A stretch of DNA of 64,000 nt from Arthrobacter sp. MYb214 (GTDB taxonomy: Bacteria; Actinomycetota; Actinomycetes; Actinomycetales; Micrococcaceae): contig NZ_PCPZ01000003.1 of assembly GCF_002979865.1 (NCBI RefSeq), positions 186,001 to 250,000 of the forward strand. Direction: 5' to 3'. Every line of letters starts with the position of its first letter. Position 1 is the stretch's first letter. The notes under the pieces were generated by a model, which saw nothing but the letters and a program-made list of their open reading frames with translations, did no database searches and was not told the DNA's origin. A program made the translations under genes and the position numbers. Below are positions 1 through 64,000 of this stretch, in pieces.

Positions 1-2
1 TT

Positions 3-242
3 CTCGCAGAGGCCATCCAGATGGTCATGCGCGCCGAGGCTATCGCCGGTGTCGAGGGCATGGACAACCCCTACGAACGACTGAAGGACCTGACCCGCGG
101 CCACCGCGTGGATGCAGCCCGCCTGAAGGAATTCGTTGGCGAACTGGGCCTGTCGGCTGAAGCCGAAACCCGCCTGCAGTCGCTGACCCCGGGCAGCTAC
201 AACGGCATCGCTTCGCAGCTGGTTGACCACCTGAAGAAATGA
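3..242 (+). CDS. purB: Adenylosuccinate lyase, C-terminal end (partial)
   Basis: Only the last 79 codons lie in the window; the 5' part is upstream. Adenylosuccinate lyase removes fumarate from adenylosuccinate and from SAICAR in purine synthesis. The tail matches the family C-terminus: the NPYERLKDLTRG block, where purB proteins have a basic helix after the active-site lid, then the LTPGSYNGIASQLVDHL ending. The stop is TGA, and a strong hairpin follows about 30 bases later, so this is the end of its transcript. Assigned from recognition of the conserved tail; the catalytic His and Ser loops cannot be seen here. Confidence 0.85.
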   Translation, partial: LAEAIQMVMRAEAIAGVEGMDNPYERLKDLTRGHRVDAARLKEFVGELGLSAEAETRLQSLTPGSYNGIASQLVDHLKK

Positions 243-270
243 CGTCCATTTAGCCGAAATTGCGTAAATA

Positions 271-313
271 GAAGCGCCGTTGCCCCGGTAAGGTCCGGGT
301 GCAACGGCGCTTC
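271..313 (+). terminator. Rho-independent terminator after purB
   Basis: Inverted repeat with 13-bp perfect arms, GAAGCGCCGTTGC at 271-283 and its complement at 301-313, extended by a CCGG pairing inside. It starts 29 bases after the purB stop. No long T-run follows (TGTCG), so it may also act as a bidirectional barrier toward the convergent minus-strand operon. Confidence 0.75.
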
Positions 314-520
314 TGTCGTAATGCATGTCGGGCATGATGGCTCAGAACTGCTTGCGTTCGATCAGTGTGCTTTCGATTTTGTGAAACCGACAGCGGACCG
401 CTCCGCTTCTAGCAACGTGCTGAGCCGCAGACCATTACAGCCCCGGGCGTTTTGCAGGGTTCTCAACCGCTTGAAATAACGGTTAGCGGCATCGGCGATG
501 GAGCTCCAGTACGCGGAGAT

Positions 521-1141
521 TCAGAACTGCGTAGCTCGTGCCTCGAATACAAGGGGTATGCCGCGTTTTTCGAATTGGTCCAGCATTTGCTCATAAAGGG
601 TCCGGTACTCTATGGCAGGGTAATGGCGAAGCGAAACCCGAACGTATGTCGTTCCATCCTTGGAGTTTCCATTGGGGCCATCCACGGAATCATCAACATA
701 AATTTCCAATGACCGGTTCAGATCGGCTCGGTCCCAAAGGACTTGGACTTTCGCATTATTTACATGCTCGATACCTGTCACCGAGGTAATCGAATCCCAG
801 TTGATCTTGCGACCGCCCCGAACGGTCAGGCCGCTGGCTTTGAATCTCAGGTCGATCGCCTCGTTGCCCTTGCGTGCCGCGCCTTTTAGTGCGGTGACAA
901 GTGCGACGACTCCGAAAATAGCAAGAATGGCTCCGATCACGGTCGGAATTCCTTGCAAAACAATCTGGGATAGATAACTTGATGTCGAGGGTAAATCATT
1001 CGCGATTAGATAGATTCCCACGATGCACAGAATCCCGCCCAACAGCACTAGGGAAAACCCCTTGTCGATTCTTGGATATAGATGCAAGGAGTTAGTTACA
1101 AAATCTTTGTGTTCGGGGAGCCTGGATCTGGCAGTATTCAA
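521..1141 (-). CDS. Membrane protein with a PH-like cytoplasmic domain
   Basis: 206 aa. Two hydrophobic segments at about residues 28-46 and 58-85 suggest a hairpin in the membrane. They are followed by a soluble region with a GLTVRGGRKINWDSITSVTG motif, typical of bacterial PH-like (bPH2) domains. The start is a TTG that overlaps the stop of the preceding gene (TTGA), so the gene is translationally coupled and is the last of the minus-strand operon starting at the WXG100 gene. Its role is unknown. Its place behind an effector-like gene makes it a candidate immunity or accessory protein of the type VII locus; that is inference from position only. Confidence 0.6.
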   Translation of the reverse strand: MNTARSRLPEHKDFVTNSLHLYPRIDKGFSLVLLGGILCIVGIYLIANDLPSTSSYLSQIVLQGIPTVIGAILAIFGVVALVTALKGAARKGNEAIDLRFKASGLTVRGGRKINWDSITSVTGIEHVNNAKVQVLWDRADLNRSLEIYVDDSVDGPNGNSKDGTTYVRVSLRHYPAIEYRTLYEQMLDQFEKRGIPLVFEARATQF

Positions 1142-1740
1142 TTCTCATCCATTTCACTATCGAATTCATCCTCTTCAAAGTTGACGGCTTCGAAAAAGTC
1201 GATCATAGGGTCCATCATGAAGCTCAACGCAGACAGGTCCGAGTCGTAGGCTTCCAGCAGGAATACCAGCCCGTGCGAACGCGCAACGGTCCTCACATGC
1301 CCTACGGCAGGCATGACTGCTGTGTCCGTATCTCCTGACCGCGCGTCCATCGCTATGACCGACGTCAACTGGAGAATCTGGCCAACCGACTCCGATTGGT
1401 ATTCACTGGTTTGGACAGGCGTGGCTGGCTCGTAAATCGGCATGGCCAATTCCGCCAAGCTCTTTTCCGGCTCATCGTCCAGAACTATCAAGTGGGCAGT
1501 GCCCAGTGCGTGTCCATCTTCAGGCGAATACCAGAGTGTATGCTCGGCTTCGGCTATCTGGTTGTTCGCCACGTCCAAAGCCAGCTGCTCATAGACCTTC
1601 CGCAGCTCAGGATCTTCCGGGATGGCCAATTCCGCAAGGTCCTGTGCCCATTGCTCCGCCGTCTCCCAATTATCTTCAGGAAATGAGCGAGGTACTGGAA
1701 TCCAGAATTCCAGATCCGGTTCAATCTCGTATGTTGTCAT
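1138..1740 (-). CDS. Unknown acidic protein in type VII locus
   Basis: 200 aa, strongly acidic, no signal peptide or membrane segment seen. I chose the ATG at 1740 because it forms an ATGA overlap with the upstream stop; an in-frame start 15 bases earlier has no such support. The middle contains a helical, Glu/Asp-rich region and the C-terminus ends in a run of acidic residues. I do not recognise the family. Coupled on both sides by 4-base overlaps, it must be made together with its neighbours; an immunity or chaperone role for the effector-like protein is possible but unproven. Confidence 0.6.
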   Translation of the reverse strand: MTTYEIEPDLEFWIPVPRSFPEDNWETAEQWAQDLAELAIPEDPELRKVYEQLALDVANNQIAEAEHTLWYSPEDGHALGTAHLIVLDDEPEKSLAELAMPIYEPATPVQTSEYQSESVGQILQLTSVIAMDARSGDTDTAVMPAVGHVRTVARSHGLVFLLEAYDSDLSALSFMMDPMIDFFEAVNFEEDEFDSEMDEN

Positions 1741-2363
1741 TGAATTGGCACCCATTTGAAAGTTCCCAGTATCGACAAGCCCAACGACCTTAATCCTTCG
1801 GCGAATGCCTCACCATTCTCCGACTCAACGTGCGCGTAGGAATAAAGCAACCACAATCCAGCTTTTGGATCCGGATCGATGCTTCCATCCGGCAAAGGAC
1901 GAGGAACAACCATGTTCAGGCCATTGTTCTTGAGCTCGGGAGCTTCGGCAGTTTGCTCCACGGAAGACCAGAGGTACCAGTCTGCTCCGTCGGCATCTTC
2001 GATTTCGATCTGGTTGCCGCCTGCGGCCTTTCGCGCAGCATCCAGCAAAGTGCCGGAGGGCCCCACCTTGAGTGGTGTCAGGATCACGGAAACCGGCATT
2101 GCACCGACGGCAAGTTTCTCTACCGGCATTGCGAAGCCAAGTGATCCACGGCGCCTCAAGTACTCGAATGTCTGGTGCATTTGCCGTCGAAGCATCAATA
2201 CCAGGTCTGCGCGCCCAAGTGCCTTGGGCTCAGCAGTCACCAGCTTCGTCAAAGCCTGCTCGTGCTCCACACTGCTGTTGAATTCGCGCCAACCTGCCGG
2301 ATAAAGCAAGCTATATCCGATGCCTCGGGGACGCGCCTTCGACGTTGGTGGTGTTGCGCTCAT
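1737..2363 (-). CDS. Unknown protein, DUF1795/PsbP-like fold suspected
   Basis: 208 aa. I chose the ATG at 2363 because GGGAG sits 5 bases upstream; an in-frame start 15 bases earlier lacks a ribosome site. The N-terminus (GIGYSLLYPAGWREF) resembles proteins of the DUF1795/LpqN/PsbP-like group, which open with a strand followed by a 'P.GW' turn, but there is no signal peptide. It sits directly after the effector-like gene and overlaps the next gene by 4 bases. A chaperone or immunity function for the locus is plausible from position. The fold suggestion rests on a short motif only. Confidence 0.55.
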   Translation of the reverse strand: MSATPPTSKARPRGIGYSLLYPAGWREFNSSVEHEQALTKLVTAEPKALGRADLVLMLRRQMHQTFEYLRRRGSLGFAMPVEKLAVGAMPVSVILTPLKVGPSGTLLDAARKAAGGNQIEIEDADGADWYLWSSVEQTAEAPELKNNGLNMVVPRPLPDGSIDPDPKAGLWLLYSYAHVESENGEAFAEGLRSLGLSILGTFKWVPIQ

Positions 2364-2427
2364 CGTTTCTCCCGCCAATTCAATGTGTAGCTCGGATGTT
2401 CACTTTACGGATTGCTCCGCGCCTAAG

Positions 2428-3813
2428 CTACTTCTCGCGAGTCAAGTCCCAGAGGCTAGGAGGCGCGGTCACTATGACGTTGCCCCGGTCTTCCCAGTTC
2501 CCGTGCTTCGCAATCTTTTCCGCCCAGGCCTTAGCTTGGGGACCCACGTCGTCAGGGTTCTTCAGTATGTACGCAGCCATCTCGCGATGCTTTGTCGCGC
2601 TTCCCTCCGAGATGTACTTCACGTATGTCTTCCAGTCGCCTTTGAATTCCTTGTTGAAACCATCCAAATACTTATTGCTCTTGCCGGAAACGGTCTGCTG
2701 GTACTTTTGCTCGATCTTGCGGTTGTTGCGCCGGATCTTGGCTTTGGTCTGGCGGCTTCCACGGATCGTAGTTTTCGGTGGGCGCTTGGTGCCCGACTTG
2801 ATGGAAGACCTGACAATGCCGCGCCCCGTGCTGGAACGCGTTTTGCTAAAGGCCTTGATGATGTTCCGAGGTCCCGCTTTGGATCCTGCCTTGATCCCCG
2901 AGGGAAATGCCTTGCTTAAGCCGGAGAAGGCTTTTCCAGCAAAACGGCCGAAGGGGATAATTCCGACTACCGCTATCAGCAAACTGGTCCAGTCGCCATC
3001 GCCTTGGACCATCTTGATGACCTCGATTGCCACCACGGCAACGGCAGCGATCACCGCAATTGCTGATGCGATCGGTCCCCACACCGGCGAAGTGATGAAC
3101 AAGGCCGCAATACCCACGCCCAAGGCAATCCAGCCTAGAACCGAACCCAGGGTGGAGAGGAACTTGTCATCGTTGTCCGCGGCTTTGAAGGCATCCTCGA
3201 TTTCGCCGACTGCCTCATCGTAGGCATCTTCCCAATAGGATACGCGACCGTCGAATTTGCCCCACAGCTCACGCAGTTCTTCTTCGGCTTCTTCGCGCGC
3301 AGCGGTTGCTTCTGTCAGGTCGCTTTTGGCTTCCGCTTTTTCCTTGTCGGTCCCTTCGCTGAAGCCGAGGAATCCGTCGGCATCATCTACCGCGCCTTCG
3401 GCGGTGTCTTCTTGGCTTCTCTTGGTTTGCACGCTCTGGTGCGCATCCTCGATGTCCGTGATCAGCGCGTTCAAGCTCGTGTACGAATCCACTCCGCCCT
3501 CAGCGGTGCACATTTGGAGCGCGCCTTGGACCCGGTCCAAAGCATAGGAATATTTCTTCAGGGCCTGGCCTGTGCCGTCGTATCGGATGGCCGCCTTGCG
3601 CAACTCGGGAAATACGTCTCCAGCGTTCTCACGCAGCTTGGCGATAGCTTCAGACTTCAGATCCGACGTCCCGTTACTGATGTCTTCCAGCCTGGCCGCA
3701 GAGCGTTCCATCTCCTCGCCCGAGGTGATCAAGTCCTTGGCGCTCCGGAGCAGGTCATCAGGATTTCCGTCGATGAGCTGCAGGGTTGTACCCTTTGGCG
3801 ATTCCAAGGTCAT
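2428..3813 (-). CDS. Large WXG/LXG-like effector candidate of the type VII locus
   Basis: 461 aa. Residues 1-120 are helical with heptad character and no Pro-rich stretches, like the targeting domain of LXG/WXG effectors. Residues 140-200 are a charged coiled coil. Residues about 213-260 and 272-292 are hydrophobic (SVLGWIALGVGIAALF and TSLLIAVVGIIPFGRFAGKA). Residues 310-461 are very basic (many Lys/Arg) with a distinct end (WAEKIAKHGNWEDRGNVIV). This layout, N-terminal targeting helix bundle, hydrophobic middle and variable C-terminal domain, is that of polymorphic toxins exported by type VII systems. No catalytic motif was recognised in the tail. It lies 18 bases after a small helical gene, as LXG effectors follow their partner proteins. 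Confidence 0.6.
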   Translation of the reverse strand: MTLESPKGTTLQLIDGNPDDLLRSAKDLITSGEEMERSAARLEDISNGTSDLKSEAIAKLRENAGDVFPELRKAAIRYDGTGQALKKYSYALDRVQGALQMCTAEGGVDSYTSLNALITDIEDAHQSVQTKRSQEDTAEGAVDDADGFLGFSEGTDKEKAEAKSDLTEATAAREEAEEELRELWGKFDGRVSYWEDAYDEAVGEIEDAFKAADNDDKFLSTLGSVLGWIALGVGIAALFITSPVWGPIASAIAVIAAVAVVAIEVIKMVQGDGDWTSLLIAVVGIIPFGRFAGKAFSGLSKAFPSGIKAGSKAGPRNIIKAFSKTRSSTGRGIVRSSIKSGTKRPPKTTIRGSRQTKAKIRRNNRKIEQKYQQTVSGKSNKYLDGFNKEFKGDWKTYVKYISEGSATKHREMAAYILKNPDDVGPQAKAWAEKIAKHGNWEDRGNVIVTAPPSLWDLTREK

Positions 3814-3831
3814 GTCGTCAACTCTCTCAGT

Positions 3832-4155
3832 TTACTTAGCTTCTTTGGGGGCATCGGAAGCACGTGAATTCAAGAAGGCCTTCTTCGTTTCCAGATCCCA
3901 CTCTTCGAATCCATCCTTGATGTCCTTCAAGCCGGTATGCACTCCTTCAAGATTCTTGAGGAGGTCATCTCGGGTATCGTTCCAGTTGTCTTCGAAGTCC
4001 TTGACTCGGTCTTTCAGATCGCCTTTGCCCATCGGGTCTCCCACTGAGCCGGCCATGCCCTTGGCAAAGTCAGACGCATTCTCGAAATCCTTAATACTAT
4101 TGCCTAACTCCGTGACAATTTCTTCCAGGCGCGCCAAATAGATTTCATCGGCCAT
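3832..4155 (-). CDS. Small helical WXG-like partner protein
   Basis: 107 aa, almost wholly helical and acidic. A FEDNWNDTRDDLLKN segment lies near the middle, reminiscent of the turn between two helices in ESAT-6-like proteins, although a strict WXG is absent (WND). GAGGAG lies 11 bases before the ATG. It sits between the WXG100 gene and the effector-like gene and is likely a targeting partner that pairs with the effector's N-terminal helices. The LXG-accessory proteins of Firmicutes have this size and position, but homology was not tested. Confidence 0.6.
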   Translation of the reverse strand: MADEIYLARLEEIVTELGNSIKDFENASDFAKGMAGSVGDPMGKGDLKDRVKDFEDNWNDTRDDLLKNLEGVHTGLKDIKDGFEEWDLETKKAFLNSRASDAPKEAK

Positions 4156-4233
4156 AGTGCAAACGACTCCTCAGGTATCCAGCGACGACGCTGCAGAACA
4201 ATTCGGCATTCAAGGATCAGGCGGTGCAAGAAA

Positions 4234-4270
4234 AATGTGGCCGCCCGTAATTTCCCAAGGCGGCCACATT
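4234..4270 (-). terminator. Terminator after the WXG100 gene
   Basis: Perfect 12-bp stem, AATGTGGCCGCC at 4234-4245 with its complement at 4259-4270, loop of 13 bases. Read on the minus strand it is followed directly by TTTTT. It lies 19 bases beyond the WXG100 stop and before the next minus-strand gene, so much WXG100 mRNA probably ends here and the downstream effector genes are made at a lower level by read-through or from a second promoter. Confidence 0.8.
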
Positions 4271-4288
4271 ACCCCGTAAAAAACGGTC

Positions 4289-4576
4289 CTACTTGCCAGC
4301 CATGGAACGGTCGGTGTCCTGGATCTGCTCCATCATGTCGCGCAGGGCGATGGCCATGTCATTAATGCCGTCGAAAGCCTTCTTCAAGCCATCGTTCAGG
4401 TCCTTGTAGCCTTCGCCGAACTGGCCCGAAGCGTGCTCGGTGGTGAAGTCTTCGCCCAGCAGCTTGTCCACGCCGGACTGCAGCTGCTCAAGAACGCCAT
4501 CCAGGTCTTCGCGCCCGGTATCAAGCTTCGATGCCATGGCTTCCATTTCGCCGTAATTGGCCTTGAAATCAGTCAC
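4289..4576 (-). CDS. WXG100-family (ESAT-6-like) secreted protein
   Basis: 95 aa from a GTG start at 4576. GAGGAG lies 7 bases upstream; a TTG five codons earlier would place the ribosome site inside the gene. Two long helices are separated by a turn around residues 42-52, the layout of WXG100 proteins secreted as dimers by type VII systems. The usual WxG is replaced: the turn reads GEDFTTEHASGQF, with Phe where Trp is expected and the conserved Gly and Phe kept. The C-terminal part (IALRDMMEQIQDTD) lacks a clear YxxxD/E signal. It is divergent from the RDD-FHA and EssC-like genes, which fits a substrate gene beside its motor. Confidence 0.8.
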   Translation of the reverse strand: MTDFKANYGEMEAMASKLDTGREDLDGVLEQLQSGVDKLLGEDFTTEHASGQFGEGYKDLNDGLKKAFDGINDMAIALRDMMEQIQDTDRSMAGK

Positions 4577-4639
4577 AACAATGCTCCTCAACTCGTCGAC
4601 TGGCCCGCTTGCCGGGCCACTCTAGTTCGTTCACAGTCT

Positions 4640-4669
4640 AGAATAATGTGGCAGATGGCCTCCGTTCAA
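4640..4669 (-). promoter_or_regulatory. Promoter of the WXG100 operon
   Basis: On the minus strand TTGAAC (4664-4669) and TATTCT (4640-4645) are separated by 18 bases, a good match to vegetative sigma -35/-10 elements. It points at the WXG100 gene about 60 bases away. It shares the 145-base divergent gap with the RDD-FHA gene. Confidence 0.5.
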
Positions 4670-4721
4670 TGGGGAGAACTCCCCGTGGCAGGCCGGTATT
4701 GAACTGAAGTAGAAAGGTCCC

Positions 4722-5768
4722 ATGGACGTCGTTTCAGCAGCAGCCCTCGCCAAATCCTCCACCCTCGGAATGCGGCCGGCCGAAGCACGCCTGCGCATTT
4801 GGTCCTACCTTATCGACTACGCTGTTTCGCTGGCGGCGTTGCTGCCCGCCGGCATCGGCTACGTGATCTTCCGGGTTACCGGGCAGTATTCCACCGTTCC
4901 GCTCGTCCTGTCCGCGGTCAGCGCATTGCTGCTGCTGGTCTACCTGATCATCTTGATCGCGATGAACAGCCGCAAGGGCTCTTCTCCCGGCAAGTCCGCG
5001 ATGCGACTGCGCGCCACCGGACTGGGCCGCTTCGCCGCACCGGGTTTCCCCCGCGTCATGGTCGCGTCTTTTGTCTTCCTGCTTAGCCATCTCCTCCCGC
5101 TCATTGGCCCCGTCCTGCTACTGGCCTCCTGCCTGTTCGACAAAGAGCACCGCCGCAGCTGGCTGGACAAGATTGCCCAGACCTATGTAGTCGATGTGCG
5201 CAATGGACTGGACCCCACCAACCCGCGGGCGCTGGCCCGTGCCGAATACCTGCTTTCGCGCCCGGACCGGGATATCTCCGAGCATCTGCCGTCATTGGGA
5301 ACGATCGAAGACGACGCCGGGCGCGAAGAAGCCGCCGTGCCTTCGCGTGCCCGGTCCACCGCTGGCATTGTCGGAGCGCAGAACAGCGACTGGCATTCGC
5401 CTTCGGAGCAAGGTCTGGGAATCGTCCGCCGCGCGGCCTTCGCCTTCGACGACGGGTCCTACATCCCGGTTCCCGAATCCGGGCTGATCGGGCGTGCGCC
5501 CCAGGCCACCGCGGACACCGGCAATGAACTGCTGGTCGCGCTGAAGGACCCGGAACGTCTGATGTCCAAAACGCATCTGGCCTTCGGCTGCGACGGGGCG
5601 AATGCCTGGATCATGGATCTGGGATCCAGCAATGGCACCCAGGTCATCGTCGCCTCCCGCGCCCCGCACAATGCACCGCCCCATGTCCGCCTGCATCTGA
5701 ATGACGGTGACGTCGTCCAAGTCGGCAGCCGCACCTTCCGCATTACCTTCCAGGAGACCGCCAAGTGA
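4722..5768 (+). CDS. RDD-family membrane protein with C-terminal FHA domain
   Basis: 348 aa. An RDD domain spans residues about 20-160: Arg near RLRIWSYLIDY, three hydrophobic segments (about 28-48, 60-82, 112-135) and the DK/WLDKIAQTYVVDV end. A linker of about 90 residues follows, then an FHA domain at about 250-345 with GRAP, MSKTHLAF and GSSNGT motifs, the residues that bind phosphothreonine. Such proteins accompany type VII genes in actinobacteria and probably recruit a phosphorylated partner to the membrane. AAAGG lies 4 bases before the ATG. The stop overlaps the EssC-like start (GTGA), so both are made together. No Ser/Thr kinase gene is in this window to supply the phosphothreonine. 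Confidence 0.85.
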   Translation: MDVVSAAALAKSSTLGMRPAEARLRIWSYLIDYAVSLAALLPAGIGYVIFRVTGQYSTVPLVLSAVSALLLLVYLIILIAMNSRKGSSPGKSAMRLRATGLGRFAAPGFPRVMVASFVFLLSHLLPLIGPVLLLASCLFDKEHRRSWLDKIAQTYVVDVRNGLDPTNPRALARAEYLLSRPDRDISEHLPSLGTIEDDAGREEAAVPSRARSTAGIVGAQNSDWHSPSEQGLGIVRRAAFAFDDGSYIPVPESGLIGRAPQATADTGNELLVALKDPERLMSKTHLAFGCDGANAWIMDLGSSNGTQVIVASRAPHNAPPHVRLHLNDGDVVQVGSRTFRITFQETAK

Positions 5769-8700
5769 AAATCAAGGCCACGCTCAGGCGACCGGACACC
5801 AGCACCGTGGACGTCATCCTGACCTGCGATGCGACCGCCACCGTGGGAGATGCCGCCCGCGCCCTGGCCGGGGAGCAGGTTCCCGAGCATCCCACGCTGC
5901 TGGCCACGGCCACCGGCACCGCCCCGGTGCAGCTCGATCCGCACACCCCGCTGGCCGAAGCGGAACTGGGTTCGGGCTTCGCCATCGAAGTCGTGCCGAC
6001 TACCGACGCCTTCGTCTCGGGCGGCTCGGCGGCCGCGGTGCTGCGAGTAGCCAACGGCCCGGATGCCGGCATGGCCTTCGCGCTGCCCGCCGGCACCTCC
6101 TATGTGGGGCGCTCGGAGAAGGCCACCGTGGTGCTCAACGACCGCATGGTCTCCACCCGGCATGCGCGCATCGAGGTGGGCAGCAAGATCGAGCTGGTGG
6201 ACCTGAACTCCGCCAACGGCATCCTAGTGGATGGCGGGTTGGCCCAGCGCGTCTCGGTGATCCCCGGCCAGCTGATCACCCTGGGCGCCACGGATGTCTA
6301 CTTCGAGCTGCTGCACGGGACCGCCACGGGGCAGTCCCCGGTCTACGAGATGGGCGGCTCGATCCTCTTCAACCGCTCCCCGCGGGTGGAGATCCGCTAC
6401 CCCGGCGAGGAACTGCCTCGCCCGGCGATCCCGCAGGAAGCCAGCCCCAAGCTCTTCCCCTGGCCGATGATCTTCGCACCGCTGATAATGGGCTTGACCA
6501 TTTTCTCGCTGACCCAGCGCGCGCTGTCGCTAATTGTAGTGCTGGTCTCGCCGCTGATGATGCTGGGCAACCTGATCGGCCAGCGCACCCAGAACAACAA
6601 CAAGCTGCGCCTGGAAATCGAGACCTTCGAACGGCAATTCGAGGCATTGGAAGATGGCCTGCTGGCCGGGGAGGAAGCCGAACGCGCCCACCGGCGCAGC
6701 GAAGCCCCAGCCACCGCAACGGTCTTCGAGCAGGCCGAGTCCCTGGGCCAGCTGCTCTGGACCCGGCGCCCGGAGCACTGGAATTTCCTCTCCCTGCGGC
6801 TGGGCTCGGGAACCGCCCGCAGCCGCACCACCGTGGCCCCGTTGGCGGACCGGGCAGGACTGCAGGAATACGTCGAACGGGTCGAAGCGCTCACCGAGCA
6901 ATACCGGATGATCGACGATGTGCCGATCATCGAGCTGCTGCCCTCTGCCGGCGCCATCGGCATTGCCGGGCCCCGGCTGCAGTCCGCCGATGTCCTGCGC
7001 TCGCTGGCCGTGCAGCTTTTCGGCCTGCACGCCCCCAACGACCTGTGCACCGCCGCGATCATCGACCCGGCCTGGACCGGGGACCTGGAATGGTTCAAGT
7101 GGCTGCCGCACACCACCGGGCCGCGCTCCCCGCTGGCCCAGCTGGCGCTGGCCGATACGCAGACCTCGGGCACCGTGCTGCTCAACGCCCTGGAAGAGCT
7201 CATCGCCCGGCGCAACGACCCGGCCTCCTACCGGCTGGGCCCGCTGTCCACCCGCAACTCCTCCATGGAGCTGGGCAAGGAAGCCGGCGAGCAGAACACC
7301 AGCCTGCCGGTAGCCAAGGACCTCTCGCTGGTGCTGTTCGTCAGCAATGACGCCCCGGTGGACCGCGCCCGGCTCTCGCAGATCATCGAGCGCGGACCGG
7401 CCGTGGGCATCTACACGATTTTCGTGGCCCCCACCGTCCAGTCCCTGCCCGCGGCCTGCCGCACCTTCGTGGATGTCACCCGGGGCCTGGAGGATGCCCG
7501 CGTGGGCTGGGTGCGCGCCGGCGAAGAAGCCCGCCAGGTGACCGTGGAAGGGGTCTCGCGCGAGCATGCAGAGCACTTCGCCCGTCGGCTGGCTCCGATC
7601 GTTGACTCCAGCTCGCTGGTCCCGGACTCTTCGGATATCCCGGACTCGGTGTCGCTGCTGCGCATCCTGGGCACTGATCTGGCCGAAGCACCGGACGCGG
7701 TGCTCGAGCGCTGGAAGCAGAACAACTCGGTGATCGACCGCGCCGCCACCGGGCCCCGGCCGCGGCTCAAGCGCGCCGGAACCCTGCGCGCCTACATCGG
7801 CCAGAGCACCCCGGATGCGATGAGCCTGGATCTGCGCACCCAGGGCCCGCACGCCCTGGTAGGCGGCACCACCGGCTCGGGCAAGTCCGAATTCCTGCAG
7901 GCCTGGGTACTGGCGATGGCCGCCGAATACAGCCCCGACCGGGTCACCTTCCTCTTCGTGGATTACAAGGGCGGCTCGGCCTTCGCCGACTGCGTGGACC
8001 TGCCGCACTGCGTCGGGCTGGTCACCGACCTCTCCCCGCACCTGGTCCGCCGCGCGCTGACCAGCCTGCGTGCCGAGCTGCACCACCGCGAGAAGCTCTT
8101 CCACCGCAAGAAGGCCAAGGACCTGCTGGAGCTGGAAAAGCGCCAGGACCCGGAGACCCCTCCGGCCCTGGTCCTGGTGGTCGACGAGTTCGCCGCCCTG
8201 GCCGGGGAGGTCCCGGAATTCGTGGACGGCGTAGTGGACATCGCCCAGCGCGGCCGTTCATTGGGAATCCACCTGATCCTGGCCACCCAGCGCCCGGCCG
8301 GGGTGATCAAGGACAACCTGCGCGCCAATACCAACCTGCGCGTGGCCCTGCGCATGGCCGACGCCGCCGACTCCAATGACGTGGTGGAGGACCCCATCGC
8401 CGCCGGCTTCGATCCGTCGCTGCCCGGCCGCGGCATCGCCAAGACCGGCCCGGGCCGGCTGGTGCCCTTCCAGTCCGGCTACGCCGGAGGCTGGACCACC
8501 GACGAGCCCGAAACGGCCGAAGTGCGGGTGGAGGACCTGCGCTTCGGCGGCGCGCGCGTCTGGGAGCAACCCGAATCGGGGACACCGGACATCGAGGAGA
8601 ACAGCGGCCCGAACGACCAGAAGCGCCTGGTCTCCAGCTTCATCGCGGCATCCAACGGGGCCGGGATCCCGGCACCGCGCCGGCCATGGCTCGATGATCT

Positions 8701-10219
8701 CTCGGCCACTGTGGACTTGCGCGAGCTCGCCCCGGATTCGGACAGCCGGATCCCGCTGGCCCTGGCCGACATCCCCGAGCACCAGGCCCAGGAAACTGCT
8801 TGGTTCGAACCCGATACCGACGGCCACCTGCTGGTCTACGGCACCTCCGGCGCGGGCAAGTCGGCGGCCCTGCGCAGCATCGCGATCGCCGCGGGAGCCA
8901 ACCCTTCGGCCGGCACCGCAGCGGTGTACGCGCTGGAATTCGGCACCAGCTCGCTGCGGTCGCTCGATCCGCTGCCGCATGTCGGCGCGGTGATCGGCGG
9001 CGATGACGTGGAGCGCATCCAGCGCGTCTTCCGCATCCTGGCCGAGCACCTCGATGAGCGCTCGGCCCGGTACGCGGCCGCGAACGCCGCCTCCTTGAGC
9101 GAATACCGCCAGGTCACCGGCGACTTGTCCGAACCGCGCATCTTCTTGCTGATCGACGGCTTCGGCCAGTTCCGCAGCGACTGGGAGCTGGGCCACGGCC
9201 GCGGCGAGTACTACCAGGTGTTCATGCGCATCGTGGGCGAAGGCCGCCCGCTGGGCGTGCACGTGGTCACCACCGCCGACCGCTTCGGCGCGGTGCCCAC
9301 CGCGATCAGCGCGAACATCACCCAGCGCGTGGTGCTGCGCATGGCCGACGAGCAGGCCTACAACGTGCTGGGCGTGGCCAAGGATGTGCTGGGCGAACGC
9401 AGTGCCCCGGGTCGCGCCATCATCAAGGGCCACGAGGCGCAGATCGCCGTGCTGGGCGGCACCGCGAACGTGGCCGAGCAGACCGCGCTGACTACCAGCT
9501 GGGCCCAAGAGCTGGCAGCTTCCGGTGCCCCGCAGGCGGCCGGAGTCGAGTCGCTGCCGCAGGAATTCTCCGCGGCGGCGCTGCCCGACACGGTCAACGG
9601 GCAGCCGGCCATCGGCCTGTCGGATGCCACCCTCGCACCCTGCGGCTTCGAGCCCATCGGCACCTTCGTCATCGCCGGGCCGCCGCAAAGCGGGAAGACC
9701 AACACCATGCGCGCCATGGTCACCGCGCTGGAACGCGCCAACCCGGCCACCCAGTTCTTCCACATTGGCGGCCGGCGCGCCGAGCTGCGCGGCTGGCGGA
9801 CTTGGAACGGCGCGGCCTCGGGCCCGGCTCAGACCCGGCAGTTCGCCAAGGACATGCTGGATCTGGTCGCCGACGATTCCATGCCGGGCAAGATCGTGTT
9901 CGTTGTGGAGAACTTCACCGAGTTCGCCGATTCGGATGCCGAGCGCCCGCTCAAGGAACTGCTCAAGGCCATCAACCGCTCCGACCACTTCCTGATCGCC
10001 GACGGAGACATCAACGCGTTCTCCTCCAGCTTCGGACTGCTCGGCGAACTGAAGTCCAACCGCCACGGCATCGCGCTCAAGCCCGACGCCTACGACGGGG
10101 ACTCGCTGTTCAAGGTGCCCTTCCCGCGCGTCAAGCGCCACGAATTCCCGCCGGGCCGCGGATTCATGGTGCAAAACGGGCAACGCACACTGGTCCACCT
10201 TCCACTCGTGGAACAGTAG
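5765..10219 (+). CDS. FHA-FtsK/SpoIIIE type VII secretion ATPase (EssC-like)
   Basis: 1484 aa, close to the 1480-1495 of Firmicutes EssC/YukBA and longer than mycobacterial EccC. Residues 1-90 form a beta-rich domain. Residues about 105-165 are an FHA domain (SYVGRSEKATV, STRHARIEV, LNSANGI). Two membrane segments lie at about 232-270. Three FtsK-type ATPase domains follow: P-loop GGTTGSGKSEF at about 699 with Walker B LVLVVDEFAAL near 804; P-loop YGTSGAGKSAA near 1025; and P-loop AGPPQSGKTNT near 1304. It would sit at the membrane and drive export of the WXG100 protein and effector. The GTG start overlaps the RDD-FHA stop. All three P-loops keep Gly-Lys-Ser/Thr, whereas in many family members the last ones are degenerate. 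Confidence 0.92.
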   Translation: MKIKATLRRPDTSTVDVILTCDATATVGDAARALAGEQVPEHPTLLATATGTAPVQLDPHTPLAEAELGSGFAIEVVPTTDAFVSGGSAAAVLRVANGPDAGMAFALPAGTSYVGRSEKATVVLNDRMVSTRHARIEVGSKIELVDLNSANGILVDGGLAQRVSVIPGQLITLGATDVYFELLHGTATGQSPVYEMGGSILFNRSPRVEIRYPGEELPRPAIPQEASPKLFPWPMIFAPLIMGLTIFSLTQRALSLIVVLVSPLMMLGNLIGQRTQNNNKLRLEIETFERQFEALEDGLLAGEEAERAHRRSEAPATATVFEQAESLGQLLWTRRPEHWNFLSLRLGSGTARSRTTVAPLADRAGLQEYVERVEALTEQYRMIDDVPIIELLPSAGAIGIAGPRLQSADVLRSLAVQLFGLHAPNDLCTAAIIDPAWTGDLEWFKWLPHTTGPRSPLAQLALADTQTSGTVLLNALEELIARRNDPASYRLGPLSTRNSSMELGKEAGEQNTSLPVAKDLSLVLFVSNDAPVDRARLSQIIERGPAVGIYTIFVAPTVQSLPAACRTFVDVTRGLEDARVGWVRAGEEARQVTVEGVSREHAEHFARRLAPIVDSSSLVPDSSDIPDSVSLLRILGTDLAEAPDAVLERWKQNNSVIDRAATGPRPRLKRAGTLRAYIGQSTPDAMSLDLRTQGPHALVGGTTGSGKSEFLQAWVLAMAAEYSPDRVTFLFVDYKGGSAFADCVDLPHCVGLVTDLSPHLVRRALTSLRAELHHREKLFHRKKAKDLLELEKRQDPETPPALVLVVDEFAALAGEVPEFVDGVVDIAQRGRSLGIHLILATQRPAGVIKDNLRANTNLRVALRMADAADSNDVVEDPIAAGFDPSLPGRGIAKTGPGRLVPFQSGYAGGWTTDEPETAEVRVEDLRFGGARVWEQPESGTPDIEENSGPNDQKRLVSSFIAASNGAGIPAPRRPWLDDLSATVDLRELAPDSDSRIPLALADIPEHQAQETAWFEPDTDGHLLVYGTSGAGKSAALRSIAIAAGANPSAGTAAVYALEFGTSSLRSLDPLPHVGAVIGGDDVERIQRVFRILAEHLDERSARYAAANAASLSEYRQVTGDLSEPRIFLLIDGFGQFRSDWELGHGRGEYYQVFMRIVGEGRPLGVHVVTTADRFGAVPTAISANITQRVVLRMADEQAYNVLGVAKDVLGERSAPGRAIIKGHEAQIAVLGGTANVAEQTALTTSWAQELAASGAPQAAGVESLPQEFSAAALPDTVNGQPAIGLSDATLAPCGFEPIGTFVIAGPPQSGKTNTMRAMVTALERANPATQFFHIGGRRAELRGWRTWNGAASGPAQTRQFAKDMLDLVADDSMPGKIVFVVENFTEFADSDAERPLKELLKAINRSDHFLIADGDINAFSSSFGLLGELKSNRHGIALKPDAYDGDSLFKVPFPRVKRHEFPPGRGFMVQNGQRTLVHLPLVEQ

Positions 10220-10241
10220 GGCCGCAGGACTCTGCGCCGGT

Positions 10242-11690
10242 TCAGTTTCCCGCGAACGATCCCGCACTTTCGGCTTCACGCTGCGGGCTGAACACCCCAG
10301 CGCCATGGCGCCAGCGGTAATAGGCCAAGCAGGCAAGGGTGAACGGAACACCGAAGTACAGTGCTGGACGCTGCACTGGATCAAAAGCCACGCCCACCAG
10401 CGAAGCGCCAAGCAGCACCAAGGCGATGATCGGCAGAATCGGGAACAATGGTGCCCGATAGGGCAGGGAATCGGTGGATCCATGCAGGGCTACGTAGTGC
10501 CGGCGGAACGACAGATGCGATGCACAGATCACGATCCACACCGCTACTACCGCAAACCCGGCAATGGATACCAAAGCCATGAAGAGCGACTGCGCCGCGA
10601 TGAAGCTGGAGAACAGCGATACCAGTCCGCCGAGGATCGACAGGCTCAGGGCCAGCATCGGAATGCCCCTGCTGTTGGTCTTGGACAGGGCTTTGGGCGC
10701 CTGGCCTGCGGCTCCCATGGAATGCAGCATGCGAGCGCATGAGTACAGTCCGGAGTTGCCTGCCGAGAGCAGGGCGGTGATGATCACGAAGTTCATGATG
10801 TCCGCACCGGCTGGCAGGCCGGCGACATCCAGGACCGTGACGAACGGACTCTCATTCGCGCCCGCCTCGGCAAACGGGATAATTGCGGCTACGACCACGA
10901 TGGCACCGATGAAGAACACCGCCAAGCGAACCACGGCGGTGCGGATGGCCCGCGGAATGCTCAGCTGCGGGTTCTTCGCCTCGCCGGCCGCTACGCCGAT
11001 CAGCTCGGTACCGCTGAATGCGTAGAACACCGAGAGGACGGTGACCAGTACTCCGGTAATCCCCGCAGGGAACAGTCCCCCTTCGGTGCTGAAGTTGGAC
11101 AGGCCAATCACGCCGGCGTCACTGGCCGGGTTGATGCCGATGATCGTGGCGGCGCCAACGACAATCACCAGCAGCACCGCCGCCACCTTGATCAGCGCAA
11201 ACCAGAATTCGGTTTCGCCGAAGACCCGCGATGAAGTCGCATTCAGCGCAAACAGCAAAGCAGCGAAAACCAGTGAGAAGACCCAGACGGAAATCGAGGG
11301 GAACCAACGTTGCATCAGCAGCCCGGCTGCGGTGAATTCGCTGGCCAGGGCTACCGCCCAGCACAGCCAGTAGAGCCACGCCGTAGCAAAACCCCACGCT
11401 GGTCCAAGATCACGGGTGGCGTGTGCATGGAATCCTCCTGCCACCGGATGCCGCGCCGATAGCTCTCCCAGCCCGCTCATCACCATGTAGGCCACCAAGG
11501 CTCCGACTGCATAGGCCAGCACCGCGCCCAGCGGCCCGGCTTGGGCAATGGTGTATCCGGAGGAAACGAACAGGCCCGAGCCGATCACCCCGCCCAAAGC
11601 GATCATCACCAGATGACGCGAGGTCATGGTTCTTAGCAGTCCGGAATCGGCTGGTGCAGTCTCGTTGGTGCTGACGATGCTCTCGGTCAT
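10242..11690 (-). CDS. mmuP: Amino-acid permease, probable S-methylmethionine transporter
   Basis: 482 aa, APC superfamily, about 12 membrane helices. The start at 11690 has AAGGAG 4 bases upstream; 27 extra in-frame codons upstream have no support. The family marks are the first-helix GGVIGSGLFVSSG and the GELSARHPVAGGFHAHA block of the AAT group (GABA, proline, S-methylmethionine carriers). The divergent neighbour is a homocysteine S-methyltransferase, the same pairing as E. coli mmuP-mmuM, so S-methylmethionine is the best substrate guess. A general cationic or aromatic amino-acid substrate cannot be excluded. It converges on the EssC-like gene with only 22 bases between stops. Confidence 0.8.
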   Translation of the reverse strand: MTESIVSTNETAPADSGLLRTMTSRHLVMIALGGVIGSGLFVSSGYTIAQAGPLGAVLAYAVGALVAYMVMSGLGELSARHPVAGGFHAHATRDLGPAWGFATAWLYWLCWAVALASEFTAAGLLMQRWFPSISVWVFSLVFAALLFALNATSSRVFGETEFWFALIKVAAVLLVIVVGAATIIGINPASDAGVIGLSNFSTEGGLFPAGITGVLVTVLSVFYAFSGTELIGVAAGEAKNPQLSIPRAIRTAVVRLAVFFIGAIVVVAAIIPFAEAGANESPFVTVLDVAGLPAGADIMNFVIITALLSAGNSGLYSCARMLHSMGAAGQAPKALSKTNSRGIPMLALSLSILGGLVSLFSSFIAAQSLFMALVSIAGFAVVAVWIVICASHLSFRRHYVALHGSTDSLPYRAPLFPILPIIALVLLGASLVGVAFDPVQRPALYFGVPFTLACLAYYRWRHGAGVFSPQREAESAGSFAGN

Positions 11691-11820
11691 GGGGCTCCTT
11701 GTGGAATGAATGCGCTTGCAGGATATCGAGCTTGGACGGCAGTCCCGGACGGGCATGTCATCTGTGGTCACACGGCGTCAAGGTCGGTCATCCAAGCACT
11801 CGCCGTGTACCCTCGATGAC

Positions 11821-12768
11821 GTGCATATCCCAAACCACCCCAGCAATTTCCGTGACGCATTGCGCGCCGAAGGCAGCCCGCCAATCATCCTCGACGGCGG
11901 TCTCGGCACCCATCTGGCCGATCGCGGCAATGACGTGACCGGGCACCTGTGGTCAGCGCAGATCCTCATGGACCGCCCCGAAGAGGTCCGCGCGGCACAC
12001 CAGGACTTTTTCGCTGCCGGCGCCCAAGTTGCCACGACCTGCTCCTACCAGGTCAGCTATGACGGCCTGGCTCAGGTGGGCTCCGAGCAGAAGATGGAAC
12101 AAATGCTGCGCACCAGCGTGCGCCTGGCGCGAGAAGCCTCCAGCGCTGGGCGCACGGACACAGCACGCTGGGTGGCCGCCTCGGTGGGGCCCTACGGTGC
12201 CGGGCCGGGCGCCGGGACCGAATACGACGGCGCCTATCGCAAGACGGCCTCCGAGCTGGCTAACTGGCACCGCAAGCGCTTGGAAATCCTGGCTGATGCC
12301 GGTGCCGATCTGGTCATCTTTGAAACCGTGCCCAGCCTGGCAGAAGCAGAAGCATTGACCGTATTGGCTCGGGAGCTGCAACTGCCGGCGTTGCTCAGCC
12401 TTGCGGTGCGCGCCGATGACCAAGGCCGAGTGGTTCTGGGTGATGGCACCGATCTGCGAGTCGTAGCCGGAATCGTTCAGGAATCCGGCGTGTGGGACGC
12501 AGTCGGCGTGAACTGCTGTCCGGTACCCCAAGCGGTGGCCGCGTTGCAGATCCTGGGAGAAGAAACCGGCTTGCCGCTGTCGGCCTACCCGAATAGCGGT
12601 GAAATTTGGGACCACGAAGCTCGTGTGTGGGTCCCAGGAACTGAAGGCAGTGATTTGCCCGGAGCGGTTCCCGAACTCGTGGCCGCAGGCGCTCGCCTGA
12701 TCGGCGGTTGCTGCCAGGTCACCCCGGGACAGATCACCCGGGTCCGCGAAGCCGTCCAGCTCGGCTAA
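11821..12768 (+). CDS. mmuM: Homocysteine S-methyltransferase
   Basis: 315 aa from the GTG at 11821 (E. coli MmuM has 310). It transfers a methyl group from S-methylmethionine (or SAM) to homocysteine, giving methionine. Visible marks: the N-terminal ILDGGLGTHLADRG of the barrel, and the zinc cysteines in VGVNCCPV and LIGGCCQVTP near the end. No Shine-Dalgarno precedes the GTG. A TACCCT element ends 7 bases before it, so a leaderless mRNA is possible; an in-frame start further upstream would add unconserved residues. The gene is divergent from the permease that would import its substrate. Confidence 0.88.
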   Translation: MHIPNHPSNFRDALRAEGSPPIILDGGLGTHLADRGNDVTGHLWSAQILMDRPEEVRAAHQDFFAAGAQVATTCSYQVSYDGLAQVGSEQKMEQMLRTSVRLAREASSAGRTDTARWVAASVGPYGAGPGAGTEYDGAYRKTASELANWHRKRLEILADAGADLVIFETVPSLAEAEALTVLARELQLPALLSLAVRADDQGRVVLGDGTDLRVVAGIVQESGVWDAVGVNCCPVPQAVAALQILGEETGLPLSAYPNSGEIWDHEARVWVPGTEGSDLPGAVPELVAAGARLIGGCCQVTPGQITRVREAVQLG

Positions 12769-12836
12769 AGCCCGTCCAGGCACTTCGGCTTCCGCTGAGC
12801 CAGCGGCTTGTCCGTAGCCCTGGACAGTGCGCGAAA

Positions 12837-12869
12837 AAGCCGGCAGCAACACGCAGTTGCTGCCGGCTT
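12837..12869 (-). terminator. Terminator of the Gly/Gln-rich gene
   Basis: Perfect 14-bp stem (12837-12850 with 12856-12869) around a 5-base loop. On the minus strand it is followed by TTTTT, typical of Rho-independent termination 11 bases after the stop at 12881. It may also serve mmuM, which ends at 12768 on the other strand. Confidence 0.85.
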
Positions 12870-12880
12870 GAGACCAGTTA

Positions 12881-13645
12881 CTAGAACTCGAAGTCGCCGA
12901 AGTCCCCACCGGCACCGCCGAGGAAGTCCCCGAACATGCCTTCGGCCTGGCCGCCCAGGCCTTCACCGGCCGCGGAGAGCTGTTCCCCGGCACCGGATAC
13001 GGTATCGCCCAGGCCCTCGGCCATGGAACCGAACTCTTCGCCGATGCCGGCGAAACCATCAAGCAGCGGTCCAGCAATGGCCGTGCCGATGAACGCACCT
13101 GCCACGCCGCCGAGCAGGCCAACACCCAAGCCGCCGGCCGCGCCGGCAGCCATGCCCATGCCCCGTCCCTTGCCGCCGGAACCCAAGATCTTGTCCATGA
13201 ACCCGGGACGCGACATCTCCGCGCGGGTTGCCGAACGGGCCAGGTCCCTTGGGTCCTGGCTCATCGGGCGTTCTGCTGGCGGCAACTGCTCGGAGAGTTC
13301 ATGATGCAGCAGTTCGCGTTGCTGCGGGGTCAGCCGGGCGAAAGCCTCGGCGTGGGCGCGTTCCATATCCTGCGGCGGAGCGGTACGGAGCATGTAGCGG
13401 TACTTCTCGATCGCGGCCTGATCCTCGCGCGACGGTGCCGAGGCCGGCTGGTTGCCGTAGCCGCGCTCGCCGTAGTTCTGGTGCTGCGGCTGCTGCTGGT
13501 AGCCGCCGGGATTCTGCTGGTAGCCGCGTTGCTGGTTATTGGAGCCGCGCTGATTGCTATTGGAGCCGCGCTGGTTGAGCTGTTCCCGGACGTACTCGCC
13601 GGCCATTTGCTTGCCCTTGCGCAGCAGCTTGTCGAACATGGACAT
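12881..13645 (-). CDS. Gln/Gly-rich protein of unknown function
   Basis: 254 aa. The N-terminal helix (MSMFDKLLRKGKQMAGEYV) is basic and amphipathic. Residues 24-70 are low-complexity with repeated QRGSN/QQ units. Residues 72-140 form a soluble helical domain (REDQAAIEKYRYMLRTAP, LTPQQRELLHHELSE). Residues 150-190 are Gly/Ala-rich and hydrophobic (GLGVGLLGGVAGAFIGTAIAG), possibly membrane-active, and the tail is Gly/Glu/Phe-rich. AGGAGG lies 8 bases before the ATG. The family is seen as an uncharacterised conserved protein in Arthrobacter relatives. The amphipathic head and glycine zipper suggest membrane association, without a known role. Confidence 0.75.
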   Translation of the reverse strand: MSMFDKLLRKGKQMAGEYVREQLNQRGSNSNQRGSNNQQRGYQQNPGGYQQQPQHQNYGERGYGNQPASAPSREDQAAIEKYRYMLRTAPPQDMERAHAEAFARLTPQQRELLHHELSEQLPPAERPMSQDPRDLARSATRAEMSRPGFMDKILGSGGKGRGMGMAAGAAGGLGVGLLGGVAGAFIGTAIAGPLLDGFAGIGEEFGSMAEGLGDTVSGAGEQLSAAGEGLGGQAEGMFGDFLGGAGGDFGDFEF

Positions 13646-13771
13646 GGAATTGGCCTCCTAGACGTTGCGGGCGCGGTGCACGAAGCACCGCTCTCCCCTG
13701 TTTAAACTCCCCGGCATTGCTCCTTGTTCCCCACGTTAGACAATTCTCATAATCGCCCGTCGGCCCCGCAT

Positions 13772-14590
13772 CTAGGCGCTGCGCACCGGCTGCTTTGCCC
13801 CGGACGTGATCCTCGCCAGCAAGTCGGCAGCCACGGACACCGCAATCACCGCCGGCTGCTTGCCCCGCACCTGCTCGATCCCAATGGGGCACTGGATCGC
13901 CGCGATCTGTTCGTCGCTGAAGCCGCTGGCACGCAGATTCTTCTGGAAGCGGGCCCACTTGGCACTCGACCCGATCAATCCAATCGATCCCAAGCCCGGG
14001 TGGCGCAACGCGGCATCGCACAGGTGGAAATCCTCGGCATGATCGTGCGTCATGATCAGCACGTGCGTTCCCCCAGGCAGGCAGCTGAGCACCTGCTCCC
14101 CGAGCACCGCCACCGCCGAATGGATCCGCGCCACGCTGGGTTCAAGGGCCGGCAGGTCCTCCAGGAATTCCGGGCGCGAATCAACCAGATGCAGCTCCAG
14201 GTCATGGCGGGCGAGAATGCGGGCCAATTCCATTCCCACATTTCCCACCCCGAAGATCGCCACCGTGGCAGGAACCGGCAAGGGCTCTAGCAGCACCGTG
14301 ATCTCGCCGCCGCAGCATTGCCTGCCGTACTTGGCCGGGGCCTTGTCGCTGAGCTTCATGGTGATGCTCTGCGGCTGGTTCCCGCCCGCGCTGATCATCT
14401 GCCGGGCCCGTTCCATGGCCGCCATTTCCAGGTTGCCCCCGCCGATGGTTCCGAAGATCTCCTGGCTGGCAATCACCATTTTCGCGCCGGCCTCGCGTGG
14501 GGCATGCCCGCGCACCGCGGTGATGGTGGCCAGCACCGCGGGACGCCGTTCATTGCGCAGCGCGGTGACAGCTTCAATCCACGACAGCAT
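13772..14590 (-). CDS. xdhC: Xanthine dehydrogenase accessory protein XdhC
   Basis: 272 aa. XdhC binds molybdenum cofactor, presents it for sulfuration and inserts it into xanthine dehydrogenase. The N-terminal XdhC/CoxI domain (RRPAVLATITAVRGHAPREAGAKM split by the Gly-rich turn GTIGGGNLE) and the C-terminal Rossmann domain (VAIFGVGNVGMELARILARH) are both present, and the CCGG motif (RQCCGGEI) is kept. It follows xdhB by 2 bases at the end of the operon. Length and domains are those of intact family members. Confidence 0.92.
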   Translation of the reverse strand: MLSWIEAVTALRNERRPAVLATITAVRGHAPREAGAKMVIASQEIFGTIGGGNLEMAAMERARQMISAGGNQPQSITMKLSDKAPAKYGRQCCGGEITVLLEPLPVPATVAIFGVGNVGMELARILARHDLELHLVDSRPEFLEDLPALEPSVARIHSAVAVLGEQVLSCLPGGTHVLIMTHDHAEDFHLCDAALRHPGLGSIGLIGSSAKWARFQKNLRASGFSDEQIAAIQCPIGIEQVRGKQPAVIAVSVAADLLARITSGAKQPVRSA

Positions 14591-14592
14591 GG

Positions 14593-16926
14593 CTACCGCT
14601 CCTCCCGCGCCGCTTCGATCGCCCAGAACACCGCTTCCGGAGTCGCCGGGGACGCCAGCGGCACCGGACGCCCGGAGCGGCCGAAGGAGGCAATGGCCTG
14701 CCGCAGTGCCTCGCGCACCGAGAAGGCGAGCATCAGCGGCGGTTCTCCCACGGCCTTGGAACCGTAGACCGCGCCTTCCTCATGCGCCTTGTCCAGCAAG
14801 CTGACGTTGAAGACGTCAGGCATCTCGGAGAAGCTCGGGATCTTGTAGGTGCTCGCGGCTTGGGTGGCCACCCGTCCGCGGCCCGGGCCATCGGAGGTGT
14901 CCCAGCGCAAATCCTCCAGGGTCAGCCAGCCAGCCCCCTGCACGAACCCTCCCTCGATCTGCCCCAGATCCACCAGCGGCGAGAGCGAATCGCCCACATC
15001 ATGGACGATATCCACGCGGCGCAGCACATAGGAGCCGTCAAAGCCGCTGACTTCCACCTCGCTGGCCGCCACCCCGTAGGAGAAGTACTTGAACGGGCTG
15101 CCCGTCATCTGCGAGAGGTCCCAATGCAGCCCTTCGGTCCGGTAGAAGCCGGCGGCCGAAAGCTGGACCCGCTGGAAGTACGCGGCGTTGACCACTTCTT
15201 CCCAACCCAGCGATTCGCTCTTGCCCAGCGCGGTGACCCTGCCGCGGCTGAAGCGCAGATCTTGCGCCGGAACCCCCAATTTTCCGGCGGCCACCTGCGC
15301 GAGCCGGCCGCGGATCTGCTCGCACGCATCCTTGACCGCGCCGCCGTTCAGGTCGCTGCCCGAGCTGGCTGCGGTGGCCGAGGTATTGGGCACCTTGTCG
15401 GTGCGTGTGGGGGCAATGCGCACCTTGGATAGCGGCAAGCCCAAGGCGGTGGCGGCCACCTGCAGCATCTTGGTATGCAGGCCCTGTCCCATTTCGGTGC
15501 CGCCGTGGTTGACCAGCACCGAACCGTCCTTGTAGACCAGCACCAACGCGCCGCCCTGGTTGAAGGCGGTGAGGTTGAAGGAGATGCCGAATTTCACCGG
15601 CGTCATCGCCAGCGCCCTTTTGGCGTGCTCGTGCCCGGCATTGAATTCTGCGATCTGCTCCTCGCGCGCGGCGATATCTGCCGAGCCGAGCAGCTGGGTC
15701 CAAGCAGCCTCCAAGCGCTCGGGATGCCGGACCGGCTGGTAGTACGGGGTGTCCTGTCCCTGGGTGTAGAAATTGCGGCGGCGCAGTTCCCGGGCGTCCA
15801 ATCCCAGCTGCGGGGCCACCCGGCCCAGGATGTCTTCCATGACCAGCATGCCCTGCGGACCGCCGAAGCCGCGGAACGCGGTCTGCGAGGTCTTATGGCA
15901 TTTGGCGATGCGCCCGTTGACCCTGATATTCGGGATCCAATAGGAATTGTCGATATGGCACATCGCGCGGGTCAGCACCGGTTCGGACAGATCCAGGCTC
16001 CACCCGCCGTCAGCGGTCAGCTGGGCCTGCAGGGCCAGGATCTTGCCCTGCCCGTCGAAGCCGATTTTCCAGGTTGCATGGAATCCGTGGCGCTTGCCGG
16101 TCATGGTCATGTCCAGGGTGCGGTCCAGCCGCACCCGCACCGGCCGTCCGGTGAGCACCGCACCGAGGGCCGCCACCGCGGCATAGCCATGGGGCTGCAT
16201 TTCCTTGCCGCCGAAGCCGCCTCCCATGCGCAATACCTGCACGGTGACCTCGTGGGCGCCGATGCCCAGCACATGCGAGACGATGTCCTGGGTTTCGGTG
16301 GGATGCTGGGTGGAGCAGTGGATCATGATCTGCCCGCTCTCATCCACCATCGCCAGCGAGTTCTGGGTTTCCAGATAGAAGTGCTCCTGGCCGGCGAACT
16401 CGAAATCACCCTCGAAAACGTGGGCCGCCTGCGCGAATGCGGCCTCCGGATCGCCCTTGGAGATCTCGGGCTGGATGCCGTGGAAGCTGTTGGCCGCGAT
16501 CGCGTCCTTGATGGTGATCAGCGAGTCCAGCGGTTCGTACTCCACGCGCACCGCCTTGGCCCCGGCCTTGGCAGCTTCCAGGTCTTCACCCAGGACCCAC
16601 GCCACCGGTTGGCCGAAGAACATGACCTCGTGAACCGGGAGCAGCGGCTCGTCGTGCTTGGCGCCCTGGTCATTGACCCCGGGGATGTCTTTCGCGGTGA
16701 TGACCCGGACCACCCCGGGTACCTGCTGTGCCGCGCTGGCATCCAGGCCCAGGATTTTTCCATGGGCGCAGGTGGACTGCACCGGGTAGGCATGCAGAAC
16801 CCCGGCCAGGCGCGCGGCCAGGTCGTCGGTATACAGCGCGGTACCGGTGACGTGCGCGGCGGCGGATTCGTGGCGGTGGCGCTGGCCGACTACCGGAGCG
16901 TCGGGGCGTTGGGATAGCTGGCTCAT
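14593..16926 (-). CDS. xdhB: Xanthine dehydrogenase molybdenum-binding subunit
   Basis: 777 aa, the large subunit of a two-polypeptide bacterial xanthine dehydrogenase. It oxidises hypoxanthine to xanthine and xanthine to urate. Residues 20-130 are the a/b hammerhead domain (HVTGTALYTDDL). The cofactor-binding parts include GGGFGGKE, FRGFGGPQG (with the substrate-contacting Arg) and GGTEMGQGLHTK, and the C-terminal catalytic Glu lies in GSKAVGEPPLMLA. The ATG overlaps the xdhA stop (ATGA). All key motifs are intact. Confidence 0.93.
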   Translation of the reverse strand: MSQLSQRPDAPVVGQRHRHESAAAHVTGTALYTDDLAARLAGVLHAYPVQSTCAHGKILGLDASAAQQVPGVVRVITAKDIPGVNDQGAKHDEPLLPVHEVMFFGQPVAWVLGEDLEAAKAGAKAVRVEYEPLDSLITIKDAIAANSFHGIQPEISKGDPEAAFAQAAHVFEGDFEFAGQEHFYLETQNSLAMVDESGQIMIHCSTQHPTETQDIVSHVLGIGAHEVTVQVLRMGGGFGGKEMQPHGYAAVAALGAVLTGRPVRVRLDRTLDMTMTGKRHGFHATWKIGFDGQGKILALQAQLTADGGWSLDLSEPVLTRAMCHIDNSYWIPNIRVNGRIAKCHKTSQTAFRGFGGPQGMLVMEDILGRVAPQLGLDARELRRRNFYTQGQDTPYYQPVRHPERLEAAWTQLLGSADIAAREEQIAEFNAGHEHAKRALAMTPVKFGISFNLTAFNQGGALVLVYKDGSVLVNHGGTEMGQGLHTKMLQVAATALGLPLSKVRIAPTRTDKVPNTSATAASSGSDLNGGAVKDACEQIRGRLAQVAAGKLGVPAQDLRFSRGRVTALGKSESLGWEEVVNAAYFQRVQLSAAGFYRTEGLHWDLSQMTGSPFKYFSYGVAASEVEVSGFDGSYVLRRVDIVHDVGDSLSPLVDLGQIEGGFVQGAGWLTLEDLRWDTSDGPGRGRVATQAASTYKIPSFSEMPDVFNVSLLDKAHEEGAVYGSKAVGEPPLMLAFSVREALRQAIASFGRSGRPVPLASPATPEAVFWAIEAAREER

Positions 16927-18428
16927 GAGTTCTGCTCCTGTCCTGCTTCCAAGCTGCGTTCAAGCTGCTGGGCATAGAACCGTTCAAGCGAGGAGGCCAG
17001 CATGGCCTTGCGGTAGTTGGCGCTGGCCCGGTGGTCATCCATCGGGGTTCCTTCGGTGCCCATGGTGCGTGCCGCGGCCCGGATGGTTTCCAGGTTCCAC
17101 GGCTGGCCTTCCAACAGTGCTTCGGTGGCCACGGCGCGCAGCGGGGTTGCGGCCACGCCGCCCAGCCCGATCCTCGCCGTGGTAATCATGCCGTCCGACA
17201 CCGTGAGCGCATAGCCGATGGCTACCGAGGAGATGTCATCGAAGCGCCGCTTGGAAATCTTCTGGAAGCTGGTCAGCGGCGCCAGCGGCAACGGGATGCG
17301 GATCGCGGTGATCATCTCTCCCGGCTCGCGCACGGTCTGCCGGTAGCCGGTGAAGTAGTCCGAAAGCGCCACCATCCGGTTGCCGCGGATGCTGGAAAGG
17401 ACCAGTTCGGCCTCCAGCGCCAGCAGCGCCGGCGGGGTGTCGCCAATGGGCGAGCCGGTCCCCAGATTGCCGCCGATGGTCGCGCTATTGCGGATCAGCC
17501 TTGACGCGAACTGCCCGAAGAGCTGGGAGAGCAGCGGAACCTGCCCGGCGAGCTTGCGTTCCAGTTCGCTCAGGGTGCAGCCTGCACCCAATTCAAGGTA
17601 CTGCTCGTTCCAGTGGATCTGGCGCAGCTCGGGCAGCCGGTCGATGGCCAGCACCGAGCGGGCGCGGGCGCCCTTGATGTTGACCTCCACGCCCCAGTCG
17701 GTGGCACCGGACACCAGTACGGTCTGCGGTTCGGTTGACAGGATCTGCAGTGCCTGGTCCAGGTCCGCCGGCCGGCGGAAGCGGCCCAGGTCCCCGGTAG
17801 GGGTATCGGCGCGCTGGATGTCGGTGGCCACCGGTGCCGGGGCCCGGTGCTGGGTCCGGGCAGTCAGCGGGTCATCCGGCTCGGGCTCGCCCAGCGCGTA
17901 GGCGGCGTCGCGGATCGGGCGGTATCCGGTGCAGCGGCAGAGATTGCCCGACAGTGCGTGCAGGTCGAATCCATTCGGTCCGCACTCGTGCTCCCCGCCA
18001 TCACCCGCGCTGACTGCGGGATTGGCGGTCCGCTCGGGGCGGTAGTATTCGGCGGCCATGGAGCAGACGAATCCGGGGGTGCAATAACCGCACTGGGATC
18101 CGCCGCGGTTGGCCATCTCTTCCTGCACCGGATGCAGCGCCGCGACGCTGCCCAGCCCTTCGGAGGTGATGATTTCCTGGCCGTCGAGCGCCGCGGCCGG
18201 CAGCAGGCAGGCGTTGGCCGCCGTCCACCTGCTGCCTTCCCCATCGCTGCGGGCCACCAGGATCGAGCAGGCGCCGCACTCGCCCTCGGCACAGCCTTCC
18301 TTGCATCCGATCAATTGCTGCCCGCGCAGGAAATCCAGCGCGTTGGTATGCGGCGGCCCGTCGAATTCCCGGACCTTTCCGTTGACCGTAACCTGGCATT
18401 TTGTCTCTTGCGTTGCCTCGGCGCTCAT
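16923..18428 (-). CDS. xdhA: Xanthine dehydrogenase iron-sulfur/FAD subunit
   Basis: 501 aa. The N-terminal plant-type [2Fe-2S] domain has CKEGCAEGECGACS near residue 43. The second [2Fe-2S] helical domain has CGYCTPGFVCSM and LCRCTGYRPI. The FAD domain (about 220-400) carries ATIGGNLGTGSPIGDTPP, and a CO-dehydrogenase flavoprotein C-terminal domain follows. It passes electrons from the molybdenum centre to NAD. AGGAGGTG lies 8 bases before the ATG. The 272-base leader to the purine permease holds a small ORF, hairpins and a palindrome, listed separately. Confidence 0.93.
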   Translation of the reverse strand: MSAEATQETKCQVTVNGKVREFDGPPHTNALDFLRGQQLIGCKEGCAEGECGACSILVARSDGEGSRWTAANACLLPAAALDGQEIITSEGLGSVAALHPVQEEMANRGGSQCGYCTPGFVCSMAAEYYRPERTANPAVSAGDGGEHECGPNGFDLHALSGNLCRCTGYRPIRDAAYALGEPEPDDPLTARTQHRAPAPVATDIQRADTPTGDLGRFRRPADLDQALQILSTEPQTVLVSGATDWGVEVNIKGARARSVLAIDRLPELRQIHWNEQYLELGAGCTLSELERKLAGQVPLLSQLFGQFASRLIRNSATIGGNLGTGSPIGDTPPALLALEAELVLSSIRGNRMVALSDYFTGYRQTVREPGEMITAIRIPLPLAPLTSFQKISKRRFDDISSVAIGYALTVSDGMITTARIGLGGVAATPLRAVATEALLEGQPWNLETIRAAARTMGTEGTPMDDHRASANYRKAMLASSLERFYAQQLERSLEAGQEQNS

Positions 18429-18500
18429 GCCGTTGACACCTCCTGCGCCCGGGTATCGCCGGACGCACCATGAATGAATTGGATGATGGGTGGGATCTGG

Positions 18501-18553
18501 CGCCCTGCCGGAGGTTCCAGGCTCGTCCAGGGCGCCGCCGCGTGCTGCGGCGG
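18501..18553 (-). promoter_or_regulatory. Two hairpins in the xdhA leader
   Basis: Two GC-rich inverted repeats lie between a possible leader ORF and xdhA: 7-bp arms at 18535-18541/18547-18553 (loop GTGCT in plus sense) and 18501-18507/18528-18534 (CGCCCTG arms). They are adjacent and could stack or compete. No T-run follows, so this is not a clear terminator. A role in setting xdhA mRNA level or translation is inference. Confidence 0.35.
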
Positions 18554-18555
18554 GA

Positions 18556-18606
18556 TCAGTTTCCGTGCGCGATCTGGCCCTTGGACCAGGCGAGGCATCC
18601 GCCCAT
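18556..18606 (-). CDS. Possible 16-codon leader ORF before xdhA
   Basis: ATG at 18606 preceded by GGAGGG with 5-base spacing, the best ribosome site in this gap. It encodes MGGCLAWSKGQIAHGN and stops at TGA, 127 bases before xdhA. A GC-rich hairpin starts 3 bases past its stop. It could be a leader peptide or a chance match; no run of codons for one amino acid points to classic attenuation. Confidence 0.3.
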   Translation of the reverse strand: MGGCLAWSKGQIAHGN

Positions 18607-18652
18607 GATTACCCTCCAGAATTCGGATCATTCACATCCATGCAAACCATCA

Positions 18653-18670
18653 AGGTGAGCCACCTCACCT
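18653..18670. promoter_or_regulatory. Palindromic operator candidate upstream of xdhABC
   Basis: AGGTGAGCCACCTCACCT: 7-bp arms around CCAC, between the purine permease stop and xdhA. The same GGTGAG-N4-CTCACC occurs again at 62034-62049. The half-site resembles DtxR/IdeR boxes, but the spacer is 4 rather than 1, so the regulator is not assigned. Confidence 0.4.
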
Positions 18671-18700
18671 CAGTGGATCCTTACTATAGCCCGTATCAGC

Positions 18701-20203
18701 TCAGGCCAGTAGGGCCGTAATCGGGCCCCGTGCGAAGTACACCAGGAAGCCCAGCGCCACCACCCACAGCAGCGGGTGGATCTTGGCGTACCGCCCGGCC
18801 GCGGTGTTCACCACCACCCAGGCGATGAACCCTGCGCCAATGCCATTGGCAATGGAGTAGGTCAGCGGCATGGTGATCAGGGTGAGGAACGCCGGCATGG
18901 CGCTGGAGAACCGCTTGAAGTTGATCTCGCGGATCTGCGCGCACATCAAGGTGCCCACCAGAACCAGTGCCGCGGCAGCCACCTCGATGGGAACCACCGA
19001 AGTCAGCGGCGTGAAGAACATCGAACCCAGGAACAGCACCCCGGTGATGACCGAAGCCAGCCCGGTGCGCGCCCCTTCCCCGATGCCGGCCGCCGAATCC
19101 ACGTAGACGGTATTCGAGGAGGACGAGCCCATGCCTCCAGCCACCGCGCCCAGGCCCTCGACCACGAATGCGGCCTTCAGCCGCGGGAAGGTGCCGTCCT
19201 TGCGCGCCAGACCGGCATTCTTGGCCAGTCCGGTCATGGTGCCCATGGCGTCGAAGAAGTTCGTGAACACCAAGGTGAACACCAGCATCGTCGCCGCCAG
19301 CGCGCCGATCCGCCCGAAGGATCCGAACAGGTCGAACTCCCCGGCCAGCGACAAATCCGGCAACGAGACGATATTTCCCTGCAGCACCGGCATGTTCAGG
19401 TGCCAGCCATGCGGGTTATCCGCGCCGGCTGGCCCGATCCTGAACACCAGCTCGGCGATCATCGCCAGCACCGTGGAGATCACGATGCCGATCAGGATCG
19501 CGCCCTGCACCCCGCGGGCCACCAGCGCACCCATGATCAGCAACCCCACCACGAAGACCATGGTCGGGATCGAGACGATCGACCCGCCATCGCCCAGCTG
19601 CACCGGAGGCCCGGCGGCGGTACGGGTGACGAAGCCGGAGTCCACGAACCCGATGAAGGTGATGAACAGCCCGATGCCCACCGTAATGGCGGCCTTCAGG
19701 TCCTTGGGGATGGCCCGGAAGATCGCGGTGCGCACCCCGGTCATCCCGAACAGGACGATCAGCACGCCGTTGACCACCACCAGTCCCATGGCCTCAGGCC
19801 AGGTGACGTCCTGGATCACCGAGACGGCCAGGAAGGAGTTGATGCCCAGCCCGGCGGCCAGGCCGAAGGGCAGGTTGGCGATCAGCCCGAACAGGATGGT
19901 CATGGCCCCGGCGGTCAGCGAGGTCATGGCCCCGACCTGCGCGGCCGGAAGCCAGTTGCCGGCCACATCCACGGGTGCGGCCTCGGCACTGAATCCGCCG
20001 AGGATCAGCGGGTTGAGTATCACGATGTAGGCCATCGTGAAGAAGGTGACGATCCCGCCGCGCAATTCCCGCGCCAGCGTGGACCCGCGTTCGGTGATGC
20101 TGAAGAACGCGTCCAGGATGCCGCCCGGCCCGCCCGGCCGGCGCGGCTTGCTGCCGCGCTGCGCGCCCTGGGGGCCAGCTGGCAAGCGACTTGTCGTGGT
20201 CAT
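18701..20203 (-). CDS. NCS2-family purine permease (AzgA/PbuG-like)
   Basis: 500 aa with about 13 membrane helices. Motifs of the AzgA group include RGGIVTFFTMAYIVILNP at about residues 48-65, NLPFGLAAGLGINSF and GLGAVAGGMGSSSSNTVYVDSAAG. These transporters bring in adenine, guanine or hypoxanthine with protons. It lies 12 bases after guaD and before xdhABC, so guanine/hypoxanthine uptake feeding deamination and oxidation is the natural reading. The start at 20203 follows an AGG-containing stretch overlapping the end of guaD. No lesion is seen. Confidence 0.88.
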   Translation of the reverse strand: MTTTSRLPAGPQGAQRGSKPRRPGGPGGILDAFFSITERGSTLARELRGGIVTFFTMAYIVILNPLILGGFSAEAAPVDVAGNWLPAAQVGAMTSLTAGAMTILFGLIANLPFGLAAGLGINSFLAVSVIQDVTWPEAMGLVVVNGVLIVLFGMTGVRTAIFRAIPKDLKAAITVGIGLFITFIGFVDSGFVTRTAAGPPVQLGDGGSIVSIPTMVFVVGLLIMGALVARGVQGAILIGIVISTVLAMIAELVFRIGPAGADNPHGWHLNMPVLQGNIVSLPDLSLAGEFDLFGSFGRIGALAATMLVFTLVFTNFFDAMGTMTGLAKNAGLARKDGTFPRLKAAFVVEGLGAVAGGMGSSSSNTVYVDSAAGIGEGARTGLASVITGVLFLGSMFFTPLTSVVPIEVAAAALVLVGTLMCAQIREINFKRFSSAMPAFLTLITMPLTYSIANGIGAGFIAWVVVNTAAGRYAKIHPLLWVVALGFLVYFARGPITALLA

Positions 20204-20215
20204 GGTCCTGGACCT

Positions 20216-20701
20216 TTAGTAGTCGGTCCGGGATTCTTGCGAATCCCATGCCTTGAACGGCAACAGGTGCTCGCCGCCTTCGGACTGGAAGCAGTTCACC
20301 GGCATCAGCGAGCGGTTGGATTTTGCTTCGAAGTAGTCGTAGAACACCGCGTCGTCGAACCCGGCGGCAGCCGCATCATGCCTGTTGGCCGCGAAGAAGA
20401 CCTTGCCGATGCGGGCCCACAGCGAGGTGGCCAGGCACATCGGGCAAGGTTCGCAGCTGCTGTAGAGCACGCAGCCGCTCAAGTCGAAGGTCCCCAAGGC
20501 GGCGGCCGCGGTGCGGATGGCCACCACTTCGGCGTGCGCCGATGGATCATTGTTGGCCGTGACGCGGTTGACCCCTTCGAAGACCTTGCCGTCGGGGGCG
20601 ACCACGACGGCGCCGAAAGGCCCGCCGGCGTTGTGGACATTTGTGGTGGCAATATCGATGGCCATCGAAAGATAGTCTTGGCCAGTGGTAGTAACGCTCA
20701 T
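20216..20701 (-). CDS. guaD: Guanine deaminase (CDA superfamily)
   Basis: 161 aa from the ATG at 20701, which has GAGGAG 7 bases upstream; B. subtilis GuaD has 156. It hydrolyses guanine to xanthine and ammonia. Zinc ligands are visible as HAEVVAI (His plus the proton-shuttling Glu) and SSCEPCPMC (two Cys). The C-terminal region ending in FKAWDSQESRTDY is typical of bacterial guanine deaminases rather than tRNA adenosine deaminases. First gene of the purine operon; its product xanthine is the substrate of XdhAB downstream. Confidence 0.85.
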   Translation of the reverse strand: MSVTTTGQDYLSMAIDIATTNVHNAGGPFGAVVVAPDGKVFEGVNRVTANNDPSAHAEVVAIRTAAAALGTFDLSGCVLYSSCEPCPMCLATSLWARIGKVFFAANRHDAAAAGFDDAVFYDYFEAKSNRSLMPVNCFQSEGGEHLLPFKAWDSQESRTDY

Positions 20702-21137
20702 CGCGTGGCTCCTCATGCTTTGGACAAGAGAACCGCAGCGCGCTGCTTGGCGCTAGCTACCGGTTGCGCTTGTCACCTGAAATCGATCAGTTGCATGCCC
20801 GGTAGATAGCGACCCATCAGGTGGGTGCCCGCCATAGACAGCTACGAGATTATCAGCGGATTGTGACGCACGCAACACTTCTTTTGAAATCTCTTTTTCG
20901 CATCATGAACAAAAACTTGCCGTCTTGCCGCTCATCCCCTCTCCCACTTGCAGCGATCCGACGGGGCTGGCCCCTCCCTCCAGCACCGCGAATCCCGAAG
21001 CTGGATCGTTGCCCCGGGGCTCGGGTTTCCAACACATTACAGCCGCCTATCGGCGCACCGATCCGGCGGGTGAATTTAAGTTCCCTTCGGCGCAACAACC
21101 TGAGCACCTAGGCGAAATACCTCTTTGAGAAGCTCAG
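20702..21137. other. Divergent gap between guaD and narK
   Basis: 436 bases with no convincing gene. The part near narK is AT-richer, and a stretch around 20870-20920 is markedly AT-rich. It must hold the promoters of the purine operon (minus) and the nitrate operon (plus), but I could not identify -35/-10 pairs or a nitrogen-regulator box with confidence. Confidence 0.5.
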
Positions 21138-22547
21138 ATGCATCAAGTGCTAGAGAAGGGATCGGATAACGTGAGCGCACAGCTAGAAGCATCTGACACA
21201 TCGCAGGCACTGCAGGTGCAACCAGGACGCTGGGTCAGCAATTGGACCCCGGATGATCCAGAATTCTGGAAGCGCACCGGATCTGCGGTAGCCAGCCAAA
21301 ACCTCAAGTGGTCCATCTTCGCCGAGTTCCTCGGATTCAGCGTTTGGCAGCTTTTCGCCATTGTCGTGGTCTATCTTCCAGTAGCGGGATTCAGCTACAG
21401 CACCACGCAGCTGTTCTGGCTGATCTCCATCCCGAGCCTCGTCGGTGCCACACTGCGCATCCCCTACACGTTCATGGTGGCCCGTTTCGGCGGGCGCAAC
21501 TGGACGGTCATTTCCGCGCTGCTCCTGCTGATTCCGGCCGGCGGCATTTCCCTGGCCCTGGCTGATCCGTCCACGCCATTCTGGGTCATGCTCAGCCTTG
21601 CGGCGCTGACCGGCTTCGGCGGCGGAAACTTCGCTTCCTCGATGGCTAATATCACCTATTTCTACCCCGCTTCCCGCAAGGGGTGGGCGTTGGGCCTCAA
21701 CGCCGCCGGCGGCAACCTCGGCGCGGCGGTCGCCCAGCTGCTTGTACCGGTCATTGTCACGGTCTTCGCCGCCGGGGCGTTGCAGCTTCCGCTGGCAGGG
21801 ATGCTCTGGATCCCGTTGATTCTGCTCTCCGCATGGGGTGCCTGGAAATACATGCACAACCTGTCGTCGGCCCGCTCAGATATCCGCGGCGCCATTGCCT
21901 GCCTGAAGGTAAAGCACCTGTGGATCATCTCCGCACTGTATGTGGGAACCTTCGGCTCCTTCATTGGATTCTCGGCAGTTTTCCCCAAGCTGATCGTTGA
22001 CACTTTCCCTGAATACGCGGCCTTGCCGTTGGGCACCGCAACCATCACCTTGGCTTTCCTCGGCCCGCTGGTCGCGTCCCTGGCCCGTCCATACGGCGGC
22101 AAGATCGCTGACAAGCTCGGCGGCGCACGCATCTCCGTGGCGACCTTCGGAGCCATGGCCTTGATTACCGCTGCGCTAGTGCTCAGCCTGCCACGGGCCA
22201 ACTTCTGGATGTTTCTCTTCCTGTTCTTGCTGCTCTTCACCGCAAGCGGCATCGGCAATGGCTCGACCTACCGCATGATCCCGGCAGTCTTTGCCCTGAG
22301 CGACGAGGGAAAACAGGCAAGCCAGGTGGATTCTTCGCGCAAGGCGGCCGCAGCCCTCGGTTTGATCTCGGCCATTGGCGCCTACGGCGGCTTCCTGATT
22401 CCCCAGGCCTTGGGCCTGTCCGTATCCAGCACCGGCGCCTACACCACGGCGTTCATCATCTTCATCGCGGTCTACCTGCTGCTCATGGCCACCGCATGGT
22501 TCGCCTATGCACGCTCAGGCACCCGTTTCGCCCAGCACGGAGTCTAG
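21138..22547 (+). CDS. narK: Nitrate/nitrite transporter, NarK family
   Basis: 469 aa, major facilitator with 12 helices. The nitrate signature is present twice: GFGGGNFASSMANITYFYP near residue 155 and ASGIGNGSTYRMIPAVF near 370. It imports nitrate (or exchanges it for nitrite) for the assimilation genes that follow. The ATG at 21138 has GAG about 8 bases upstream. A GTG at 21171 with an AGAAGGGA stretch is an alternative and would remove 11 unconserved residues. The stop lies 1 base before the nasC start, so the two are one transcript. Confidence 0.9.
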   Translation: MHQVLEKGSDNVSAQLEASDTSQALQVQPGRWVSNWTPDDPEFWKRTGSAVASQNLKWSIFAEFLGFSVWQLFAIVVVYLPVAGFSYSTTQLFWLISIPSLVGATLRIPYTFMVARFGGRNWTVISALLLLIPAGGISLALADPSTPFWVMLSLAALTGFGGGNFASSMANITYFYPASRKGWALGLNAAGGNLGAAVAQLLVPVIVTVFAAGALQLPLAGMLWIPLILLSAWGAWKYMHNLSSARSDIRGAIACLKVKHLWIISALYVGTFGSFIGFSAVFPKLIVDTFPEYAALPLGTATITLAFLGPLVASLARPYGGKIADKLGGARISVATFGAMALITAALVLSLPRANFWMFLFLFLLLFTASGIGNGSTYRMIPAVFALSDEGKQASQVDSSRKAAAALGLISAIGAYGGFLIPQALGLSVSSTGAYTTAFIIFIAVYLLLMATAWFAYARSGTRFAQHGV

Positions 22548-22548
22548 G

Positions 22549-24684
22549 ATGACCGACACTCATTGCCCCTATTGCGCCCTGCAGTGCGGCATCACCTTGG
22601 AACCCAACCAGCAGGATCACGGCACCGAACCGGTGAGCCTGAAGGGACGGGACTTCGAGACCAATGGCGGGGCGCTGTGCCGCAAAGGCTATAGCGCCGC
22701 CACGCTGCTCGATCACCCAGAACGCCTGCAATCACCCCTGCTCCGCCAGCCCGATGGAAGCTTTGCCCCGGTTAGCTGGGAGCATGCGCTGGATCTGGTT
22801 GCCGAAAAGGCGCTAGGCATCCGGGCCGACTCCGGAGCCGACGCACTCGCGGTCTTCGGTTCCGGGTCGCTGACCAATGAAAAGGCCTACCAGCTGGGCA
22901 AGTTCGCGCGGCTGGCCCTAGGTACCTCGCGGATCGATTACAACGGACGGTTCTGCATGTCCTCGGCGGCCGCCGGCACCAACCGCGCCTTCGGCTTGGA
23001 CCGGGGATTGCCTTTCCCGCTGGCTGATCTGGATTCGGCCGGGATGATCCTGATGCTCGGTTCCAACGTGGCCGATACCATGCCGCCCTTTGTCCGGCAT
23101 CTGGCCGGGGCCCGTGAGAACGGCGGGCTGATCGTGGTTGATCCGCGCCGTTCAGCTACAGCCGAGCTCTGCGCCGATAATGCTGGCTGGCACCTGCAGC
23201 CGACCCCCGCCACCGACCTTCCGCTGCTGCTGGGCTTGGCCCACGTGCTGGTGGCCGAGTCCCTGGCCGATACCAGCTACTTGGCCGCCCGCACCAACGG
23301 TTTCGATGCAGTGAAAGCCTCCTTGGCCAGCTGGTGGCCAGAACGCACCGCCCAGGTCACCGGCGTTCCTGCCGAGCAGATCCGGCGCACCGCCCGGGCC
23401 CTGGCCCAGGCGGCCAGCGAAGCGAAGGCCGGCGGCAAGCCGGTCTACATCCTCACCGGCCGCGGCATCGAGCAGCATTCCAACGGCACCGATACGGTCA
23501 CCGCCGCGATCAACCTCGCGCTGCTGCTCGGCTTGCCCGGAACCCTGGCCGGCGGCTACGGCACCATCACCGGCCAGGGCAACGGGCAGGGCGGTCGGGA
23601 ACACGGGCAAAAGTGCGACCAGCTTCCCGGCTACCGCAAGATCACCGACCCGGAACACCGTGCGCATGTAGCCCGCGTCTGGGGTGTTGACCCCGAAACC
23701 ATTCCCGGTCCCGGGCTTCCCGCCGTTGAACTCCTTGACGCGCTAGGTTCCCCCACCGGTCCGCGCATGCTGATGGTCCACGGGGCCAACCCGGTGATCT
23801 CCGCACCCGATGCGTCACGCGTGATCCACGCACTGTCCAGGCTGGATTTCCTGGTGGTCTGCGACTTCTTCCTCTCGGAGACTGCAGCCCGAGCGGACCT
23901 GGTCCTGCCGGTGCTGCAATGGGCTGAAGAAGAAGGCAGCATGACCAACTTGGAGGGGCGGATCCTGCGCCGCCGCGCTGCCTTGGCGACACCGGAACAT
24001 GCGCGCGGCGAACTGTGGATCCTCGCCCAGCTCGCCCAGCGGCTGGATGCTCCCGGCCACTTCTCCCCCGATCCGCGGGAAGTTTTCGAAGAACTCAAAT
24101 TGGCTTCGGCCGGTGGCCTGGCGGACTACTCGGGGGTGCGTTGGGATGACCTCGATGCCGGGGCGGCCATCTACTGGCCGTGCCCTGCAGGCACCGAAGT
24201 GAAGGCCAGGCGCGGCATCCGCAATGGAACCCCTCGGCTATTCCTTGACGGTTTTGCGCATGCGGATCGGCGTGCAGTGCTGGTGCCAGTTGCTTTCCAA
24301 CCGGAACCCCGGAAGAACAACGCGGCCGTGTCCCTGGTGACCGGCCGGCTGCTGGAGCACTACCAGTCTGGCGCCCAGACGCGCCGGGTCCCCGAGCTGG
24401 CCCAGGCCGCTCCGGAACCGCTGCTGGAAATCCATCCGGCAACCGCCCTGGCCCACCAGATTGCCCAGGGGCAGAAGGTCGTGATCAGCAATGAACGCGG
24501 TGAAGTCACCGCCCGCGCGCTGCTGACCGCCGATGCCCGGCTGGACACGGTCTTCCTGCCCTTCCACTACCCGGATTCCGGTACCGCAAACCTGCTGACC
24601 GAGGCGAAGGTCGACCCGCACAGCAGGATGCCGGAATTCAAGCACGCCCATGTTTCGCTGAGCGCTGTGAAAGAGGAACAATGA
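22549..24684 (+). CDS. nasC: Assimilatory nitrate reductase catalytic subunit
   Basis: 711 aa from the ATG at 22549 (GGAG 6 bases upstream); 14 extra in-frame codons inside narK are unlikely to be used. It reduces nitrate to nitrite in the cytoplasm. The N-terminal [4Fe-4S] site is CPYCALQCGI then ALCRKG. The molybdopterin guanine dinucleotide domains follow with YNGRFCMSSAAAG, GSNVADTMPPFVRH and TGRGIEQHSNG, and the C-terminal molydopterin-binding domain begins at VSLVTGRLLEHYQSG. No fused reductase domain is present; electrons must come from the next gene product. Confidence 0.9.
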   Translation: MTDTHCPYCALQCGITLEPNQQDHGTEPVSLKGRDFETNGGALCRKGYSAATLLDHPERLQSPLLRQPDGSFAPVSWEHALDLVAEKALGIRADSGADALAVFGSGSLTNEKAYQLGKFARLALGTSRIDYNGRFCMSSAAAGTNRAFGLDRGLPFPLADLDSAGMILMLGSNVADTMPPFVRHLAGARENGGLIVVDPRRSATAELCADNAGWHLQPTPATDLPLLLGLAHVLVAESLADTSYLAARTNGFDAVKASLASWWPERTAQVTGVPAEQIRRTARALAQAASEAKAGGKPVYILTGRGIEQHSNGTDTVTAAINLALLLGLPGTLAGGYGTITGQGNGQGGREHGQKCDQLPGYRKITDPEHRAHVARVWGVDPETIPGPGLPAVELLDALGSPTGPRMLMVHGANPVISAPDASRVIHALSRLDFLVVCDFFLSETAARADLVLPVLQWAEEEGSMTNLEGRILRRRAALATPEHARGELWILAQLAQRLDAPGHFSPDPREVFEELKLASAGGLADYSGVRWDDLDAGAAIYWPCPAGTEVKARRGIRNGTPRLFLDGFAHADRRAVLVPVAFQPEPRKNNAAVSLVTGRLLEHYQSGAQTRRVPELAQAAPEPLLEIHPATALAHQIAQGQKVVISNERGEVTARALLTADARLDTVFLPFHYPDSGTANLLTEAKVDPHSRMPEFKHAHVSLSAVKEEQ

Positions 24685-26171
24685 ACGAGCAACGCCCGCA
24701 ACGCATTATCATCATTGGCTTCGGCCCCGTCGCCGCGTCCCTTGTCGAAGGGCTGCTCCCGGCAGCGGCGGCCGGCCACTGCGCCATCACCATCATCAGC
24801 GCCGAAGACCACCTGGCCTACAACCGTGTGCTGCTCGCTGAACTGGCAGCCGGAGCCGCCGAGTTCGAACACCTGAGCATGGTGGATCCGCAGCGCTTGG
24901 CCGATGCCGGAGTCGACGTGCGCTTGGGCGTGCAGGCTACCGGCATCGATCGCTCACGGCGCCGGATCCATCTGGGCGGCAACGACTATGTGTCCTACGA
25001 CCGGCTTGTTTTCGCCACCGGCGCCCGAGCGGTGATCCCCACGCTCAACGGCCTGAATTTCGATCCGCACGCTGATGCTTCACTGCCAGCCGGAGTTTTC
25101 GCGCTGCGCACGGTGGATGACGCCCACCAGCTGCGGGAATCGATCGGTCTGGGCCAACGCATTTTAATTCTCGGCGGCGGAGTTCTGGGTATCGAGGCGG
25201 CCTTGGCCATTGCGCGCACCGGCGCCCAACCGGTGCTGGTGCATCATGGTTCGGCTCCCTTGGGACGCGTCGTGGATGCAGATGGAGGGGCGCTGCTGAC
25301 GCGTAATCTGCGTGAAGCAGGTGTCGAGGTGATCCCTGGTGCGAAGGCCAGTGGCATTCAGAAGGATGCACAGGGTTTCACCGGCCTGATGACTTCCACC
25401 CACGGACTGATCCAGGCTGATGCCCTGCTCATTTCCACGGGTGTGAGAGCCAGAACAGAGCTGGCCTCGGGCTGTGGATTACCGGTGGGCCGCGGTATTA
25501 AGACTGATGAATTCCTTTGCGCCGATACCGAGCAGCGAATTTTCGCCCTCGGCGACTGTGCCGAAGTTGCCGGACAGCCACCGGTCGGACTGCTGGCCCC
25601 GGGCTGGGCCCAAGCCGCATGGTTGTCCCAGCAGTTGTTGCGGCTGGCTGGTTCCTCTGGCTCCGAGCCGCTTGCTGCCCCGGACTTCTCTGCTTCTGAT
25701 GTATTGATGCTCAAGGGACAAGGCATCGAGCTGACTGCAGCCGGCGATATCAGCGCCGGTTATTGGGACGATACCGATCTGCAGGCAACCGTCTATGCAG
25801 ATCCTGCGCGCGGACGGTACCTGAAGATCGTCACCCGGCAGGATACGGTCACCGGATTCCTGGCCATGGGATTGCCGCAAACCAGTGCCGAACTCGTGCT
25901 GGCCTATGAACGGGCCACCGCATTGCCTGAAGACCGTTCGGCCCTCTTGCGGCTGGATGATCCGGCAACGGATCAAATCGCTGCTATCCCCAGCGATGAT
26001 GATCAGCTGTGCCGCTGTTCGGGCGCTACCTACGGCCAGGTAACCCATGCTGTAGGCGCTGGTTGCACCACCGTCGCCGAGGTCGGCGAGAACTGCCGTG
26101 CGGGCACCGGATGCGGCGGGTGCAAAGCGAAGATCGAAGAGTTGCTGGCCAAGGCGCCTGCCCTGGCGTAA
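24681..26171 (+). CDS. nasB: Nitrate reductase electron-transfer flavoprotein
   Basis: 496 aa; ATG overlaps the nasC stop. FAD-binding IIIIGFGPVAASLVEGL starts at residue 9. The NAD(P)H-binding fold is ILILGGGVLGIEAAL near 164. The end of the FAD domain is FALGDCAEVAG near 285. A BFD-type [2Fe-2S] domain occupies the C-terminus (CRCSGATYGQV, then CRAGTGCGGC). It moves electrons from NAD(P)H to NasC, as NasB does in Bacillus. It resembles the front half of NirB but has no siroheme part. A strong bidirectional hairpin follows. Confidence 0.88.
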   Translation: MNEQRPQRIIIIGFGPVAASLVEGLLPAAAAGHCAITIISAEDHLAYNRVLLAELAAGAAEFEHLSMVDPQRLADAGVDVRLGVQATGIDRSRRRIHLGGNDYVSYDRLVFATGARAVIPTLNGLNFDPHADASLPAGVFALRTVDDAHQLRESIGLGQRILILGGGVLGIEAALAIARTGAQPVLVHHGSAPLGRVVDADGGALLTRNLREAGVEVIPGAKASGIQKDAQGFTGLMTSTHGLIQADALLISTGVRARTELASGCGLPVGRGIKTDEFLCADTEQRIFALGDCAEVAGQPPVGLLAPGWAQAAWLSQQLLRLAGSSGSEPLAAPDFSASDVLMLKGQGIELTAAGDISAGYWDDTDLQATVYADPARGRYLKIVTRQDTVTGFLAMGLPQTSAELVLAYERATALPEDRSALLRLDDPATDQIAAIPSDDDQLCRCSGATYGQVTHAVGAGCTTVAEVGENCRAGTGCGGCKAKIEELLAKAPALA

Positions 26172-26240
26172 TGACTCCAATGGGCGGTCGGCTCCCAGCT
26201 AGCTGGCCGCCCTTGCCTATGCCCGGCCGGAACGCAAAAT

Positions 26241-26275
26241 CGCAGGGACGAAAGCCGTGAGCTTTCGTCCCTGCG
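26241..26275. terminator. Bidirectional terminator between nasB and nirD
   Basis: Perfect 15-bp stem (26241-26255 with 26261-26275) and loop CGTGA. TTT follows on the plus strand and ATTTT on the minus strand. It serves the converging nas operon and the nirD/small-ORF transcript. Confidence 0.85.
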
Positions 26276-26339
26276 TTTGGATGATGATGCGAGTTGCCTT
26301 ATTCTTGCACGCCACCGCTGGAAAATGCGATAGCCGGAG

Positions 26340-26438
26340 CTAGTTGGTTGCAAGCGAATCCGTCTCGTCGTTCAGTTCGTACCAGCCTTGCCAGGCCGAA
26401 TGCTCGACGTTCAGGCTGCGATCTGATTTGATACTCAT
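26340..26438 (-). CDS. Small 32-aa protein coupled to nirD
   Basis: Its ATG at 26438 overlaps the nirD stop as ATGA, the same coupling used by the true gene pairs of this window. It encodes 32 residues, starting MSIKSDRSLNVEHSAWQGW and ending in an acidic NDETDSLATN. No membrane segment or known motif. The shared hairpin lies about 65 bases past its stop, so it is inside the nirD transcript. It may be a genuine small protein or a chance frame. Confidence 0.45.
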   Translation of the reverse strand: MSIKSDRSLNVEHSAWQGWYELNDETDSLATN

Positions 26439-26812
26439 TTGCTCTGCTCCATCCATAGCTGTCCCTCGATTTCCATGAGCCGCTGCACTGGCAGCGGCAG
26501 CGAATCGGCGTTCAGGCATTCGCCGGTATCCAGTCGGTACACTTCCTTGTGCAGCGGGCAGGCAACGGTGGCCACGCTGGTTCCTTCGACCATGGTGTCG
26601 CCCAGAATGCCGCGGGCCATGACCTTCGCGCCGCTGTTCGGGCAGTGATGCGAGGTTGCGTAGAAGGCATCTTCTTCGGTACGGAACAGGGCTAGCTGTG
26701 TGGCCTCGAGCCACAGCGCTTCTCCCCATCCACGCTCCAGCTCTGCACTGCGGCAAAGCGGAGCCAAGCTCAAAGTAGCTTCACGGGTGTCTTCTGCAAT
26801 TTGCGTGCTCAT
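26435..26812 (-). CDS. nirD: Nitrite reductase small subunit (Rieske-like)
   Basis: 125 aa from the ATG at 26812; the longer in-frame version runs through unconserved, promoter-like sequence. NirD is the small partner of the NADH-dependent siroheme nitrite reductase. It has a Rieske-like fold: HHCPNSGAKVM at about residue 48 and ACPLHKEVYRLDTGEC at about 77. The first motif reads Cys-Pro-Asn where a cluster-binding Rieske needs Cys-x-His, so a [2Fe-2S] centre is doubtful; E. coli NirD also lacks one. It is divergent from nirB instead of following it. Confidence 0.82.
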   Translation of the reverse strand: MSTQIAEDTREATLSLAPLCRSAELERGWGEALWLEATQLALFRTEEDAFYATSHHCPNSGAKVMARGILGDTMVEGTSVATVACPLHKEVYRLDTGECLNADSLPLPVQRLMEIEGQLWMEQSK

Positions 26813-27170
26813 GAACGTAAGCCCTTCGTGGTTGGCATCTGCTGACATACCGAGCTTAGAAGCCGCATGTTTCGCCCGATGCTTCCAGCCGTTGCCAGTC
26901 CGTAAAGCATGCCTAACAGCAAAAATGGGCACCGTGAATCCTGGATTCTCCCGGAAATCCGCTGGTTTATCCTGTCCAATTGCCTTTGCGCAACGATTGC
27001 CCATTGCGAATGATTCGAATATGTTTCAGCCGCTTCACCTGGCTTTCGTCTGATGGTGGAGAGAATTGCTCCGGCCGAAACACAAGGGTAATTGCGGCGC
27101 AAAGCATGCTTTCTACAGTGGACTCATCAGCCTGAAACTCACCGTTTCCCAGCGAAAGTCGAAATTGATC
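26813..27170. other. Divergent nirD-nirB control region
   Basis: 358 bases with no convincing gene. Short perfect palindromes occur: GAATCCTGGATTC (26936-26948), TTGCGCAA (26986-26993) and CGAATGATTCG (27007-27017). Their clustering about 160-230 bases before nirB would suit a nitrogen-control site such as GlnR or a nitrate regulator, but none matches a known box closely enough to name. Confidence 0.45.
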
Positions 27171-29786
27171 ATGGGTACTCCACACAATGCACGCAACATC
27201 CTGGTTATCGGCGGCGGTCCCGCAGCCCACCGCTTCACCGAAGCCCTGGCCAGCCGCGCACCGCAGGATCTGAGCATCACGGTATTGACCGAAGAAACCC
27301 ACCTTCCCTATGATCGCGTGGCGCTCTCCCAGGCGTTGACCAACCCCGGAGTCGATCTCACCCTCGGCGATCCGAAGCTCTGGGAAGCCGAGCATGTCAC
27401 CTTGCAAACCAACGCCAAGGCCATCGCTATCGACAGCACCAAGCGCACGGTAACCACGGAAGACGGACGCATTTTCAGCTACGACGAATTGGTGCTGGCC
27501 ACCGGTTCCAACGCGGCCACGTTGCCAATCGCCGGCAACGAGCACACCTTTGTGTACCGCACGCTGGAAGATGTCTGGTCCATCGCGCAGAAGGTCAAGG
27601 AACTTTCAGCTTCCCTGGGCCGCACCCCGGTGGTAGCTACCATCGGTGGCGGGCTGCTCGGTTTGGAAGCTGCCGCGGGTGCCCAAGCACTGGGTGCGGA
27701 GGCAGTGGTCATTGATGGCGGCAAATGGCTGATGGGCACCCAGCTGGATGAAGGCGCTGGCCAAGCCATGGGCCGGCTCATCGAGCAAACCGGATTCACC
27801 GTCCACAACGGCGTTTTCCCGCAGGAAATCCTGACCAGCCAGGAGTCCGGCAGCACGGCTGTCACCGGCGTGCTGATGGCTGATGAACGCACCATCGATG
27901 CGGATATGGTGGTCGTTTCGATCGGTGTTCGTCCCCGCGATGAACTGATCCGCAATTACAACGCGGCCCTTGACGAAGCAGGAAGCCCGGCACCCCGTTT
28001 CGGCATGGGCCCACGCGGCGGCGTGGTCATCGACGCGCATTGCGCCACCGATATCGAGCACATCTGGGCTATTGGCGAGGTCGCGAACTACGAGGGTTTC
28101 TGCATTGGCCTGGTCGCTCCGGCCAACGCCATGGCGGAAATCGTGGCCGAACAGCTGGCCGGGGGCGAAGCCGAATTCGCCGGCTTCGACACCGCCACCA
28201 AGCTCAAGCTCTCCGGTGTGGATGTGGCCAGCTTTGGCGATGGCTTCGCCCGCGCCGAGGGGGCGCTGGAAGTGGTCTATGCCGATGCCCCGCGCGGCCT
28301 GTACCAGAAGCTAGTGGTGTCCTCCGACGCCAAGACACTGCTCGGCGGCATTTTCGTTGGCGATGCCACCCCGTACCAGTCGCTGCGTCCGCTGCTCGGC
28401 CGGGAACTGCCCGGAGAGCCAGGCGCATATCTGAGTGCATTAGGCGGCGAAGCGCCGGAGGGCGAACTGCCCGATGATGCGGTGCTGTGCTCCTGCAATT
28501 CCGTGACTGCTGGCACCATCCGCGATGCCGTCTCGGGTTGCGGTTGCTTCGAGGGCGAAGCACCGGTGACCACGGTCTCCGGCTTGAAGGGCTGCACCCG
28601 TGCCGGCACCCAGTGCGGGTCATGCGTGCCGATGCTCAAGAAGCTCATGGAAGCGCAGATGCTCAAGGACGGCGCGGAAGTTTCCACCGCCCTGTGCGAG
28701 CATATTTCCTTCTCCCGTCCGGAGCTCTACGAAGCCATCCGCGTGGCCGGGTTGCAGGCCTTCGGCGAGGTGATGGAACGCTTCGGCACCGGCCAGGGCT
28801 GCGATATCTGCAAGCCGGTGATCGCCAATATCCTCTCCTCGCAGACCAGCGCCCACCCTATGGATGCAGGTCTTGCCGGCGCCCAGGACACCAACGACCG
28901 CGTGCTGGCCAATATGCAGAAGGACGGCACCTATTCGGTGGTGCCGCGCATCCCGGGCGGGGAGATCACCCCCGAGAAGCTCGGCGTGATTGCAGCGGTG
29001 GCACAGAAATACGGCCTGTACACCAAGCTCACCGGCGGCCTGCGCATCGACATGTTCGGCGCCCGCTTGGAGCAGCTGCCCGAGATCTGGCGCGAGCTGG
29101 TGGACGCCGGCTTCGAATCGGGCCAGGCCTACGGCAAGTCGCTGCGCAATGTGAAGACCTGCGTCGGTTCATCCTGGTGCCGATACGGCATGCTCGATTC
29201 CACCGCGCTGGGCATCGAAATGGAGCTGCGCTACCGGGGCCTGCGGGCACCGCACAAGCTGAAGATGGGCGTTTCGGGCTGTGCCCGCGAGTGCGCCGAA
29301 GCCCGGGCCAAGGACATCGGCGTAATCGCCACCACCGATGGCTGGAACCTGTATGTGGGCGGCAACGGCGGCGCCAACCCGGCCCATGCCCAACTGCTGG
29401 CCGGCGGGCTGGATGACCAAACGCTGTTCAAGTACATCGACCGCTACCTGATGTACTACATCCGCACCGCGGACAAGCTGCAGCGCACCGCGCATTGGCT
29501 GCAGGACCTGGATGGCGGATTGGAACGGGCCAAGCAGGTGGTGATCGGGGATTCGCTGGGCCTGGCCGACGAGTTGGAAGCGGCCATGGAAACCCACGTG
29601 GCCAACTACGAGGATGAATGGGCCGCCACCTTGGCCGACCCGGTGAAGCTCAAGCGCTTCCGTTCCTTCGTGAACACCGCCGCACCGGATACCGAGCTGG
29701 AATATGTTTCCGAGCGCGGACAGCAGCGCCCCGCCGAGCCGGTGGCACTAGGTGCCAGCATCCCGGTCGGGGCGCCGCAAGGCTAG
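27171..29786 (+). CDS. nirB: NADH-dependent nitrite reductase large subunit
   Basis: 871 aa from the ATG at 27171; 35 in-frame codons upstream look noncoding. It reduces nitrite to ammonium with six electrons. Order of parts: FAD domain (ILVIGGGPAAHRF near residue 8), NAD domain (VATIGGGLLGLEAAAG near 158), BFD-like [2Fe-2S] domains (CSCNSVTAGTIRDAV, CTRAGTQCGSC and a second set ending CDICKPVIANIL), then the siroheme/[4Fe-4S] domains with TCVGSSWCRYG and SGCARECAEARAKD, which supply the four cluster cysteines. Complete. The ribosome site is weak (GAAAG). Confidence 0.93.
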   Translation: MGTPHNARNILVIGGGPAAHRFTEALASRAPQDLSITVLTEETHLPYDRVALSQALTNPGVDLTLGDPKLWEAEHVTLQTNAKAIAIDSTKRTVTTEDGRIFSYDELVLATGSNAATLPIAGNEHTFVYRTLEDVWSIAQKVKELSASLGRTPVVATIGGGLLGLEAAAGAQALGAEAVVIDGGKWLMGTQLDEGAGQAMGRLIEQTGFTVHNGVFPQEILTSQESGSTAVTGVLMADERTIDADMVVVSIGVRPRDELIRNYNAALDEAGSPAPRFGMGPRGGVVIDAHCATDIEHIWAIGEVANYEGFCIGLVAPANAMAEIVAEQLAGGEAEFAGFDTATKLKLSGVDVASFGDGFARAEGALEVVYADAPRGLYQKLVVSSDAKTLLGGIFVGDATPYQSLRPLLGRELPGEPGAYLSALGGEAPEGELPDDAVLCSCNSVTAGTIRDAVSGCGCFEGEAPVTTVSGLKGCTRAGTQCGSCVPMLKKLMEAQMLKDGAEVSTALCEHISFSRPELYEAIRVAGLQAFGEVMERFGTGQGCDICKPVIANILSSQTSAHPMDAGLAGAQDTNDRVLANMQKDGTYSVVPRIPGGEITPEKLGVIAAVAQKYGLYTKLTGGLRIDMFGARLEQLPEIWRELVDAGFESGQAYGKSLRNVKTCVGSSWCRYGMLDSTALGIEMELRYRGLRAPHKLKMGVSGCARECAEARAKDIGVIATTDGWNLYVGGNGGANPAHAQLLAGGLDDQTLFKYIDRYLMYYIRTADKLQRTAHWLQDLDGGLERAKQVVIGDSLGLADELEAAMETHVANYEDEWAATLADPVKLKRFRSFVNTAAPDTELEYVSERGQQRPAEPVALGASIPVGAPQG

Positions 29787-29809
29787 GAACGGCATCCCAC
29801 CCGTGCTGC

Positions 29810-30799
29810 CTACCAGCGCGGGTGGATCTGTTCGCGCAGCTTGGCGTCGTAGAGATCGCGGACCGAGGCGTTGAATCCCTCGGAAATCTGCAGCGAACCG
29901 GCTGCCGCGTTGGCGCGGGCCTGCTGCGCATTGCGGGCTCCGGGGATGATGGTGCTCACCCCGTCCTGGGCGGCCAGCCAAGCCAAAGCCACCTGGGCAC
30001 TGGTGGCTTCGGGCGCCTCGGCGGCAGCTAGCTTGGCGAACTCGCCAGCGGCTTGAAGACCGGTGGCGTAGTCCACGCCGGAGAAGGTCTCCCCGACATC
30101 GAAGGAGGAGCCATCGCGGTTGAAGTTGCGGTGGTCGTCCTTGGCGAACTCGGTCTGCAGGGTGTAGCGGTTGGTCAGCAATCCGCTGGCCAGCGGCACC
30201 CGGGCGATGATCCCCACCCCTGCCTCGCGGGCTGCCGGAAGCACGGTTTCCAGCGGCTTGTGGCGGAAGGCGTTGATGATGATCTGCACGGTGGCGATGT
30301 TCGGGCGGGCAATAGCCGCCAGCGCCTCGTCCACGGTTTCCACCGAAACGCCGTAGTTGGCCATCCGGCCTTCATCCACCATGGTGTCCAGCGCATCGTA
30401 GATCGCATCGGTGGAGTACACCGGGGTTGGCGGGCAGTGCAGCTGGACCAGGTCCAGGGTGTCCACGCCCAGGTTCTTGCGGGAGCGGTCATTCCACGCG
30501 CGGAAGGCATCCAGATTGTAGTTCTCCGGCAGCTGCTCGACACGGCGGCCCATCTTGGTGGCCACGGTGACCCCGGCGTCCGGGTTGGCCTTCAGCCAAG
30601 TGCCGATCAGCTGCTCGCTGCGGCCATCGCCGTAGACATCGGCGGTGTCGAAGAAGCTCACGCCGGCTTCATAGGCGGCATCGAGTACGGCTAGCGCGTC
30701 GGTCTCGTCTACCGAGCCCCAGTCAGCGCCTAGCTGCCAGGTGCCCAGGCCAATGGCCGACACGTTGCGGTGGGTACGTCCAAGTTCTCGTTTTTGCAT
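29810..30799 (-). CDS. Aldo/keto reductase
   Basis: 329 aa, NADPH-dependent (alpha/beta)8 oxidoreductase. The start at 30799 gives the family N-terminus (ELGRTHRNVSAIGLGTWQLG); GGAGG is very close to the ATG (1 base), an unusual spacing. The catalytic tetrad is visible in part: FFDTADVYGDG (Asp, Tyr), a Lys in VATKMGRR, and a His in VQLHCPP. The cofactor end reads STIIPGARNAQQARANA. The substrate is unknown. It converges with nirB 23 bases away. Confidence 0.85.
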   Translation of the reverse strand: MQKRELGRTHRNVSAIGLGTWQLGADWGSVDETDALAVLDAAYEAGVSFFDTADVYGDGRSEQLIGTWLKANPDAGVTVATKMGRRVEQLPENYNLDAFRAWNDRSRKNLGVDTLDLVQLHCPPTPVYSTDAIYDALDTMVDEGRMANYGVSVETVDEALAAIARPNIATVQIIINAFRHKPLETVLPAAREAGVGIIARVPLASGLLTNRYTLQTEFAKDDHRNFNRDGSSFDVGETFSGVDYATGLQAAGEFAKLAAAEAPEATSAQVALAWLAAQDGVSTIIPGARNAQQARANAAAGSLQISEGFNASVRDLYDAKLREQIHPRW

Positions 30800-30932
30800 G
30801 CCTCCGAGTCTAGTGCCCGAAGTGCCTATTTCCGGTCGATAGCAGATCATATTTCTGTGTTGCGGTGTCTGAATTTGTTCTCAATTATCTAAACGATAGA
30901 ATATAAATTACCGTCACACCATCGAGGAGATC

Positions 30933-31814
30933 ATGTTCCCCACTATTCTTGCGGTCATTTGCGCCGTCGTAGGATTGCTCGTCATGCTTGCCAGCAAATC
31001 CATGAAGCCAGAAAACAAGAACCGCTCTTCCACGCGCTTCACCGGAATCAGCATCTTCATCGTCTCGCTGATTGTGCTGGCCATCATGTCCACCACCATC
31101 GTGCAGCCACGCACTGTAGGCGTGAAGGTCGCGCTGGGCAAGCCGACCTCCGTGGTGAGCAACGGCTTCCACCTGAAGTGGCCATGGGAAAAGGTCGAGA
31201 AGCTGGATGGCTCGGTGCAGAACGACGTCTACTCCGCCAGCAGCGCCATCCCGGTTCGCCTGGGCAACAACGGCCGAGCCGACGTTGACGCCTCGATCCA
31301 GTGGCAGCTGAAGACCGACGATGCGATGGACGTGTTCCTGGATTACCGCACCTTCGAGGGCATCCAGTCCAACCTCGTCGACCGCAACTTCCGCGCCGCT
31401 TTGAACGAGGTCATGGCCACCTATGATCCGCTGGAATACGGCGAACCGGCCAGCGGCGGCCAGGACCTGGAAGGCCTGGCGAAGTCCGTCCAGGAAAAGA
31501 TGCAGGCCAAGGTCAAGACCCAGATCGAGATCCGCTCGGTTACCTTGCCGATCATCAACTTCGACGAGCCGACGCAGAACCGCATCAACGAGCTGCAGGC
31601 GGAAACCGCCAAGACCCGCGTGGCCCAGCAGCGCAAGCAGACCAGCCAGGCTGAAGCCGAAGCCAATAAGATCCTGGAACGCTCGCTGACTCCGGAAACA
31701 TTGACGTCCAAGTGCCTGGATATCGTCGCCGAATCCGGCCAGAGCCCTATCGGCTGCTTCCCGAATTCAGGGGTCCAGCCCATTACGATGACTGGCGACA
31801 AAGACAGCAAATAG
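30933..31814 (+). CDS. SPFH/prohibitin-like membrane protein
   Basis: 293 aa. Two N-terminal hydrophobic segments (about 5-20 and 40-56), then an SPFH/band-7 domain (VQPRTVGVKVALGKP to about residue 220) and an Ala/Gln/Glu-rich coiled coil (ELQAETAKTRVAQQRKQTSQ). The C-terminus (CLDIVAESGQSPIGCFPNSG) is seen in many actinobacterial relatives. Such proteins form oligomeric scaffolds in the membrane. GAGGAG lies 3 bases before the ATG. Monocistronic, with its own terminator. Confidence 0.82.
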   Translation: MFPTILAVICAVVGLLVMLASKSMKPENKNRSSTRFTGISIFIVSLIVLAIMSTTIVQPRTVGVKVALGKPTSVVSNGFHLKWPWEKVEKLDGSVQNDVYSASSAIPVRLGNNGRADVDASIQWQLKTDDAMDVFLDYRTFEGIQSNLVDRNFRAALNEVMATYDPLEYGEPASGGQDLEGLAKSVQEKMQAKVKTQIEIRSVTLPIINFDEPTQNRINELQAETAKTRVAQQRKQTSQAEAEANKILERSLTPETLTSKCLDIVAESGQSPIGCFPNSGVQPITMTGDKDSK

Positions 31815-31823
31815 CCCCCTTTG

Positions 31824-31858
31824 ATCATCGCCCCCGTCCACAGGACAGGGGCGATGAT
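31824..31858 (+). terminator. Terminator of the SPFH gene
   Basis: Arms ATCATCGCCCC (31824-31834) and its complement (31848-31858) with an inner GTCC/GGAC stem, 10 bases after the stop and followed by TAGCTTAATTTT. Confidence 0.8.
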
Positions 31859-32042
31859 TAGCTTAATTTTGGACCTGCACCAATGAACTACGTTGCGCTG
31901 GTGTTTAGGGGGTGACTCGTGGGGAAAAGTTTTATGGATCGCTACTTGCTAATGAGATGAGCGGGTCAAGTTTCTGAAACAGAGTCGTTGATGATCCCTC
32001 AATACTTTCAAGCCGCGAACCTGTCGGCGATGTCTGAGGCGT

Positions 32043-32439
32043 TTTCCACTGGCTGTTCAGCCGAGTCGTCTTAGAAGGTCTTGTCGTGTTTTTCCGAGCC
32101 TCTTTCTATCAATTGGTTGGAAGTCCTACACAGTTCATCTGGCTGACTTCGCGCGAGTGCAGGCATGGTTCAGATCCATCTCGCGTGAAAGTGCTGAAAG
32201 GGATCATCGAGACTGCTCTCTACAAGAACTCAGTATTTAATCTGGAGGAAGACCTGCTCTCCGCAAGCCGGAGCAGGTGGCAGCCGATGAGGTCAATGAA
32301 TTTGAGCACGCCCCAGTGCCAAGTTTCTACGACACCGAAAATCGGCGTGACTCCTATGTGTTCGCGTCTGAAACTGAACGGTCAATAACCGTGCGGGCGC
32401 GCTTCGAATTTGACTACACAAATACTGCACTGATCTAGT
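32043..32439 (+). pseudogene. Probable gene remnant with an in-frame stop
   Basis: One frame is protein-like over about 130 codons but interrupted by TAA at 32238-32240. Before it comes a segment with SYTVHLADFARVQAWF, and after it a segment ending ASETERSITVRARFEFDYTN. The frame ends at TAG 32437-32439, and a stem-loop follows 17 bases later, as expected for a real gene end. No start codon with a ribosome site was found and I do not recognise the family. Chance open frames are possible at this GC content. Confidence 0.3.
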
Positions 32440-32455
32440 CAGCTTCCAATAGGAG

Positions 32456-32495
32456 CAACAGAACCCCTAACCGTATTGGCCAGGGGATTCTGTTG
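32456..32495. terminator. Stem-loop between remnant and lipoprotein gene
   Basis: Arms of 13 and 14 bases (32456-32468, 32482-32495) pair with a single bulged T; loop of 13. It follows the remnant's stop by 17 bases and the lipoprotein stop (minus) by about 45. Likely a two-way terminator, though the T-run is short. Confidence 0.55.
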
Positions 32496-32539
32496 TTCTC
32501 AACCACGTGATAGCTCAAGAAACTTTGGTCACACAGCGG

Positions 32540-33091
32540 TCACTCGCAGCTTTGAGCTCTCCACTCGTAGCGGATATTTCCGACAACAGAAAAGCTTTTC
32601 GATGATTTCAAATCTGTCTTATAAATAACCCGAAGCTGTGAAACTTCAGCGTTTTCCACACCATTCTTCACGGCACCTTCGAGACCTACCTGCACATTTT
32701 CCCCGGCAGGGACTTCGATGGGACTATCTAAAGGTGCTAATCTCTTAGCGATTTCTTTGAATTCTGCCTCTTTGAGGCTCTCATTAGTCCACGCCATCAA
32801 GCTAGTCTCACCTTCGGGTAGCAGTGCTGCCACGGATCGCTTTGACTCCCAGCCCGTAGCCTCTACAGCTTGCACGTCAGTGATCCATAGCGGATCCTCT
32901 GAAGTGCTGGATGCTACATCGCCGACAAAGTTCTGCTCGTGAAATACTCCGCACAAAGTGTTTTCGACGTCGCCTTCAGGAGCGCCTAGGACCAATGCCC
33001 CAGTCTGCGTGGCTTGAACCCCGCCGCAAGCGGAAAGGGCACAAATAGTTGCTAAAGCAAGACAACCTGAATAGATCTTACGTATCATCAT
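32540..33091 (-). CDS. Lipoprotein of unknown function
   Basis: 183 aa if started at the ATG at 33091, which gives a classic type II signal peptide (MMIRKIYSG, hydrophobic core, lipobox LSAC then GG). A longer in-frame start at 33166 would put 25 residues before the signal, so I prefer 33091, though neither has a clear ribosome site. After lipidation the mature protein is exported and held at the outer face. The C-terminal part is beta-rich with a DLKSSKSFSVVGNIRYEW ending. AT-richer than neighbours. No relative recognised. Confidence 0.65.
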   Translation of the reverse strand: MMIRKIYSGCLALATICALSACGGVQATQTGALVLGAPEGDVENTLCGVFHEQNFVGDVASSTSEDPLWITDVQAVEATGWESKRSVAALLPEGETSLMAWTNESLKEAEFKEIAKRLAPLDSPIEVPAGENVQVGLEGAVKNGVENAEVSQLRVIYKTDLKSSKSFSVVGNIRYEWRAQSCE

Positions 33092-33361
33092 TTGAGCTAA
33101 TGCTACCGGGATTCTGCCCCGGCCAATCGCGATGACCGCACGCGATTTACCTTTGATTAAAGTCATGTTCTTGTCGAATTTTAAACGTGGCTAAAATGTC
33201 CCACATTCTAGGCGAGCGCCAACGCGTCTGAATCCTCAGAATGTACCAGAATCCGACCGATGAATGGCTTGGAAACTGTTCATATTCAAGGTCAGGATGA
33301 ACGGCTATGCGCCCAATCCTCGATTCAGATTTGGGCTCGGTAGACGAATGCTTTCGCGGGG

Positions 33362-34843
33362 CTAGCCCTGCGGCATCGGACGGTCACCGGCGTGGCCTGG
33401 CTGCTCGGAGATGACCTGGATTTCCAGGCCCTTCGAGTCGTACAGCTTGCCATCGATCAGGCGGTCGCCGTCTTCAAGGCCGGCCAGCTGGTACTTGTAG
33501 ACGGTGCGCAGCGACGTTTCCTTCTTGCCCCAGTTCAGCTCGTTGAAGATGATGTTCAGCAGCACCGCCATGATGGTGGCCGAGGAGATGCTGGACTGGA
33601 AGATGGTGCCAACCCAGGCAGGGAATTCGGCGTAGAAGTCGGGCTTGACCATGGGAATGCAGCCGAAGGCCAGCGAGGTCGCGATGATCAGCATGTTCAT
33701 GTTGTCATCCTTGGCCTTGGCCAAGGTGCGGATGCCTGCGGCCGCTACCGAGCCGAACAGCACCACGCCGGCGCCGCCCAGCACCGGGGAGGGGATGGAG
33801 GCGACCACGCGGCCAAGCACTGGCAGCAGGCCGAGGACCACCAGGATGCCGCCACCGGCGGCCACCACGAAGCGGCTCTTCACACCGGTAATGGCCACCA
33901 GCCCGACGTTCTGCGCGAAGGCCGACTGGGTGAAGGTGTTGAAGATCGGGGCGACGGTGGAGGAGAGCATGTCGGCGCGCAGGCCGTTGGCGATGCGTCG
34001 CGAATCCACCTTGGATCCGGTCACCTCGGCCACGGCGAGCATGTCTGCGGTGGTTTCGGTATAGGTCACCAGGATGACGATCATCATCGAGATGATGGCG
34101 CCGATCTCGAAGACCGGGGCGCCGAAGGCGAACGGAGTGGGAACCGCGAAAATGTCGCCGGTGAGCACCTGCGAGAAATCGGCCATGCCCATGAACACTG
34201 CCACCAGGGTGCCCAGCGCAATGGACAGCAGGATGGACAGCCGCGAGAGCGCAGGGATGCCGGACTTGGACAGCGCCAGCAGGATCAGCAGGGTAATGGC
34301 GGCCAGGGCGACGTTCTTGATCGAGCCATAGGAATCCCCTGCGCCCGCCCCGCCCATGGCCCAGTCGGCGGTGACCGGGAAGAGCGAGACGCCGATAATC
34401 GTGATCACCACGCCGGTGACCACCGGCGGGAAGAAGCGCAGCAGCTTGGCGAAGAACGGGGCAATGACGATGCCTATGGCGCCCGAGGCGAGCACCGCGC
34501 CGAAGACTGCCGGCATGCCTCCCCCGCCGTTGAGGATGGCGATCATGGTGGCCACCCCGGAGAAGGACGTGCCCTGGACCAGCGGCAGCTGGGCGCCGAA
34601 GAATGGCACGCCCAGGGTTTGCAGGATGGTGGCCAGGCCGCCGATGAACAGGCAGCTGGCGACGAGCACGCCCATTTCGGCCGTGTCCATTCCCGCAGCC
34701 CCGCCCATCACCAGCGGCGGAGCGATGATGCCGCCGTACATGGTCAGCACATGCTGGAAACCGTAGGCCACGGTTTTCGGCGCAGGCAGGCGTTCGTCTT
34801 CGGGTCTGATGCTCTCAGCGGATTGGCTGCGGGCAGCACTCAT
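33362..34843 (-). CDS. NCS2/NAT permease, urate or xanthine type
   Basis: 493 aa from the ATG at 34843 (GAGGAAA 6 bases upstream); the 33 extra upstream codons are not conserved. About 12-14 helices. The nucleobase-ascorbate signature is present as SAFAQNVGLVAITGVKSR, with the first-helix GFQHVLTMYGG carrying the conserved His. Relatives UacT, PucJ/K and XanQ carry urate or xanthine with protons. In this genome it would complement the guanine-to-urate genes at 13772-20701, importing or possibly releasing urate. A separate transcription unit from those genes. Confidence 0.85.
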   Translation of the reverse strand: MSAARSQSAESIRPEDERLPAPKTVAYGFQHVLTMYGGIIAPPLVMGGAAGMDTAEMGVLVASCLFIGGLATILQTLGVPFFGAQLPLVQGTSFSGVATMIAILNGGGGMPAVFGAVLASGAIGIVIAPFFAKLLRFFPPVVTGVVITIIGVSLFPVTADWAMGGAGAGDSYGSIKNVALAAITLLILLALSKSGIPALSRLSILLSIALGTLVAVFMGMADFSQVLTGDIFAVPTPFAFGAPVFEIGAIISMMIVILVTYTETTADMLAVAEVTGSKVDSRRIANGLRADMLSSTVAPIFNTFTQSAFAQNVGLVAITGVKSRFVVAAGGGILVVLGLLPVLGRVVASIPSPVLGGAGVVLFGSVAAAGIRTLAKAKDDNMNMLIIATSLAFGCIPMVKPDFYAEFPAWVGTIFQSSISSATIMAVLLNIIFNELNWGKKETSLRTVYKYQLAGLEDGDRLIDGKLYDSKGLEIQVISEQPGHAGDRPMPQG

Positions 34844-35001
34844 GGGGAATTTCCTCTTCGGTGGACTGCGAATTGGCGCACCCCATGCGTTCGGGATGCG
34901 CCCCGCCGTCAATTCTCCCGCACCAGCCCGCCAGGTGGACAACCGGTGAAGCGCAAATGGCTGCGAGGTGCATTACGTCAAGCGCTTAGCCTCGCCCCAG
35001 G

Positions 35002-37323
35002 TCAGCTATCCAGCGTGCGTCCAGGCTGCTGGGTGTGCTCGACGAAACGCACCATCATCGCCTTGAAACCCGGGGTGTTGGACTCGCGGGCCACCAGATC
35101 GCGGTGCACCAGCGCGTTGGCCTCCGGGTAGTAGGCCGCCACGCAGCCCTTGGCCGTCGGATAGGACACCAGGCGGAAGCGGTTCGCGCGGCGCTCGGAG
35201 CCGGCGAAGGTGGAAATCACGTCCACCAGGTCCCGGTCGCTGTACCCGGTCTCGGCCAGGTCCTCCGGGTTGATCAGGATGACGCGGCGGCCGTCCTTGA
35301 TCCCGCGGTAGCGGTCATCGAGCCCGTAGAAGGTGGTGTTGTACTGGTCGTGGCTGCGCATGGTCTGCAGGATCAAGTGGCCCTCGGGAGCCTCCAGCGC
35401 TTCGAAGTCCGAGACGGTGAAGCGGCCCTTGCCGATGTCCGTGGCAAAGGAGCGGGTATCGCGCGGCGGATTGGGCAGCACGAAGCCGTTCTTCTCCCGC
35501 ACCCGGGTGTTGAAGTCCTCGAAGCCGGGCAGCACCTTCTCGATGTGGTCGCGGATCACGTCGTAGTCCTCGGCCATGGCACGCCAGTTGACCGGGTGCC
35601 CATCGCCCAGGATGGCCTGGGCCATGCGGGCAACGATGACCGGCTCGGCCAGCAGGTGCTCGGAGACCGGGGTGAGCCGGCCGCGGGTGGACTTGATCAC
35701 CGACATGGAGTCCTCCACCGAAAGGAACTGCGCACCGGTGGGGTGCTTGTCGTCCTTGTCGGTGCGGCCCAGGGTCGGCAGGATCAGCGAGGTCTTGCCG
35801 TGCACCACATGCGAGCGGTTGGGCTTGGTGGAGATGTGCACGGTCAGCTTGGCACGCTGCATGCCCGCCTCCAGCGCTTCGGTGTCCGAATTGGCCAGGG
35901 CGAAGTTGCCGCCCATGGAGACGAACACGTCCACTTCGTCCTTCTCGAAGGCATGCAGGGCCTCGGTGGAATCGTAGCCGTGGGCGCGCGGGGATTCGAT
36001 GCCGAATTCGGCGTCCAGCGCTTCGAGCAGCTGCTCGCCGGGCTTCTCCCAGATGCCCATGGTGCGATCGCCCTGCACATTGGAGTGCCCGCGCACCGGG
36101 CAGGCGCCAGCACCTGGCTTGCCGAAGTTGCCCTGCAAAAGCAGCAGGTTGATGATTTCCTTCAGCGTCGGCACCGAGTGCGGCTGCTGGGTCAGGCCCA
36201 GCGCCCAGCAGATGATGGTGGCCTTGGACTTGGCAAGCAGCATCGCGATCTCGGTGATCTGGGTGCGGGTCAGTCCGGTGGCCTCCTCGGTAGCTTCCCA
36301 GTCCAAGGTGGCGCGCGCGGCCTGGTAGGCCTCGAACCCGTCGGTGACCGCGGCGATGAACTCGTGGTCCACCACGGTGCCCGGATGCTTCTTCTCTTCT
36401 TCGAGCAGCAGGTGGCCGAAGGCCTGGAACAGGGCCAGGTCGCCACCGACCTTGATCTGCAGGAAGTCGCTGGAAATCGGGTCGGCCTTGCCCAGCATGC
36501 CGCCCACGGTCTGCGGGTCCTTGAACCCGAAGAAGCCTGCCTCCGGCAGCGGGTTCACGGCAACGATGCGGGCGCCGCGCTTGCGCGCATCGGCCAGCGC
36601 GGAGAGCATGCGTGGATGGTTGGTGCCGGGGTTCTGGCCCACCACGAAGATCAGGTCCGCATGATCGAAGTCTTCCAATGACACGGTGCCCTTGCCGATG
36701 CCGATGGTCGGGTTCAGTGCGCTGCCCGAGGATTCGTGGCACATGTTCGAGCAGTCGGGCAGGTTGTTGGTGCCCAGCGAGCGGGCGAGCAGCTGGTACA
36801 TGAACGCGGTCTCGTTCGCGGTGCGCCCGGAGGTGTAGAACACGCACTTGTCCGGGGTGGTCGCGTTCACGTGCTCGGCGATGGTCGAGAAGGCCTGCGC
36901 CCAACTGATCGGGGAGTAGTGGGTCTCCCCCTCGCGAATGATCATCGGAGCGGTGATCCGGCCCTGCGAGCCCAGCCAGTATTCGGTCTTGTCGCGCAGG
37001 TCCTCGATGGAGTGCTGCGCAAACCACTCCGGGGTGACGGTGCGGGCGCTGGCTTCCTCGGCGATGGCCTTGGCGCCGTTCTCGCAGAACTCGGCGGGCT
37101 TGCGCTTGCCGGTGATGGATTCAGGCCACGCGCATCCCGGGCAGTCGAAGCCGTCGTGCTGGTTGACGCGCAGCATCGAACGCAGGGTACGCGACGGGCC
37201 GGCTTCGGCGAAGCCGCGCTCCATGGATACCATCACGGCCTTCAAGCCGGCGGCGGCGTGCTTGGGTTCGCTGACCTTCAGTTCATCTTCGTTGATGTCC
37301 TTTTTGGGTGCCGAACGATGCAT
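35002..37323 (-). CDS. FdhF/YdeP-family molybdopterin oxidoreductase (formate dehydrogenase-like)
   Basis: 773 aa. The N-terminal cluster region has CPGCAWPE and a third Cys in EFCENGAKA, the short cysteine pattern of the YdeP/FdhF group rather than the four-Cys site of NasC. The molybdenum ligand region reads CSNMCHESSG, with Cys where E. coli FdhH has selenocysteine. Further on are VGQNPGTNHPRMLS and GPNVQGDRTMG-like bis-MGD contacts. It is cotranscribed 57 bases after fdhD, which supports a formate dehydrogenase activity. AGGAGGG lies 4 bases before the ATG. Formate is the likely substrate but is not proven for YdeP-type enzymes. Confidence 0.82.
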   Translation of the reverse strand: MHRSAPKKDINEDELKVSEPKHAAAGLKAVMVSMERGFAEAGPSRTLRSMLRVNQHDGFDCPGCAWPESITGKRKPAEFCENGAKAIAEEASARTVTPEWFAQHSIEDLRDKTEYWLGSQGRITAPMIIREGETHYSPISWAQAFSTIAEHVNATTPDKCVFYTSGRTANETAFMYQLLARSLGTNNLPDCSNMCHESSGSALNPTIGIGKGTVSLEDFDHADLIFVVGQNPGTNHPRMLSALADARKRGARIVAVNPLPEAGFFGFKDPQTVGGMLGKADPISSDFLQIKVGGDLALFQAFGHLLLEEEKKHPGTVVDHEFIAAVTDGFEAYQAARATLDWEATEEATGLTRTQITEIAMLLAKSKATIICWALGLTQQPHSVPTLKEIINLLLLQGNFGKPGAGACPVRGHSNVQGDRTMGIWEKPGEQLLEALDAEFGIESPRAHGYDSTEALHAFEKDEVDVFVSMGGNFALANSDTEALEAGMQRAKLTVHISTKPNRSHVVHGKTSLILPTLGRTDKDDKHPTGAQFLSVEDSMSVIKSTRGRLTPVSEHLLAEPVIVARMAQAILGDGHPVNWRAMAEDYDVIRDHIEKVLPGFEDFNTRVREKNGFVLPNPPRDTRSFATDIGKGRFTVSDFEALEAPEGHLILQTMRSHDQYNTTFYGLDDRYRGIKDGRRVILINPEDLAETGYSDRDLVDVISTFAGSERRANRFRLVSYPTAKGCVAAYYPEANALVHRDLVARESNTPGFKAMMVRFVEHTQQPGRTLDS

Positions 37324-37380
37324 GAGACCCTCCTATTGGTAGCGCGGCCGGTACTGATATCCAGCTCACATATTACAAGG

Positions 37381-38208
37381 CTACGCCCTGATCACCCGAT
37401 CCGCATGTGTATAAATGTTCACGCTGTGCCTGCGGGAAAAAGCGGCCAGCGTCAGACCCGATTCCTCGGCCAGGTCAGCGGCCAGCGACGAGGGCGCACT
37501 GACCGCTGCGAGCACCGGAATTCCAGCCATCGCGGCCTTCTGCACCAGCTCGAAGGAGGCGCGTCCGGAGACCTGCAGGACGGTGTCGCCCAGCGGCAGC
37601 AACCCGTCGCGCAGGGCCGCTCCGATGACCTTGTCCACCGCATTATGACGCCCGACGTCTTCGCGCAGGATCAGCAATTCCCCGGCGGTGGAGAACAACC
37701 CGGCCGCGTGCACTCCCCCGGTAGCGGAGAACAGCTGCTGCGATTCGCGCAAGGTGTCAGGCATGCCCAGCAGCGTTTCCAGCCCAACCCGCCCCGATTC
37801 CGGGGAGGGTGCGAAGGCGGCTTTCTTGCGCACTTCGTCAATGGAGTTGGTGCCGCAGATCCCGCATGCTGAACTGGTGACCACATTGCGGGCAGCCAGG
37901 AGATCAGGATGCTTCGCCCCCGCGCCCAGCTGCACCTCGATGACGTTATAGGTCTGGTTGCCTGCTTCATCGGTGCCGGCGCAGTAGCGCAGGGAGGCCA
38001 GATGCTCGGGCGCGGAAATGATTCCCTCGCCCACCAGGAATCCGGTGACCATGTCGAAGTCGTCGCCCGGAGTGCGCATGGAGGTGGTGTAGGAGGTATG
38101 GCCGAAGCGGATCTCCAGCGGCTCCTCGCCAGCCAGCTTCTCCTCGCGGACGCGGGAGCCCTCCAGCGTTGCCCTGACCACGCGGCGGCGCACGATCTTG
38201 CGACCCAT
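37381..38208 (-). CDS. fdhD: Formate dehydrogenase sulfurtransferase FdhD
   Basis: 275 aa. FdhD moves sulfur from a cysteine desulfurase to the molybdenum cofactor before insertion into formate dehydrogenase. The active-site CGICGTNSI loop is at about residue 120, and the conserved GDDFDMVTGFLVGEG and REDVGRHNAVDKVIG blocks are intact. AAGGAG lies 7 bases before the ATG. It heads the operon that ends with the formate-dehydrogenase-like gene. Confidence 0.93.
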   Translation of the reverse strand: MGRKIVRRRVVRATLEGSRVREEKLAGEEPLEIRFGHTSYTTSMRTPGDDFDMVTGFLVGEGIISAPEHLASLRYCAGTDEAGNQTYNVIEVQLGAGAKHPDLLAARNVVTSSACGICGTNSIDEVRKKAAFAPSPESGRVGLETLLGMPDTLRESQQLFSATGGVHAAGLFSTAGELLILREDVGRHNAVDKVIGAALRDGLLPLGDTVLQVSGRASFELVQKAAMAGIPVLAAVSAPSSLAADLAEESGLTLAAFSRRHSVNIYTHADRVIRA

Positions 38209-38378
38209 TTAAACGCTCCTTGTGCTACATCTTGCGGCTTCCGCCGCTTGCCGCATACTGCTAGAGGACACTCTACGTTTACAGACCCCGGCTCGGCCAA
38301 CCCCCATGCTGGATTGAGGCAAATCCAAGGCTCCACCGGGGCCGCAATTCGCTGGGCCCAACTATTTCGCGGTGCTGC

Positions 38379-40037
38379 CTAGCCTGCTTCGTTGCCGTCT
38401 CCACTCGGCGCTGCAGCTTCCAGCAAAGGTGCCTGCAGGCGCGTGTCGCAGCGCAGCTCCCTCATAAGCGACATCCCCAGCAGCGTCACAATCACCGTGA
38501 ACGGCACCGCCGAGAGGATGGCTGCCTGCTGCAGGGCCTCGAGCCCGCCCACCAGCAGCAACACGATCGCGCAGACGCCGGTGAGAAGTCCCCAGACCAC
38601 TAGGACCGGCCTCTTGGGGTACATATTTCCGCCGGAGGTCAGCGTGCCCAGAACATAGGTATTGGAATCCGCGCCGGTAATGAAGAACAGCACCACGAGA
38701 ATTACTGTGAATGCCGAGGTCACTTCCGGTATCGGCAGTTCGGCCAGCATCGCGAAGAAGGTGCTGTTGGTGTCTTCCAACGTTGCCTGGCCGATCCCAG
38801 AGCTGCCGGTCATCTCCTGGTGGATCGAGGTGCCACCGAAAATGCTGAACCAGATGCTGAAGACCAGAGACGGGACACCCATCACCGCAATAACGAATTC
38901 GCGAATGGTCCGGCCCTTGGAAATCCGCGCCAGGAAGATGCCGACGAAGGCGCCCCAGCTCAACCACCAGGCCATCATGAAGTACGTCCACCATTGCATC
39001 CACTGCAAGTCTTCGGCTCCAGAGGGAGTCAGCAGCGCCACGGCCGGGAACTCGCCCAGGAACTGCCCCATGGAACGGAAATAGATGTTGGAAATAAATC
39101 CGGTGGGACCGGAAACCAGGACGAAAACCCCGATGGCGGCGGCACCGATCATGGTGCCCTGGCTGAGCCATTTGATGCCCTTGCCAACGCCGGAAAGCGC
39201 CGAGAGAGTGAATACGATGGTAACGCCTGCAATGATCACGATCTTGACGAACAGATCCGTGGGAATCCCGAACAGGCTGTTCAGCCCCTCGGCGATTTGC
39301 GAAGCGCCCAAGCCCAGGGAAGTGGTCGTGCCGAAGAGGGTGGCCAGCACGGTGAACACGTCAATGGTCTTCCCGAGCCATCCGTCCATGGATTTTCCAA
39401 GAACTGGCCTGAGCATCACCGAGACGAGTCCCGAGTTGCCCCGGCGGTGCGTCGAGTAGGCAATGGCCAGGCCGAACACGCCGAACAAGGCCCAGGCGTT
39501 CGGACCCCAGTCGAAGTACGAGAACTGCAAGGCCAGCACTGCCGCATCCATGCTTTCCGGCTCCGCCCGTCCGTGCGGAGGGACCATGAAGTGGCTCATG
39601 GGTTCGGCCGCGCCATAGCTGATCAACCCGATGCCCATCACGGCACCGAGAATCATCGCGATCCAGGCCCATGTGGAGAACTCGGGCCGGTCCGCGTCCT
39701 TGCCCAGCCTGATGCCTCCGTAGCGCGAAAAGGCCAGGAACAGCATCAGCACGATGCAGCCGAGAGTCACCAACAGGTAGCTCCAGCCAATGTACTGCGC
39801 TGACCAGGTGGATGCCCCGGACATCAGTTCATTGAGCCGGCCCGGTGCAATAGCCGCCCAGAGCACGAACACCACGACCAGCGCCAGCGAAACGAAAAGG
39901 ACACTGCCCGGACGCTGGAGTTGCTTGTAGACCTGTTTCGATTCGTTCTTGTCCGCGGCCCGGCGCAATTTGCCGCCGGTGAGCGTGGGCCCTCCGCGTG
40001 GCCCCTTGCCCTGCTTTTCGTTGGTTTCGGTTTTCAT
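38379..40037 (-). CDS. BCCT-family zwitterion transporter
   Basis: 552 aa, about 12 helices. The betaine/choline/carnitine family signature is clear: WWLSWGAFVGIFLARISKGRTIREFV in two parts near residue 340, plus GIGLISYGAAEPMSHF and FSYFDWGPNAWALFG. These carriers take up compounds with a fixed positive nitrogen or sulfur and a carboxylate. It lies 44 bases after the flavin reductase fusion gene and shares its promoter, so it probably imports that pathway's substrate. The start is ATG 40037; a GTG 9 bases earlier is possible. Confidence 0.9.
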   Translation of the reverse strand: MKTETNEKQGKGPRGGPTLTGGKLRRAADKNESKQVYKQLQRPGSVLFVSLALVVVFVLWAAIAPGRLNELMSGASTWSAQYIGWSYLLVTLGCIVLMLFLAFSRYGGIRLGKDADRPEFSTWAWIAMILGAVMGIGLISYGAAEPMSHFMVPPHGRAEPESMDAAVLALQFSYFDWGPNAWALFGVFGLAIAYSTHRRGNSGLVSVMLRPVLGKSMDGWLGKTIDVFTVLATLFGTTTSLGLGASQIAEGLNSLFGIPTDLFVKIVIIAGVTIVFTLSALSGVGKGIKWLSQGTMIGAAAIGVFVLVSGPTGFISNIYFRSMGQFLGEFPAVALLTPSGAEDLQWMQWWTYFMMAWWLSWGAFVGIFLARISKGRTIREFVIAVMGVPSLVFSIWFSIFGGTSIHQEMTGSSGIGQATLEDTNSTFFAMLAELPIPEVTSAFTVILVVLFFITGADSNTYVLGTLTSGGNMYPKRPVLVVWGLLTGVCAIVLLLVGGLEALQQAAILSAVPFTVIVTLLGMSLMRELRCDTRLQAPLLEAAAPSGDGNEAG

Positions 40038-40081
40038 GGCTCTCACACTTCGTTGTATTGGAGGAATCTGCCGACGCCGGG

Positions 40082-41056
40082 CTATAGCGCGGTCAGTTCG
40101 GCGCCGTCGTAGAACCGGCCGGCCTTGTAGACCATCGGCTCAAGCTGGGCGACTTCGGAATGCTTTACCTTGGCGATGAACACGGTATGGGTCTTGGCTT
40201 GGAAGCGCTCCTTGATTTCTGCTTCGATGGAAGCGGCCGAGCCATCGATCAGCGGGCTGCCGTTCGGCCCCTGATGCCATTCGAGCTCGGCGAACTTGTC
40301 ATCACCCTTGGAAGCGAAGGTGCCCACGGTGTCGCGCTGCCCGTTGCTCATGATGTTGATGCCCAGATGGGTGGACTTGAACAGCGATGCATAGGTGCTG
40401 GTGGTCTTCTGCACGCACACCAGCACCAGAGGCGGCTCGAGCGAAACTGACACATATGAATTTGCGGCTAGCCCGCGAGGCTTGCCATGTTCATCCATGG
40501 TGGTCACGACAGTCACGCCGGTAATGAATTGGCGGTTGAACCCCTTGAGCGCATCGAGATTCGGCACGCCGCTCAAATCGTCCACTACCACGCCATCATC
40601 CGTGGACTCGAAGGCGGACTTGAGCGATGGGACCCCCACGTCTTCGAGCAGCTCGCTCTGGTCCCAAGTCACCTGCTCCGAGATGATTTTCCCGTCCTGG
40701 ACTTCCATCAGGTTGGAACCGCGGGTCTCCACGGTGTTGCCCGTGGCCGGCACACCCTGCAGATCGTTGGTGAACGTTCCGGTGGTGTGCCAGAAAATCG
40801 CGATGGACTGCTCCTGCTCATCCACGAGCAGATGGTCGATTTTTGTCACCAGATCAGGGAAGGCCTCCCGCACGGACAAAATCTCTTGCTTCAGCTCTCG
40901 GATGGTGGTGACGTTTTTGGATTTCTTGCTGATTCGCCGGAAGTCCGCGTGGAAGATCTCGTCCAGTGCATCGACCTGGCCCCGATCCCATGCCGCTTCC
41001 CAGGCGTTGACGAGTGATTCTTTGACAGGCTGGAGTGAATTTACAATTTGTTGCAT
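40082..41056 (-). CDS. SnoaL-like domain fused to flavin reductase
   Basis: 324 aa. Residues about 8-135 are a SnoaL/ester-cyclase-like NTF2 fold (EAAWDRGQVDALDEIFHADF, FWHTTGTFTND). Residues about 165-324 are a flavin reductase-like domain of the HpaC/RutF type (FITGVTVVTTMDEHGKPRGL, SYVSVSLEPPLVLVCV, the small-residue FMN site, and HTVFIAKV). The reductase would supply reduced flavin to the luciferase-like monooxygenase of the divergent operon. The SnoaL part may act on the ring-opened product. Start ATG 41056 overlaps the TTGCATGCAA operator at 41051-41060. The fusion is unusual: these domains normally occur alone. Confidence 0.85.
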   Translation of the reverse strand: MQQIVNSLQPVKESLVNAWEAAWDRGQVDALDEIFHADFRRISKKSKNVTTIRELKQEILSVREAFPDLVTKIDHLLVDEQEQSIAIFWHTTGTFTNDLQGVPATGNTVETRGSNLMEVQDGKIISEQVTWDQSELLEDVGVPSLKSAFESTDDGVVVDDLSGVPNLDALKGFNRQFITGVTVVTTMDEHGKPRGLAANSYVSVSLEPPLVLVCVQKTTSTYASLFKSTHLGINIMSNGQRDTVGTFASKGDDKFAELEWHQGPNGSPLIDGSAASIEAEIKERFQAKTHTVFIAKVKHSEVAQLEPMVYKAGRFYDGAELTAL

Positions 41057-41060
41057 GCAA
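41051..41060. promoter_or_regulatory. GntR operator O1 (TTGCATGCAA)
   Basis: Perfect 10-base palindrome covering the start codon of the SnoaL-flavin reductase gene (the first codons of that gene read through it). One of three related sites in the divergent gap; binding here would block that operon. Confidence 0.6.
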
Positions 41061-41123
41061 GAAATGCTAGCAAAGGTTGTGACGGAGTCAACATGTTTCA
41101 GGAAATTCTCTTAAATTTAGCGG

Positions 41124-41144
41124 ATTCAAGGCGATTCCTTGAAT
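41124..41144. promoter_or_regulatory. Inverted repeat in the gntR promoter gap
   Basis: Perfect 8-bp arms, ATTCAAGG (41124-41131) and CCTTGAAT (41137-41144), around a 5-base spacer. It has a different sequence from the GntR sites and ends 5 bases before O2. It may be a second operator or a promoter-proximal structure. Confidence 0.4.
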
Positions 41145-41149
41145 TTCTG

Positions 41150-41190
41150 TTGCATACAAGAGAATCTATGGATAGAGTTCTTGTATGCAA
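41150..41190. promoter_or_regulatory. GntR operators O2 and O3 (TTGCATACAA / TTGTATGCAA)
   Basis: TTGCATACAAG at 41150-41160 and its exact reverse complement CTTGTATGCAA at 41180-41190, 19 bases apart. Both match O1 at one half. The pair covers the presumed promoter and the ribosome site of gntR. FadR-type GntR proteins bind such TTGYATRCAA palindromes, so autoregulation is likely. Confidence 0.65.
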
Positions 41191-41202
41191 GAGAGTTCAA
41201 GC

Positions 41203-41883
41203 GTGGAATCAAAAACCAGGAGCACCCCGGAGACGCCGTTGCTGGGCCGGCTCCGTCAAATGATCGTCACTGGAGTTGTTCAACCCGGAGACCTATTGGC
41301 AGAGACAGCCCTGGCGCAAGACTTCGAGGTCAGCCGTACTCCAATTCGAGAAGCATTGAAGCAGCTGGAGCGCGAGGGCCTAGTTGAGGTGCGTTCGCGG
41401 GTTGGAACATTCGTCAGGAAGCCCACCCAGCGCGAAATTCACGAGATGTTTTCCCTGAAGGAGGCCTTCGAGGGACTAGCCGCTGGCCTGCTGGCCAGAC
41501 GTGGAGCCGTACCTGAATTGGAGCAGCTCAAGGAAAACGTTGCACGCAGCCAACGGGCCGTCGAGCGCGGCGACGCGGAACTCTATTCGCAACTGGTCCA
41601 TGAATTCCACAGCACGTTGGTTGCCGGGGCTGACAACAGGAAGCTCACCGAGCACTATGACCTGTTGATGAACCAGCTGGCCTACCATCGCATCGTTTCG
41701 CAGACCCTGAGCTTGCCCGGGCGCTTGCAGAATTCGAAGGACGAGCACCAGGCAATCATCGACGCCATCAGCTCCAAAGATCCGTTGGCCGCAGAACTTG
41801 TGATGCGCAGGCATGTTGCCGCATCAAGCCAGTCGGCGGCCCTGGCCGCAATGAAAGAAGAAGACGAAGAACAACCGGGTTAG
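41203..41883 (+). CDS. GntR-family regulator, FCD (FadR) subfamily
   Basis: 226 aa from the GTG at 41203, which has AAGAGAG 7 bases upstream. An ATG at 41185 lies inside operator O3 and has no ribosome site. Winged helix at about residues 12-75 (ETALAQDFEVSRTPIREALKQLEREG), then an FCD helical effector domain with metal-site residues (Asp/His around LVHEFHSTLVAGADN and DEHQAIIDAI, last His in MRRHV). It would sense a carboxylate intermediate and control both its own operon and the divergent flavin reductase/BCCT genes. Confidence 0.88.
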   Translation: MESKTRSTPETPLLGRLRQMIVTGVVQPGDLLAETALAQDFEVSRTPIREALKQLEREGLVEVRSRVGTFVRKPTQREIHEMFSLKEAFEGLAAGLLARRGAVPELEQLKENVARSQRAVERGDAELYSQLVHEFHSTLVAGADNRKLTEHYDLLMNQLAYHRIVSQTLSLPGRLQNSKDEHQAIIDAISSKDPLAAELVMRRHVAASSQSAALAAMKEEDEEQPG

Positions 41884-41913
41884 CCCCAAAATAGCCATGC
41901 AAAGGAATACCAG

Positions 41914-42582
41914 ATGAATTCTCCACTGGCCCAGCCGCCTCAGCTCATTGATTTGAGCACCCGATCAACGCTCGAAGACTACCAGGATTTGGCCCAGGCC
42001 ATTGGTTTGCGCAAAATCTCGTGCACGGTGGAAGAAGTTCCCCACCACGAATTAGGCAGCATCACCCGCGCGACCGCCACCGCAGTCATCCCCAATCCTT
42101 GGCTCGGCACCGGAACGTCGCAAGATTTATCCGAGCGGACCGAGGCCATCGCCCCATTGCTGGCCAAGCTGCTGTCGGATCGCCTGCTCAATGCCCTGGG
42201 CGGAGCCGAACAAGTTGAAGCTTTCGGCAAGGCCGCATTGGTTGGCAGCGATGGGGAATTGGAGCATGCCGGAGCGCTGATCCACACCCCGTTCTTCGGC
42301 AACCTGCTGCGCGAAGCCCTCGGCGGCACCTCGATCATCTGCTTTGTCGACGGTCGCGGCGTTCCTGGTGAATCCCTGCGAGTACCGATGTGGCATAAGA
42401 CCGCAGCTGCCACCCGAACCCACTACCAGACCCTGGAGCTGTCCTTGCCCGATGCCCCGCATGCTGGCGAGATCGCGGTCATTGCCGCGGCATCAAGCGG
42501 CCCCCGGCCACATGCACGCATCGGCGATCGAACCACCGACCGAACGGTCACTTCCGAAATACTGAAGGGAATACAACTATGA
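41914..42582 (+). CDS. AA_synth (PF06684, former DUF1185) protein 1
   Basis: 222 aa. The sequence is clearly related to the next gene: shared NPW-G, GKAALVGSDGELEHAGALIHT, FGN-x2-R and DAPHAGEI blocks. The family is annotated only as 'amino acid synthesis' and has no established reaction that I know of. It occurs beside flavin monooxygenases and aldehyde dehydrogenases in degradation clusters. The conserved Glu-His pair and the LIHT segment look like active-site or metal residues. AAAGGA lies 7 bases before the ATG. It overlaps the next gene by 4 bases. Confidence 0.75.
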   Translation: MNSPLAQPPQLIDLSTRSTLEDYQDLAQAIGLRKISCTVEEVPHHELGSITRATATAVIPNPWLGTGTSQDLSERTEAIAPLLAKLLSDRLLNALGGAEQVEAFGKAALVGSDGELEHAGALIHTPFFGNLLREALGGTSIICFVDGRGVPGESLRVPMWHKTAAATRTHYQTLELSLPDAPHAGEIAVIAAASSGPRPHARIGDRTTDRTVTSEILKGIQL

Positions 42583-43130
42583 ACTACCGCAAACTGGTAA
42601 CCATCGTCGAGGAAATTGCCACAGAGGGCGGACGCCCGGTGGATCCGGTAGCCCGCGTGGTCATTGTCGCCGCCGTATTCGACAACCCGTGGGCAGGGCA
42701 AGGATTCGTCGAGGACTTGAACCCGGGAATCGACTCGGCAGCCTCGGACCTCGGAGCGCTGCTGGCACCGCGGGTCATCGAAGCGCTGGGCGCCCCGCTC
42801 CAGGCCTATGGCAAGGCTGCAATCGTCGGCCTTGACGGTGAAGTCGAGCACGGCTCGGCCCTGATCCACACCCTGAAATTCGGCAACCACTTCCGCGACG
42901 CAGCCAAGGCCACCACCTTGCTGCCGGCCGTGGAAAAGCGCGGACAGGCCGGAGTGCAGTTCGACATCCCGCTCAAGCATTTCACCGATGCCACGATCCG
43001 CTCGCACCACCAGAGCGTCGAGGCCAGGATCGCCGATGCTCCGCATCCTGGCGAAATCCTGATCGCCCTGGCCGGCGCAACCCGTGGCCGGCCGCAGGAA
43101 CGCCTGGCCCCGCTGTCCACCGAACAGTAG
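42579..43130 (+). CDS. AA_synth (PF06684) protein 2
   Basis: 183 aa, a shorter paralogue of the preceding product with the same core (YGKAAIVGLDGEVEHGSALIHT, KFGNHFRDA, ADAPHPGEI). The ATGA overlap with its partner implies equal expression and suggests a hetero-oligomer. It keeps the Glu-His pair. The function is unknown; a hydrolase or isomerase step on a ring-opened intermediate is a guess from the neighbours. Confidence 0.75.
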   Translation: MNYRKLVTIVEEIATEGGRPVDPVARVVIVAAVFDNPWAGQGFVEDLNPGIDSAASDLGALLAPRVIEALGAPLQAYGKAAIVGLDGEVEHGSALIHTLKFGNHFRDAAKATTLLPAVEKRGQAGVQFDIPLKHFTDATIRSHHQSVEARIADAPHPGEILIALAGATRGRPQERLAPLSTEQ

Positions 43131-43164
43131 CAGAGCGCATCAGCCGGAACGGAGCGAAGCACGC

Positions 43165-43917
43165 ATGACAAGCACGAAGCAGCCATTGGTTGTCCTCCTG
43201 CATGGAGTCGGATTGGACCGGGCCATGTGGAAGCCGCTGCGCGAGCAGCTGGCGCACGAATCAGTGGCCCTGGACCTGCCTGGGCACGGGTTACGCCCGC
43301 CCCTGCGCAGCGAGCAGAATCTGGCGAGCTTGGCCGCCGATGTGCTCGAACGCCTTGAAACTCGCGAGCCTGTGCATCTTGTGGGATTCTCGCTCGGTGC
43401 CTTGGTTGCCCAGTACCTTGCGCGCTTCGCTCCCGGGCGCGTGCTGACCTTGTCTGCGGTGAACTCCGTATGCCGGCGCACCGCCGAAGAGTCGGCCGCG
43501 GTGGAAGAGCGCCTGGCTACCGCCGGCACGAACTTCTCCCAGGGAGTGGACCGCGCCATCGAACGCTGGTTCCCGGCCGCGGCCACCACGGTGGACGCGC
43601 AGCTCATCGAGGCTACGCGCCAAACTATGGCGGGCAACGATCTCGAATCCTATCTGCACGCCTACGCGGTTTTTGCCCGCGGTGACCAGGAGATTGCCGG
43701 CGAACTCGATGCGATCAAGCAGCCGACACTGGCCATCACCGGCGAGCTGGATCCCGGATCGACCCCGCAGATGTCCCGCCGGTTGGTTGCCGCCGTGCCT
43801 CATGGGCGGCTGCGCATCATCCCCGGAGCACGGCACATGCTTCCGGTCGAGAATCCGCGAGCTTTGGCCGCGGAATTAAACAGTTTTTTCAGCGATAACG
43901 AAGGGAAACAGGCATGA
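43165..43917 (+). CDS. Alpha/beta hydrolase
   Basis: 250 aa from the ATG at 43165 (GGAG 10 bases upstream); the longer in-frame version starts inside the previous gene. Oxyanion HGVG at residue about 13, nucleophile elbow GFSLGA near 79, acid in GELDPGS near 197, catalytic His in GARHMLPVE near 225. This is a complete Ser-Asp-His triad of the lactonase/esterase kind. In trigonelline degradation a hydrolase of this fold cleaves the N-formyl ring-opened product; the same task is proposed here from context. Overlaps the aldehyde dehydrogenase start. Confidence 0.82.
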   Translation: MTSTKQPLVVLLHGVGLDRAMWKPLREQLAHESVALDLPGHGLRPPLRSEQNLASLAADVLERLETREPVHLVGFSLGALVAQYLARFAPGRVLTLSAVNSVCRRTAEESAAVEERLATAGTNFSQGVDRAIERWFPAAATTVDAQLIEATRQTMAGNDLESYLHAYAVFARGDQEIAGELDAIKQPTLAITGELDPGSTPQMSRRLVAAVPHGRLRIIPGARHMLPVENPRALAAELNSFFSDNEGKQA

Positions 43918-45398
43918 GCGAGCGTTACATGCATTTCATCAACGGCGAGCACATTGCTCCCAGCGAAGACCGTTTCTTCACCAGCACCAACCCGGCGACC
44001 CTCGATGAGCTTTACGAGGCCGCGCGTGGCAATGCCGAAGACGTGGATCGCGCAGTCAAGGCCGCCCACGAGGCATTCTCCGCACCCTCGTGGAGCACCC
44101 TGAGCGCTACCGCCCGCGGGCATCTGCTGCGCCGCCTGGGCGATCTGATCGGCGAGAACGCCGAGAAGCTGGCCCGCTTCGAATCCCTGGACAATGGCAA
44201 GCTGCTGCGCGAAATGCGCGGCCAGCTGGCCACCCTGCCCGAGTACCTCTACTACTATGCGGGACTGGCTGACAAGGTGCAGGGCGCCCAGATCCCGAGC
44301 ATGAACCCGGCGATCTTGAACTACACCCAGCGCGAAGCATTGGGCGTGGTCGGAGCCATTACCCCCTGGAACTCGCCGCTAACGCTGACCACCTCGAAAA
44401 TCGCCCCGGCGCTGGCTGCTGGCAATACCGTGGTAATCAAGCCGAGCGAGTACACCTCGCGGACCGTGCTGCTGCTGGCAGAGCTGGCAGACCAGGCCGG
44501 ATTCCCTCCGGGCGTCATCAACGTTGTCACCGGCTTTGGAGCCGAGGCCGGCGCCGCGCTGGTCAGCCACCCGCTGCTGGCCAAGATCTCCTTCACCGGT
44601 TCCACTGCCACCGGCTCGAAAATCGCCGCCGAGGCCGCCAGCCGCTTCATCGGCTGCACCCTGGAACTGGGCGGCAAGAGCCCGAACATCGTCTTCGATG
44701 ACGCCAACGTCGCCAATGCGGCCATGGGCGTGGTGGCCGGAATCTACGCCGCGGCCGGCCAGACCTGCATTGCCGGCAGCCGGGTCTTCGCCCACAGGTC
44801 TGTCTACGACGAGCTGCTGGAACGGGTTACCGAACGTGCCAAGTCCATTGTCATCGGAGATCCGCTCTCCGATGCCACCGAGCTAGGCCCGCTGGCGTTC
44901 GCCGACCAATTGGAAAAGGTCGCTTCCTATGTGAAGATCGGCGCAGACGAGGGCGCCAAAGTACTGGCCGGCGGCACCCGCCCCGAAGGCCTGGACCTGC
45001 CGGGCTACTATTTCTCCCCCACCGTGCTCACCGACGTCAATAACGACATGCGCGTGGTCCGCGAGGAGATCTTCGGCCCGGTGGCTGCGATCATGCCCTT
45101 CGAGCACGAAGACGAGCTGCTGTCCATGGCCAATGACACCGAGTACGGGCTGGCCGCCGGCGTGTGGACGCAGAACCTTGCCCGCGCCCATCGCATGGCC
45201 CGGAGGCTGGAGGCCGGCACGATCTGGGTGAACACCTACCGCGCGATGTCCCCGATGTCCCCTCGCCAAGGCTTCAAGAACTCGGGCGTTGGCATCGAGC
45301 ACGGCCTGGAATCCATGAACGAATACACCCGCCTCAAGAGCGTATGGATCAACACCGACGAGTCCCCCGTCGCAGATCCGTTTGTGATGCGCGGCTAA
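43914..45398 (+). CDS. NAD(P)-dependent aldehyde dehydrogenase
   Basis: 494 aa, the usual length. Cofactor-binding WNSPLTLTTSKIAPALAAGN near residue 152, catalytic Glu in LELGGKSPN near 250, catalytic Cys in GQTCIAGSR near 284, and the EIFGPVAAIMPF block near 385 are all intact. It oxidises an aldehyde or semialdehyde intermediate to a carboxylate. Its nearest named relatives are betaine-aldehyde and hydroxymuconic-semialdehyde types, but specificity cannot be read from sequence. Coupled to the hydrolase by ATGA. Confidence 0.88.
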   Translation: MSERYMHFINGEHIAPSEDRFFTSTNPATLDELYEAARGNAEDVDRAVKAAHEAFSAPSWSTLSATARGHLLRRLGDLIGENAEKLARFESLDNGKLLREMRGQLATLPEYLYYYAGLADKVQGAQIPSMNPAILNYTQREALGVVGAITPWNSPLTLTTSKIAPALAAGNTVVIKPSEYTSRTVLLLAELADQAGFPPGVINVVTGFGAEAGAALVSHPLLAKISFTGSTATGSKIAAEAASRFIGCTLELGGKSPNIVFDDANVANAAMGVVAGIYAAAGQTCIAGSRVFAHRSVYDELLERVTERAKSIVIGDPLSDATELGPLAFADQLEKVASYVKIGADEGAKVLAGGTRPEGLDLPGYYFSPTVLTDVNNDMRVVREEIFGPVAAIMPFEHEDELLSMANDTEYGLAAGVWTQNLARAHRMARRLEAGTIWVNTYRAMSPMSPRQGFKNSGVGIEHGLESMNEYTRLKSVWINTDESPVADPFVMRG

Positions 45399-45412
45399 GG
45401 AAAGGGAACCCC

Positions 45413-45619
45413 ATGCCACTGATCGATGTATCCATTGCCAAGGGCCGCAGCCCCCGGCAGCTGCGCGCCCTGATCGACGCCTTGCACCGGGCCGCCGAAG
45501 AAACCGTTGATGCGGCCCCCGAGAACATCACAGTCATCGTGCGCGAAGTCGACCATGAACATTGGTCCCGGACCAACCAAACCATCGCCGAACGCAACCG
45601 CACCCAGGCAACTGCCTAA
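45413..45619 (+). CDS. 4-oxalocrotonate tautomerase-like protein
   Basis: 68 aa. The mature N-terminal Pro (MPLIDVSIAKGRSPRQLRAL) acts as the general base in this family, which moves double bonds in unsaturated oxo-acids. The second half (ENITVIVREVDHEHWS) is the expected beta-hairpin region with the conserved Arg/Glu. AAGGAAAGG precedes the ATG at a good distance. It lies 14 bases after the aldehyde dehydrogenase. A role in rearranging an unsaturated ring-opened intermediate fits. Confidence 0.82.
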   Translation: MPLIDVSIAKGRSPRQLRALIDALHRAAEETVDAAPENITVIVREVDHEHWSRTNQTIAERNRTQATA

Positions 45620-45649
45620 GGGCAGCAGAGCAACGAAAGAAGGACAGAT

Positions 45650-46696
45650 ATGCGCTTTTCACTGTTCATCCACATGGAACGCTATGACGACTCGATCAGC
45701 CACGCACAGCATTTCGAGAACCTCGTCGAACTGACTCAAATGGCCGAAGCCGGTGGCTTCTCCACAGTCTGGATCGGCGAACACCACTCGATGGAATACA
45801 CCGTCTCCCCGAACCCGATCCCGCAGCTTGCTTACCTCGCGGCTCGGACCTCCACGATCCGGCTCGGAGCCGGCACCATCATCGCACCATTCTGGAACCC
45901 GATCCGAGCAGCCGGCGAACTCGCGCTGCTCGATGTCATCAGCAATGGCCGTGCCGAATTAGGCGTGGCACGCGGTGCCTACCAATTCGAATTCGATCGC
46001 ATGACCGATGGCATGAAGGCCACCGACGGCGGAGCCTCCATGCAGGAGCTCATCCCGGCAGTCAAGAAGCTTTGGGAGGGCGATTACGCCCACGACGGAG
46101 AAGTCTGGCAGTTCCCGACGTCCACTTCGGTGCCCAAGCCCGCGCAAAAGCAGATCCCTGTCTGGGTTGCCGCCCGCAGCCCCGAGTCACACGAGTACGC
46201 TGTGGCCAACGGGTGCCACGTCATGGTGACCCCGCTGATGAAGGGCGACGAAGAAGTCGAATCATTGGTCCAGAAGTACGAAGCCGCCATTGCCGCCCAC
46301 CCGGAGGTGCAACAGCGCCCCGACATCATGGTGCTTCGCCACACCTATCTGCACTCCGCCAACGAGCCAGAGGCCTGGCGCCCGGCCGCCGAAGGCATCA
46401 ACAAGTTCTACCGCACCTTCGATGCGGTCTTCGGCAACAAGGCGGAGCCGGTCAACGGCTTCATCGATCCCAGCCCGGAGGAGAAGTTCTCCGAACGCGA
46501 GGAATTCACCCCTGAGTCCCTGCACCGCACCGCAATGATCGGCACACCGGACGTGGTTGTTGAGCGACTGCGCCACTACGAAGATCTGGGCGTCAGCGAA
46601 TACAGCTTCTGGAGCGACAACGCCCTGAGCCACGAGGAAAAGAAACGCTCGCTGAAGTTGTTCATTGACGAAGTTGTGCCGAATTTCGTGAAGTAG
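45650..46696 (+). CDS. Luciferase-like flavin-dependent monooxygenase
   Basis: 348 aa, bacterial luciferase-like TIM barrel with class I features (FENLVELTQMAEAGGFSTVWIGEHH; VAARSPESHEYAVANG). These enzymes use reduced flavin from a separate reductase to insert oxygen. In TgnA/TgnB (trigonelline) and in Arthrobacter pyridine degradation such pairs open N-heterocyclic rings. The reductase here would be the SnoaL fusion on the divergent unit. AAGGA lies 5 bases before the ATG. Last gene of the GntR-headed operon. I rate the family certain and the ring-opening role inferred. Confidence 0.85.
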   Translation: MRFSLFIHMERYDDSISHAQHFENLVELTQMAEAGGFSTVWIGEHHSMEYTVSPNPIPQLAYLAARTSTIRLGAGTIIAPFWNPIRAAGELALLDVISNGRAELGVARGAYQFEFDRMTDGMKATDGGASMQELIPAVKKLWEGDYAHDGEVWQFPTSTSVPKPAQKQIPVWVAARSPESHEYAVANGCHVMVTPLMKGDEEVESLVQKYEAAIAAHPEVQQRPDIMVLRHTYLHSANEPEAWRPAAEGINKFYRTFDAVFGNKAEPVNGFIDPSPEEKFSEREEFTPESLHRTAMIGTPDVVVERLRHYEDLGVSEYSFWSDNALSHEEKKRSLKLFIDEVVPNFVK

Positions 46697-46720
46697 GCTG
46701 CGAAGAACCAGCCCGAACCG

Positions 46721-46758
46721 AGGCCGCCGTGCATCCGATTTTTCGGTGCCGGCGGCCT
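46721..46758. terminator. Terminator of the GntR-headed operon
   Basis: Stem AGGCCGCCG (46721-46729) with its complement (46750-46758), continued by GCA/TGC and CCGA/TCGG pairs around a TTTT loop, with two bulged bases. It follows the monooxygenase stop by 24 bases and lies 6 bases past the stop of the convergent VOC gene; TTT follows on the plus strand. Confidence 0.75.
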
Positions 46759-46764
46759 TTGCCA

Positions 46765-47550
46765 TCAGGCTTCAGATTCCTGTTTGCGCGACGGGGCGAT
46801 GATCGCGAACTCTGCGCCGGTGACGTCGCTGAGCACGGCCATGCGGCCGAAGTAGGAATCATGGGGCTCATGGATGATCGTGCCGCCGAGCTTCTCGGCG
46901 AGCGCCACGGTCTGTTCGGCATCCGCCACCGCGAAGTAGGCGCGCCAACCGGCCTTGGAATCCGGATAGCTGGAGATGTCGAAGATTCCGGCCACCGCCT
47001 CGGAACCTTGGCCGTAGGTGTGGTAGCGGAATTCGTCCGTGTCCGAGACCGGGGACAGGCACCAGCCCAGTGCTACACGGTAGAAGCGGGCCACCGCCTC
47101 GAAGTGCCTGGTGTGCAGCTCGTTCCAGATGCGGGTGCCCGGTGCGCGGCTGGCGGTTGTGTCTGCTGATTGGAATGCCTGGAAGAGTCCAACGCCGGTT
47201 CCCGCTGGGTCCCCGATGATGGCCATGGTTCCCTGGCCGGGAATGTCGATGGGCTTGAGATAGACCTTGCCGCCGTGCATCTTGGTGGCATAGGCGGCGG
47301 CGTGCACATCGGTCACATTCAGGTAGGTGGTCCAGGCATCTTGCACCTCGGAATCCGGGTCATTGGCAATGAAGCCGGTGGCCATTTCCCCGTTGAGGTA
47401 GACCTCGGCATATCCCTCGTCGCGGGTTTCCTCGTCATGGCGGACTTCCCAACCGAAAAGCTGCCCGTAGAACTGCGTGGAGCCCTCCATGTCGCTGGTG
47501 AGCAAATCGACCCAGCACGGCTCGGCTCGAGGATCCTTTGGTGCCGGCAT
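46765..47550 (-). CDS. VOC-family protein with two glyoxalase-like modules
   Basis: 261 aa from the ATG at 47550 (GGGGAA 3 bases upstream; the TTG 18 bases earlier has no site). Two tandem VOC modules: residues about 12-125 (PCWVDLLTSDMEGSTQFYGQLFGWEV) and about 135-255 (WNELHTRHFEAVARFYRVALGWC). Such two-module proteins (27-kDa antigen-like) bind small molecules or metals, and many are annotated hydroxylase or drug-binding proteins without proof. Metal ligands are not complete enough to predict a reaction. Convergent with the catabolic operon. Confidence 0.8.
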   Translation of the reverse strand: MPAPKDPRAEPCWVDLLTSDMEGSTQFYGQLFGWEVRHDEETRDEGYAEVYLNGEMATGFIANDPDSEVQDAWTTYLNVTDVHAAAYATKMHGGKVYLKPIDIPGQGTMAIIGDPAGTGVGLFQAFQSADTTASRAPGTRIWNELHTRHFEAVARFYRVALGWCLSPVSDTDEFRYHTYGQGSEAVAGIFDISSYPDSKAGWRAYFAVADAEQTVALAEKLGGTIIHEPHDSYFGRMAVLSDVTGAEFAIIAPSRKQESEA

Positions 47551-47741
47551 CGCTTCCCCATTCCACAATTCATCCAGCTCGTTTGGGCTGAGTCTATGTC
47601 CTTTTTACCCAGATCAGCAACGGAAATTTTCCATTGTTCAAGATATTTCGAAACTCAATACCTCGTACTGAACCGCAGTTCCAATATGGTTTAATGTGAC
47701 ACAACACACAATGCACTGCTGGGCGACCCGAGGAGTTCACC

Positions 47742-49301
47742 ATGAGCGTTTCCACATCCAATCTCACTGTTTCAGTGGCGGCCATCCTCGCAGAAGGGGC
47801 TGCCCGCTACGGCGAGCTGAACGCCATCACCGTCGATGGCCGCAGCACCACCTATGAGCAGCTGTGGGAGCAGGCCCGGCAATACGCCGGAGCTCTGCAA
47901 GCCCAAGGCATCGAGGCGGGCGACCGGGTGGCCTTGCTCATTCCCAACGTCACGGACTTCGCCCGCGCCTACTACGCGGTTCTGGCCCTGGGCGCCGTAG
48001 CGGTACCGGTCCACGCGCTGCTCAAGGCGCGCGAGATCTCCTACATCCTGGAGGATTCCGAAGCCAAGCTGATGATCTGCGCCGCACCCCTGCTCGCAGA
48101 AGGAGCAGCGGGGGCCGCCGCTTCCGGGGTGCCGGTGCTCAGCGTGCTGGCTCCGGAGGAATCGGGCGCCATCCGGTTGGAAGACCTGGCCCGGCACGCC
48201 GCGCCGATTGGCACCTACCTGCCGCGCCGCCCCGAAGACCTGGCCACGATCCTGTACACCTCGGGCACCACCGGCAAGCCCAAGGGGGCGCTGGGCACGC
48301 ATCTGGCGTTGATCGAGCAGACCCACACCACGTTGCTGAACACCATGGAATTGCGCCGCGGCGACAAGCTCTTCGGCGGGTTGCCGCTGTTCCACACCTT
48401 CGGCCAGACCTGCGTGCTCAATACCGGGCTGCGGGTGGGGGCCGAGGTCATGCTGTTACCCAAATTCACCGCCGAAGGGGCCCTGGAACTGTTGCTGGAG
48501 GCTGGCATCGACGTCTTCTTCGGGGTGCCCACGATGTATGTGGCCCTGCTCGAAGCGGGCAAGCAGCGCGAAGGGATGCCGGAAAAACTGCGCTACGCCA
48601 TTTCCGGAGGGGCCTCGCTTCCGGTATCCATCCTCACCGCCTTCGAGCAGCGCTTCGGCGCGCGGATCCACGAGGGCTACGGGCTGACCGAGACCTCTCC
48701 GGTGGCTTGCTTCAACCATGTGGGCGTCGACCCGCGGCCCGGAACCGTGGGCACCCCGGTCTGGGGCGTGGATGTGGAAATCGCCGATCCTGCCTGCCCC
48801 GATGAAATCCGGCTGCTGCCGCGCGGGGAGCTGGGCGAGCTGGTGGTGCGCGGGCACAACTTGTTCTCCGGCTACCTGAACCGGCCCGAGGCCACGGCCG
48901 AAGCGGTGGTTGATGGCTGGTTCCGCACCGGGGATCTGGGGACCAAGGACGAGGATGGCTACCTGCGCATCCTGGACCGGACCAAGGACATGATCCTGCG
49001 CAACGGCTACAACGTGTACCCGCGCGAAATCGAAGAGGTACTGGTTTCCCATCCGGAGATTTCCAATGCCGCCGTGTACGGGGTGCCGCACGAAACCCAC
49101 GGACAGGAGATTGCCGCATCGGTGACCTTGGAGGCCGGCTCCACGCTGGGCGCGCAGGAGCTGGTGGCGTGGGCCAGCAAGCAGATGGCCGCGTACAAGT
49201 ATCCGCGGCTGATCGAGATCGTCCAGGAATTCCCGCTGGGTCCCAGCGGGAAGATCCTCAAGCGCGAACTGGTTGCGCAGTTCACTGCCGAGCAGGACTA
49301 G
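47742..49301 (+). CDS. Acyl-CoA ligase (AMP-forming)
   Basis: 519 aa, ANL superfamily. Signatures: YTSGTTGKPKGA near residue 168 (ATP/AMP loop), GYGLTETSP near 310, YLRILDRTKDMILRNGYNVYP near 407 (hinge), and the C-terminal lysine in GPSGKILKREL near 506. It activates a carboxylic acid with ATP and CoA; medium/long-chain or aromatic acids are both possible. GAGG lies about 10 bases before the ATG. Convergent with the crotonase gene, 6 bases between stops, so they are not one transcript despite a plausible shared pathway. Confidence 0.85.
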   Translation: MSVSTSNLTVSVAAILAEGAARYGELNAITVDGRSTTYEQLWEQARQYAGALQAQGIEAGDRVALLIPNVTDFARAYYAVLALGAVAVPVHALLKAREISYILEDSEAKLMICAAPLLAEGAAGAAASGVPVLSVLAPEESGAIRLEDLARHAAPIGTYLPRRPEDLATILYTSGTTGKPKGALGTHLALIEQTHTTLLNTMELRRGDKLFGGLPLFHTFGQTCVLNTGLRVGAEVMLLPKFTAEGALELLLEAGIDVFFGVPTMYVALLEAGKQREGMPEKLRYAISGGASLPVSILTAFEQRFGARIHEGYGLTETSPVACFNHVGVDPRPGTVGTPVWGVDVEIADPACPDEIRLLPRGELGELVVRGHNLFSGYLNRPEATAEAVVDGWFRTGDLGTKDEDGYLRILDRTKDMILRNGYNVYPREIEEVLVSHPEISNAAVYGVPHETHGQEIAASVTLEAGSTLGAQELVAWASKQMAAYKYPRLIEIVQEFPLGPSGKILKRELVAQFTAEQD

Positions 49302-49307
49302 CGAACA

Positions 49308-50102
49308 CTACTGGGGCCGTCCACCGTAATCCGGTGTGCGGCGCGAGCAGAACGCGGATCTGCCTTCGGCCAGGTCCGCGTTCGCCCCGTTCTCTTCCCA
49401 CATCGCTTCCCACCAGCCCTCGGTGGCTTCTCCCTGGCGCACCAAGTTGATGGCCTCATTGGTGCGCGCAATGGAATATGGCGAGTTCGCGGACAGCTTG
49501 CCCAGCAGTGCGGCCAGCTCTTCTTCGAGCTGCCCATGGGCAATCACGCGGGTGAACATGCCCCAGCGTTCCGCCTCGGCAATGGAAATCTCCGCGCCGG
49601 AAAACAGCAGGTACTTGGCCCGGTGCTCCCCCACGGTACGCACCAGCCGTTCGATGCCCGGCCGCGGGAAAACCAGCCCGATTCTTGCTGGGGTGATCGC
49701 GAGTCGCACGTTATCCGAGGCCAACTGGATATCGCAGGCCGAGGCCAGCTGCCAGGCCCCGCCAAAGCAATGGCCTTCCACCACCGCGATGGTGGTTTTC
49801 GGGCAGCCCACGATGATCTTGTCGAGCAGGTCGAAATGGTTGATCAGCTCCCCGTCGGCGTCCCGGTCGAAGAGCACCTGGTCCATCTCGTCGATGGCAA
49901 TTCCAGCGCAGAAGTTCCCTTCCGCGCCGCGAACCACAATGGAACTGACCTCGTCGTCGGTCGAAAGGCCGGCAAAGGCGCCCACCAGCTGCAGGCACAT
50001 GTCCTTGGTGAGCGCGTTGAGTTGGCCCGGGTTATCCAGCAGCACCACGGCAGTGGACCCGGCTATTTCTACGCTGACCCGTGCTTCATTGTCCTTGCCC
50101 AT
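49308..50102 (-). CDS. Enoyl-CoA hydratase/isomerase family protein, atypical
   Basis: 264 aa from the ATG at 50102 (GGGAGGAA 4 bases upstream). Crotonase fold with the oxyanion-hole segments GNFCAGIAIDE and GHCFGGAWQLASACDI. Aligned by eye to rat enoyl-CoA hydratase, the first catalytic Glu (GGGCELA) is Gln (GGAWQLA), and the second (QPE-I) falls on Pro-Ala in ITPARIGLV. Both hydratase glutamates therefore seem absent, so simple hydration is unlikely. Decarboxylase, isomerase or lyase activity is possible. Confidence 0.82.
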   Translation of the reverse strand: MGKDNEARVSVEIAGSTAVVLLDNPGQLNALTKDMCLQLVGAFAGLSTDDEVSSIVVRGAEGNFCAGIAIDEMDQVLFDRDADGELINHFDLLDKIIVGCPKTTIAVVEGHCFGGAWQLASACDIQLASDNVRLAITPARIGLVFPRPGIERLVRTVGEHRAKYLLFSGAEISIAEAERWGMFTRVIAHGQLEEELAALLGKLSANSPYSIARTNEAINLVRQGEATEGWWEAMWEENGANADLAEGRSAFCSRRTPDYGGRPQ

Positions 50103-50154
50103 CAGGTTCCTCCCAGTCGCGTGCAAGCCGCAGAAGTTTTAGAGGCAATAGCAA

Positions 50155-50190
50155 TGCCCCCACTTCGCAATCTATCGCGAAATGGGGGCA
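50155..50190 (-). terminator. Hairpin upstream of the crotonase gene
   Basis: Arms of 14 bases (50155-50168 and 50177-50190) pair with one mismatch; G5/C5 core. On the minus strand it follows the sugar-transport operon and is succeeded by TTGCTATT. Probably a second terminator insulating the crotonase gene. Confidence 0.5.
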
Positions 50191-50264
50191 AGCTGTTGTC
50201 CAGGCTGGAAATTATTACTTCCCGGTTCGTTGTACGCGAATTGGAGCTAGGTGGCTGGATACGA

Positions 50265-50298
50265 CCCAGGGCCCGGTACGCTAATACCGGGCCCTGGG
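50265..50298 (-). terminator. Terminator of the sugar ABC operon
   Basis: Perfect 14-bp GC-rich stem (50265-50278 with 50285-50298), loop CGCTAA, 16 bases after the yjfF stop. No T-run on the minus strand, so it may stabilise the 3' end as much as terminate. Confidence 0.6.
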
Positions 50299-50314
50299 CC
50301 CTTCCCTTCCGGGC

Positions 50315-51304
50315 TTAATTTCGCCGCAAGGTAAGAATTCGTTGCAAGACCACGAAGATCAGCAGCAATCCGCCGATCACGATCTTGGTCCACCAGGAAC
50401 TCAAGGTTCCCTCGAAGGTGATGATGGTTTGGATCAGTCCGAGCACCATCACGCCAACCACCGAGCCGAGAATGAAGCCCATGCCGCCGACAAGCAGGGT
50501 TCCACCGATAACCACTGCGGCGATCGCGTCGAGCTCCATGCCCACACCGGTCAGCGCATAGCCCGAGCGCGAGAACATGGCGAAGAGGATTCCGCCCAGC
50601 GCCGCACAGGTGCCGGAGATGACGTAGACAACCACCTTGGTGCGTGCCACACGCAATCCCATCAGGGTGGCTGATTGCTCGCCGCCGCCCACCGCGTAAA
50701 CGGTGCGGCCGAAACGGGTGCGGTGCAGCACCCACCAGGACCCGGCAATCACCAGCACGGCGATGACCACGGCCGCGGTCAACCGCCAGCGCCCCGCAGA
50801 AACACCCCAGCTCGACAGGGCGACAAAACCCTCATCGCGGATCGGCACGGATTCCGGGGCGAAGATGAAGCACAGGCCGCGGGCCAAGAACATGCCGGCC
50901 AAGGTAGCCACGAAGGGCTGCACCTCGAAGTACTGGATCATCACTCCCATGCCCAGGCCGATGATCGACCCGCTGAGAATCGCGATAGGCAGCACCAGGG
51001 ACAACGGGATCCCGGCATTGAGCATGGTTGCGGTGATGACCGAGGACAGGGCCAGCACCGCACCGACCGACAGGTCGATGCCGCCGGTGAGAATCACGAA
51101 CGTCATTCCTGCTGCCAGCACGATCAAGTGGGCATTGTTGATGAACAGGTTGGATAGTACAGCGGGCGAAAGGAAATTCTCGTAGCGCACTCCGCCGATG
51201 ACGAGCATCAGCCCGAAGACGACCACAGTGCCCAGAACCGGCAGGTAGCGCCGGTCCACATTCAATTTGGATACGGACTTGCGCGGAACACTGAGGATGC
51301 TCAT
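50315..51304 (-). CDS. yjfF: Sugar ABC transporter permease, YjfF type
   Basis: 329 aa, about 9-10 helices, RbsC/YjfF family. Conserved LAAGMTFVILTGGIDLSVGAVLAL near residue 65 and AIAAVVIGGTLLVGGMGFILGS near 262, both parts of the sugar channel. It pairs with the preceding permease as in E. coli ytfQRT-yjfF, the galactofuranose importer. The start overlaps the ytfT stop by 4 bases. Last gene of the operon. Confidence 0.85.
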   Translation of the reverse strand: MSILSVPRKSVSKLNVDRRYLPVLGTVVVFGLMLVIGGVRYENFLSPAVLSNLFINNAHLIVLAAGMTFVILTGGIDLSVGAVLALSSVITATMLNAGIPLSLVLPIAILSGSIIGLGMGVMIQYFEVQPFVATLAGMFLARGLCFIFAPESVPIRDEGFVALSSWGVSAGRWRLTAAVVIAVLVIAGSWWVLHRTRFGRTVYAVGGGEQSATLMGLRVARTKVVVYVISGTCAALGGILFAMFSRSGYALTGVGMELDAIAAVVIGGTLLVGGMGFILGSVVGVMVLGLIQTIITFEGTLSSWWTKIVIGGLLLIFVVLQRILTLRRN

Positions 51305-52323
51305 GCTCCCACCTCCTGGTAGCGGCGGCGTTCGCGCAAGGAACCGAGCATGGCGCGCAGCCGGGTTGACATCATCAAGGTCACGGCAATGACCACGATG
51401 GCTTTGAATAGCGAAGTGACCAGCGGTGAAACGCCCAGAACGGTCACAGCCAGGCTCAGGGTGGTAATGATCAGCACGCCAATCATGGTGCCCGCGAGGT
51501 TGAACTTGCCGCCGGCCAGGGACGTGCCGCCGATAACCACGGCGAGAATGGCATCCAGCTCTATGAACAGTCCCGCATTGTTGGCATCAGCGGCCATGGT
51601 GTTGCCGGCGAAGATCAGTCCGGCCAGGCCCGATAGCAGGCCGCACAACACATAGACGGTGAATACCAGAGTTCTTGATTTCACCCCTGAAAGCCGGCTG
51701 GCTTCCGGGTTGATGCCTACCGCTTCGAGCAGCATGCCCAGCGCAGTACGCCGTACCACGAGGGCCACCACCGCAAACACGCCGTAAGCGATGATCGCGG
51801 CCACCGGCAGGCCCAGCACATAGCCCGAGGCCAGTTTGCTGAAAGGTGCGCTATTGACCGTGGTGATCTGGCCGTTGGTAATCAGCATGGCCACACCGCG
51901 GCCGGCAGTCATCAGGATCAGCGTGGCGACGATCGGCTGGATGCCGAAGTTCGCCACCAGCACGCCGTTGAATGCGCCGAGGATCAGGCACAGCCCCAAG
52001 GCCACGATGACGGCGCCGACGGCTGTACCTGCGGATCCCGGATTGGCCGAGCTGGCGATGAATGTCAGCGCCACGGCTCCGGAGATCGCGACGGTGGCAC
52101 CCACCGACAGGTCGATGCCGCGGGTGGCGATCACCAGAGTCATGCCCACGGCAACCAGCAGCAGCGGCGAGCTATTGCGCAGGATGTCTATGGGGGCACC
52201 GAACAGGTGCCCGTCCAGCACGCTGATGCCCAGGATGTCCGGGCGCTTGATGGTGCAGGCTAGCAGCAGCGCGAGCAGCGCAATCGCTGGCCAAAACAGG
52301 CGATGCTTGTAAATACGGGTCAT
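51301..52323 (-). CDS. ytfT: Sugar ABC transporter permease, YtfT type
   Basis: 340 aa, paralogue of the next permease. Motifs LLVAVGMTLVIATRGIDLSVGA and LDAILAVVIGGTSLAGGKFNLAGT are the same channel elements. The two would form a heterodimer with YtfR. Both ends overlap neighbours by ATGA. The N-terminus has the first helix at about residues 9-25. No defects seen. Confidence 0.85.
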   Translation of the reverse strand: MTRIYKHRLFWPAIALLALLLACTIKRPDILGISVLDGHLFGAPIDILRNSSPLLLVAVGMTLVIATRGIDLSVGATVAISGAVALTFIASSANPGSAGTAVGAVIVALGLCLILGAFNGVLVANFGIQPIVATLILMTAGRGVAMLITNGQITTVNSAPFSKLASGYVLGLPVAAIIAYGVFAVVALVVRRTALGMLLEAVGINPEASRLSGVKSRTLVFTVYVLCGLLSGLAGLIFAGNTMAADANNAGLFIELDAILAVVIGGTSLAGGKFNLAGTMIGVLIITTLSLAVTVLGVSPLVTSLFKAIVVIAVTLMMSTRLRAMLGSLRERRRYQEVGA

Positions 52324-53900
52324 TTGTTTTCTTCCCCGGTGGCGATGATTTCGATCAGGCGTGGCACATCCACATCTGGAGTGCTTGGAATTTCGGCAAC
52401 CTTGGCGTGATCGCGCATCACAACGATGCGATCCGAGAGGCGCAGGACTTCTTCTAGCTCAGCGGAGATGAAGACCACCGACATGCCCTGTTCAGCTAGT
52501 TCGGAGACCAGGTTCATGATTTCGGTCTTCGCGCCGATGTCGATTCCGCGGGTGGGCTCATCGAGGAGCAACAGCTTCGGAGCGGTGGCGAGCCAGCGGG
52601 CCAGCAGAACTTTCTGCTGATTCCCGCCCGAGAGGTTCTTGAGCAGGGCGTTCGGATTGGCCGGACGGACGCCCAGTGCCTTGATATAGGCGTCCACGAT
52701 TTGGGTGGCTTTGGTCTTGGGCAGCGGGCGGATCCATCCGCGCGCTGCCTGCAGGCCGAGGATGATGTTCTCGGCCACGGTCAGCTCCCCCACAACCCCT
52801 TCACCCTTGCGGTCTTCGGATGTGTAGGCGATTTTGCGGCCCAGGGCCTGCCGGGGAGTTCGCAGCTTCACCGGTTTCCCGCCCAGCTTGATCACCCCGT
52901 CATCTGCCTTGTCCGCTCCGTAAAACAGGCGCGCGAGTTCGGTACGGCCTGAGCCCAGCAGGCCGGCCAAGCCGATGACTTCCCCGGGATAGAGGTCCAG
53001 ATCGAAAGGCTGCACCGCTCCCTTGCGCCCGAGTCCCACTGCCTGCAGCAACGGTTCGGCGTCGGCCGCGCGTTCGGTTGCGGCGGTGCGTTCATTGGCG
53101 CCGCCCACTTGGGCATCGGAGGTGCCAGCGATCATCAGCGAGACCAGTTCACGTTGCGGCAGCTGGTCCTTCTCTCGTTCTTCCACCAATTGCCCGTTGC
53201 GCAGCACGGTAATGCGGTCGGCAATGGCGTAGATCTGGTCCAGGAAGTGCGACACGAAGAGGATCGCCACACCATCATCACGCAACTTCCGCATGACCTC
53301 GAAGAGCTGGGCCACCTCGTCGGTATCCAGGCTCGAGGTCGGTTCATCGAGAATCAGCACCTTGGCGTCGACCACCATGGCGCGGCTGATGGCCACCAGC
53401 TGCTGGACGGCCAATGAATGGGACCCCAGCGAGCTGGCCGGGTCTATCTTCAGCCCCATCCGCTCCAGATAGGTTTGGGCCTGGCGCCGCATGGTTCGCC
53501 AGTCAAGACCACCGAAACGGCGAGGCTCGCTGCCGAGCATGATGTTTTCGGCCACGGTGAGATTGGTGCAGAGATTCACCTCTTGGTACACCGTAGAGAT
53601 GCCGCGTTCGCGGGCATCGGCGGGGCCTGTGAAGCGGGTGTCGTTGCCGTTAACCGTGATGGTTCCGGAAGCGATCGGATTCACTCCAGTCAGAGCCTTG
53701 ATCAGGGTAGACTTTCCAGCGCCGTTCTCCCCCATCAGGGCGTGGACTTCACCGGGAAAAAGCCGGAAGCCAACGTTGTCCAATGCTTTGACCCCGGGGA
53801 ACTCCACGGAAATTCCAGCCATTTGAACGATGGGCTTCGTTGTAGGAGAATGCTGCACGGTGATTTCCTCAGTCCGTGACATGGGTGTTGAATCAATCAT
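52320..53900 (-). CDS. ytfR: Sugar ABC transporter ATPase, two nucleotide-binding domains
   Basis: 526 aa from the ATG at 53900 (GAGG 7 bases upstream). The first domain has Walker A GENGAGKSTLIKALTG and Walker B VLILDEPTSSLD. The second domain has the degenerate P-loop GLLGSGRTELARLFYG, signature LSGGNQQKVLLARWL and Walker B LLLDEPTRGID. This is the RbsA/YtfR/MglA layout, in which the second P-loop lacks Lys. It powers the two permeases. Separated from ytfQ by a 92-base gap with a hairpin. Confidence 0.88.
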   Translation of the reverse strand: MIDSTPMSRTEEITVQHSPTTKPIVQMAGISVEFPGVKALDNVGFRLFPGEVHALMGENGAGKSTLIKALTGVNPIASGTITVNGNDTRFTGPADARERGISTVYQEVNLCTNLTVAENIMLGSEPRRFGGLDWRTMRRQAQTYLERMGLKIDPASSLGSHSLAVQQLVAISRAMVVDAKVLILDEPTSSLDTDEVAQLFEVMRKLRDDGVAILFVSHFLDQIYAIADRITVLRNGQLVEEREKDQLPQRELVSLMIAGTSDAQVGGANERTAATERAADAEPLLQAVGLGRKGAVQPFDLDLYPGEVIGLAGLLGSGRTELARLFYGADKADDGVIKLGGKPVKLRTPRQALGRKIAYTSEDRKGEGVVGELTVAENIILGLQAARGWIRPLPKTKATQIVDAYIKALGVRPANPNALLKNLSGGNQQKVLLARWLATAPKLLLLDEPTRGIDIGAKTEIMNLVSELAEQGMSVVFISAELEEVLRLSDRIVVMRDHAKVAEIPSTPDVDVPRLIEIIATGEENK

Positions 53901-53941
53901 TAACTTGCCTCTGCGAGTTGCTTGTCCTGCCACCTGGTGGT

Positions 53942-53974
53942 GAACCGGCGGGCCAGCTTGTGGCCCGCCGGTTC
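53942..53974 (-). terminator. Intercistronic hairpin between ytfQ and ytfR
   Basis: Perfect 14-bp stem (53942-53955 with 53961-53974), loop GCTTG, no T-run. It lies 18 bases after the binding-protein stop. Such hairpins protect the 3' end of binding-protein mRNA and lower read-through, giving more binding protein than permease. Confidence 0.65.
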
Positions 53975-53992
53975 GTGCTCTTGCCTGCGTTT

Positions 53993-54982
53993 CTAGTAGG
54001 TGCGATCGGCCAGGACCTCGGCCGCTTCATCCTGGGTGAAGGCGGCGTCTTCAACGACGATGCGCTTCTCCACAGATTCGCCGGCTACAACCTTCTTGGC
54101 GATTTCTGCCAAATCCTCGCCCAGCAGCGGGTTGCATTCGACGATGTAGTTGATCTTGCCGTCAACCAATGCCTGCATGCCGTCCTTGACCGCGTCAATG
54201 GTGACAATCTTGATGTCCTCGCCTGGCTTCTTGCCTGCTGCCTCGATGGCTTCAATGGCGCCCAAGCCCATGTCATCGTTATGGGCGAAGACCAGATCGA
54301 TATCGTCATGGGAGTTCAAGAAACCTTCCATGACCTGCTTGCCGCCTGCACGGGTGAAGTCACCGGTCTGCGAGTCGATAATCTCGATGTCCGTGCCCTC
54401 AATGGCCTTTCCGAAGCCTTCCTTGCGGTCGATGGCCGGTGCTGAGCCGGTAGTTCCCTGCAGTTCGACAACCTTCAGGTCCTTGTCCAGATTCTCTACA
54501 ACCCAATCCCCGGCCCGCTGTCCTTCTTCAATGAAGTCGGAGCCGATGAACGAGGCAAAGAGCGTGTCATCGGTGGTGTCAACGGCGCGGTCCGTGAGGA
54601 TCACCGGGATATTGGCGCTCTTGGCTTCTTGCAGCACAGCATCCCAGCCCGTTTCTACCACTGGGGAAAACGCCAGGACGTCAACGCCCTGCGCGATGTA
54701 CGAACGCAGAGCCTGGATCTGGTTCTCCTGCTTCTGCTGGGCATCAGAGAAGCTGAGCTTGAAGCCGTTTTCTTCGGTCAGGGTGTCTTGGATGTCCTTG
54801 GTATTCGCCGCGCGCCACCCGGACTCGGCGCCAACCTGCGAGAAACCGATGGTAATGGTCTCAGAACCGGATCCTCCGCCTTCGCTGCCACTGGAATCCG
54901 AGCCGGCGCATGCGCTCATGGCTGCCATAGCTGCGATGCTGAGCGTTGCCAAGCCAGTGCGCAAAAAGGTCTGTCGTTTCAT
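53993..54982 (-). CDS. ytfQ: Sugar-binding lipoprotein, YtfQ type
   Basis: 329 aa. Signal peptide with lipobox MSACAG at residues about 22-27, a Gly/Ser linker, then a periplasmic-binding-protein type 1 fold. ITIGFSQVGAESGWRAANTKDIQ and FSPVVETGWDAVLQEAKSANIPVILTDR are the hallmarks of YtfQ (galactofuranose-binding) rather than RbsB. NDDMGLGAIEAIEAAGKKPGEDI forms the hinge side. GAGGAGG lies 8 bases before the ATG. A LacI-type operator lies about 85 bases upstream. Galactofuranose or a related furanose is the likely ligand. Confidence 0.86.
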   Translation of the reverse strand: MKRQTFLRTGLATLSIAAMAAMSACAGSDSSGSEGGGSGSETITIGFSQVGAESGWRAANTKDIQDTLTEENGFKLSFSDAQQKQENQIQALRSYIAQGVDVLAFSPVVETGWDAVLQEAKSANIPVILTDRAVDTTDDTLFASFIGSDFIEEGQRAGDWVVENLDKDLKVVELQGTTGSAPAIDRKEGFGKAIEGTDIEIIDSQTGDFTRAGGKQVMEGFLNSHDDIDLVFAHNDDMGLGAIEAIEAAGKKPGEDIKIVTIDAVKDGMQALVDGKINYIVECNPLLGEDLAEIAKKVVAGESVEKRIVVEDAAFTQDEAAEVLADRTY

Positions 54983-55299
54983 CGTGAGTTCCTCCTCGTA
55001 GGTCCCCGCCGGATAATGGTGGAGTGAATGGTCTCCGGCACCAGAACAATGTGTCGATGGTCACAATGTTAGCGCTAACAATTTAGGGTGTGAAGAGCCT
55101 TCCGGCTTTTGATTTCTTTTTCCATTGCCAACGGGCGACGCTTTTCAATCTAAATCGATATCCGACTAGGTAAAAAGGAATCAATGAGAGAAGGGAAATT
55201 ATCCGGATTTAATCAATTGTTTGTTCGTCAGCTCGGCATTCGGAACAAATATCCCTGAATTCTTGTCCTGCTTGACGGTGCGCCTCATGCAAGGATGCA
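54983..55299. other. Divergent gap upstream of ytfQ
   Basis: 317 bases without a gene. It contains the LacI-type palindrome at 55067-55080 and an AT-rich stretch at about 55100-55210. A TTGACG at 55272-55277 could be the -35 of the plus-strand DUF456 gene, but no convincing -10 was seen. Confidence 0.5.
55067..55080. promoter_or_regulatory. LacI-family operator upstream of ytfQ
   Basis: TGTTAGCGCTAACA, a perfect 14-base palindrome with the central CG of LacI/GalR operators, 85 bases upstream of the ytfQ ATG. It predicts repression by a LacI-type protein, but none is encoded in this window. Confidence 0.75.
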
Positions 55300-55818
55300 G
55301 TGTGCGAAACTGGGCATGTGGATGCACAAATTATTTACACGATTATCGCCGGGCTGCTGCTAGTTGTATCGGCATTGGGCACCATCTTCCCGGTGCTGCC
55401 CGGCTCGTTGCTGACGATCGGCACGCTCTTGGGCTGGGGCTGGCTGCTGGGTTCCGGCGCTTCCTGGTGGGCGGCCGGCCTGGGCATGGCGATCGCCCTG
55501 CTGGGCTGGTCCGCCTCTGCGATCCTGACCGGCAAGAAACTCAAGGAACATCAAATCCCCAAGGGTTCCATTCTCTTTGCGGTCGTGGGTGCCATCGCCG
55601 GTGCTTTCCTCATTCCCGTGATCGGCATGTTCGTCGGTTTCGCAGTGGGCCTATTCGCCGGTGAAAGCGTGCGCCGGCGCGAAGTCTCCGGCGCGCTCGG
55701 CTCATCCTGGGCCGCGTTGAAGGCCATGGGCCTGGGCATCGTCGTGGAATTCGGCTGCGTGCTGCTGGCCTCCTCAATTTGGGTCATAGGCCTGATTACC
55801 CACTTCGTAACGCGCTAG
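55300..55818 (+). CDS. DUF456 membrane protein
   Basis: 172 aa, hydrophobic with four to five helices. The Gly-rich ALGTIFPVLPGSLLTIGTLLGWG and the internal repeat IAGAFLIPVIGMFVGFAVGLFAGE are typical of DUF456. The GTG at 55300 has AAGGA 4 bases upstream. A GTG at 55318 would fit the family's usual N-terminus but lacks a site. Function unknown. Its stop overlaps by 4 bases with the stop of the convergent response regulator. Confidence 0.8.
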   Translation: MCETGHVDAQIIYTIIAGLLLVVSALGTIFPVLPGSLLTIGTLLGWGWLLGSGASWWAAGLGMAIALLGWSASAILTGKKLKEHQIPKGSILFAVVGAIAGAFLIPVIGMFVGFAVGLFAGESVRRREVSGALGSSWAALKAMGLGIVVEFGCVLLASSIWVIGLITHFVTR

Positions 55819-56420
55819 ATCCAGCCCATCTCGCGGGCGTAGCGCGCGGCCTCAATGCGGTTGGCAGTGCTGGTTTTGCCGATCGCATTGGACAGGTGGT
55901 TGCGCACAGTTCCCACCGACAGGTGCACCGCCGAGGCAATCTGCGATACCGGCGAGCCTGAGGCGGCCAGTGAAAGGATCTCGCGCTCACGCCCGGTTAG
56001 CGGGTTGCTGCGGCTCTCCACGCTGAGCATGGCACGCTGCGGATCCACTACCTTGTCCCCGCAATAGACCCTGCGGATGGCGGCAATCAGCTCGGCCGGC
56101 GGAGAATCCTTGACCAGGAAGCCGTGCGCTCCGGCTTCGAAGGCCTGGCGGAAATATCCGGGACGGTCAAAGGTGGTCAGGATCAGCACCTTCACCTCGG
56201 CGTGGCTGGCCTTGAGTTCTGCTGCGGTGCGCAGCCCGTCGTGCCGCGGCATCTGCACATCCAGCAACGCGATGTCGGCGGGGTGCGCATCCAGTGCGGC
56301 GGCGACCTCGTCACCGTCGGCGCATTGCGCAACGACGTGGATGTCTTCTTCGAGGTTCAGCAAGGCTGCCAGTGCGCCCCGGACCAGGTGCTGGTCATCG
56401 GCGATGAGAATCCGGATCAC
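55815..56420 (-). CDS. Response regulator, NarL/DesR type
   Basis: 201 aa from the GTG at 56420, which overlaps the kinase stop (GTGA) and has GGGGAG 6 bases upstream. Receiver domain with phosphorylated Asp near residue 53 (ALLDVQMPR), acidic pair in IADDQ, and Lys in LVKDSPP. C-terminal LuxR-type helix-turn-helix (LTGREREILSLAASGSPVSQ, TVRNHLSNAIGK). It probably controls the ABC transporter genes it is cotranscribed with. Confidence 0.9.
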   Translation of the reverse strand: MIRILIADDQHLVRGALAALLNLEEDIHVVAQCADGDEVAAALDAHPADIALLDVQMPRHDGLRTAAELKASHAEVKVLILTTFDRPGYFRQAFEAGAHGFLVKDSPPAELIAAIRRVYCGDKVVDPQRAMLSVESRSNPLTGREREILSLAASGSPVSQIASAVHLSVGTVRNHLSNAIGKTSTANRIEAARYAREMGWI

Positions 56421-57571
56421 GCTGCACTCCCCTCTGCCTCGAAGGCCACTTGCACGCTGGTTCCGCCCAGCCGCGATGCCCCTACTGTACAACTGGCACC
56501 GAATTGCTTGGCGCGTTCCTGCATTCCCCGGATGCCGTGGCCTGGCGTGCTGGCTTGCAGGCCATCCCCGTCGTCATCGACGCTGACTTTTCCGGGTTCC
56601 AGATGCAGCACGATGGTGCTGGCGTGCGCGTGGCGCAGCACATTGGTGACCGCTTCGCGCAGGATCCATGCCACATGCGAACGCAGCTGCATCGGGACTT
56701 GCTCGGCGGTTCCTGCCACCGTGAATTCGAGGTTGTTGTCGTCGCACGCCTGCTGCAGCTCGGCCAGTTCCCCGGCCAGGTCCTGGCGGCTGAGCCCCTG
56801 CACCGTCGTGCGCACGGAGTCCAGCGCGTCCACGGCCAGGGCGCTGAGTTGTTCCAGTTCCCCGCGGGCCTGGGCGTACTGTTCCTGGTCCATCAGGCGC
56901 AGGGCCAGCTGCGCCTTCAAATTCAATGCGGTCAGCGAATGCCCGATGCCATCATGCACGTCCCTGGCCACGCGTTCCTGCTCGGCGACCAGCAGGTAGT
57001 CGCTGCGGATCTTTTCTGCTGCGGCCGAGCGCCGAATGGCGGCCACGGTAATCGCGTACACCACCATCAGCACGAGGTTCAGGCCGATCAGGAAGATCGC
57101 GTCCATGAACTGCCCGTAGACGATCGGCAGCGCGAAACTGAGCACCAGCACCGCGGCGTAGGCCGCGATGGCCCACTTCCTGCTGAGCAAGAAGATCGCG
57201 AAGGAGGTGATGAAGGGGAAGAGCCCCATGGTGGTCAGCCCGATGACCGGGATGCCCAGGGCGATAATCGCGCAGAGGACCAGGAAGTTCGCATGCGCCC
57301 TGCGAGCGCTGGTTCCGCCTTGCCCGATGTTCTGGGAGAATTTGGCGTACGACTGCAGGTAGACGGCGGCGAAGAGGGCGATCAGCGCCAGGCCGATGAT
57401 CCGGGTGGGCAGCGTGTAGTCTTCCACGAGAAGGTCCAGCACCGGGAAGACCAGGAAGATCACCCAGACGCCGGCGATCAGCCAGCCTCGGCGATCCCAG
57501 AATTTCTGGTCCTCGTCGATCTCGCAGAGCGGATCGTCCGCTGGCGCGGCGCCGGGCAGGTTGCGGCTCAC
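56417..57571 (-). CDS. Sensor histidine kinase, DesK-like (HisKA_3)
   Basis: 384 aa from the GTG at 57571, overlapping the permease stop. About five membrane helices in residues 25-165 and no large outside domain, as in DesK-type sensors of membrane state. Phosphorylated His near residue 205 (RVARDVHDGIGHSL). ATPase domain with REAVTNVLRHAHAS (N box) and DDDGDG, GHGIRGMQERA (G boxes). It acts on the regulator encoded next. No lesions seen. Confidence 0.9.
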   Translation of the reverse strand: MSRNLPGAAPADDPLCEIDEDQKFWDRRGWLIAGVWVIFLVFPVLDLLVEDYTLPTRIIGLALIALFAAVYLQSYAKFSQNIGQGGTSARRAHANFLVLCAIIALGIPVIGLTTMGLFPFITSFAIFLLSRKWAIAAYAAVLVLSFALPIVYGQFMDAIFLIGLNLVLMVVYAITVAAIRRSAAAEKIRSDYLLVAEQERVARDVHDGIGHSLTALNLKAQLALRLMDQEQYAQARGELEQLSALAVDALDSVRTTVQGLSRQDLAGELAELQQACDDNNLEFTVAGTAEQVPMQLRSHVAWILREAVTNVLRHAHASTIVLHLEPGKVSVDDDGDGLQASTPGHGIRGMQERAKQFGASCTVGASRLGGTSVQVAFEAEGSAA

Positions 57572-58323
57572 TGGCGTGCCTTGGCCTTCCTGGTGGCGAG
57601 TACCGCGAAGAGAACGAAGATGAGTGCCCATGCCACTAGGTTAGCGGTTGGGATCCACAATGCGTCCGGGGCCATTTCGACTCCGGCGGGCATGTCCTTG
57701 AGCAATGGGTAGCGGGCCAGTGCTACGTAGCCGTACATCGGGGTGAAGCGGGCCGCGTCGAGCATGCCTCCTTCCAGGGGCATGAAGACATTGCCGAAGA
57801 AGGCGAAGAACACCATCAAGCCTGAGGCCAGGCCCAGGGCCGATTCGGATTTGAACACCATGCCCACCCCGATGCCGTAGCAGGCGAAGACCATGGCGCC
57901 GAGCAGGATGATCAGGTAGCTCGCTCCCCAGATCCAGCCTTCTTGCACTTCGGCTCCAGTCGCGGCGCCCAGGGCGAAGACTACTGCTGCCGAGGCACCG
58001 GCTACGGTGGCCGCGACGATCATCTTGCTGCTGACGAACATGGCCGGCGGCATTTTGGTCAAGGCTATTTGCCTGCCCCATCCCTGCATGGTTTCGGTGG
58101 CCACGGTCCCGGCGATTGCCACAGTGCTGACCGCCGCCCCGTAGGCTGCCATGGAAATCATCAGATAGAACTTCACGTTGCCTGCGCCCAGCTCGAACTC
58201 GGTGTAGCTGGGGATGTTGCCGAACAGGATGTACATGGCGGCGGGCAGCAGCAGGGCGAAGATCAGGTTGTACCCATCGCGGAAGTGCCGTGCGAATTCC
58301 ACGCGGATGTAGGTGCTCATCAT
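57568..58323 (-). CDS. ABC-2 type transporter permease
   Basis: 251 aa with six helices and an N-terminal cytoplasmic stretch (MMSTYIRVEFARHFRDGYNL), the ABC-2 pattern of drug/lipid exporters. The loop FFGNVFMPLEGGMLDAARFTPMY near residue 175 is the family signature. Overlaps both neighbours by 4 bases. With the ATPase it forms a one-permease exporter akin to those governed by DesK/LnrJK-type systems. Confidence 0.85.
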   Translation of the reverse strand: MMSTYIRVEFARHFRDGYNLIFALLLPAAMYILFGNIPSYTEFELGAGNVKFYLMISMAAYGAAVSTVAIAGTVATETMQGWGRQIALTKMPPAMFVSSKMIVAATVAGASAAVVFALGAATGAEVQEGWIWGASYLIILLGAMVFACYGIGVGMVFKSESALGLASGLMVFFAFFGNVFMPLEGGMLDAARFTPMYGYVALARYPLLKDMPAGVEMAPDALWIPTANLVAWALIFVLFAVLATRKAKARQ

Positions 58324-59237
58324 GATGCGTCCTTGGTCAGCTGGATGAAGGCCTCTTCCAGGCTCGGCGAGGAAATTTCCAGGTCGTAGCCCTGGTAGTC
58401 GGCGAGCAGGGCGGCCGCGAAGCGGTCCGAATCGACGCTGTGGAAAGCGAAGCGCAATCCGTTGCGTTCGGCTACCTGCACCGAATTATCAAAAGCTCCG
58501 GCTCGTTCGGCATGCTCCGCCGAGGGGAAGGAAGCGCTGACGGTGCGTCCGGAGATGAGCTTGCGCAGCTCTTCGGTGGCGCCGTCGGCGACAATGCGGC
58601 CTTGGCTCATCAGCACGGTGCGTTCTGCGAAGTTCTGGGCTTCTTCCAGATAGTGCGTGGCGAAAATGACGGTGCGCCCTTCGGTAGCTTCTTCTCGCAT
58701 CGTGGCCCAGAAATCCCGGCGGGCCATCACGTCCATTCCGGCAGTTGGCTCATCGAGGATCAGTACATCCGGGTCGGGCAGCAGAGCCAAAGCGAACTTG
58801 ATGCGCTGCTGCTCGCCGCCAGAGCATTTGCCCACGCGCCGCTTGGCGATTTTATCAAGCCCCGTGCGTTCCATGACCGGCCCAATGCGATCTGCTTGCT
58901 CATGCATGTGGGCGATGACTGACACTGTCTCCTTGACGGTCATATCGCGCAGCAACCCACCGGTTTGCAAGACGGCAGAGACCCTTCCAGCGGAGATGGC
59001 TTGGCGCGGATCCAAGCCGAGGATTTCCACCGACCCTCCTGTGGGTTGGGTCAGGCCCAGGATCATGTCCACGGTTGTCGTCTTGCCAGCTCCGTTGGGT
59101 CCTAGGAAGGCCACGATCTGTCCGGTCTGGATCTGCAGGTCAATGCCCTTGACTGCTTCAACTTTGCTGCGCGGCGTTGAGAAGGTCTTCTTCAAACCGC
59201 TGAGCGAAACTGCATTCGTTCTAATCAGCGTTTCCAT
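58320..59237 (-). CDS. ABC transporter ATP-binding protein
   Basis: 305 aa. Walker A GPNGAGKTTTVDM near residue 46, signature CSGGEQQRIKFALALL near 138, Walker B VLILDEPTAGMD near 157, H-loop THYLEEAQ near 192, and a C-terminal DUF4162-like tail. DrrA/CcmA type. First gene of a four-gene operon with the permease and the two-component pair. The tail domain often contacts the exporter permease. Substrate not known. Confidence 0.88.
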   Translation of the reverse strand: METLIRTNAVSLSGLKKTFSTPRSKVEAVKGIDLQIQTGQIVAFLGPNGAGKTTTVDMILGLTQPTGGSVEILGLDPRQAISAGRVSAVLQTGGLLRDMTVKETVSVIAHMHEQADRIGPVMERTGLDKIAKRRVGKCSGGEQQRIKFALALLPDPDVLILDEPTAGMDVMARRDFWATMREEATEGRTVIFATHYLEEAQNFAERTVLMSQGRIVADGATEELRKLISGRTVSASFPSAEHAERAGAFDNSVQVAERNGLRFAFHSVDSDRFAAALLADYQGYDLEISSPSLEEAFIQLTKDAS

Positions 59238-59554
59238 GCTTCTTAGTCTTCCCCCTTTGCCGGGTGTGCAGAAGAGCAGAAAGTCATGCGTTGCCCATGA
59301 CCGTTGTCATGGACCGAATCCAGGTGGCTCGATGCAACCTCGCCGACTTTTACGTCGAATCCCGCTGTGAGCTTGGCAACTTGCCGCTTCCCAATGCTCC
59401 CTCGGCTCTCGTTGCTGGCCCCGTGAAAAGCCATGATCACTACGGGTCAACGAACAACTTGGAGATTTTCGCCCTTGTGGCCGGGTTGTCCCCCATCAGA
59501 GATTACGGATGGCACTCTGGGAAACTCACAGCGTACTCACGTAGGATTTTTGCT
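59238..59554. other. Divergent gap between ABC operon and dedA
   Basis: 317 bases. A long in-frame extension of dedA runs through it, but the sequence is not protein-like and no ribosome site supports a start there. It holds the palindrome at 59295-59312 and must carry promoters for both directions. Confidence 0.5.
59295..59312. promoter_or_regulatory. Palindrome upstream of the ABC/two-component operon
   Basis: CCATGAC-CGTT-GTCATGG: perfect 7-bp arms, 4-base spacer, 58 bases upstream of the ATPase start. The position and symmetry suit a dimeric LuxR-type response regulator, so the cotranscribed regulator is the first candidate. Confidence 0.45.
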
Positions 59555-60259
59555 GTGCTAGATCATTCTTCGTTTCTTTCCCTTGTGACCGATTATGCGG
59601 CTCCAACCATGGGCGCGGCTTTCCTGCCCGACTGGTTGAACCCAGTCGTCTTCCTGAACAACCCCGCGCTTGGCCCATGGGTCTTGCTGCTGGTTTGCGC
59701 CATTGTCTTCGCCGAGACCGGCTTGCTGGTGGGCTTCTTCCTGCCAGGCGACTCGATGCTCTTCACCGTTGGCATGCTCATTGCCACCGGCACCATCCAA
59801 ATTCCGTTGTGGCTCTTCGCCGCCGCGATCTTTGTCTGCGCCTTCGCAGGTGACCAGACCGGCTACATCATTGGCAAGAAATCCGGACCTGCCATCTTCA
59901 AGAAACCGGATTCCCGCTTCTTCTCGCAGAAGAACGTTGAGCGGGCCCACGAGTTCTTCGAGAAGTTCGGCGGCCGCGCGGTGATCCTGGCACGCTTCGT
60001 TCCAGTGGTCCGCACCTTCGTCCCGGTAATCGCTGGCGTAGCGAGGATGAACCACAAGACCTTCATCCTCTACAACCTGATCGGTGCCGCCCTGTGGGGT
60101 ATCGGCGTCACATTGCTGGGTTATTGGCTGGGCCAATTCACCTGGATCGAAGAGAACATCGACCTGATCTTCATCCTGATCGTCCTCATCTCGGTGATCC
60201 CTATTGGTGTTGAACTGCTCAAGGCCCGCAAGCCGAAGAGCAAGACCCCCGAAAACTGA
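59555..60259 (+). CDS. DedA-family membrane protein
   Basis: 234 aa from the GTG at 59555 (AGGA about 8 bases upstream). DedA/VTT fold: FAETGLLVGFFLPGDSMLFTVG near residue 55, GDQTGYIIGKKSGPAIFKK near 100, and FEKFGGRAVILARFVPVVRTFVPVIAG near 135, including the two Arg that are essential in E. coli DedA proteins. These act in lipid carrier recycling/flipping and membrane charge homeostasis. Converges with the DUF2695 gene 3 bases away. Confidence 0.88.
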   Translation: MLDHSSFLSLVTDYAAPTMGAAFLPDWLNPVVFLNNPALGPWVLLLVCAIVFAETGLLVGFFLPGDSMLFTVGMLIATGTIQIPLWLFAAAIFVCAFAGDQTGYIIGKKSGPAIFKKPDSRFFSQKNVERAHEFFEKFGGRAVILARFVPVVRTFVPVIAGVARMNHKTFILYNLIGAALWGIGVTLLGYWLGQFTWIEENIDLIFILIVLISVIPIGVELLKARKPKSKTPEN

Positions 60260-60262
60260 TCT

Positions 60263-60619
60263 TCAAGCACTTCGGCGGCGGAACTGACCGCCGCCCCACT
60301 GTACGCCGCGGCGCATCAACCAATGTTCACATGGTTGGATTGTGCCGCGGCGTACTCCTTTGCAGACAAGATTTTCGTCATTGTCCACGGCTTGAATCGC
60401 TTCACGCGTGATCGGGCGGATGGCATTGGCCAGCACTTCGCAGTCGCAGAATCCGCCCAGCAGCTGCATTTTCCGGTCAATCGCGGTAGCTCGCGGAGCG
60501 CTCGCATCGCGATAAGACAAGAGGAAGAGATGGGTCCCGTCGCATCCTTGCGCGCAGACCGCACGATACAAATAGCACGCAAGGCATTCATGTTCGACAG
60601 GTTCGAGTACTGCAGGCAT
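60263..60619 (-). CDS. DUF2695 protein
   Basis: 118 aa. AAGGAG lies 6 bases before the ATG. HECLACYLYRAVCAQGCDGTH near residue 10 and GGFCDCEVLANAI near 55 match DUF2695, a small Cys-rich family common in actinobacteria. The cysteine pairs could bind zinc, which is inference. The last 25 residues (RRGVQWGGGQFRRRSA) look like read-through into the dedA tail region. Function unknown. Confidence 0.7.
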   Translation of the reverse strand: MPAVLEPVEHECLACYLYRAVCAQGCDGTHLFLLSYRDASAPRATAIDRKMQLLGGFCDCEVLANAIRPITREAIQAVDNDENLVCKGVRRGTIQPCEHWLMRRGVQWGGGQFRRRSA

Positions 60620-60635
60620 TGGTGGCTCCTTGAAA

Positions 60636-60674
60636 CAGTGGATGGCAGTAACGAAGCGTTACTGCCATCCACTG
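60636..60674 (-). terminator. Terminator of the aminotransferase gene
   Basis: Perfect 18-bp stem (60636-60653 with 60657-60674) and a 3-base loop, 50 bases after the aminotransferase stop and directly before the DUF2695 ribosome site. Followed by TTTCAAGG on the minus strand. One of the longest hairpins in the window. Confidence 0.75.
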
Positions 60675-60723
60675 TCCATTTTGAAGCGCCGCGCGCAGCG
60701 CATTGCTCACCTAATGTGGAAAA

Positions 60724-61920
60724 CTAGCTTCCTGCCAAGCTCTGCCGTAGGAAAGCCGCAACGCGTTCCAGGGCTTCTGCCACACGCTCATATCCGGCCG
60801 CGAAGGACAAGCGGATAAACAGGTGGCCTTCGAACGGATCAAAGTCGCCGCCAGGGGTCAGCGCAACATGCGCATGCTCCAAAACCGCTTGGCAGTACTT
60901 GCCCGCAGAACCGAAATGCTCCAAGACTTCGGGGGCCAACCGGCCGTAGAGGTAGAAAGCCCCATCGGCGGGAGCTGCCTCGCTGATGCCCAAGCTGCTG
61001 AAGTGCTCCAACACGTGGGCTCGGGTGCGGGCGAACTCGTCCACGCGCTCATTGGCTTCATCGAGGCTCCGCTGTTCAAAGGCAGCTACCACCGCGCGCT
61101 GTGCTGGCGCTGGAGCGCACAAGGCGAGGTTCGAAGCCAGTGCGTCCACCGTTGGCACTAGCTCATCGGGCACGATCATCCAGCCCAGGCGCCAGCCGGT
61201 CATCCCCCAGTATTTGGAGAAGGAGGAGACAACGATGGACGAGCGGGAGAACTCCCACGAGGTATGTGCCTTGCGGTCTGGGACGAATTCAATGCCGTGA
61301 TAGATTTCATCGCTAATCAGCCGCACATCATTTGCTTCGCACCAGGTGGCCAAGTCCGAGAGCTCGCCTGCGCTGAACATGGTTCCGGTGGGATTATTCG
61401 GCGACGCAACAACCAGCCCATCGAGGCGTCCATGCTCCTTCTTGGCCGCCTCAAGCAGCTGCACGGTGGGCTGGTAACGCTGCGCTGCACCGGTGGGCAG
61501 GTCGACAACTTCCAGCCCCAGGGCACCCAGAATATTGGCGTAGGCCGGGTAGCCGGGACGGGCCAGCGCCACCACGTCTCCAGCATCGAAGGCTGCCAAG
61601 AACGAAAGCTGGAATGCACCGGAGGAACCTGTGGTCATCACGAAGTTCTTTGCGGGGATCTGTAAGCCATAGGTATCGAGGTAGTGCTTCGATAAGGCCT
61701 GTCGGGTTTCGAGCAGTCCCGCAGTTGAGGTGTACCCGAAGTCGGCATGCTCGGCATGCAGCTTCGCGGCCAGGTCATTCACGGCCGCTGGAGCACCGCC
61801 GCCAGGTTCTCCCACGCACAACGAGATCACGTCGTGGCCGGAGGTCCGCATCGTGGCGACCTGATCAACAATTTGCATCACTTCAAAGGGAGCTACCTTG
61901 GAACGCTGGGAGGCTTGCAC
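60724..61920 (-). CDS. PLP-dependent aminotransferase, class I/II
   Basis: 398 aa. GTG start with AAGGAC 5 bases upstream. Fold type I: VGEPGGGAP near residue 36, YTSTAGLLETRQAL, cofactor Asn in ASPNNPTGT near 171, Asp/Tyr in LISDEIYHGIEF near 200, Lys in SSFSKYWGMTGWRLGW near 235, substrate Arg in HLFIRLSFA near 372. Resembles aspartate/aromatic aminotransferases; substrate not resolved. Transcribed alone. Confidence 0.88.
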   Translation of the reverse strand: MQASQRSKVAPFEVMQIVDQVATMRTSGHDVISLCVGEPGGGAPAAVNDLAAKLHAEHADFGYTSTAGLLETRQALSKHYLDTYGLQIPAKNFVMTTGSSGAFQLSFLAAFDAGDVVALARPGYPAYANILGALGLEVVDLPTGAAQRYQPTVQLLEAAKKEHGRLDGLVVASPNNPTGTMFSAGELSDLATWCEANDVRLISDEIYHGIEFVPDRKAHTSWEFSRSSIVVSSFSKYWGMTGWRLGWMIVPDELVPTVDALASNLALCAPAPAQRAVVAAFEQRSLDEANERVDEFARTRAHVLEHFSSLGISEAAPADGAFYLYGRLAPEVLEHFGSAGKYCQAVLEHAHVALTPGGDFDPFEGHLFIRLSFAAGYERVAEALERVAAFLRQSLAGS

Positions 61921-62032
61921 TGTTTGTCCTTCTTTTCGCAGGCGTGGAAAACCGAAGCGCCCTCGCTTTGGTCTTCTCAGCTATCTGCTTCAAGGCTATC
62001 GGCTCCAGCTTGGTATTAGTGCGCGAGACAGC

Positions 62033-62050
62033 CGGTGAGCAGGCTCACCG
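62033..62050. promoter_or_regulatory. Second copy of the GGTGAG-N4-CTCACC palindrome
   Basis: CGGTGAGCAGGCTCACCG: 8-bp arms, core identical to the site upstream of xdhABC. It lies between the aminotransferase start (113 bases away) and the broken metallophosphoesterase gene, and could control either. Confidence 0.4.
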
Positions 62051-62160
62051 ACCCAGTTCACCCTTCGTTTGCCTCATATCCACCCTTGGGGCACGCGCCC
62101 CGGGCATCCTCAAGGTACCCGCCTTTTGCAGGCGACACCTCGCACAGGAGAACGCACTAT

Positions 62161-63212
62161 GAACAACAAGCCCCTCTCGGCCGCACTTGCCGCCGCTGTA
62201 TTGATCCCGTTGGTCTTGGCGCCGGCAGCCAGCGCCGCTGCTCTGCCAGGAACCGCTGCTTCCGCGCTTCCAGCGGTAACGGCCTAGTCCCCAGAACCGG
62301 GTTTCCGCGTACTGCCCTACCTCCAAGCTCCTGCTGCCACGTCGATGACCATCAACTGGATCAGCGAAACCGATGAGCCGGGCACGATAAGCCTCTCGGG
62401 ACCGGGACTGGGAAAGTCCGGGAAGCAGAGCAGCGCACCACAGTACCTGGATCTCATGGAATACACCCGGGCCGAACTTGATCAGCAGATCGAGGGCTTG
62501 GAACAGGGCTCGTGGTTGAAGTCGAATTCGAACTACAAGCACTCGGTGACCCTCCAGGGCCTGCTGCCCGGAAAGTCCTACAACTACACCGTGACCCAAT
62601 CAGGAGAAACCCACAGCGCGGCTTTCAAAACAGCTCCCAAGGGCGGGGCGTGGAAAAACGTGCGCATCATTGCGTTCTCAGATTCTGAAACCGAACCACG
62701 CGGACGCACCGAACACCGCGAGTGGGAGCTCTCCCCGGTCAACGGCTACACCGCAGATTCCATCCAGCGTCCGGGCGCGGGGTCCAAATGGGACCAGCAG
62801 TTCGGCATGACCACCCGCAACGGCGAACCGACCCTGCGCTACCCGCTGGACCAGTCCACCGCATTCAACGAGAACCTCAAGCACATCGAAGCTGCCGATC
62901 CGGACCTGGTCATGATGGCAGGCGATCTCACCCAGGGTTCGGGATACCAGCCGGCGTGGGATGAGTTCTTCGGCCATGTGGCCGGCGAGCATTCGGACTT
63001 GGCCTCCAGCGTTCCGCTGCTTCCAGCTTTGGGCAATTGGGAAACCTATGCGGCGCTGAACGGCGGCTACGGCACGGAAACCGACCTTGACCCCGGTTCA
63101 CATTTTCCCCCAGCAGGATTCGGAATACCAGTTGGAAAAGACCGAGCGACGCGCCTATGACGACGTCGTGAGCTTCGCGGTAGGCAAGGATGGCGTGCCG
63201 CTGGCGAAGTAG
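62161..63212 (+). pseudogene. Broken secreted metallophosphoesterase
   Basis: The ATG has AGGAGA 7 bases upstream and encodes a good signal peptide (NNKPLSAALAAAVLIPLVL, cleavage near ASA-A). TAG at 62285-62287 stops it after 41 codons, yet the same frame goes on with the family's fibronectin-like start (GFRVLPYLQAPAATSMTINW) and phosphatase segments (IIAFSDSE, DLVMMAGDLTQGS). The metal motif GNHE reads GNWE. Near the CCCCC run at 63107-63111 the frame shifts: with one C less it would go on as PQQDSEYQLEKTERRAYDD to TAG 63210-63212. The second half of the catalytic domain (later His motifs) is missing. Several independent lesions point to a dead gene. Confidence 0.8.
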
Positions 63213-63313
63213 TGCCCACGGCAGCGACGACTTGTCGCCACGGCTGCACGTAGTGGAGTATTGAAGCAGACGGCAAGACGCTGGTCAGAGCATCGTAGAG
63301 AGTAAGGCAGCAG

Positions 63314-63559
63314 ATGAGTGAGCAACGCGTTTTCAAGGCAGTAGTCGGCAAGGAAGGCGGCTGGTGGAACATCTGGGTTCCGGAATTGGACCATGTGACG
63401 TCCACCCGGAAATCACGCAAGATCGCCCTTTACACCCGCTCACTGATCGCTGCGGTTCTGGGGATTGACGAGTCTTCATTCCGCGTGGAACGAGAAGTGG
63501 TCAGCGCCGAGGAATTCGAACGCCGCTACACCGAAGCCGTACGCAAAGCCAACGCCTGA
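63314..63559 (+). CDS. Small HicB-like protein
   Basis: 81 aa. AAGG lies 6 bases before the ATG. The N-terminal strands (FKAVVGKEGGWWNIWVPELDHVTST) resemble the HicB antitoxin half-domain (partial RNase H fold), followed by a helix. There is no HicA toxin gene next to it and no DNA-binding tail, so it is either an orphan relative or another small protein. Followed by a clear terminator. Confidence 0.55.
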   Translation: MSEQRVFKAVVGKEGGWWNIWVPELDHVTSTRKSRKIALYTRSLIAAVLGIDESSFRVEREVVSAEEFERRYTEAVRKANA

Positions 63560-63568
63560 GTTCGTATT

Positions 63569-63604
63569 GGCCGCCGTTTACCCCCACCCGGGCAAACGGC
63601 GGCC
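63569..63604 (+). terminator. Terminator after the HicB-like gene
   Basis: 11-bp stem GGCCGCCGTTT (63569-63579) with its complement (63594-63604), followed by TTTTGC. It starts 10 bases after the stop and also lies just past the end of the convergent AhpD-family gene. Confidence 0.85.
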
Positions 63605-63609
63605 TTTTG

Positions 63610-64000
63610 CTATTTGTCCGCCTTTTCCAGTTCGCGTTCCTTGACCGGGTGGCGCGAAAGGATGGAAATCCTGTTGAAGGCATTCATGGCGACGGCGATC
63701 CATTGGATGGCTGCCACTTGCTCATCGCTGAGCACCAGCCGGGCCGAAGCCACCGCTGCTATGCGCTCATCGGGATTAGGCAGGTCCGTGGCGGCTTCTG
63801 CGATGGCCAACGCTGCGCATTCTTCTTCGCTAAACAGGCCGCCGCATTCATCCCAAGTGCTCAGCAGGTTGATGCGTTGCAGACTCTCCCCTGCGTCCAG
63901 TGCCTTGCGGGCGTGAAGGTCCAAGCAGTAGGCACACCCATTGATCTGCGAGACGCGCAGGTTGATCAGCTCGGCGGTGCGGTCGCTGATTCCGGCTGCG
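63610..64000 (-). CDS. AhpD/carboxymuconolactone decarboxylase family protein (partial)
   Basis: The 3' 129 codons are in the window; the start lies beyond the right edge. The alkylhydroperoxidase core is visible: NLRVSQINGCAYCLDLHARK with the redox CxxC (Cys-Ala-Tyr-Cys) and the His four residues on. Helices follow (VLSDEQVAAIQWIAVAMNAFNRISI). Such proteins reduce peroxides with the CxxC pair or act as decarboxylases; the CxxC favours the peroxidase type. Confidence 0.85.
   Translation of the reverse strand, partial: AAGISDRTAELINLRVSQINGCAYCLDLHARKALDAGESLQRINLLSTWDECGGLFSEEECAALAIAEAATDLPNPDERIAAVASARLVLSDEQVAAIQWIAVAMNAFNRISILSRHPVKERELEKADK

What the first reader, a model, noticed from the sequence alone, without database searches (positions are those of the whole stretch)
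38379..46696. Putative N-heterocyclic betaine degradation system
A BCCT carrier and a flavin reductase diverge from an operon with a luciferase-like monooxygenase, alpha/beta hydrolase, aldehyde dehydrogenase, tautomerase and two AA_synth proteins, all under one GntR-type regulator. Trigonelline degradation uses a flavin reductase/luciferase-like oxygenase pair, dehydrogenase and hydrolase to open the pyridine ring, releasing formate and methylamine; Arthrobacter pyridine degradation is similar. Here the carrier implies a zwitterion, and formate dehydrogenase genes lie next door at 35002-38208. The two AA_synth proteins and the tautomerase are not part of those known routes, so a new variant or substrate is likely.
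Basis: partly seen in the sequence, partly recalled or inferred. Interest (0 to 1): 0.82.

Follow-up and report, generated by a model that had tools for sequence, protein, structure and literature searches.

The report
Actinobacterial trigonelline-type ring-opening operon
A soil actinobacterium (Glutamicibacter-like) carries a gene set that most likely imports a plant betaine such as trigonelline and splits its pyridine ring for food; it looks like a Gram-positive variant of a pathway already worked out in Acinetobacter, with a different carrier and some extra parts.

Summary
The genes are real and in the stated order. The core enzymes have counterparts in Proteobacterial tgn (trigonelline) clusters: oxygenase LLM 50% identical to annotated TgnB of Acinetobacter sp. 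PK01, reductase domain 42%, ALDH 46%, hydrolase 32%, AA_synth 43-47%. The tautomerase, second AA_synth and SnoaL-fused reductase are real differences from the 10 TgnB-clade loci examined. The carrier (BCCT or NCS1) varies in both groups, with low identity between groups (38% and 26%). In the oxygenase, 39 of 41 conserved barrel-strand positions are identical between actinobacterial and TgnB sets, against 26 and 24 of 41 for two other AA_synth-linked clades, which favours the same substrate. Of 80 fetched actinobacterial loci 73 are complete; 72 of these carry BCCT and/or NCS1. Three of the genome's eight TTGYATRCAA palindromes sit at the divergent promoter. The neighbouring 'formate dehydrogenase' is YdeP-type and linked in 4 of 73 loci. 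The substrate is not proven. New variant of a known kind.

The parts
38379..40046 (-). BCCT carrier; proposed importer of the zwitterionic substrate
   Evidence: Pfam BCCT 562 bits; of 5 NCBIfam models matched only the BCCT subfamily model is over its cut-off; BCCT in 49 of 73 loci, NCS1 in 23 of the other 24
40082..41056 (-). Flavin reductase (TgnA role) with N-terminal SnoaL-like domain
   Evidence: Pfam SnoaL 15-138, Flavin_Reduct 175-317; reductase domain 42.2% to PK01 TgnA
41051..41060 (.). Palindrome TTGCATGCAA, proposed GntR operator (overlaps the reductase start)
41150..41159 (.). Palindrome TTGCATACAA, proposed GntR operator
41181..41190 (.). Palindrome TTGTATGCAA, proposed GntR operator (overlaps the gntR start)
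41185..41883 (+). GntR/FCD regulator, proposed local repressor
   Evidence: Pfam GntR and FCD
41914..42582 (+). AA_synth 1 (TgnF-like)
   Evidence: Pfam 168 bits; 46.5% to PK01 AA_synth over 155 aa
42579..43130 (+). AA_synth 2 (TgnF-like)
   Evidence: Pfam 199 bits; 42.8% to PK01 AA_synth, 39.8% to AA_synth 1
43165..43917 (+). Alpha/beta hydrolase (TgnD role)
   Evidence: Abhydrolase_6; 32.0-38.3% to the hydrolases of five tgn-clade clusters
43914..45398 (+). Aldehyde dehydrogenase (TgnC role)
   Evidence: Aldedh 571 bits; 45.5-48.6% to five TgnC-position ALDHs against 35.7-36.7% to three SSADHs
45413..45619 (+). 4-OT-type tautomerase, extra in the actinobacterial loci
   Evidence: Pfam Tautomerase; residue 1 after Met is Pro, 11 is Arg, 39 is Thr (the role of these residues is recalled)
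45650..46696 (+). Luciferase-like monooxygenase (TgnB role), proposed ring-opening oxygenase
   Evidence: Bac_luciferase 216 bits; 50.4% to PK01 TgnB; AlphaFold model with TIM barrel, pLDDT 85.6

Best explanation
It is the actinobacterial form of the trigonelline (N-methylnicotinate) catabolic operon. BCCT imports the betaine. The SnoaL-flavin reductase makes reduced flavin, the luciferase-like oxygenase uses it with O2 to cut the pyridinium ring, the ALDH oxidises the resulting aldehyde/lactol to the N-formyl enamide diacid, and the hydrolase splits that to formate, methylamine, CO2 and succinate semialdehyde, which a chromosomal SSADH elsewhere oxidises to succinate. The two AA_synth proteins act late, like TgnF, which is reported to stimulate the semialdehyde step. 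The tautomerase probably isomerises the first product (Z/E or lactol/aldehyde). The GntR protein represses both divergent units through the TTGYATRCAA sites until substrate or product binds. Shown: homology, gene order, conservation, and the placing of the palindromes. Inferred: each reaction (chemistry recalled from the published route), the carrier's cargo, operator binding and the tautomerase step.
For: Annotated tgnA-tgnB-tgnC with AA_synth, hydrolase and SSADH in Acinetobacter sp. PK01, identities. TgnF is an AA_synth homologue (PMC7913881 passages). S. meliloti pSymA has the same enzyme types plus SSADH between noeB and nifT. A TgnB-clade operon with a BCCT in Thioclava. Oxygenase: of 110 columns conserved within both sets 101 are identical; 39 of 41 in barrel strands plus three residues, where two other clades match 26 and 24. 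SSADH in the own genome 82% identical to the SSADH beside the A. dokdonellae cluster. Eight TTGYATRCAA places in the 3.72 Mb genome, control pattern 0, three of the eight at this promoter; the pattern in 27 of 44 divergent loci.
Against: No functional data. In the oxygenase tree the actinobacterial rows do not group with TgnB to the exclusion of the Agrobacterium-type pair; the outgroup is very distant, so rooting is poor. Identity is also high outside the barrel (62 of 69 conserved columns), so the 39 of 41 is not a clean test of the pocket. The hydrolase is only 32% identical to PK01's. Carriers match by family only: BCCT 38% to Thioclava's, A. dokdonellae NCS1 26% to PK01's. No SSADH in the operon. 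The reductase has another architecture than PK01's. PK01 TgnB is an annotation by name; the tested A. baylyi proteins were not obtained. Genome G008 has a partial LLM match and no AA_synth. The palindrome was not found in 17 of 44 loci, and several of the 27 are close kin.
Confidence: 0.64

Rival explanations
1. Same ring-opening chemistry, other N-methyl- or N-alkyl-pyridinium carboxylate (for example N-methylisonicotinate or homarine), with the tautomerase and the second AA_synth needed for a different product.
For: Actinobacteria form their own oxygenase group; tautomerase in 68 of 73 and second AA_synth in 73 of 73 loci, neither in the 10 TgnB-clade loci examined; carriers of the two groups are only 26-38% identical; other AA_synth-linked LLM clades with other carriers exist.
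Against: 39 of 41 conserved barrel positions identical to the TgnB set; the same carrier families, NCS1 and BCCT, recur in both groups. For homarine, PMC8269262 (passages) judges TgnA/TgnB unlikely to act for steric reasons.
Confidence: 0.24
2. Degradation of an uncharged N-heterocycle such as pyridine, as in Arthrobacter sp. 68b (recalled), or a Rut-like pyrimidine route.
For: Same host group and similar enzyme types (recalled); flavin reductase, hydrolase and LLM are also the kinds used by Rut (recalled).
Against: A BCCT-type carrier is not expected for pyridine (inference); RutF and RutD models score far below cut-off (69.5 vs 254.75 and 39.8 vs 238.5 bits). The Pyr proteins were not obtained, so no sequence comparison was made.
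Confidence: 0.07
3. Unrelated substrate (terpenoid or aromatic Baeyer-Villiger type cleavage).
For: The LLM also matches luciferase, RslO1 and diketocamphane monooxygenase; none of the 25 NCBIfam models shown (of 29) reaches its cut-off for the LLM.
Against: Those are 16-26% identical in the 50 rows listed by the fold search, against 50% for annotated TgnB; the whole gene set matches tgn.
Confidence: 0.05

Closest known systems
Trigonelline (tgn) degradation cluster, Acinetobacter (Perchat 2018, abstract recalled, paper not held; PK01 cluster seen)
   Same: Two-component flavin oxygenase, ALDH, alpha/beta hydrolase, AA_synth, and a GntR gene beside it in PK01
   Different: In PK01: one AA_synth instead of two, no tautomerase and no SnoaL domain found, NCS1 instead of BCCT, SSADH beside the cluster
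S. meliloti pSymA cluster between noeB and nifT (perhaps the old trc trigonelline region, recalled)
   Same: GntR, AA_synth, hydrolase, reductase, LLM, ALDH
   Different: ABC carrier, NIPSNAP protein, SSADH included
Agrobacterium pAt and R. leguminosarum p3 LLM-AA_synth clusters
   Same: Reductase, ALDH, LLM, hydrolase and AA_synth together
   Different: LLM of L104 43.7% to the window and 15 of 41 conserved barrel positions changed; ProXWV (L104) or amino acid ABC (L105) genes nearby; substrate unknown
Arthrobacter sp. 68b pyridine (pyr) cluster (recalled)
   Same: Two-component flavin ring-opening oxygenase, dehydrogenases, amidohydrolase (recalled)
   Different: Sequences not obtained; not compared

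Membership tests
Trigonelline (Tgn) pathway | Luciferase-like oxygenase of the TgnB kind | tested here: met
   50.4% to annotated TgnB of PK01; 101 of 110 conserved columns identical; but the tree does not settle orthology
Trigonelline (Tgn) pathway | Flavin reductase partner | tested here: met
   Reductase domain 42.2% to PK01 TgnA; domain architecture differs
Trigonelline (Tgn) pathway | TgnC-type aldehyde dehydrogenase | tested here: met
   45.5-48.6% to five TgnC-position ALDHs, 35.7-36.7% to three SSADHs
Trigonelline (Tgn) pathway | Alpha/beta hydrolase (TgnD) | tested here: inconclusive
   Same fold family, 32.0-38.3% to five cluster hydrolases
Trigonelline (Tgn) pathway | TgnE succinate semialdehyde dehydrogenase beside the cluster | tested here: not met
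   None in the cluster; a candidate elsewhere in the genome, 44% to PK01's and 82% to the one beside the A. dokdonellae cluster. Linkage, not presence, fails
Trigonelline (Tgn) pathway | AA_synth protein (TgnF) | tested here: met
   Two copies; that TgnF is of this family rests on PMC7913881 passages and on the PK01 cluster
Trigonelline (Tgn) pathway | Growth on and enzymatic turnover of trigonelline | not testable with these tools
   Needs the bench
Rut pyrimidine pathway | RutF and RutD equivalogs | tested here: not met
   69.5 of 254.75 and 39.8 of 238.5 bits
Arthrobacter pyr pathway | Homology to PyrA-E | not tested
   Paper not held; sequences not obtained

The most novel reading that the evidence does not exclude
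AA_synth (DUF1185) proteins are true catalysts of a step shared by many N-heterocycle pathways, acting on the formyl-dicarboxylate (2-formylsuccinate type) or enamine left after ring opening, for example as decarboxylase or tautomerase; the reported 'stimulation' of the SSADH step by TgnF would then be supply of its substrate. In actinobacteria this step is done by an AA1/AA2 pair together with a tautomerase, and BCCT is a newly recognised trigonelline carrier.
Probability: 0.2. Interest if true: 0.68.

Novelty: new variant of a known kind. Interest (0 to 1): 0.42.

Why it matters
Trigonelline is a plant and marine betaine. If the reading is right, Gram-positive soil bacteria (Arthrobacter, Glutamicibacter, Streptomyces, Mycobacterium, Leucobacter and others among the 80 loci) have a dedicated route of their own. 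It also offers a compact system to test what the AA_synth family does; in the few other loci looked at it lies near amidohydrolases, molybdenum hydroxylases, a 6-hydroxynicotinate reductase or nucleoside hydrolases.

Tried and rejected
Considered and rejected: (1) Formate dehydrogenase as a pathway part. FdhF and FdhD are linked in L011, L013, L014 and L015 only (4 of 73) and the enzyme is YdeP-type; a YdeP-type gene also lies near the Pantoea cluster, which I treat as coincidence without a test. (2) A wider GntR regulon: the five other TTGYATRCAA places were looked at as ORF lists only. Four lie inside listed ORFs (one at the very start of its ORF), one lies 36 bp upstream of an ORF that looks CoA-transferase-like by eye; no family search was made, and nothing pathway-related was recognised. 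(3) Methylamine genes: the genome has one copper amine oxidase and three glutamine-synthetase-like genes, none near the cluster; other methylamine routes were not searched. (4) That the TgnA C-terminal region is a NUDIX domain like the separate NUDIX gene of A. dokdonellae: Pfam found only the reductase domain and blastp gave E 0.4, so it is not claimed. (5) Papers: nine searches. Perchat 2018 and Casaite 2020 are not held and their content is recalled. I saw passages of PMC2954203, PMC7913881, PMC8269262, PMC9151330, PMC10346144 and PMC11381245, otherwise listings only. No title or abstract in those listings described this actinobacterial cluster; most subscription papers are not in the library.

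Limits: one search keeps the best 80 of 296 confirmed relatives found by short peptide patterns, so the loci lean to close kin. Seven of the 80 (L022, L024, L029, L030, L043, L075, L089) were dropped from the counts because the locus ends too near. Presence there means a tblastn match anywhere in the fetched locus (BCCT and NCS1 at 35% identity or more), not adjacency. In one search only five candidates a genome were scored. The 'barrel' set is eight DSSP strands of the model plus three residues each, not a measured pocket; model residues 47-52 and 112-114 are below pLDDT 50. The TgnB set there is 10 sequences, the other clades two and one. S. meliloti 2011 (L097) is in the tree but was left out. 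On rereading I lowered the main confidence from 0.66 to 0.64 and raised the first rival from 0.22 to 0.24, because the carriers of the two groups are alike only at family level.
Full report
What is there. The window holds a divergent gene set. On the - strand: a BCCT carrier (38379-40046) and a flavin reductase with an N-terminal SnoaL domain (40082-41056). On the + strand: a GntR/FCD regulator (41185-41883), two AA_synth proteins, an alpha/beta hydrolase (start 43165), an aldehyde dehydrogenase, a small tautomerase and a luciferase-like monooxygenase (LLM) ending at 46696. Gaps between the + strand genes are -4 to 34 bp. In the own genome (3.72 Mb, 19 contigs) these are the only two AA_synth matches, while 16 luciferase-family matches exist.

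How widespread. A genome scan with the LLM kept the best 80 of 296 confirmed relatives; by their titles all 80 are actinobacterial, 70-95% identical, the nearest Glutamicibacter nicotianae at 95%. Seven loci are too short to judge. In the other 73, SnoaL, reductase, AA1, AA2, hydrolase, ALDH and LLM were found in 73, GntR in 72, tautomerase in 68. Carriers in the fetched locus: BCCT only 41, NCS1 (cytosine permease family) only 23, both 8, neither 1. So BCCT looks like one of two alternative carriers. Within the genus 11 of 18 genomes, the own one included, have the LLM; in an even draw of the phylum 3 of 396 at E 1e-45, one of them the own genome. It is therefore an accessory trait. One of the three (G008) has a partial LLM match and no AA_synth in the genome, a case against strict linkage.

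What it resembles. AA_synth was formerly DUF1185; [quoted passage not shown] PMC7913881 (passages) says that TgnF of Acinetobacter baylyi, which stimulates TgnE-dependent succinate semialdehyde oxidation, is homologous to such a protein. On a plasmid of Acinetobacter sp. PK01 I then found a cluster annotated tgnA (reductase), tgnB (oxygenase) and tgnC (dehydrogenase) with AA_synth, hydrolase, an NCS1 carrier and SSADH, and with purU, folD and sarcosine-oxidase genes upstream. Window versus PK01: LLM 50.4%, reductase domain 42.2%, ALDH 45.5% (36.6% to the SSADH), hydrolase 32.0%, AA1 46.5%, AA2 42.8%. A like set lies on S. meliloti pSymA between noeB and nifT, with transposase genes on both sides and an SSADH, and in Leisingera, Burkholderia multivorans, Pantoea, Klebsiella, Mesorhizobium and Thioclava. 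The Thioclava operon has a BCCT beside it, 38% identical to the window's; the NCS1 of Arthrobacter dokdonellae is 26% identical to PK01's. From memory, not read here: the published route cuts trigonelline between C5 and C6 and ends in methylamine, formate, CO2 and succinate semialdehyde; and trigonelline genes of S. meliloti were mapped to the symbiotic region of pSym. The A. baylyi paper is not held. PMC8269262 (passages) names TgnA/TgnB as the ring-opening oxygenase system and doubts, for steric reasons, that it acts on homarine.

Same substrate or not. A tree of 101 LLM rows (98 different) shows the actinobacterial rows, a TgnB group and an Agrobacterium-type pair; the last two lie together beyond a well supported branch (100/99), with long branches and a very distant outgroup, so the tree does not settle orthology. 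Site comparison says more. Of 110 columns conserved within both the actinobacterial set (82 rows) and the TgnB set (10 rows), 101 carry the same residue. In the eight barrel strands of the AlphaFold model (pLDDT 85.6) plus three residues each, 39 of 41 are the same; the Agrobacterium-type pair matches 26 and an Aminobacter LLM 24 of these 41. A further actinobacterial LLM (G208), 50% identical and with tandem AA_synth, matches 35. Against this: outside the barrel the figure is also high (62 of 69), so this is not a test of the pocket alone. I read it as favouring the same reaction and probably the same substrate. The model's nearest solved structures are bacterial luciferase and RslO1, 16-26% identical in the 50 rows listed.

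What differs from tgn. By tblastn none of the 10 TgnB-clade loci examined (L092-L095, L098-L100, L106-L108) gave a tautomerase, a SnoaL domain or a second AA_synth of this kind. Six of the ten (L094, L095, L098, L099, L100, L108) have a DUF1330 protein and one (L092) a NIPSNAP protein; that such small proteins take the place of the tautomerase is a guess. The window tautomerase has Pro1 and Arg11 but Thr at 39. In a 12-sequence AA_synth alignment that includes both copies, both share the invariant RK, E.EH, R.H and D.P motifs with the ten others. There is no SSADH in the operon, but the own genome has one 82% identical to the SSADH that sits beside the A. dokdonellae cluster; 12 of 73 loci carry an SSADH of at least 50% identity.

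Regulation. TTGYATRCAA occurs at eight places in the own genome, the control pattern at none; three of the eight are at 41051, 41150 and 41181, in the divergent promoter. The pattern was found between reductase and gntR in 27 of 44 loci with that divergent arrangement, several of them close kin, and not in 17 (the scan left out the bases next to the start codons). This makes a local GntR operator likely; binding is not shown.

Formate. The neighbours at 35002-38208 are an FdhF/YdeP-family oxidoreductase and FdhD. The former scores 911 bits for that family (cut-off 582) but 264 for formate dehydrogenase alpha (cut-off 666), and the pair is linked in 4 of 73 loci. It is not good evidence for formate release.

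AA_synth elsewhere. It also occurs next to 6-hydroxynicotinate reductase, UPF0280 and near an amidohydrolase (two copies, Sulfitobacter), next to a molybdenum hydroxylase and amidohydrolase (Thermomicrobium), near nucleoside hydrolases, an isochorismatase-type hydrolase and a hydantoinase (S. medicae), and in Bosea beside a hydrolase, ALDH and aldo/keto reductase. These loci were picked by hand, so this is a lead only. It suggests a role after N-heterocycle opening; 2-formylsuccinate in the trigonelline route and 2-formylglutarate in the hydroxynicotinate route are alike (recalled or inferred chemistry), hence the novel case. Against it: PMC7913881 reports that attempts to see a stimulating effect of the AA_synth protein HcdD failed.

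Verdict. Observation confirmed. Interpretation right in kind, wrong about AA_synth and overdrawn about a new substrate. New variant of a known kind; substrate most likely trigonelline, not proven.

Noticed in passing
L096 9411-10576: Tandem AA_synth pair beside 6-hydroxynicotinate reductase and UPF0280, near a molybdenum hydroxylase and an amidohydrolase, in Sulfitobacter: AA_synth pairs are not limited to LLM clusters.
   Followed up: partly
L104 6466-12255; L105 3681-11276; L154 2058-7597: Further LLM/reductase/ALDH/hydrolase/AA_synth clusters whose oxygenases differ at many conserved barrel positions, one near ProXWV and one with RidA and CoA-type genes: probably sister pathways of unknown substrate.
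   Followed up: partly
L106 7205-9004; L107 5205-7004: In two Mesorhizobium clusters the hydrolase gene is 1800 bases long, no separate reductase is annotated, and the TgnA C-terminal region matches inside it: it looks like a hydrolase-reductase fusion.
   Followed up: no
CP060162.1 342217-342816 (hit H143): AA_synth on an Acinetobacter venetianus plasmid record is 100% identical to that of Pantoea eucrina: recent transfer or a contaminated record.
   Followed up: no
L091 2342-6388: The A. dokdonellae plasmid carries SSADH, riboflavin kinase, NUDIX and an NCS1 carrier beside the cluster, the kinase perhaps for FMN supply; NUDIX was found in 7 and riboflavin kinase in 3 of 73 loci.
   Followed up: partly
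own genome C13:405969-409133: A third glutamine-synthetase-like gene close to an aldehyde dehydrogenase match, a candidate for gamma-glutamyl amine use; not linked to the cluster.
   Followed up: no
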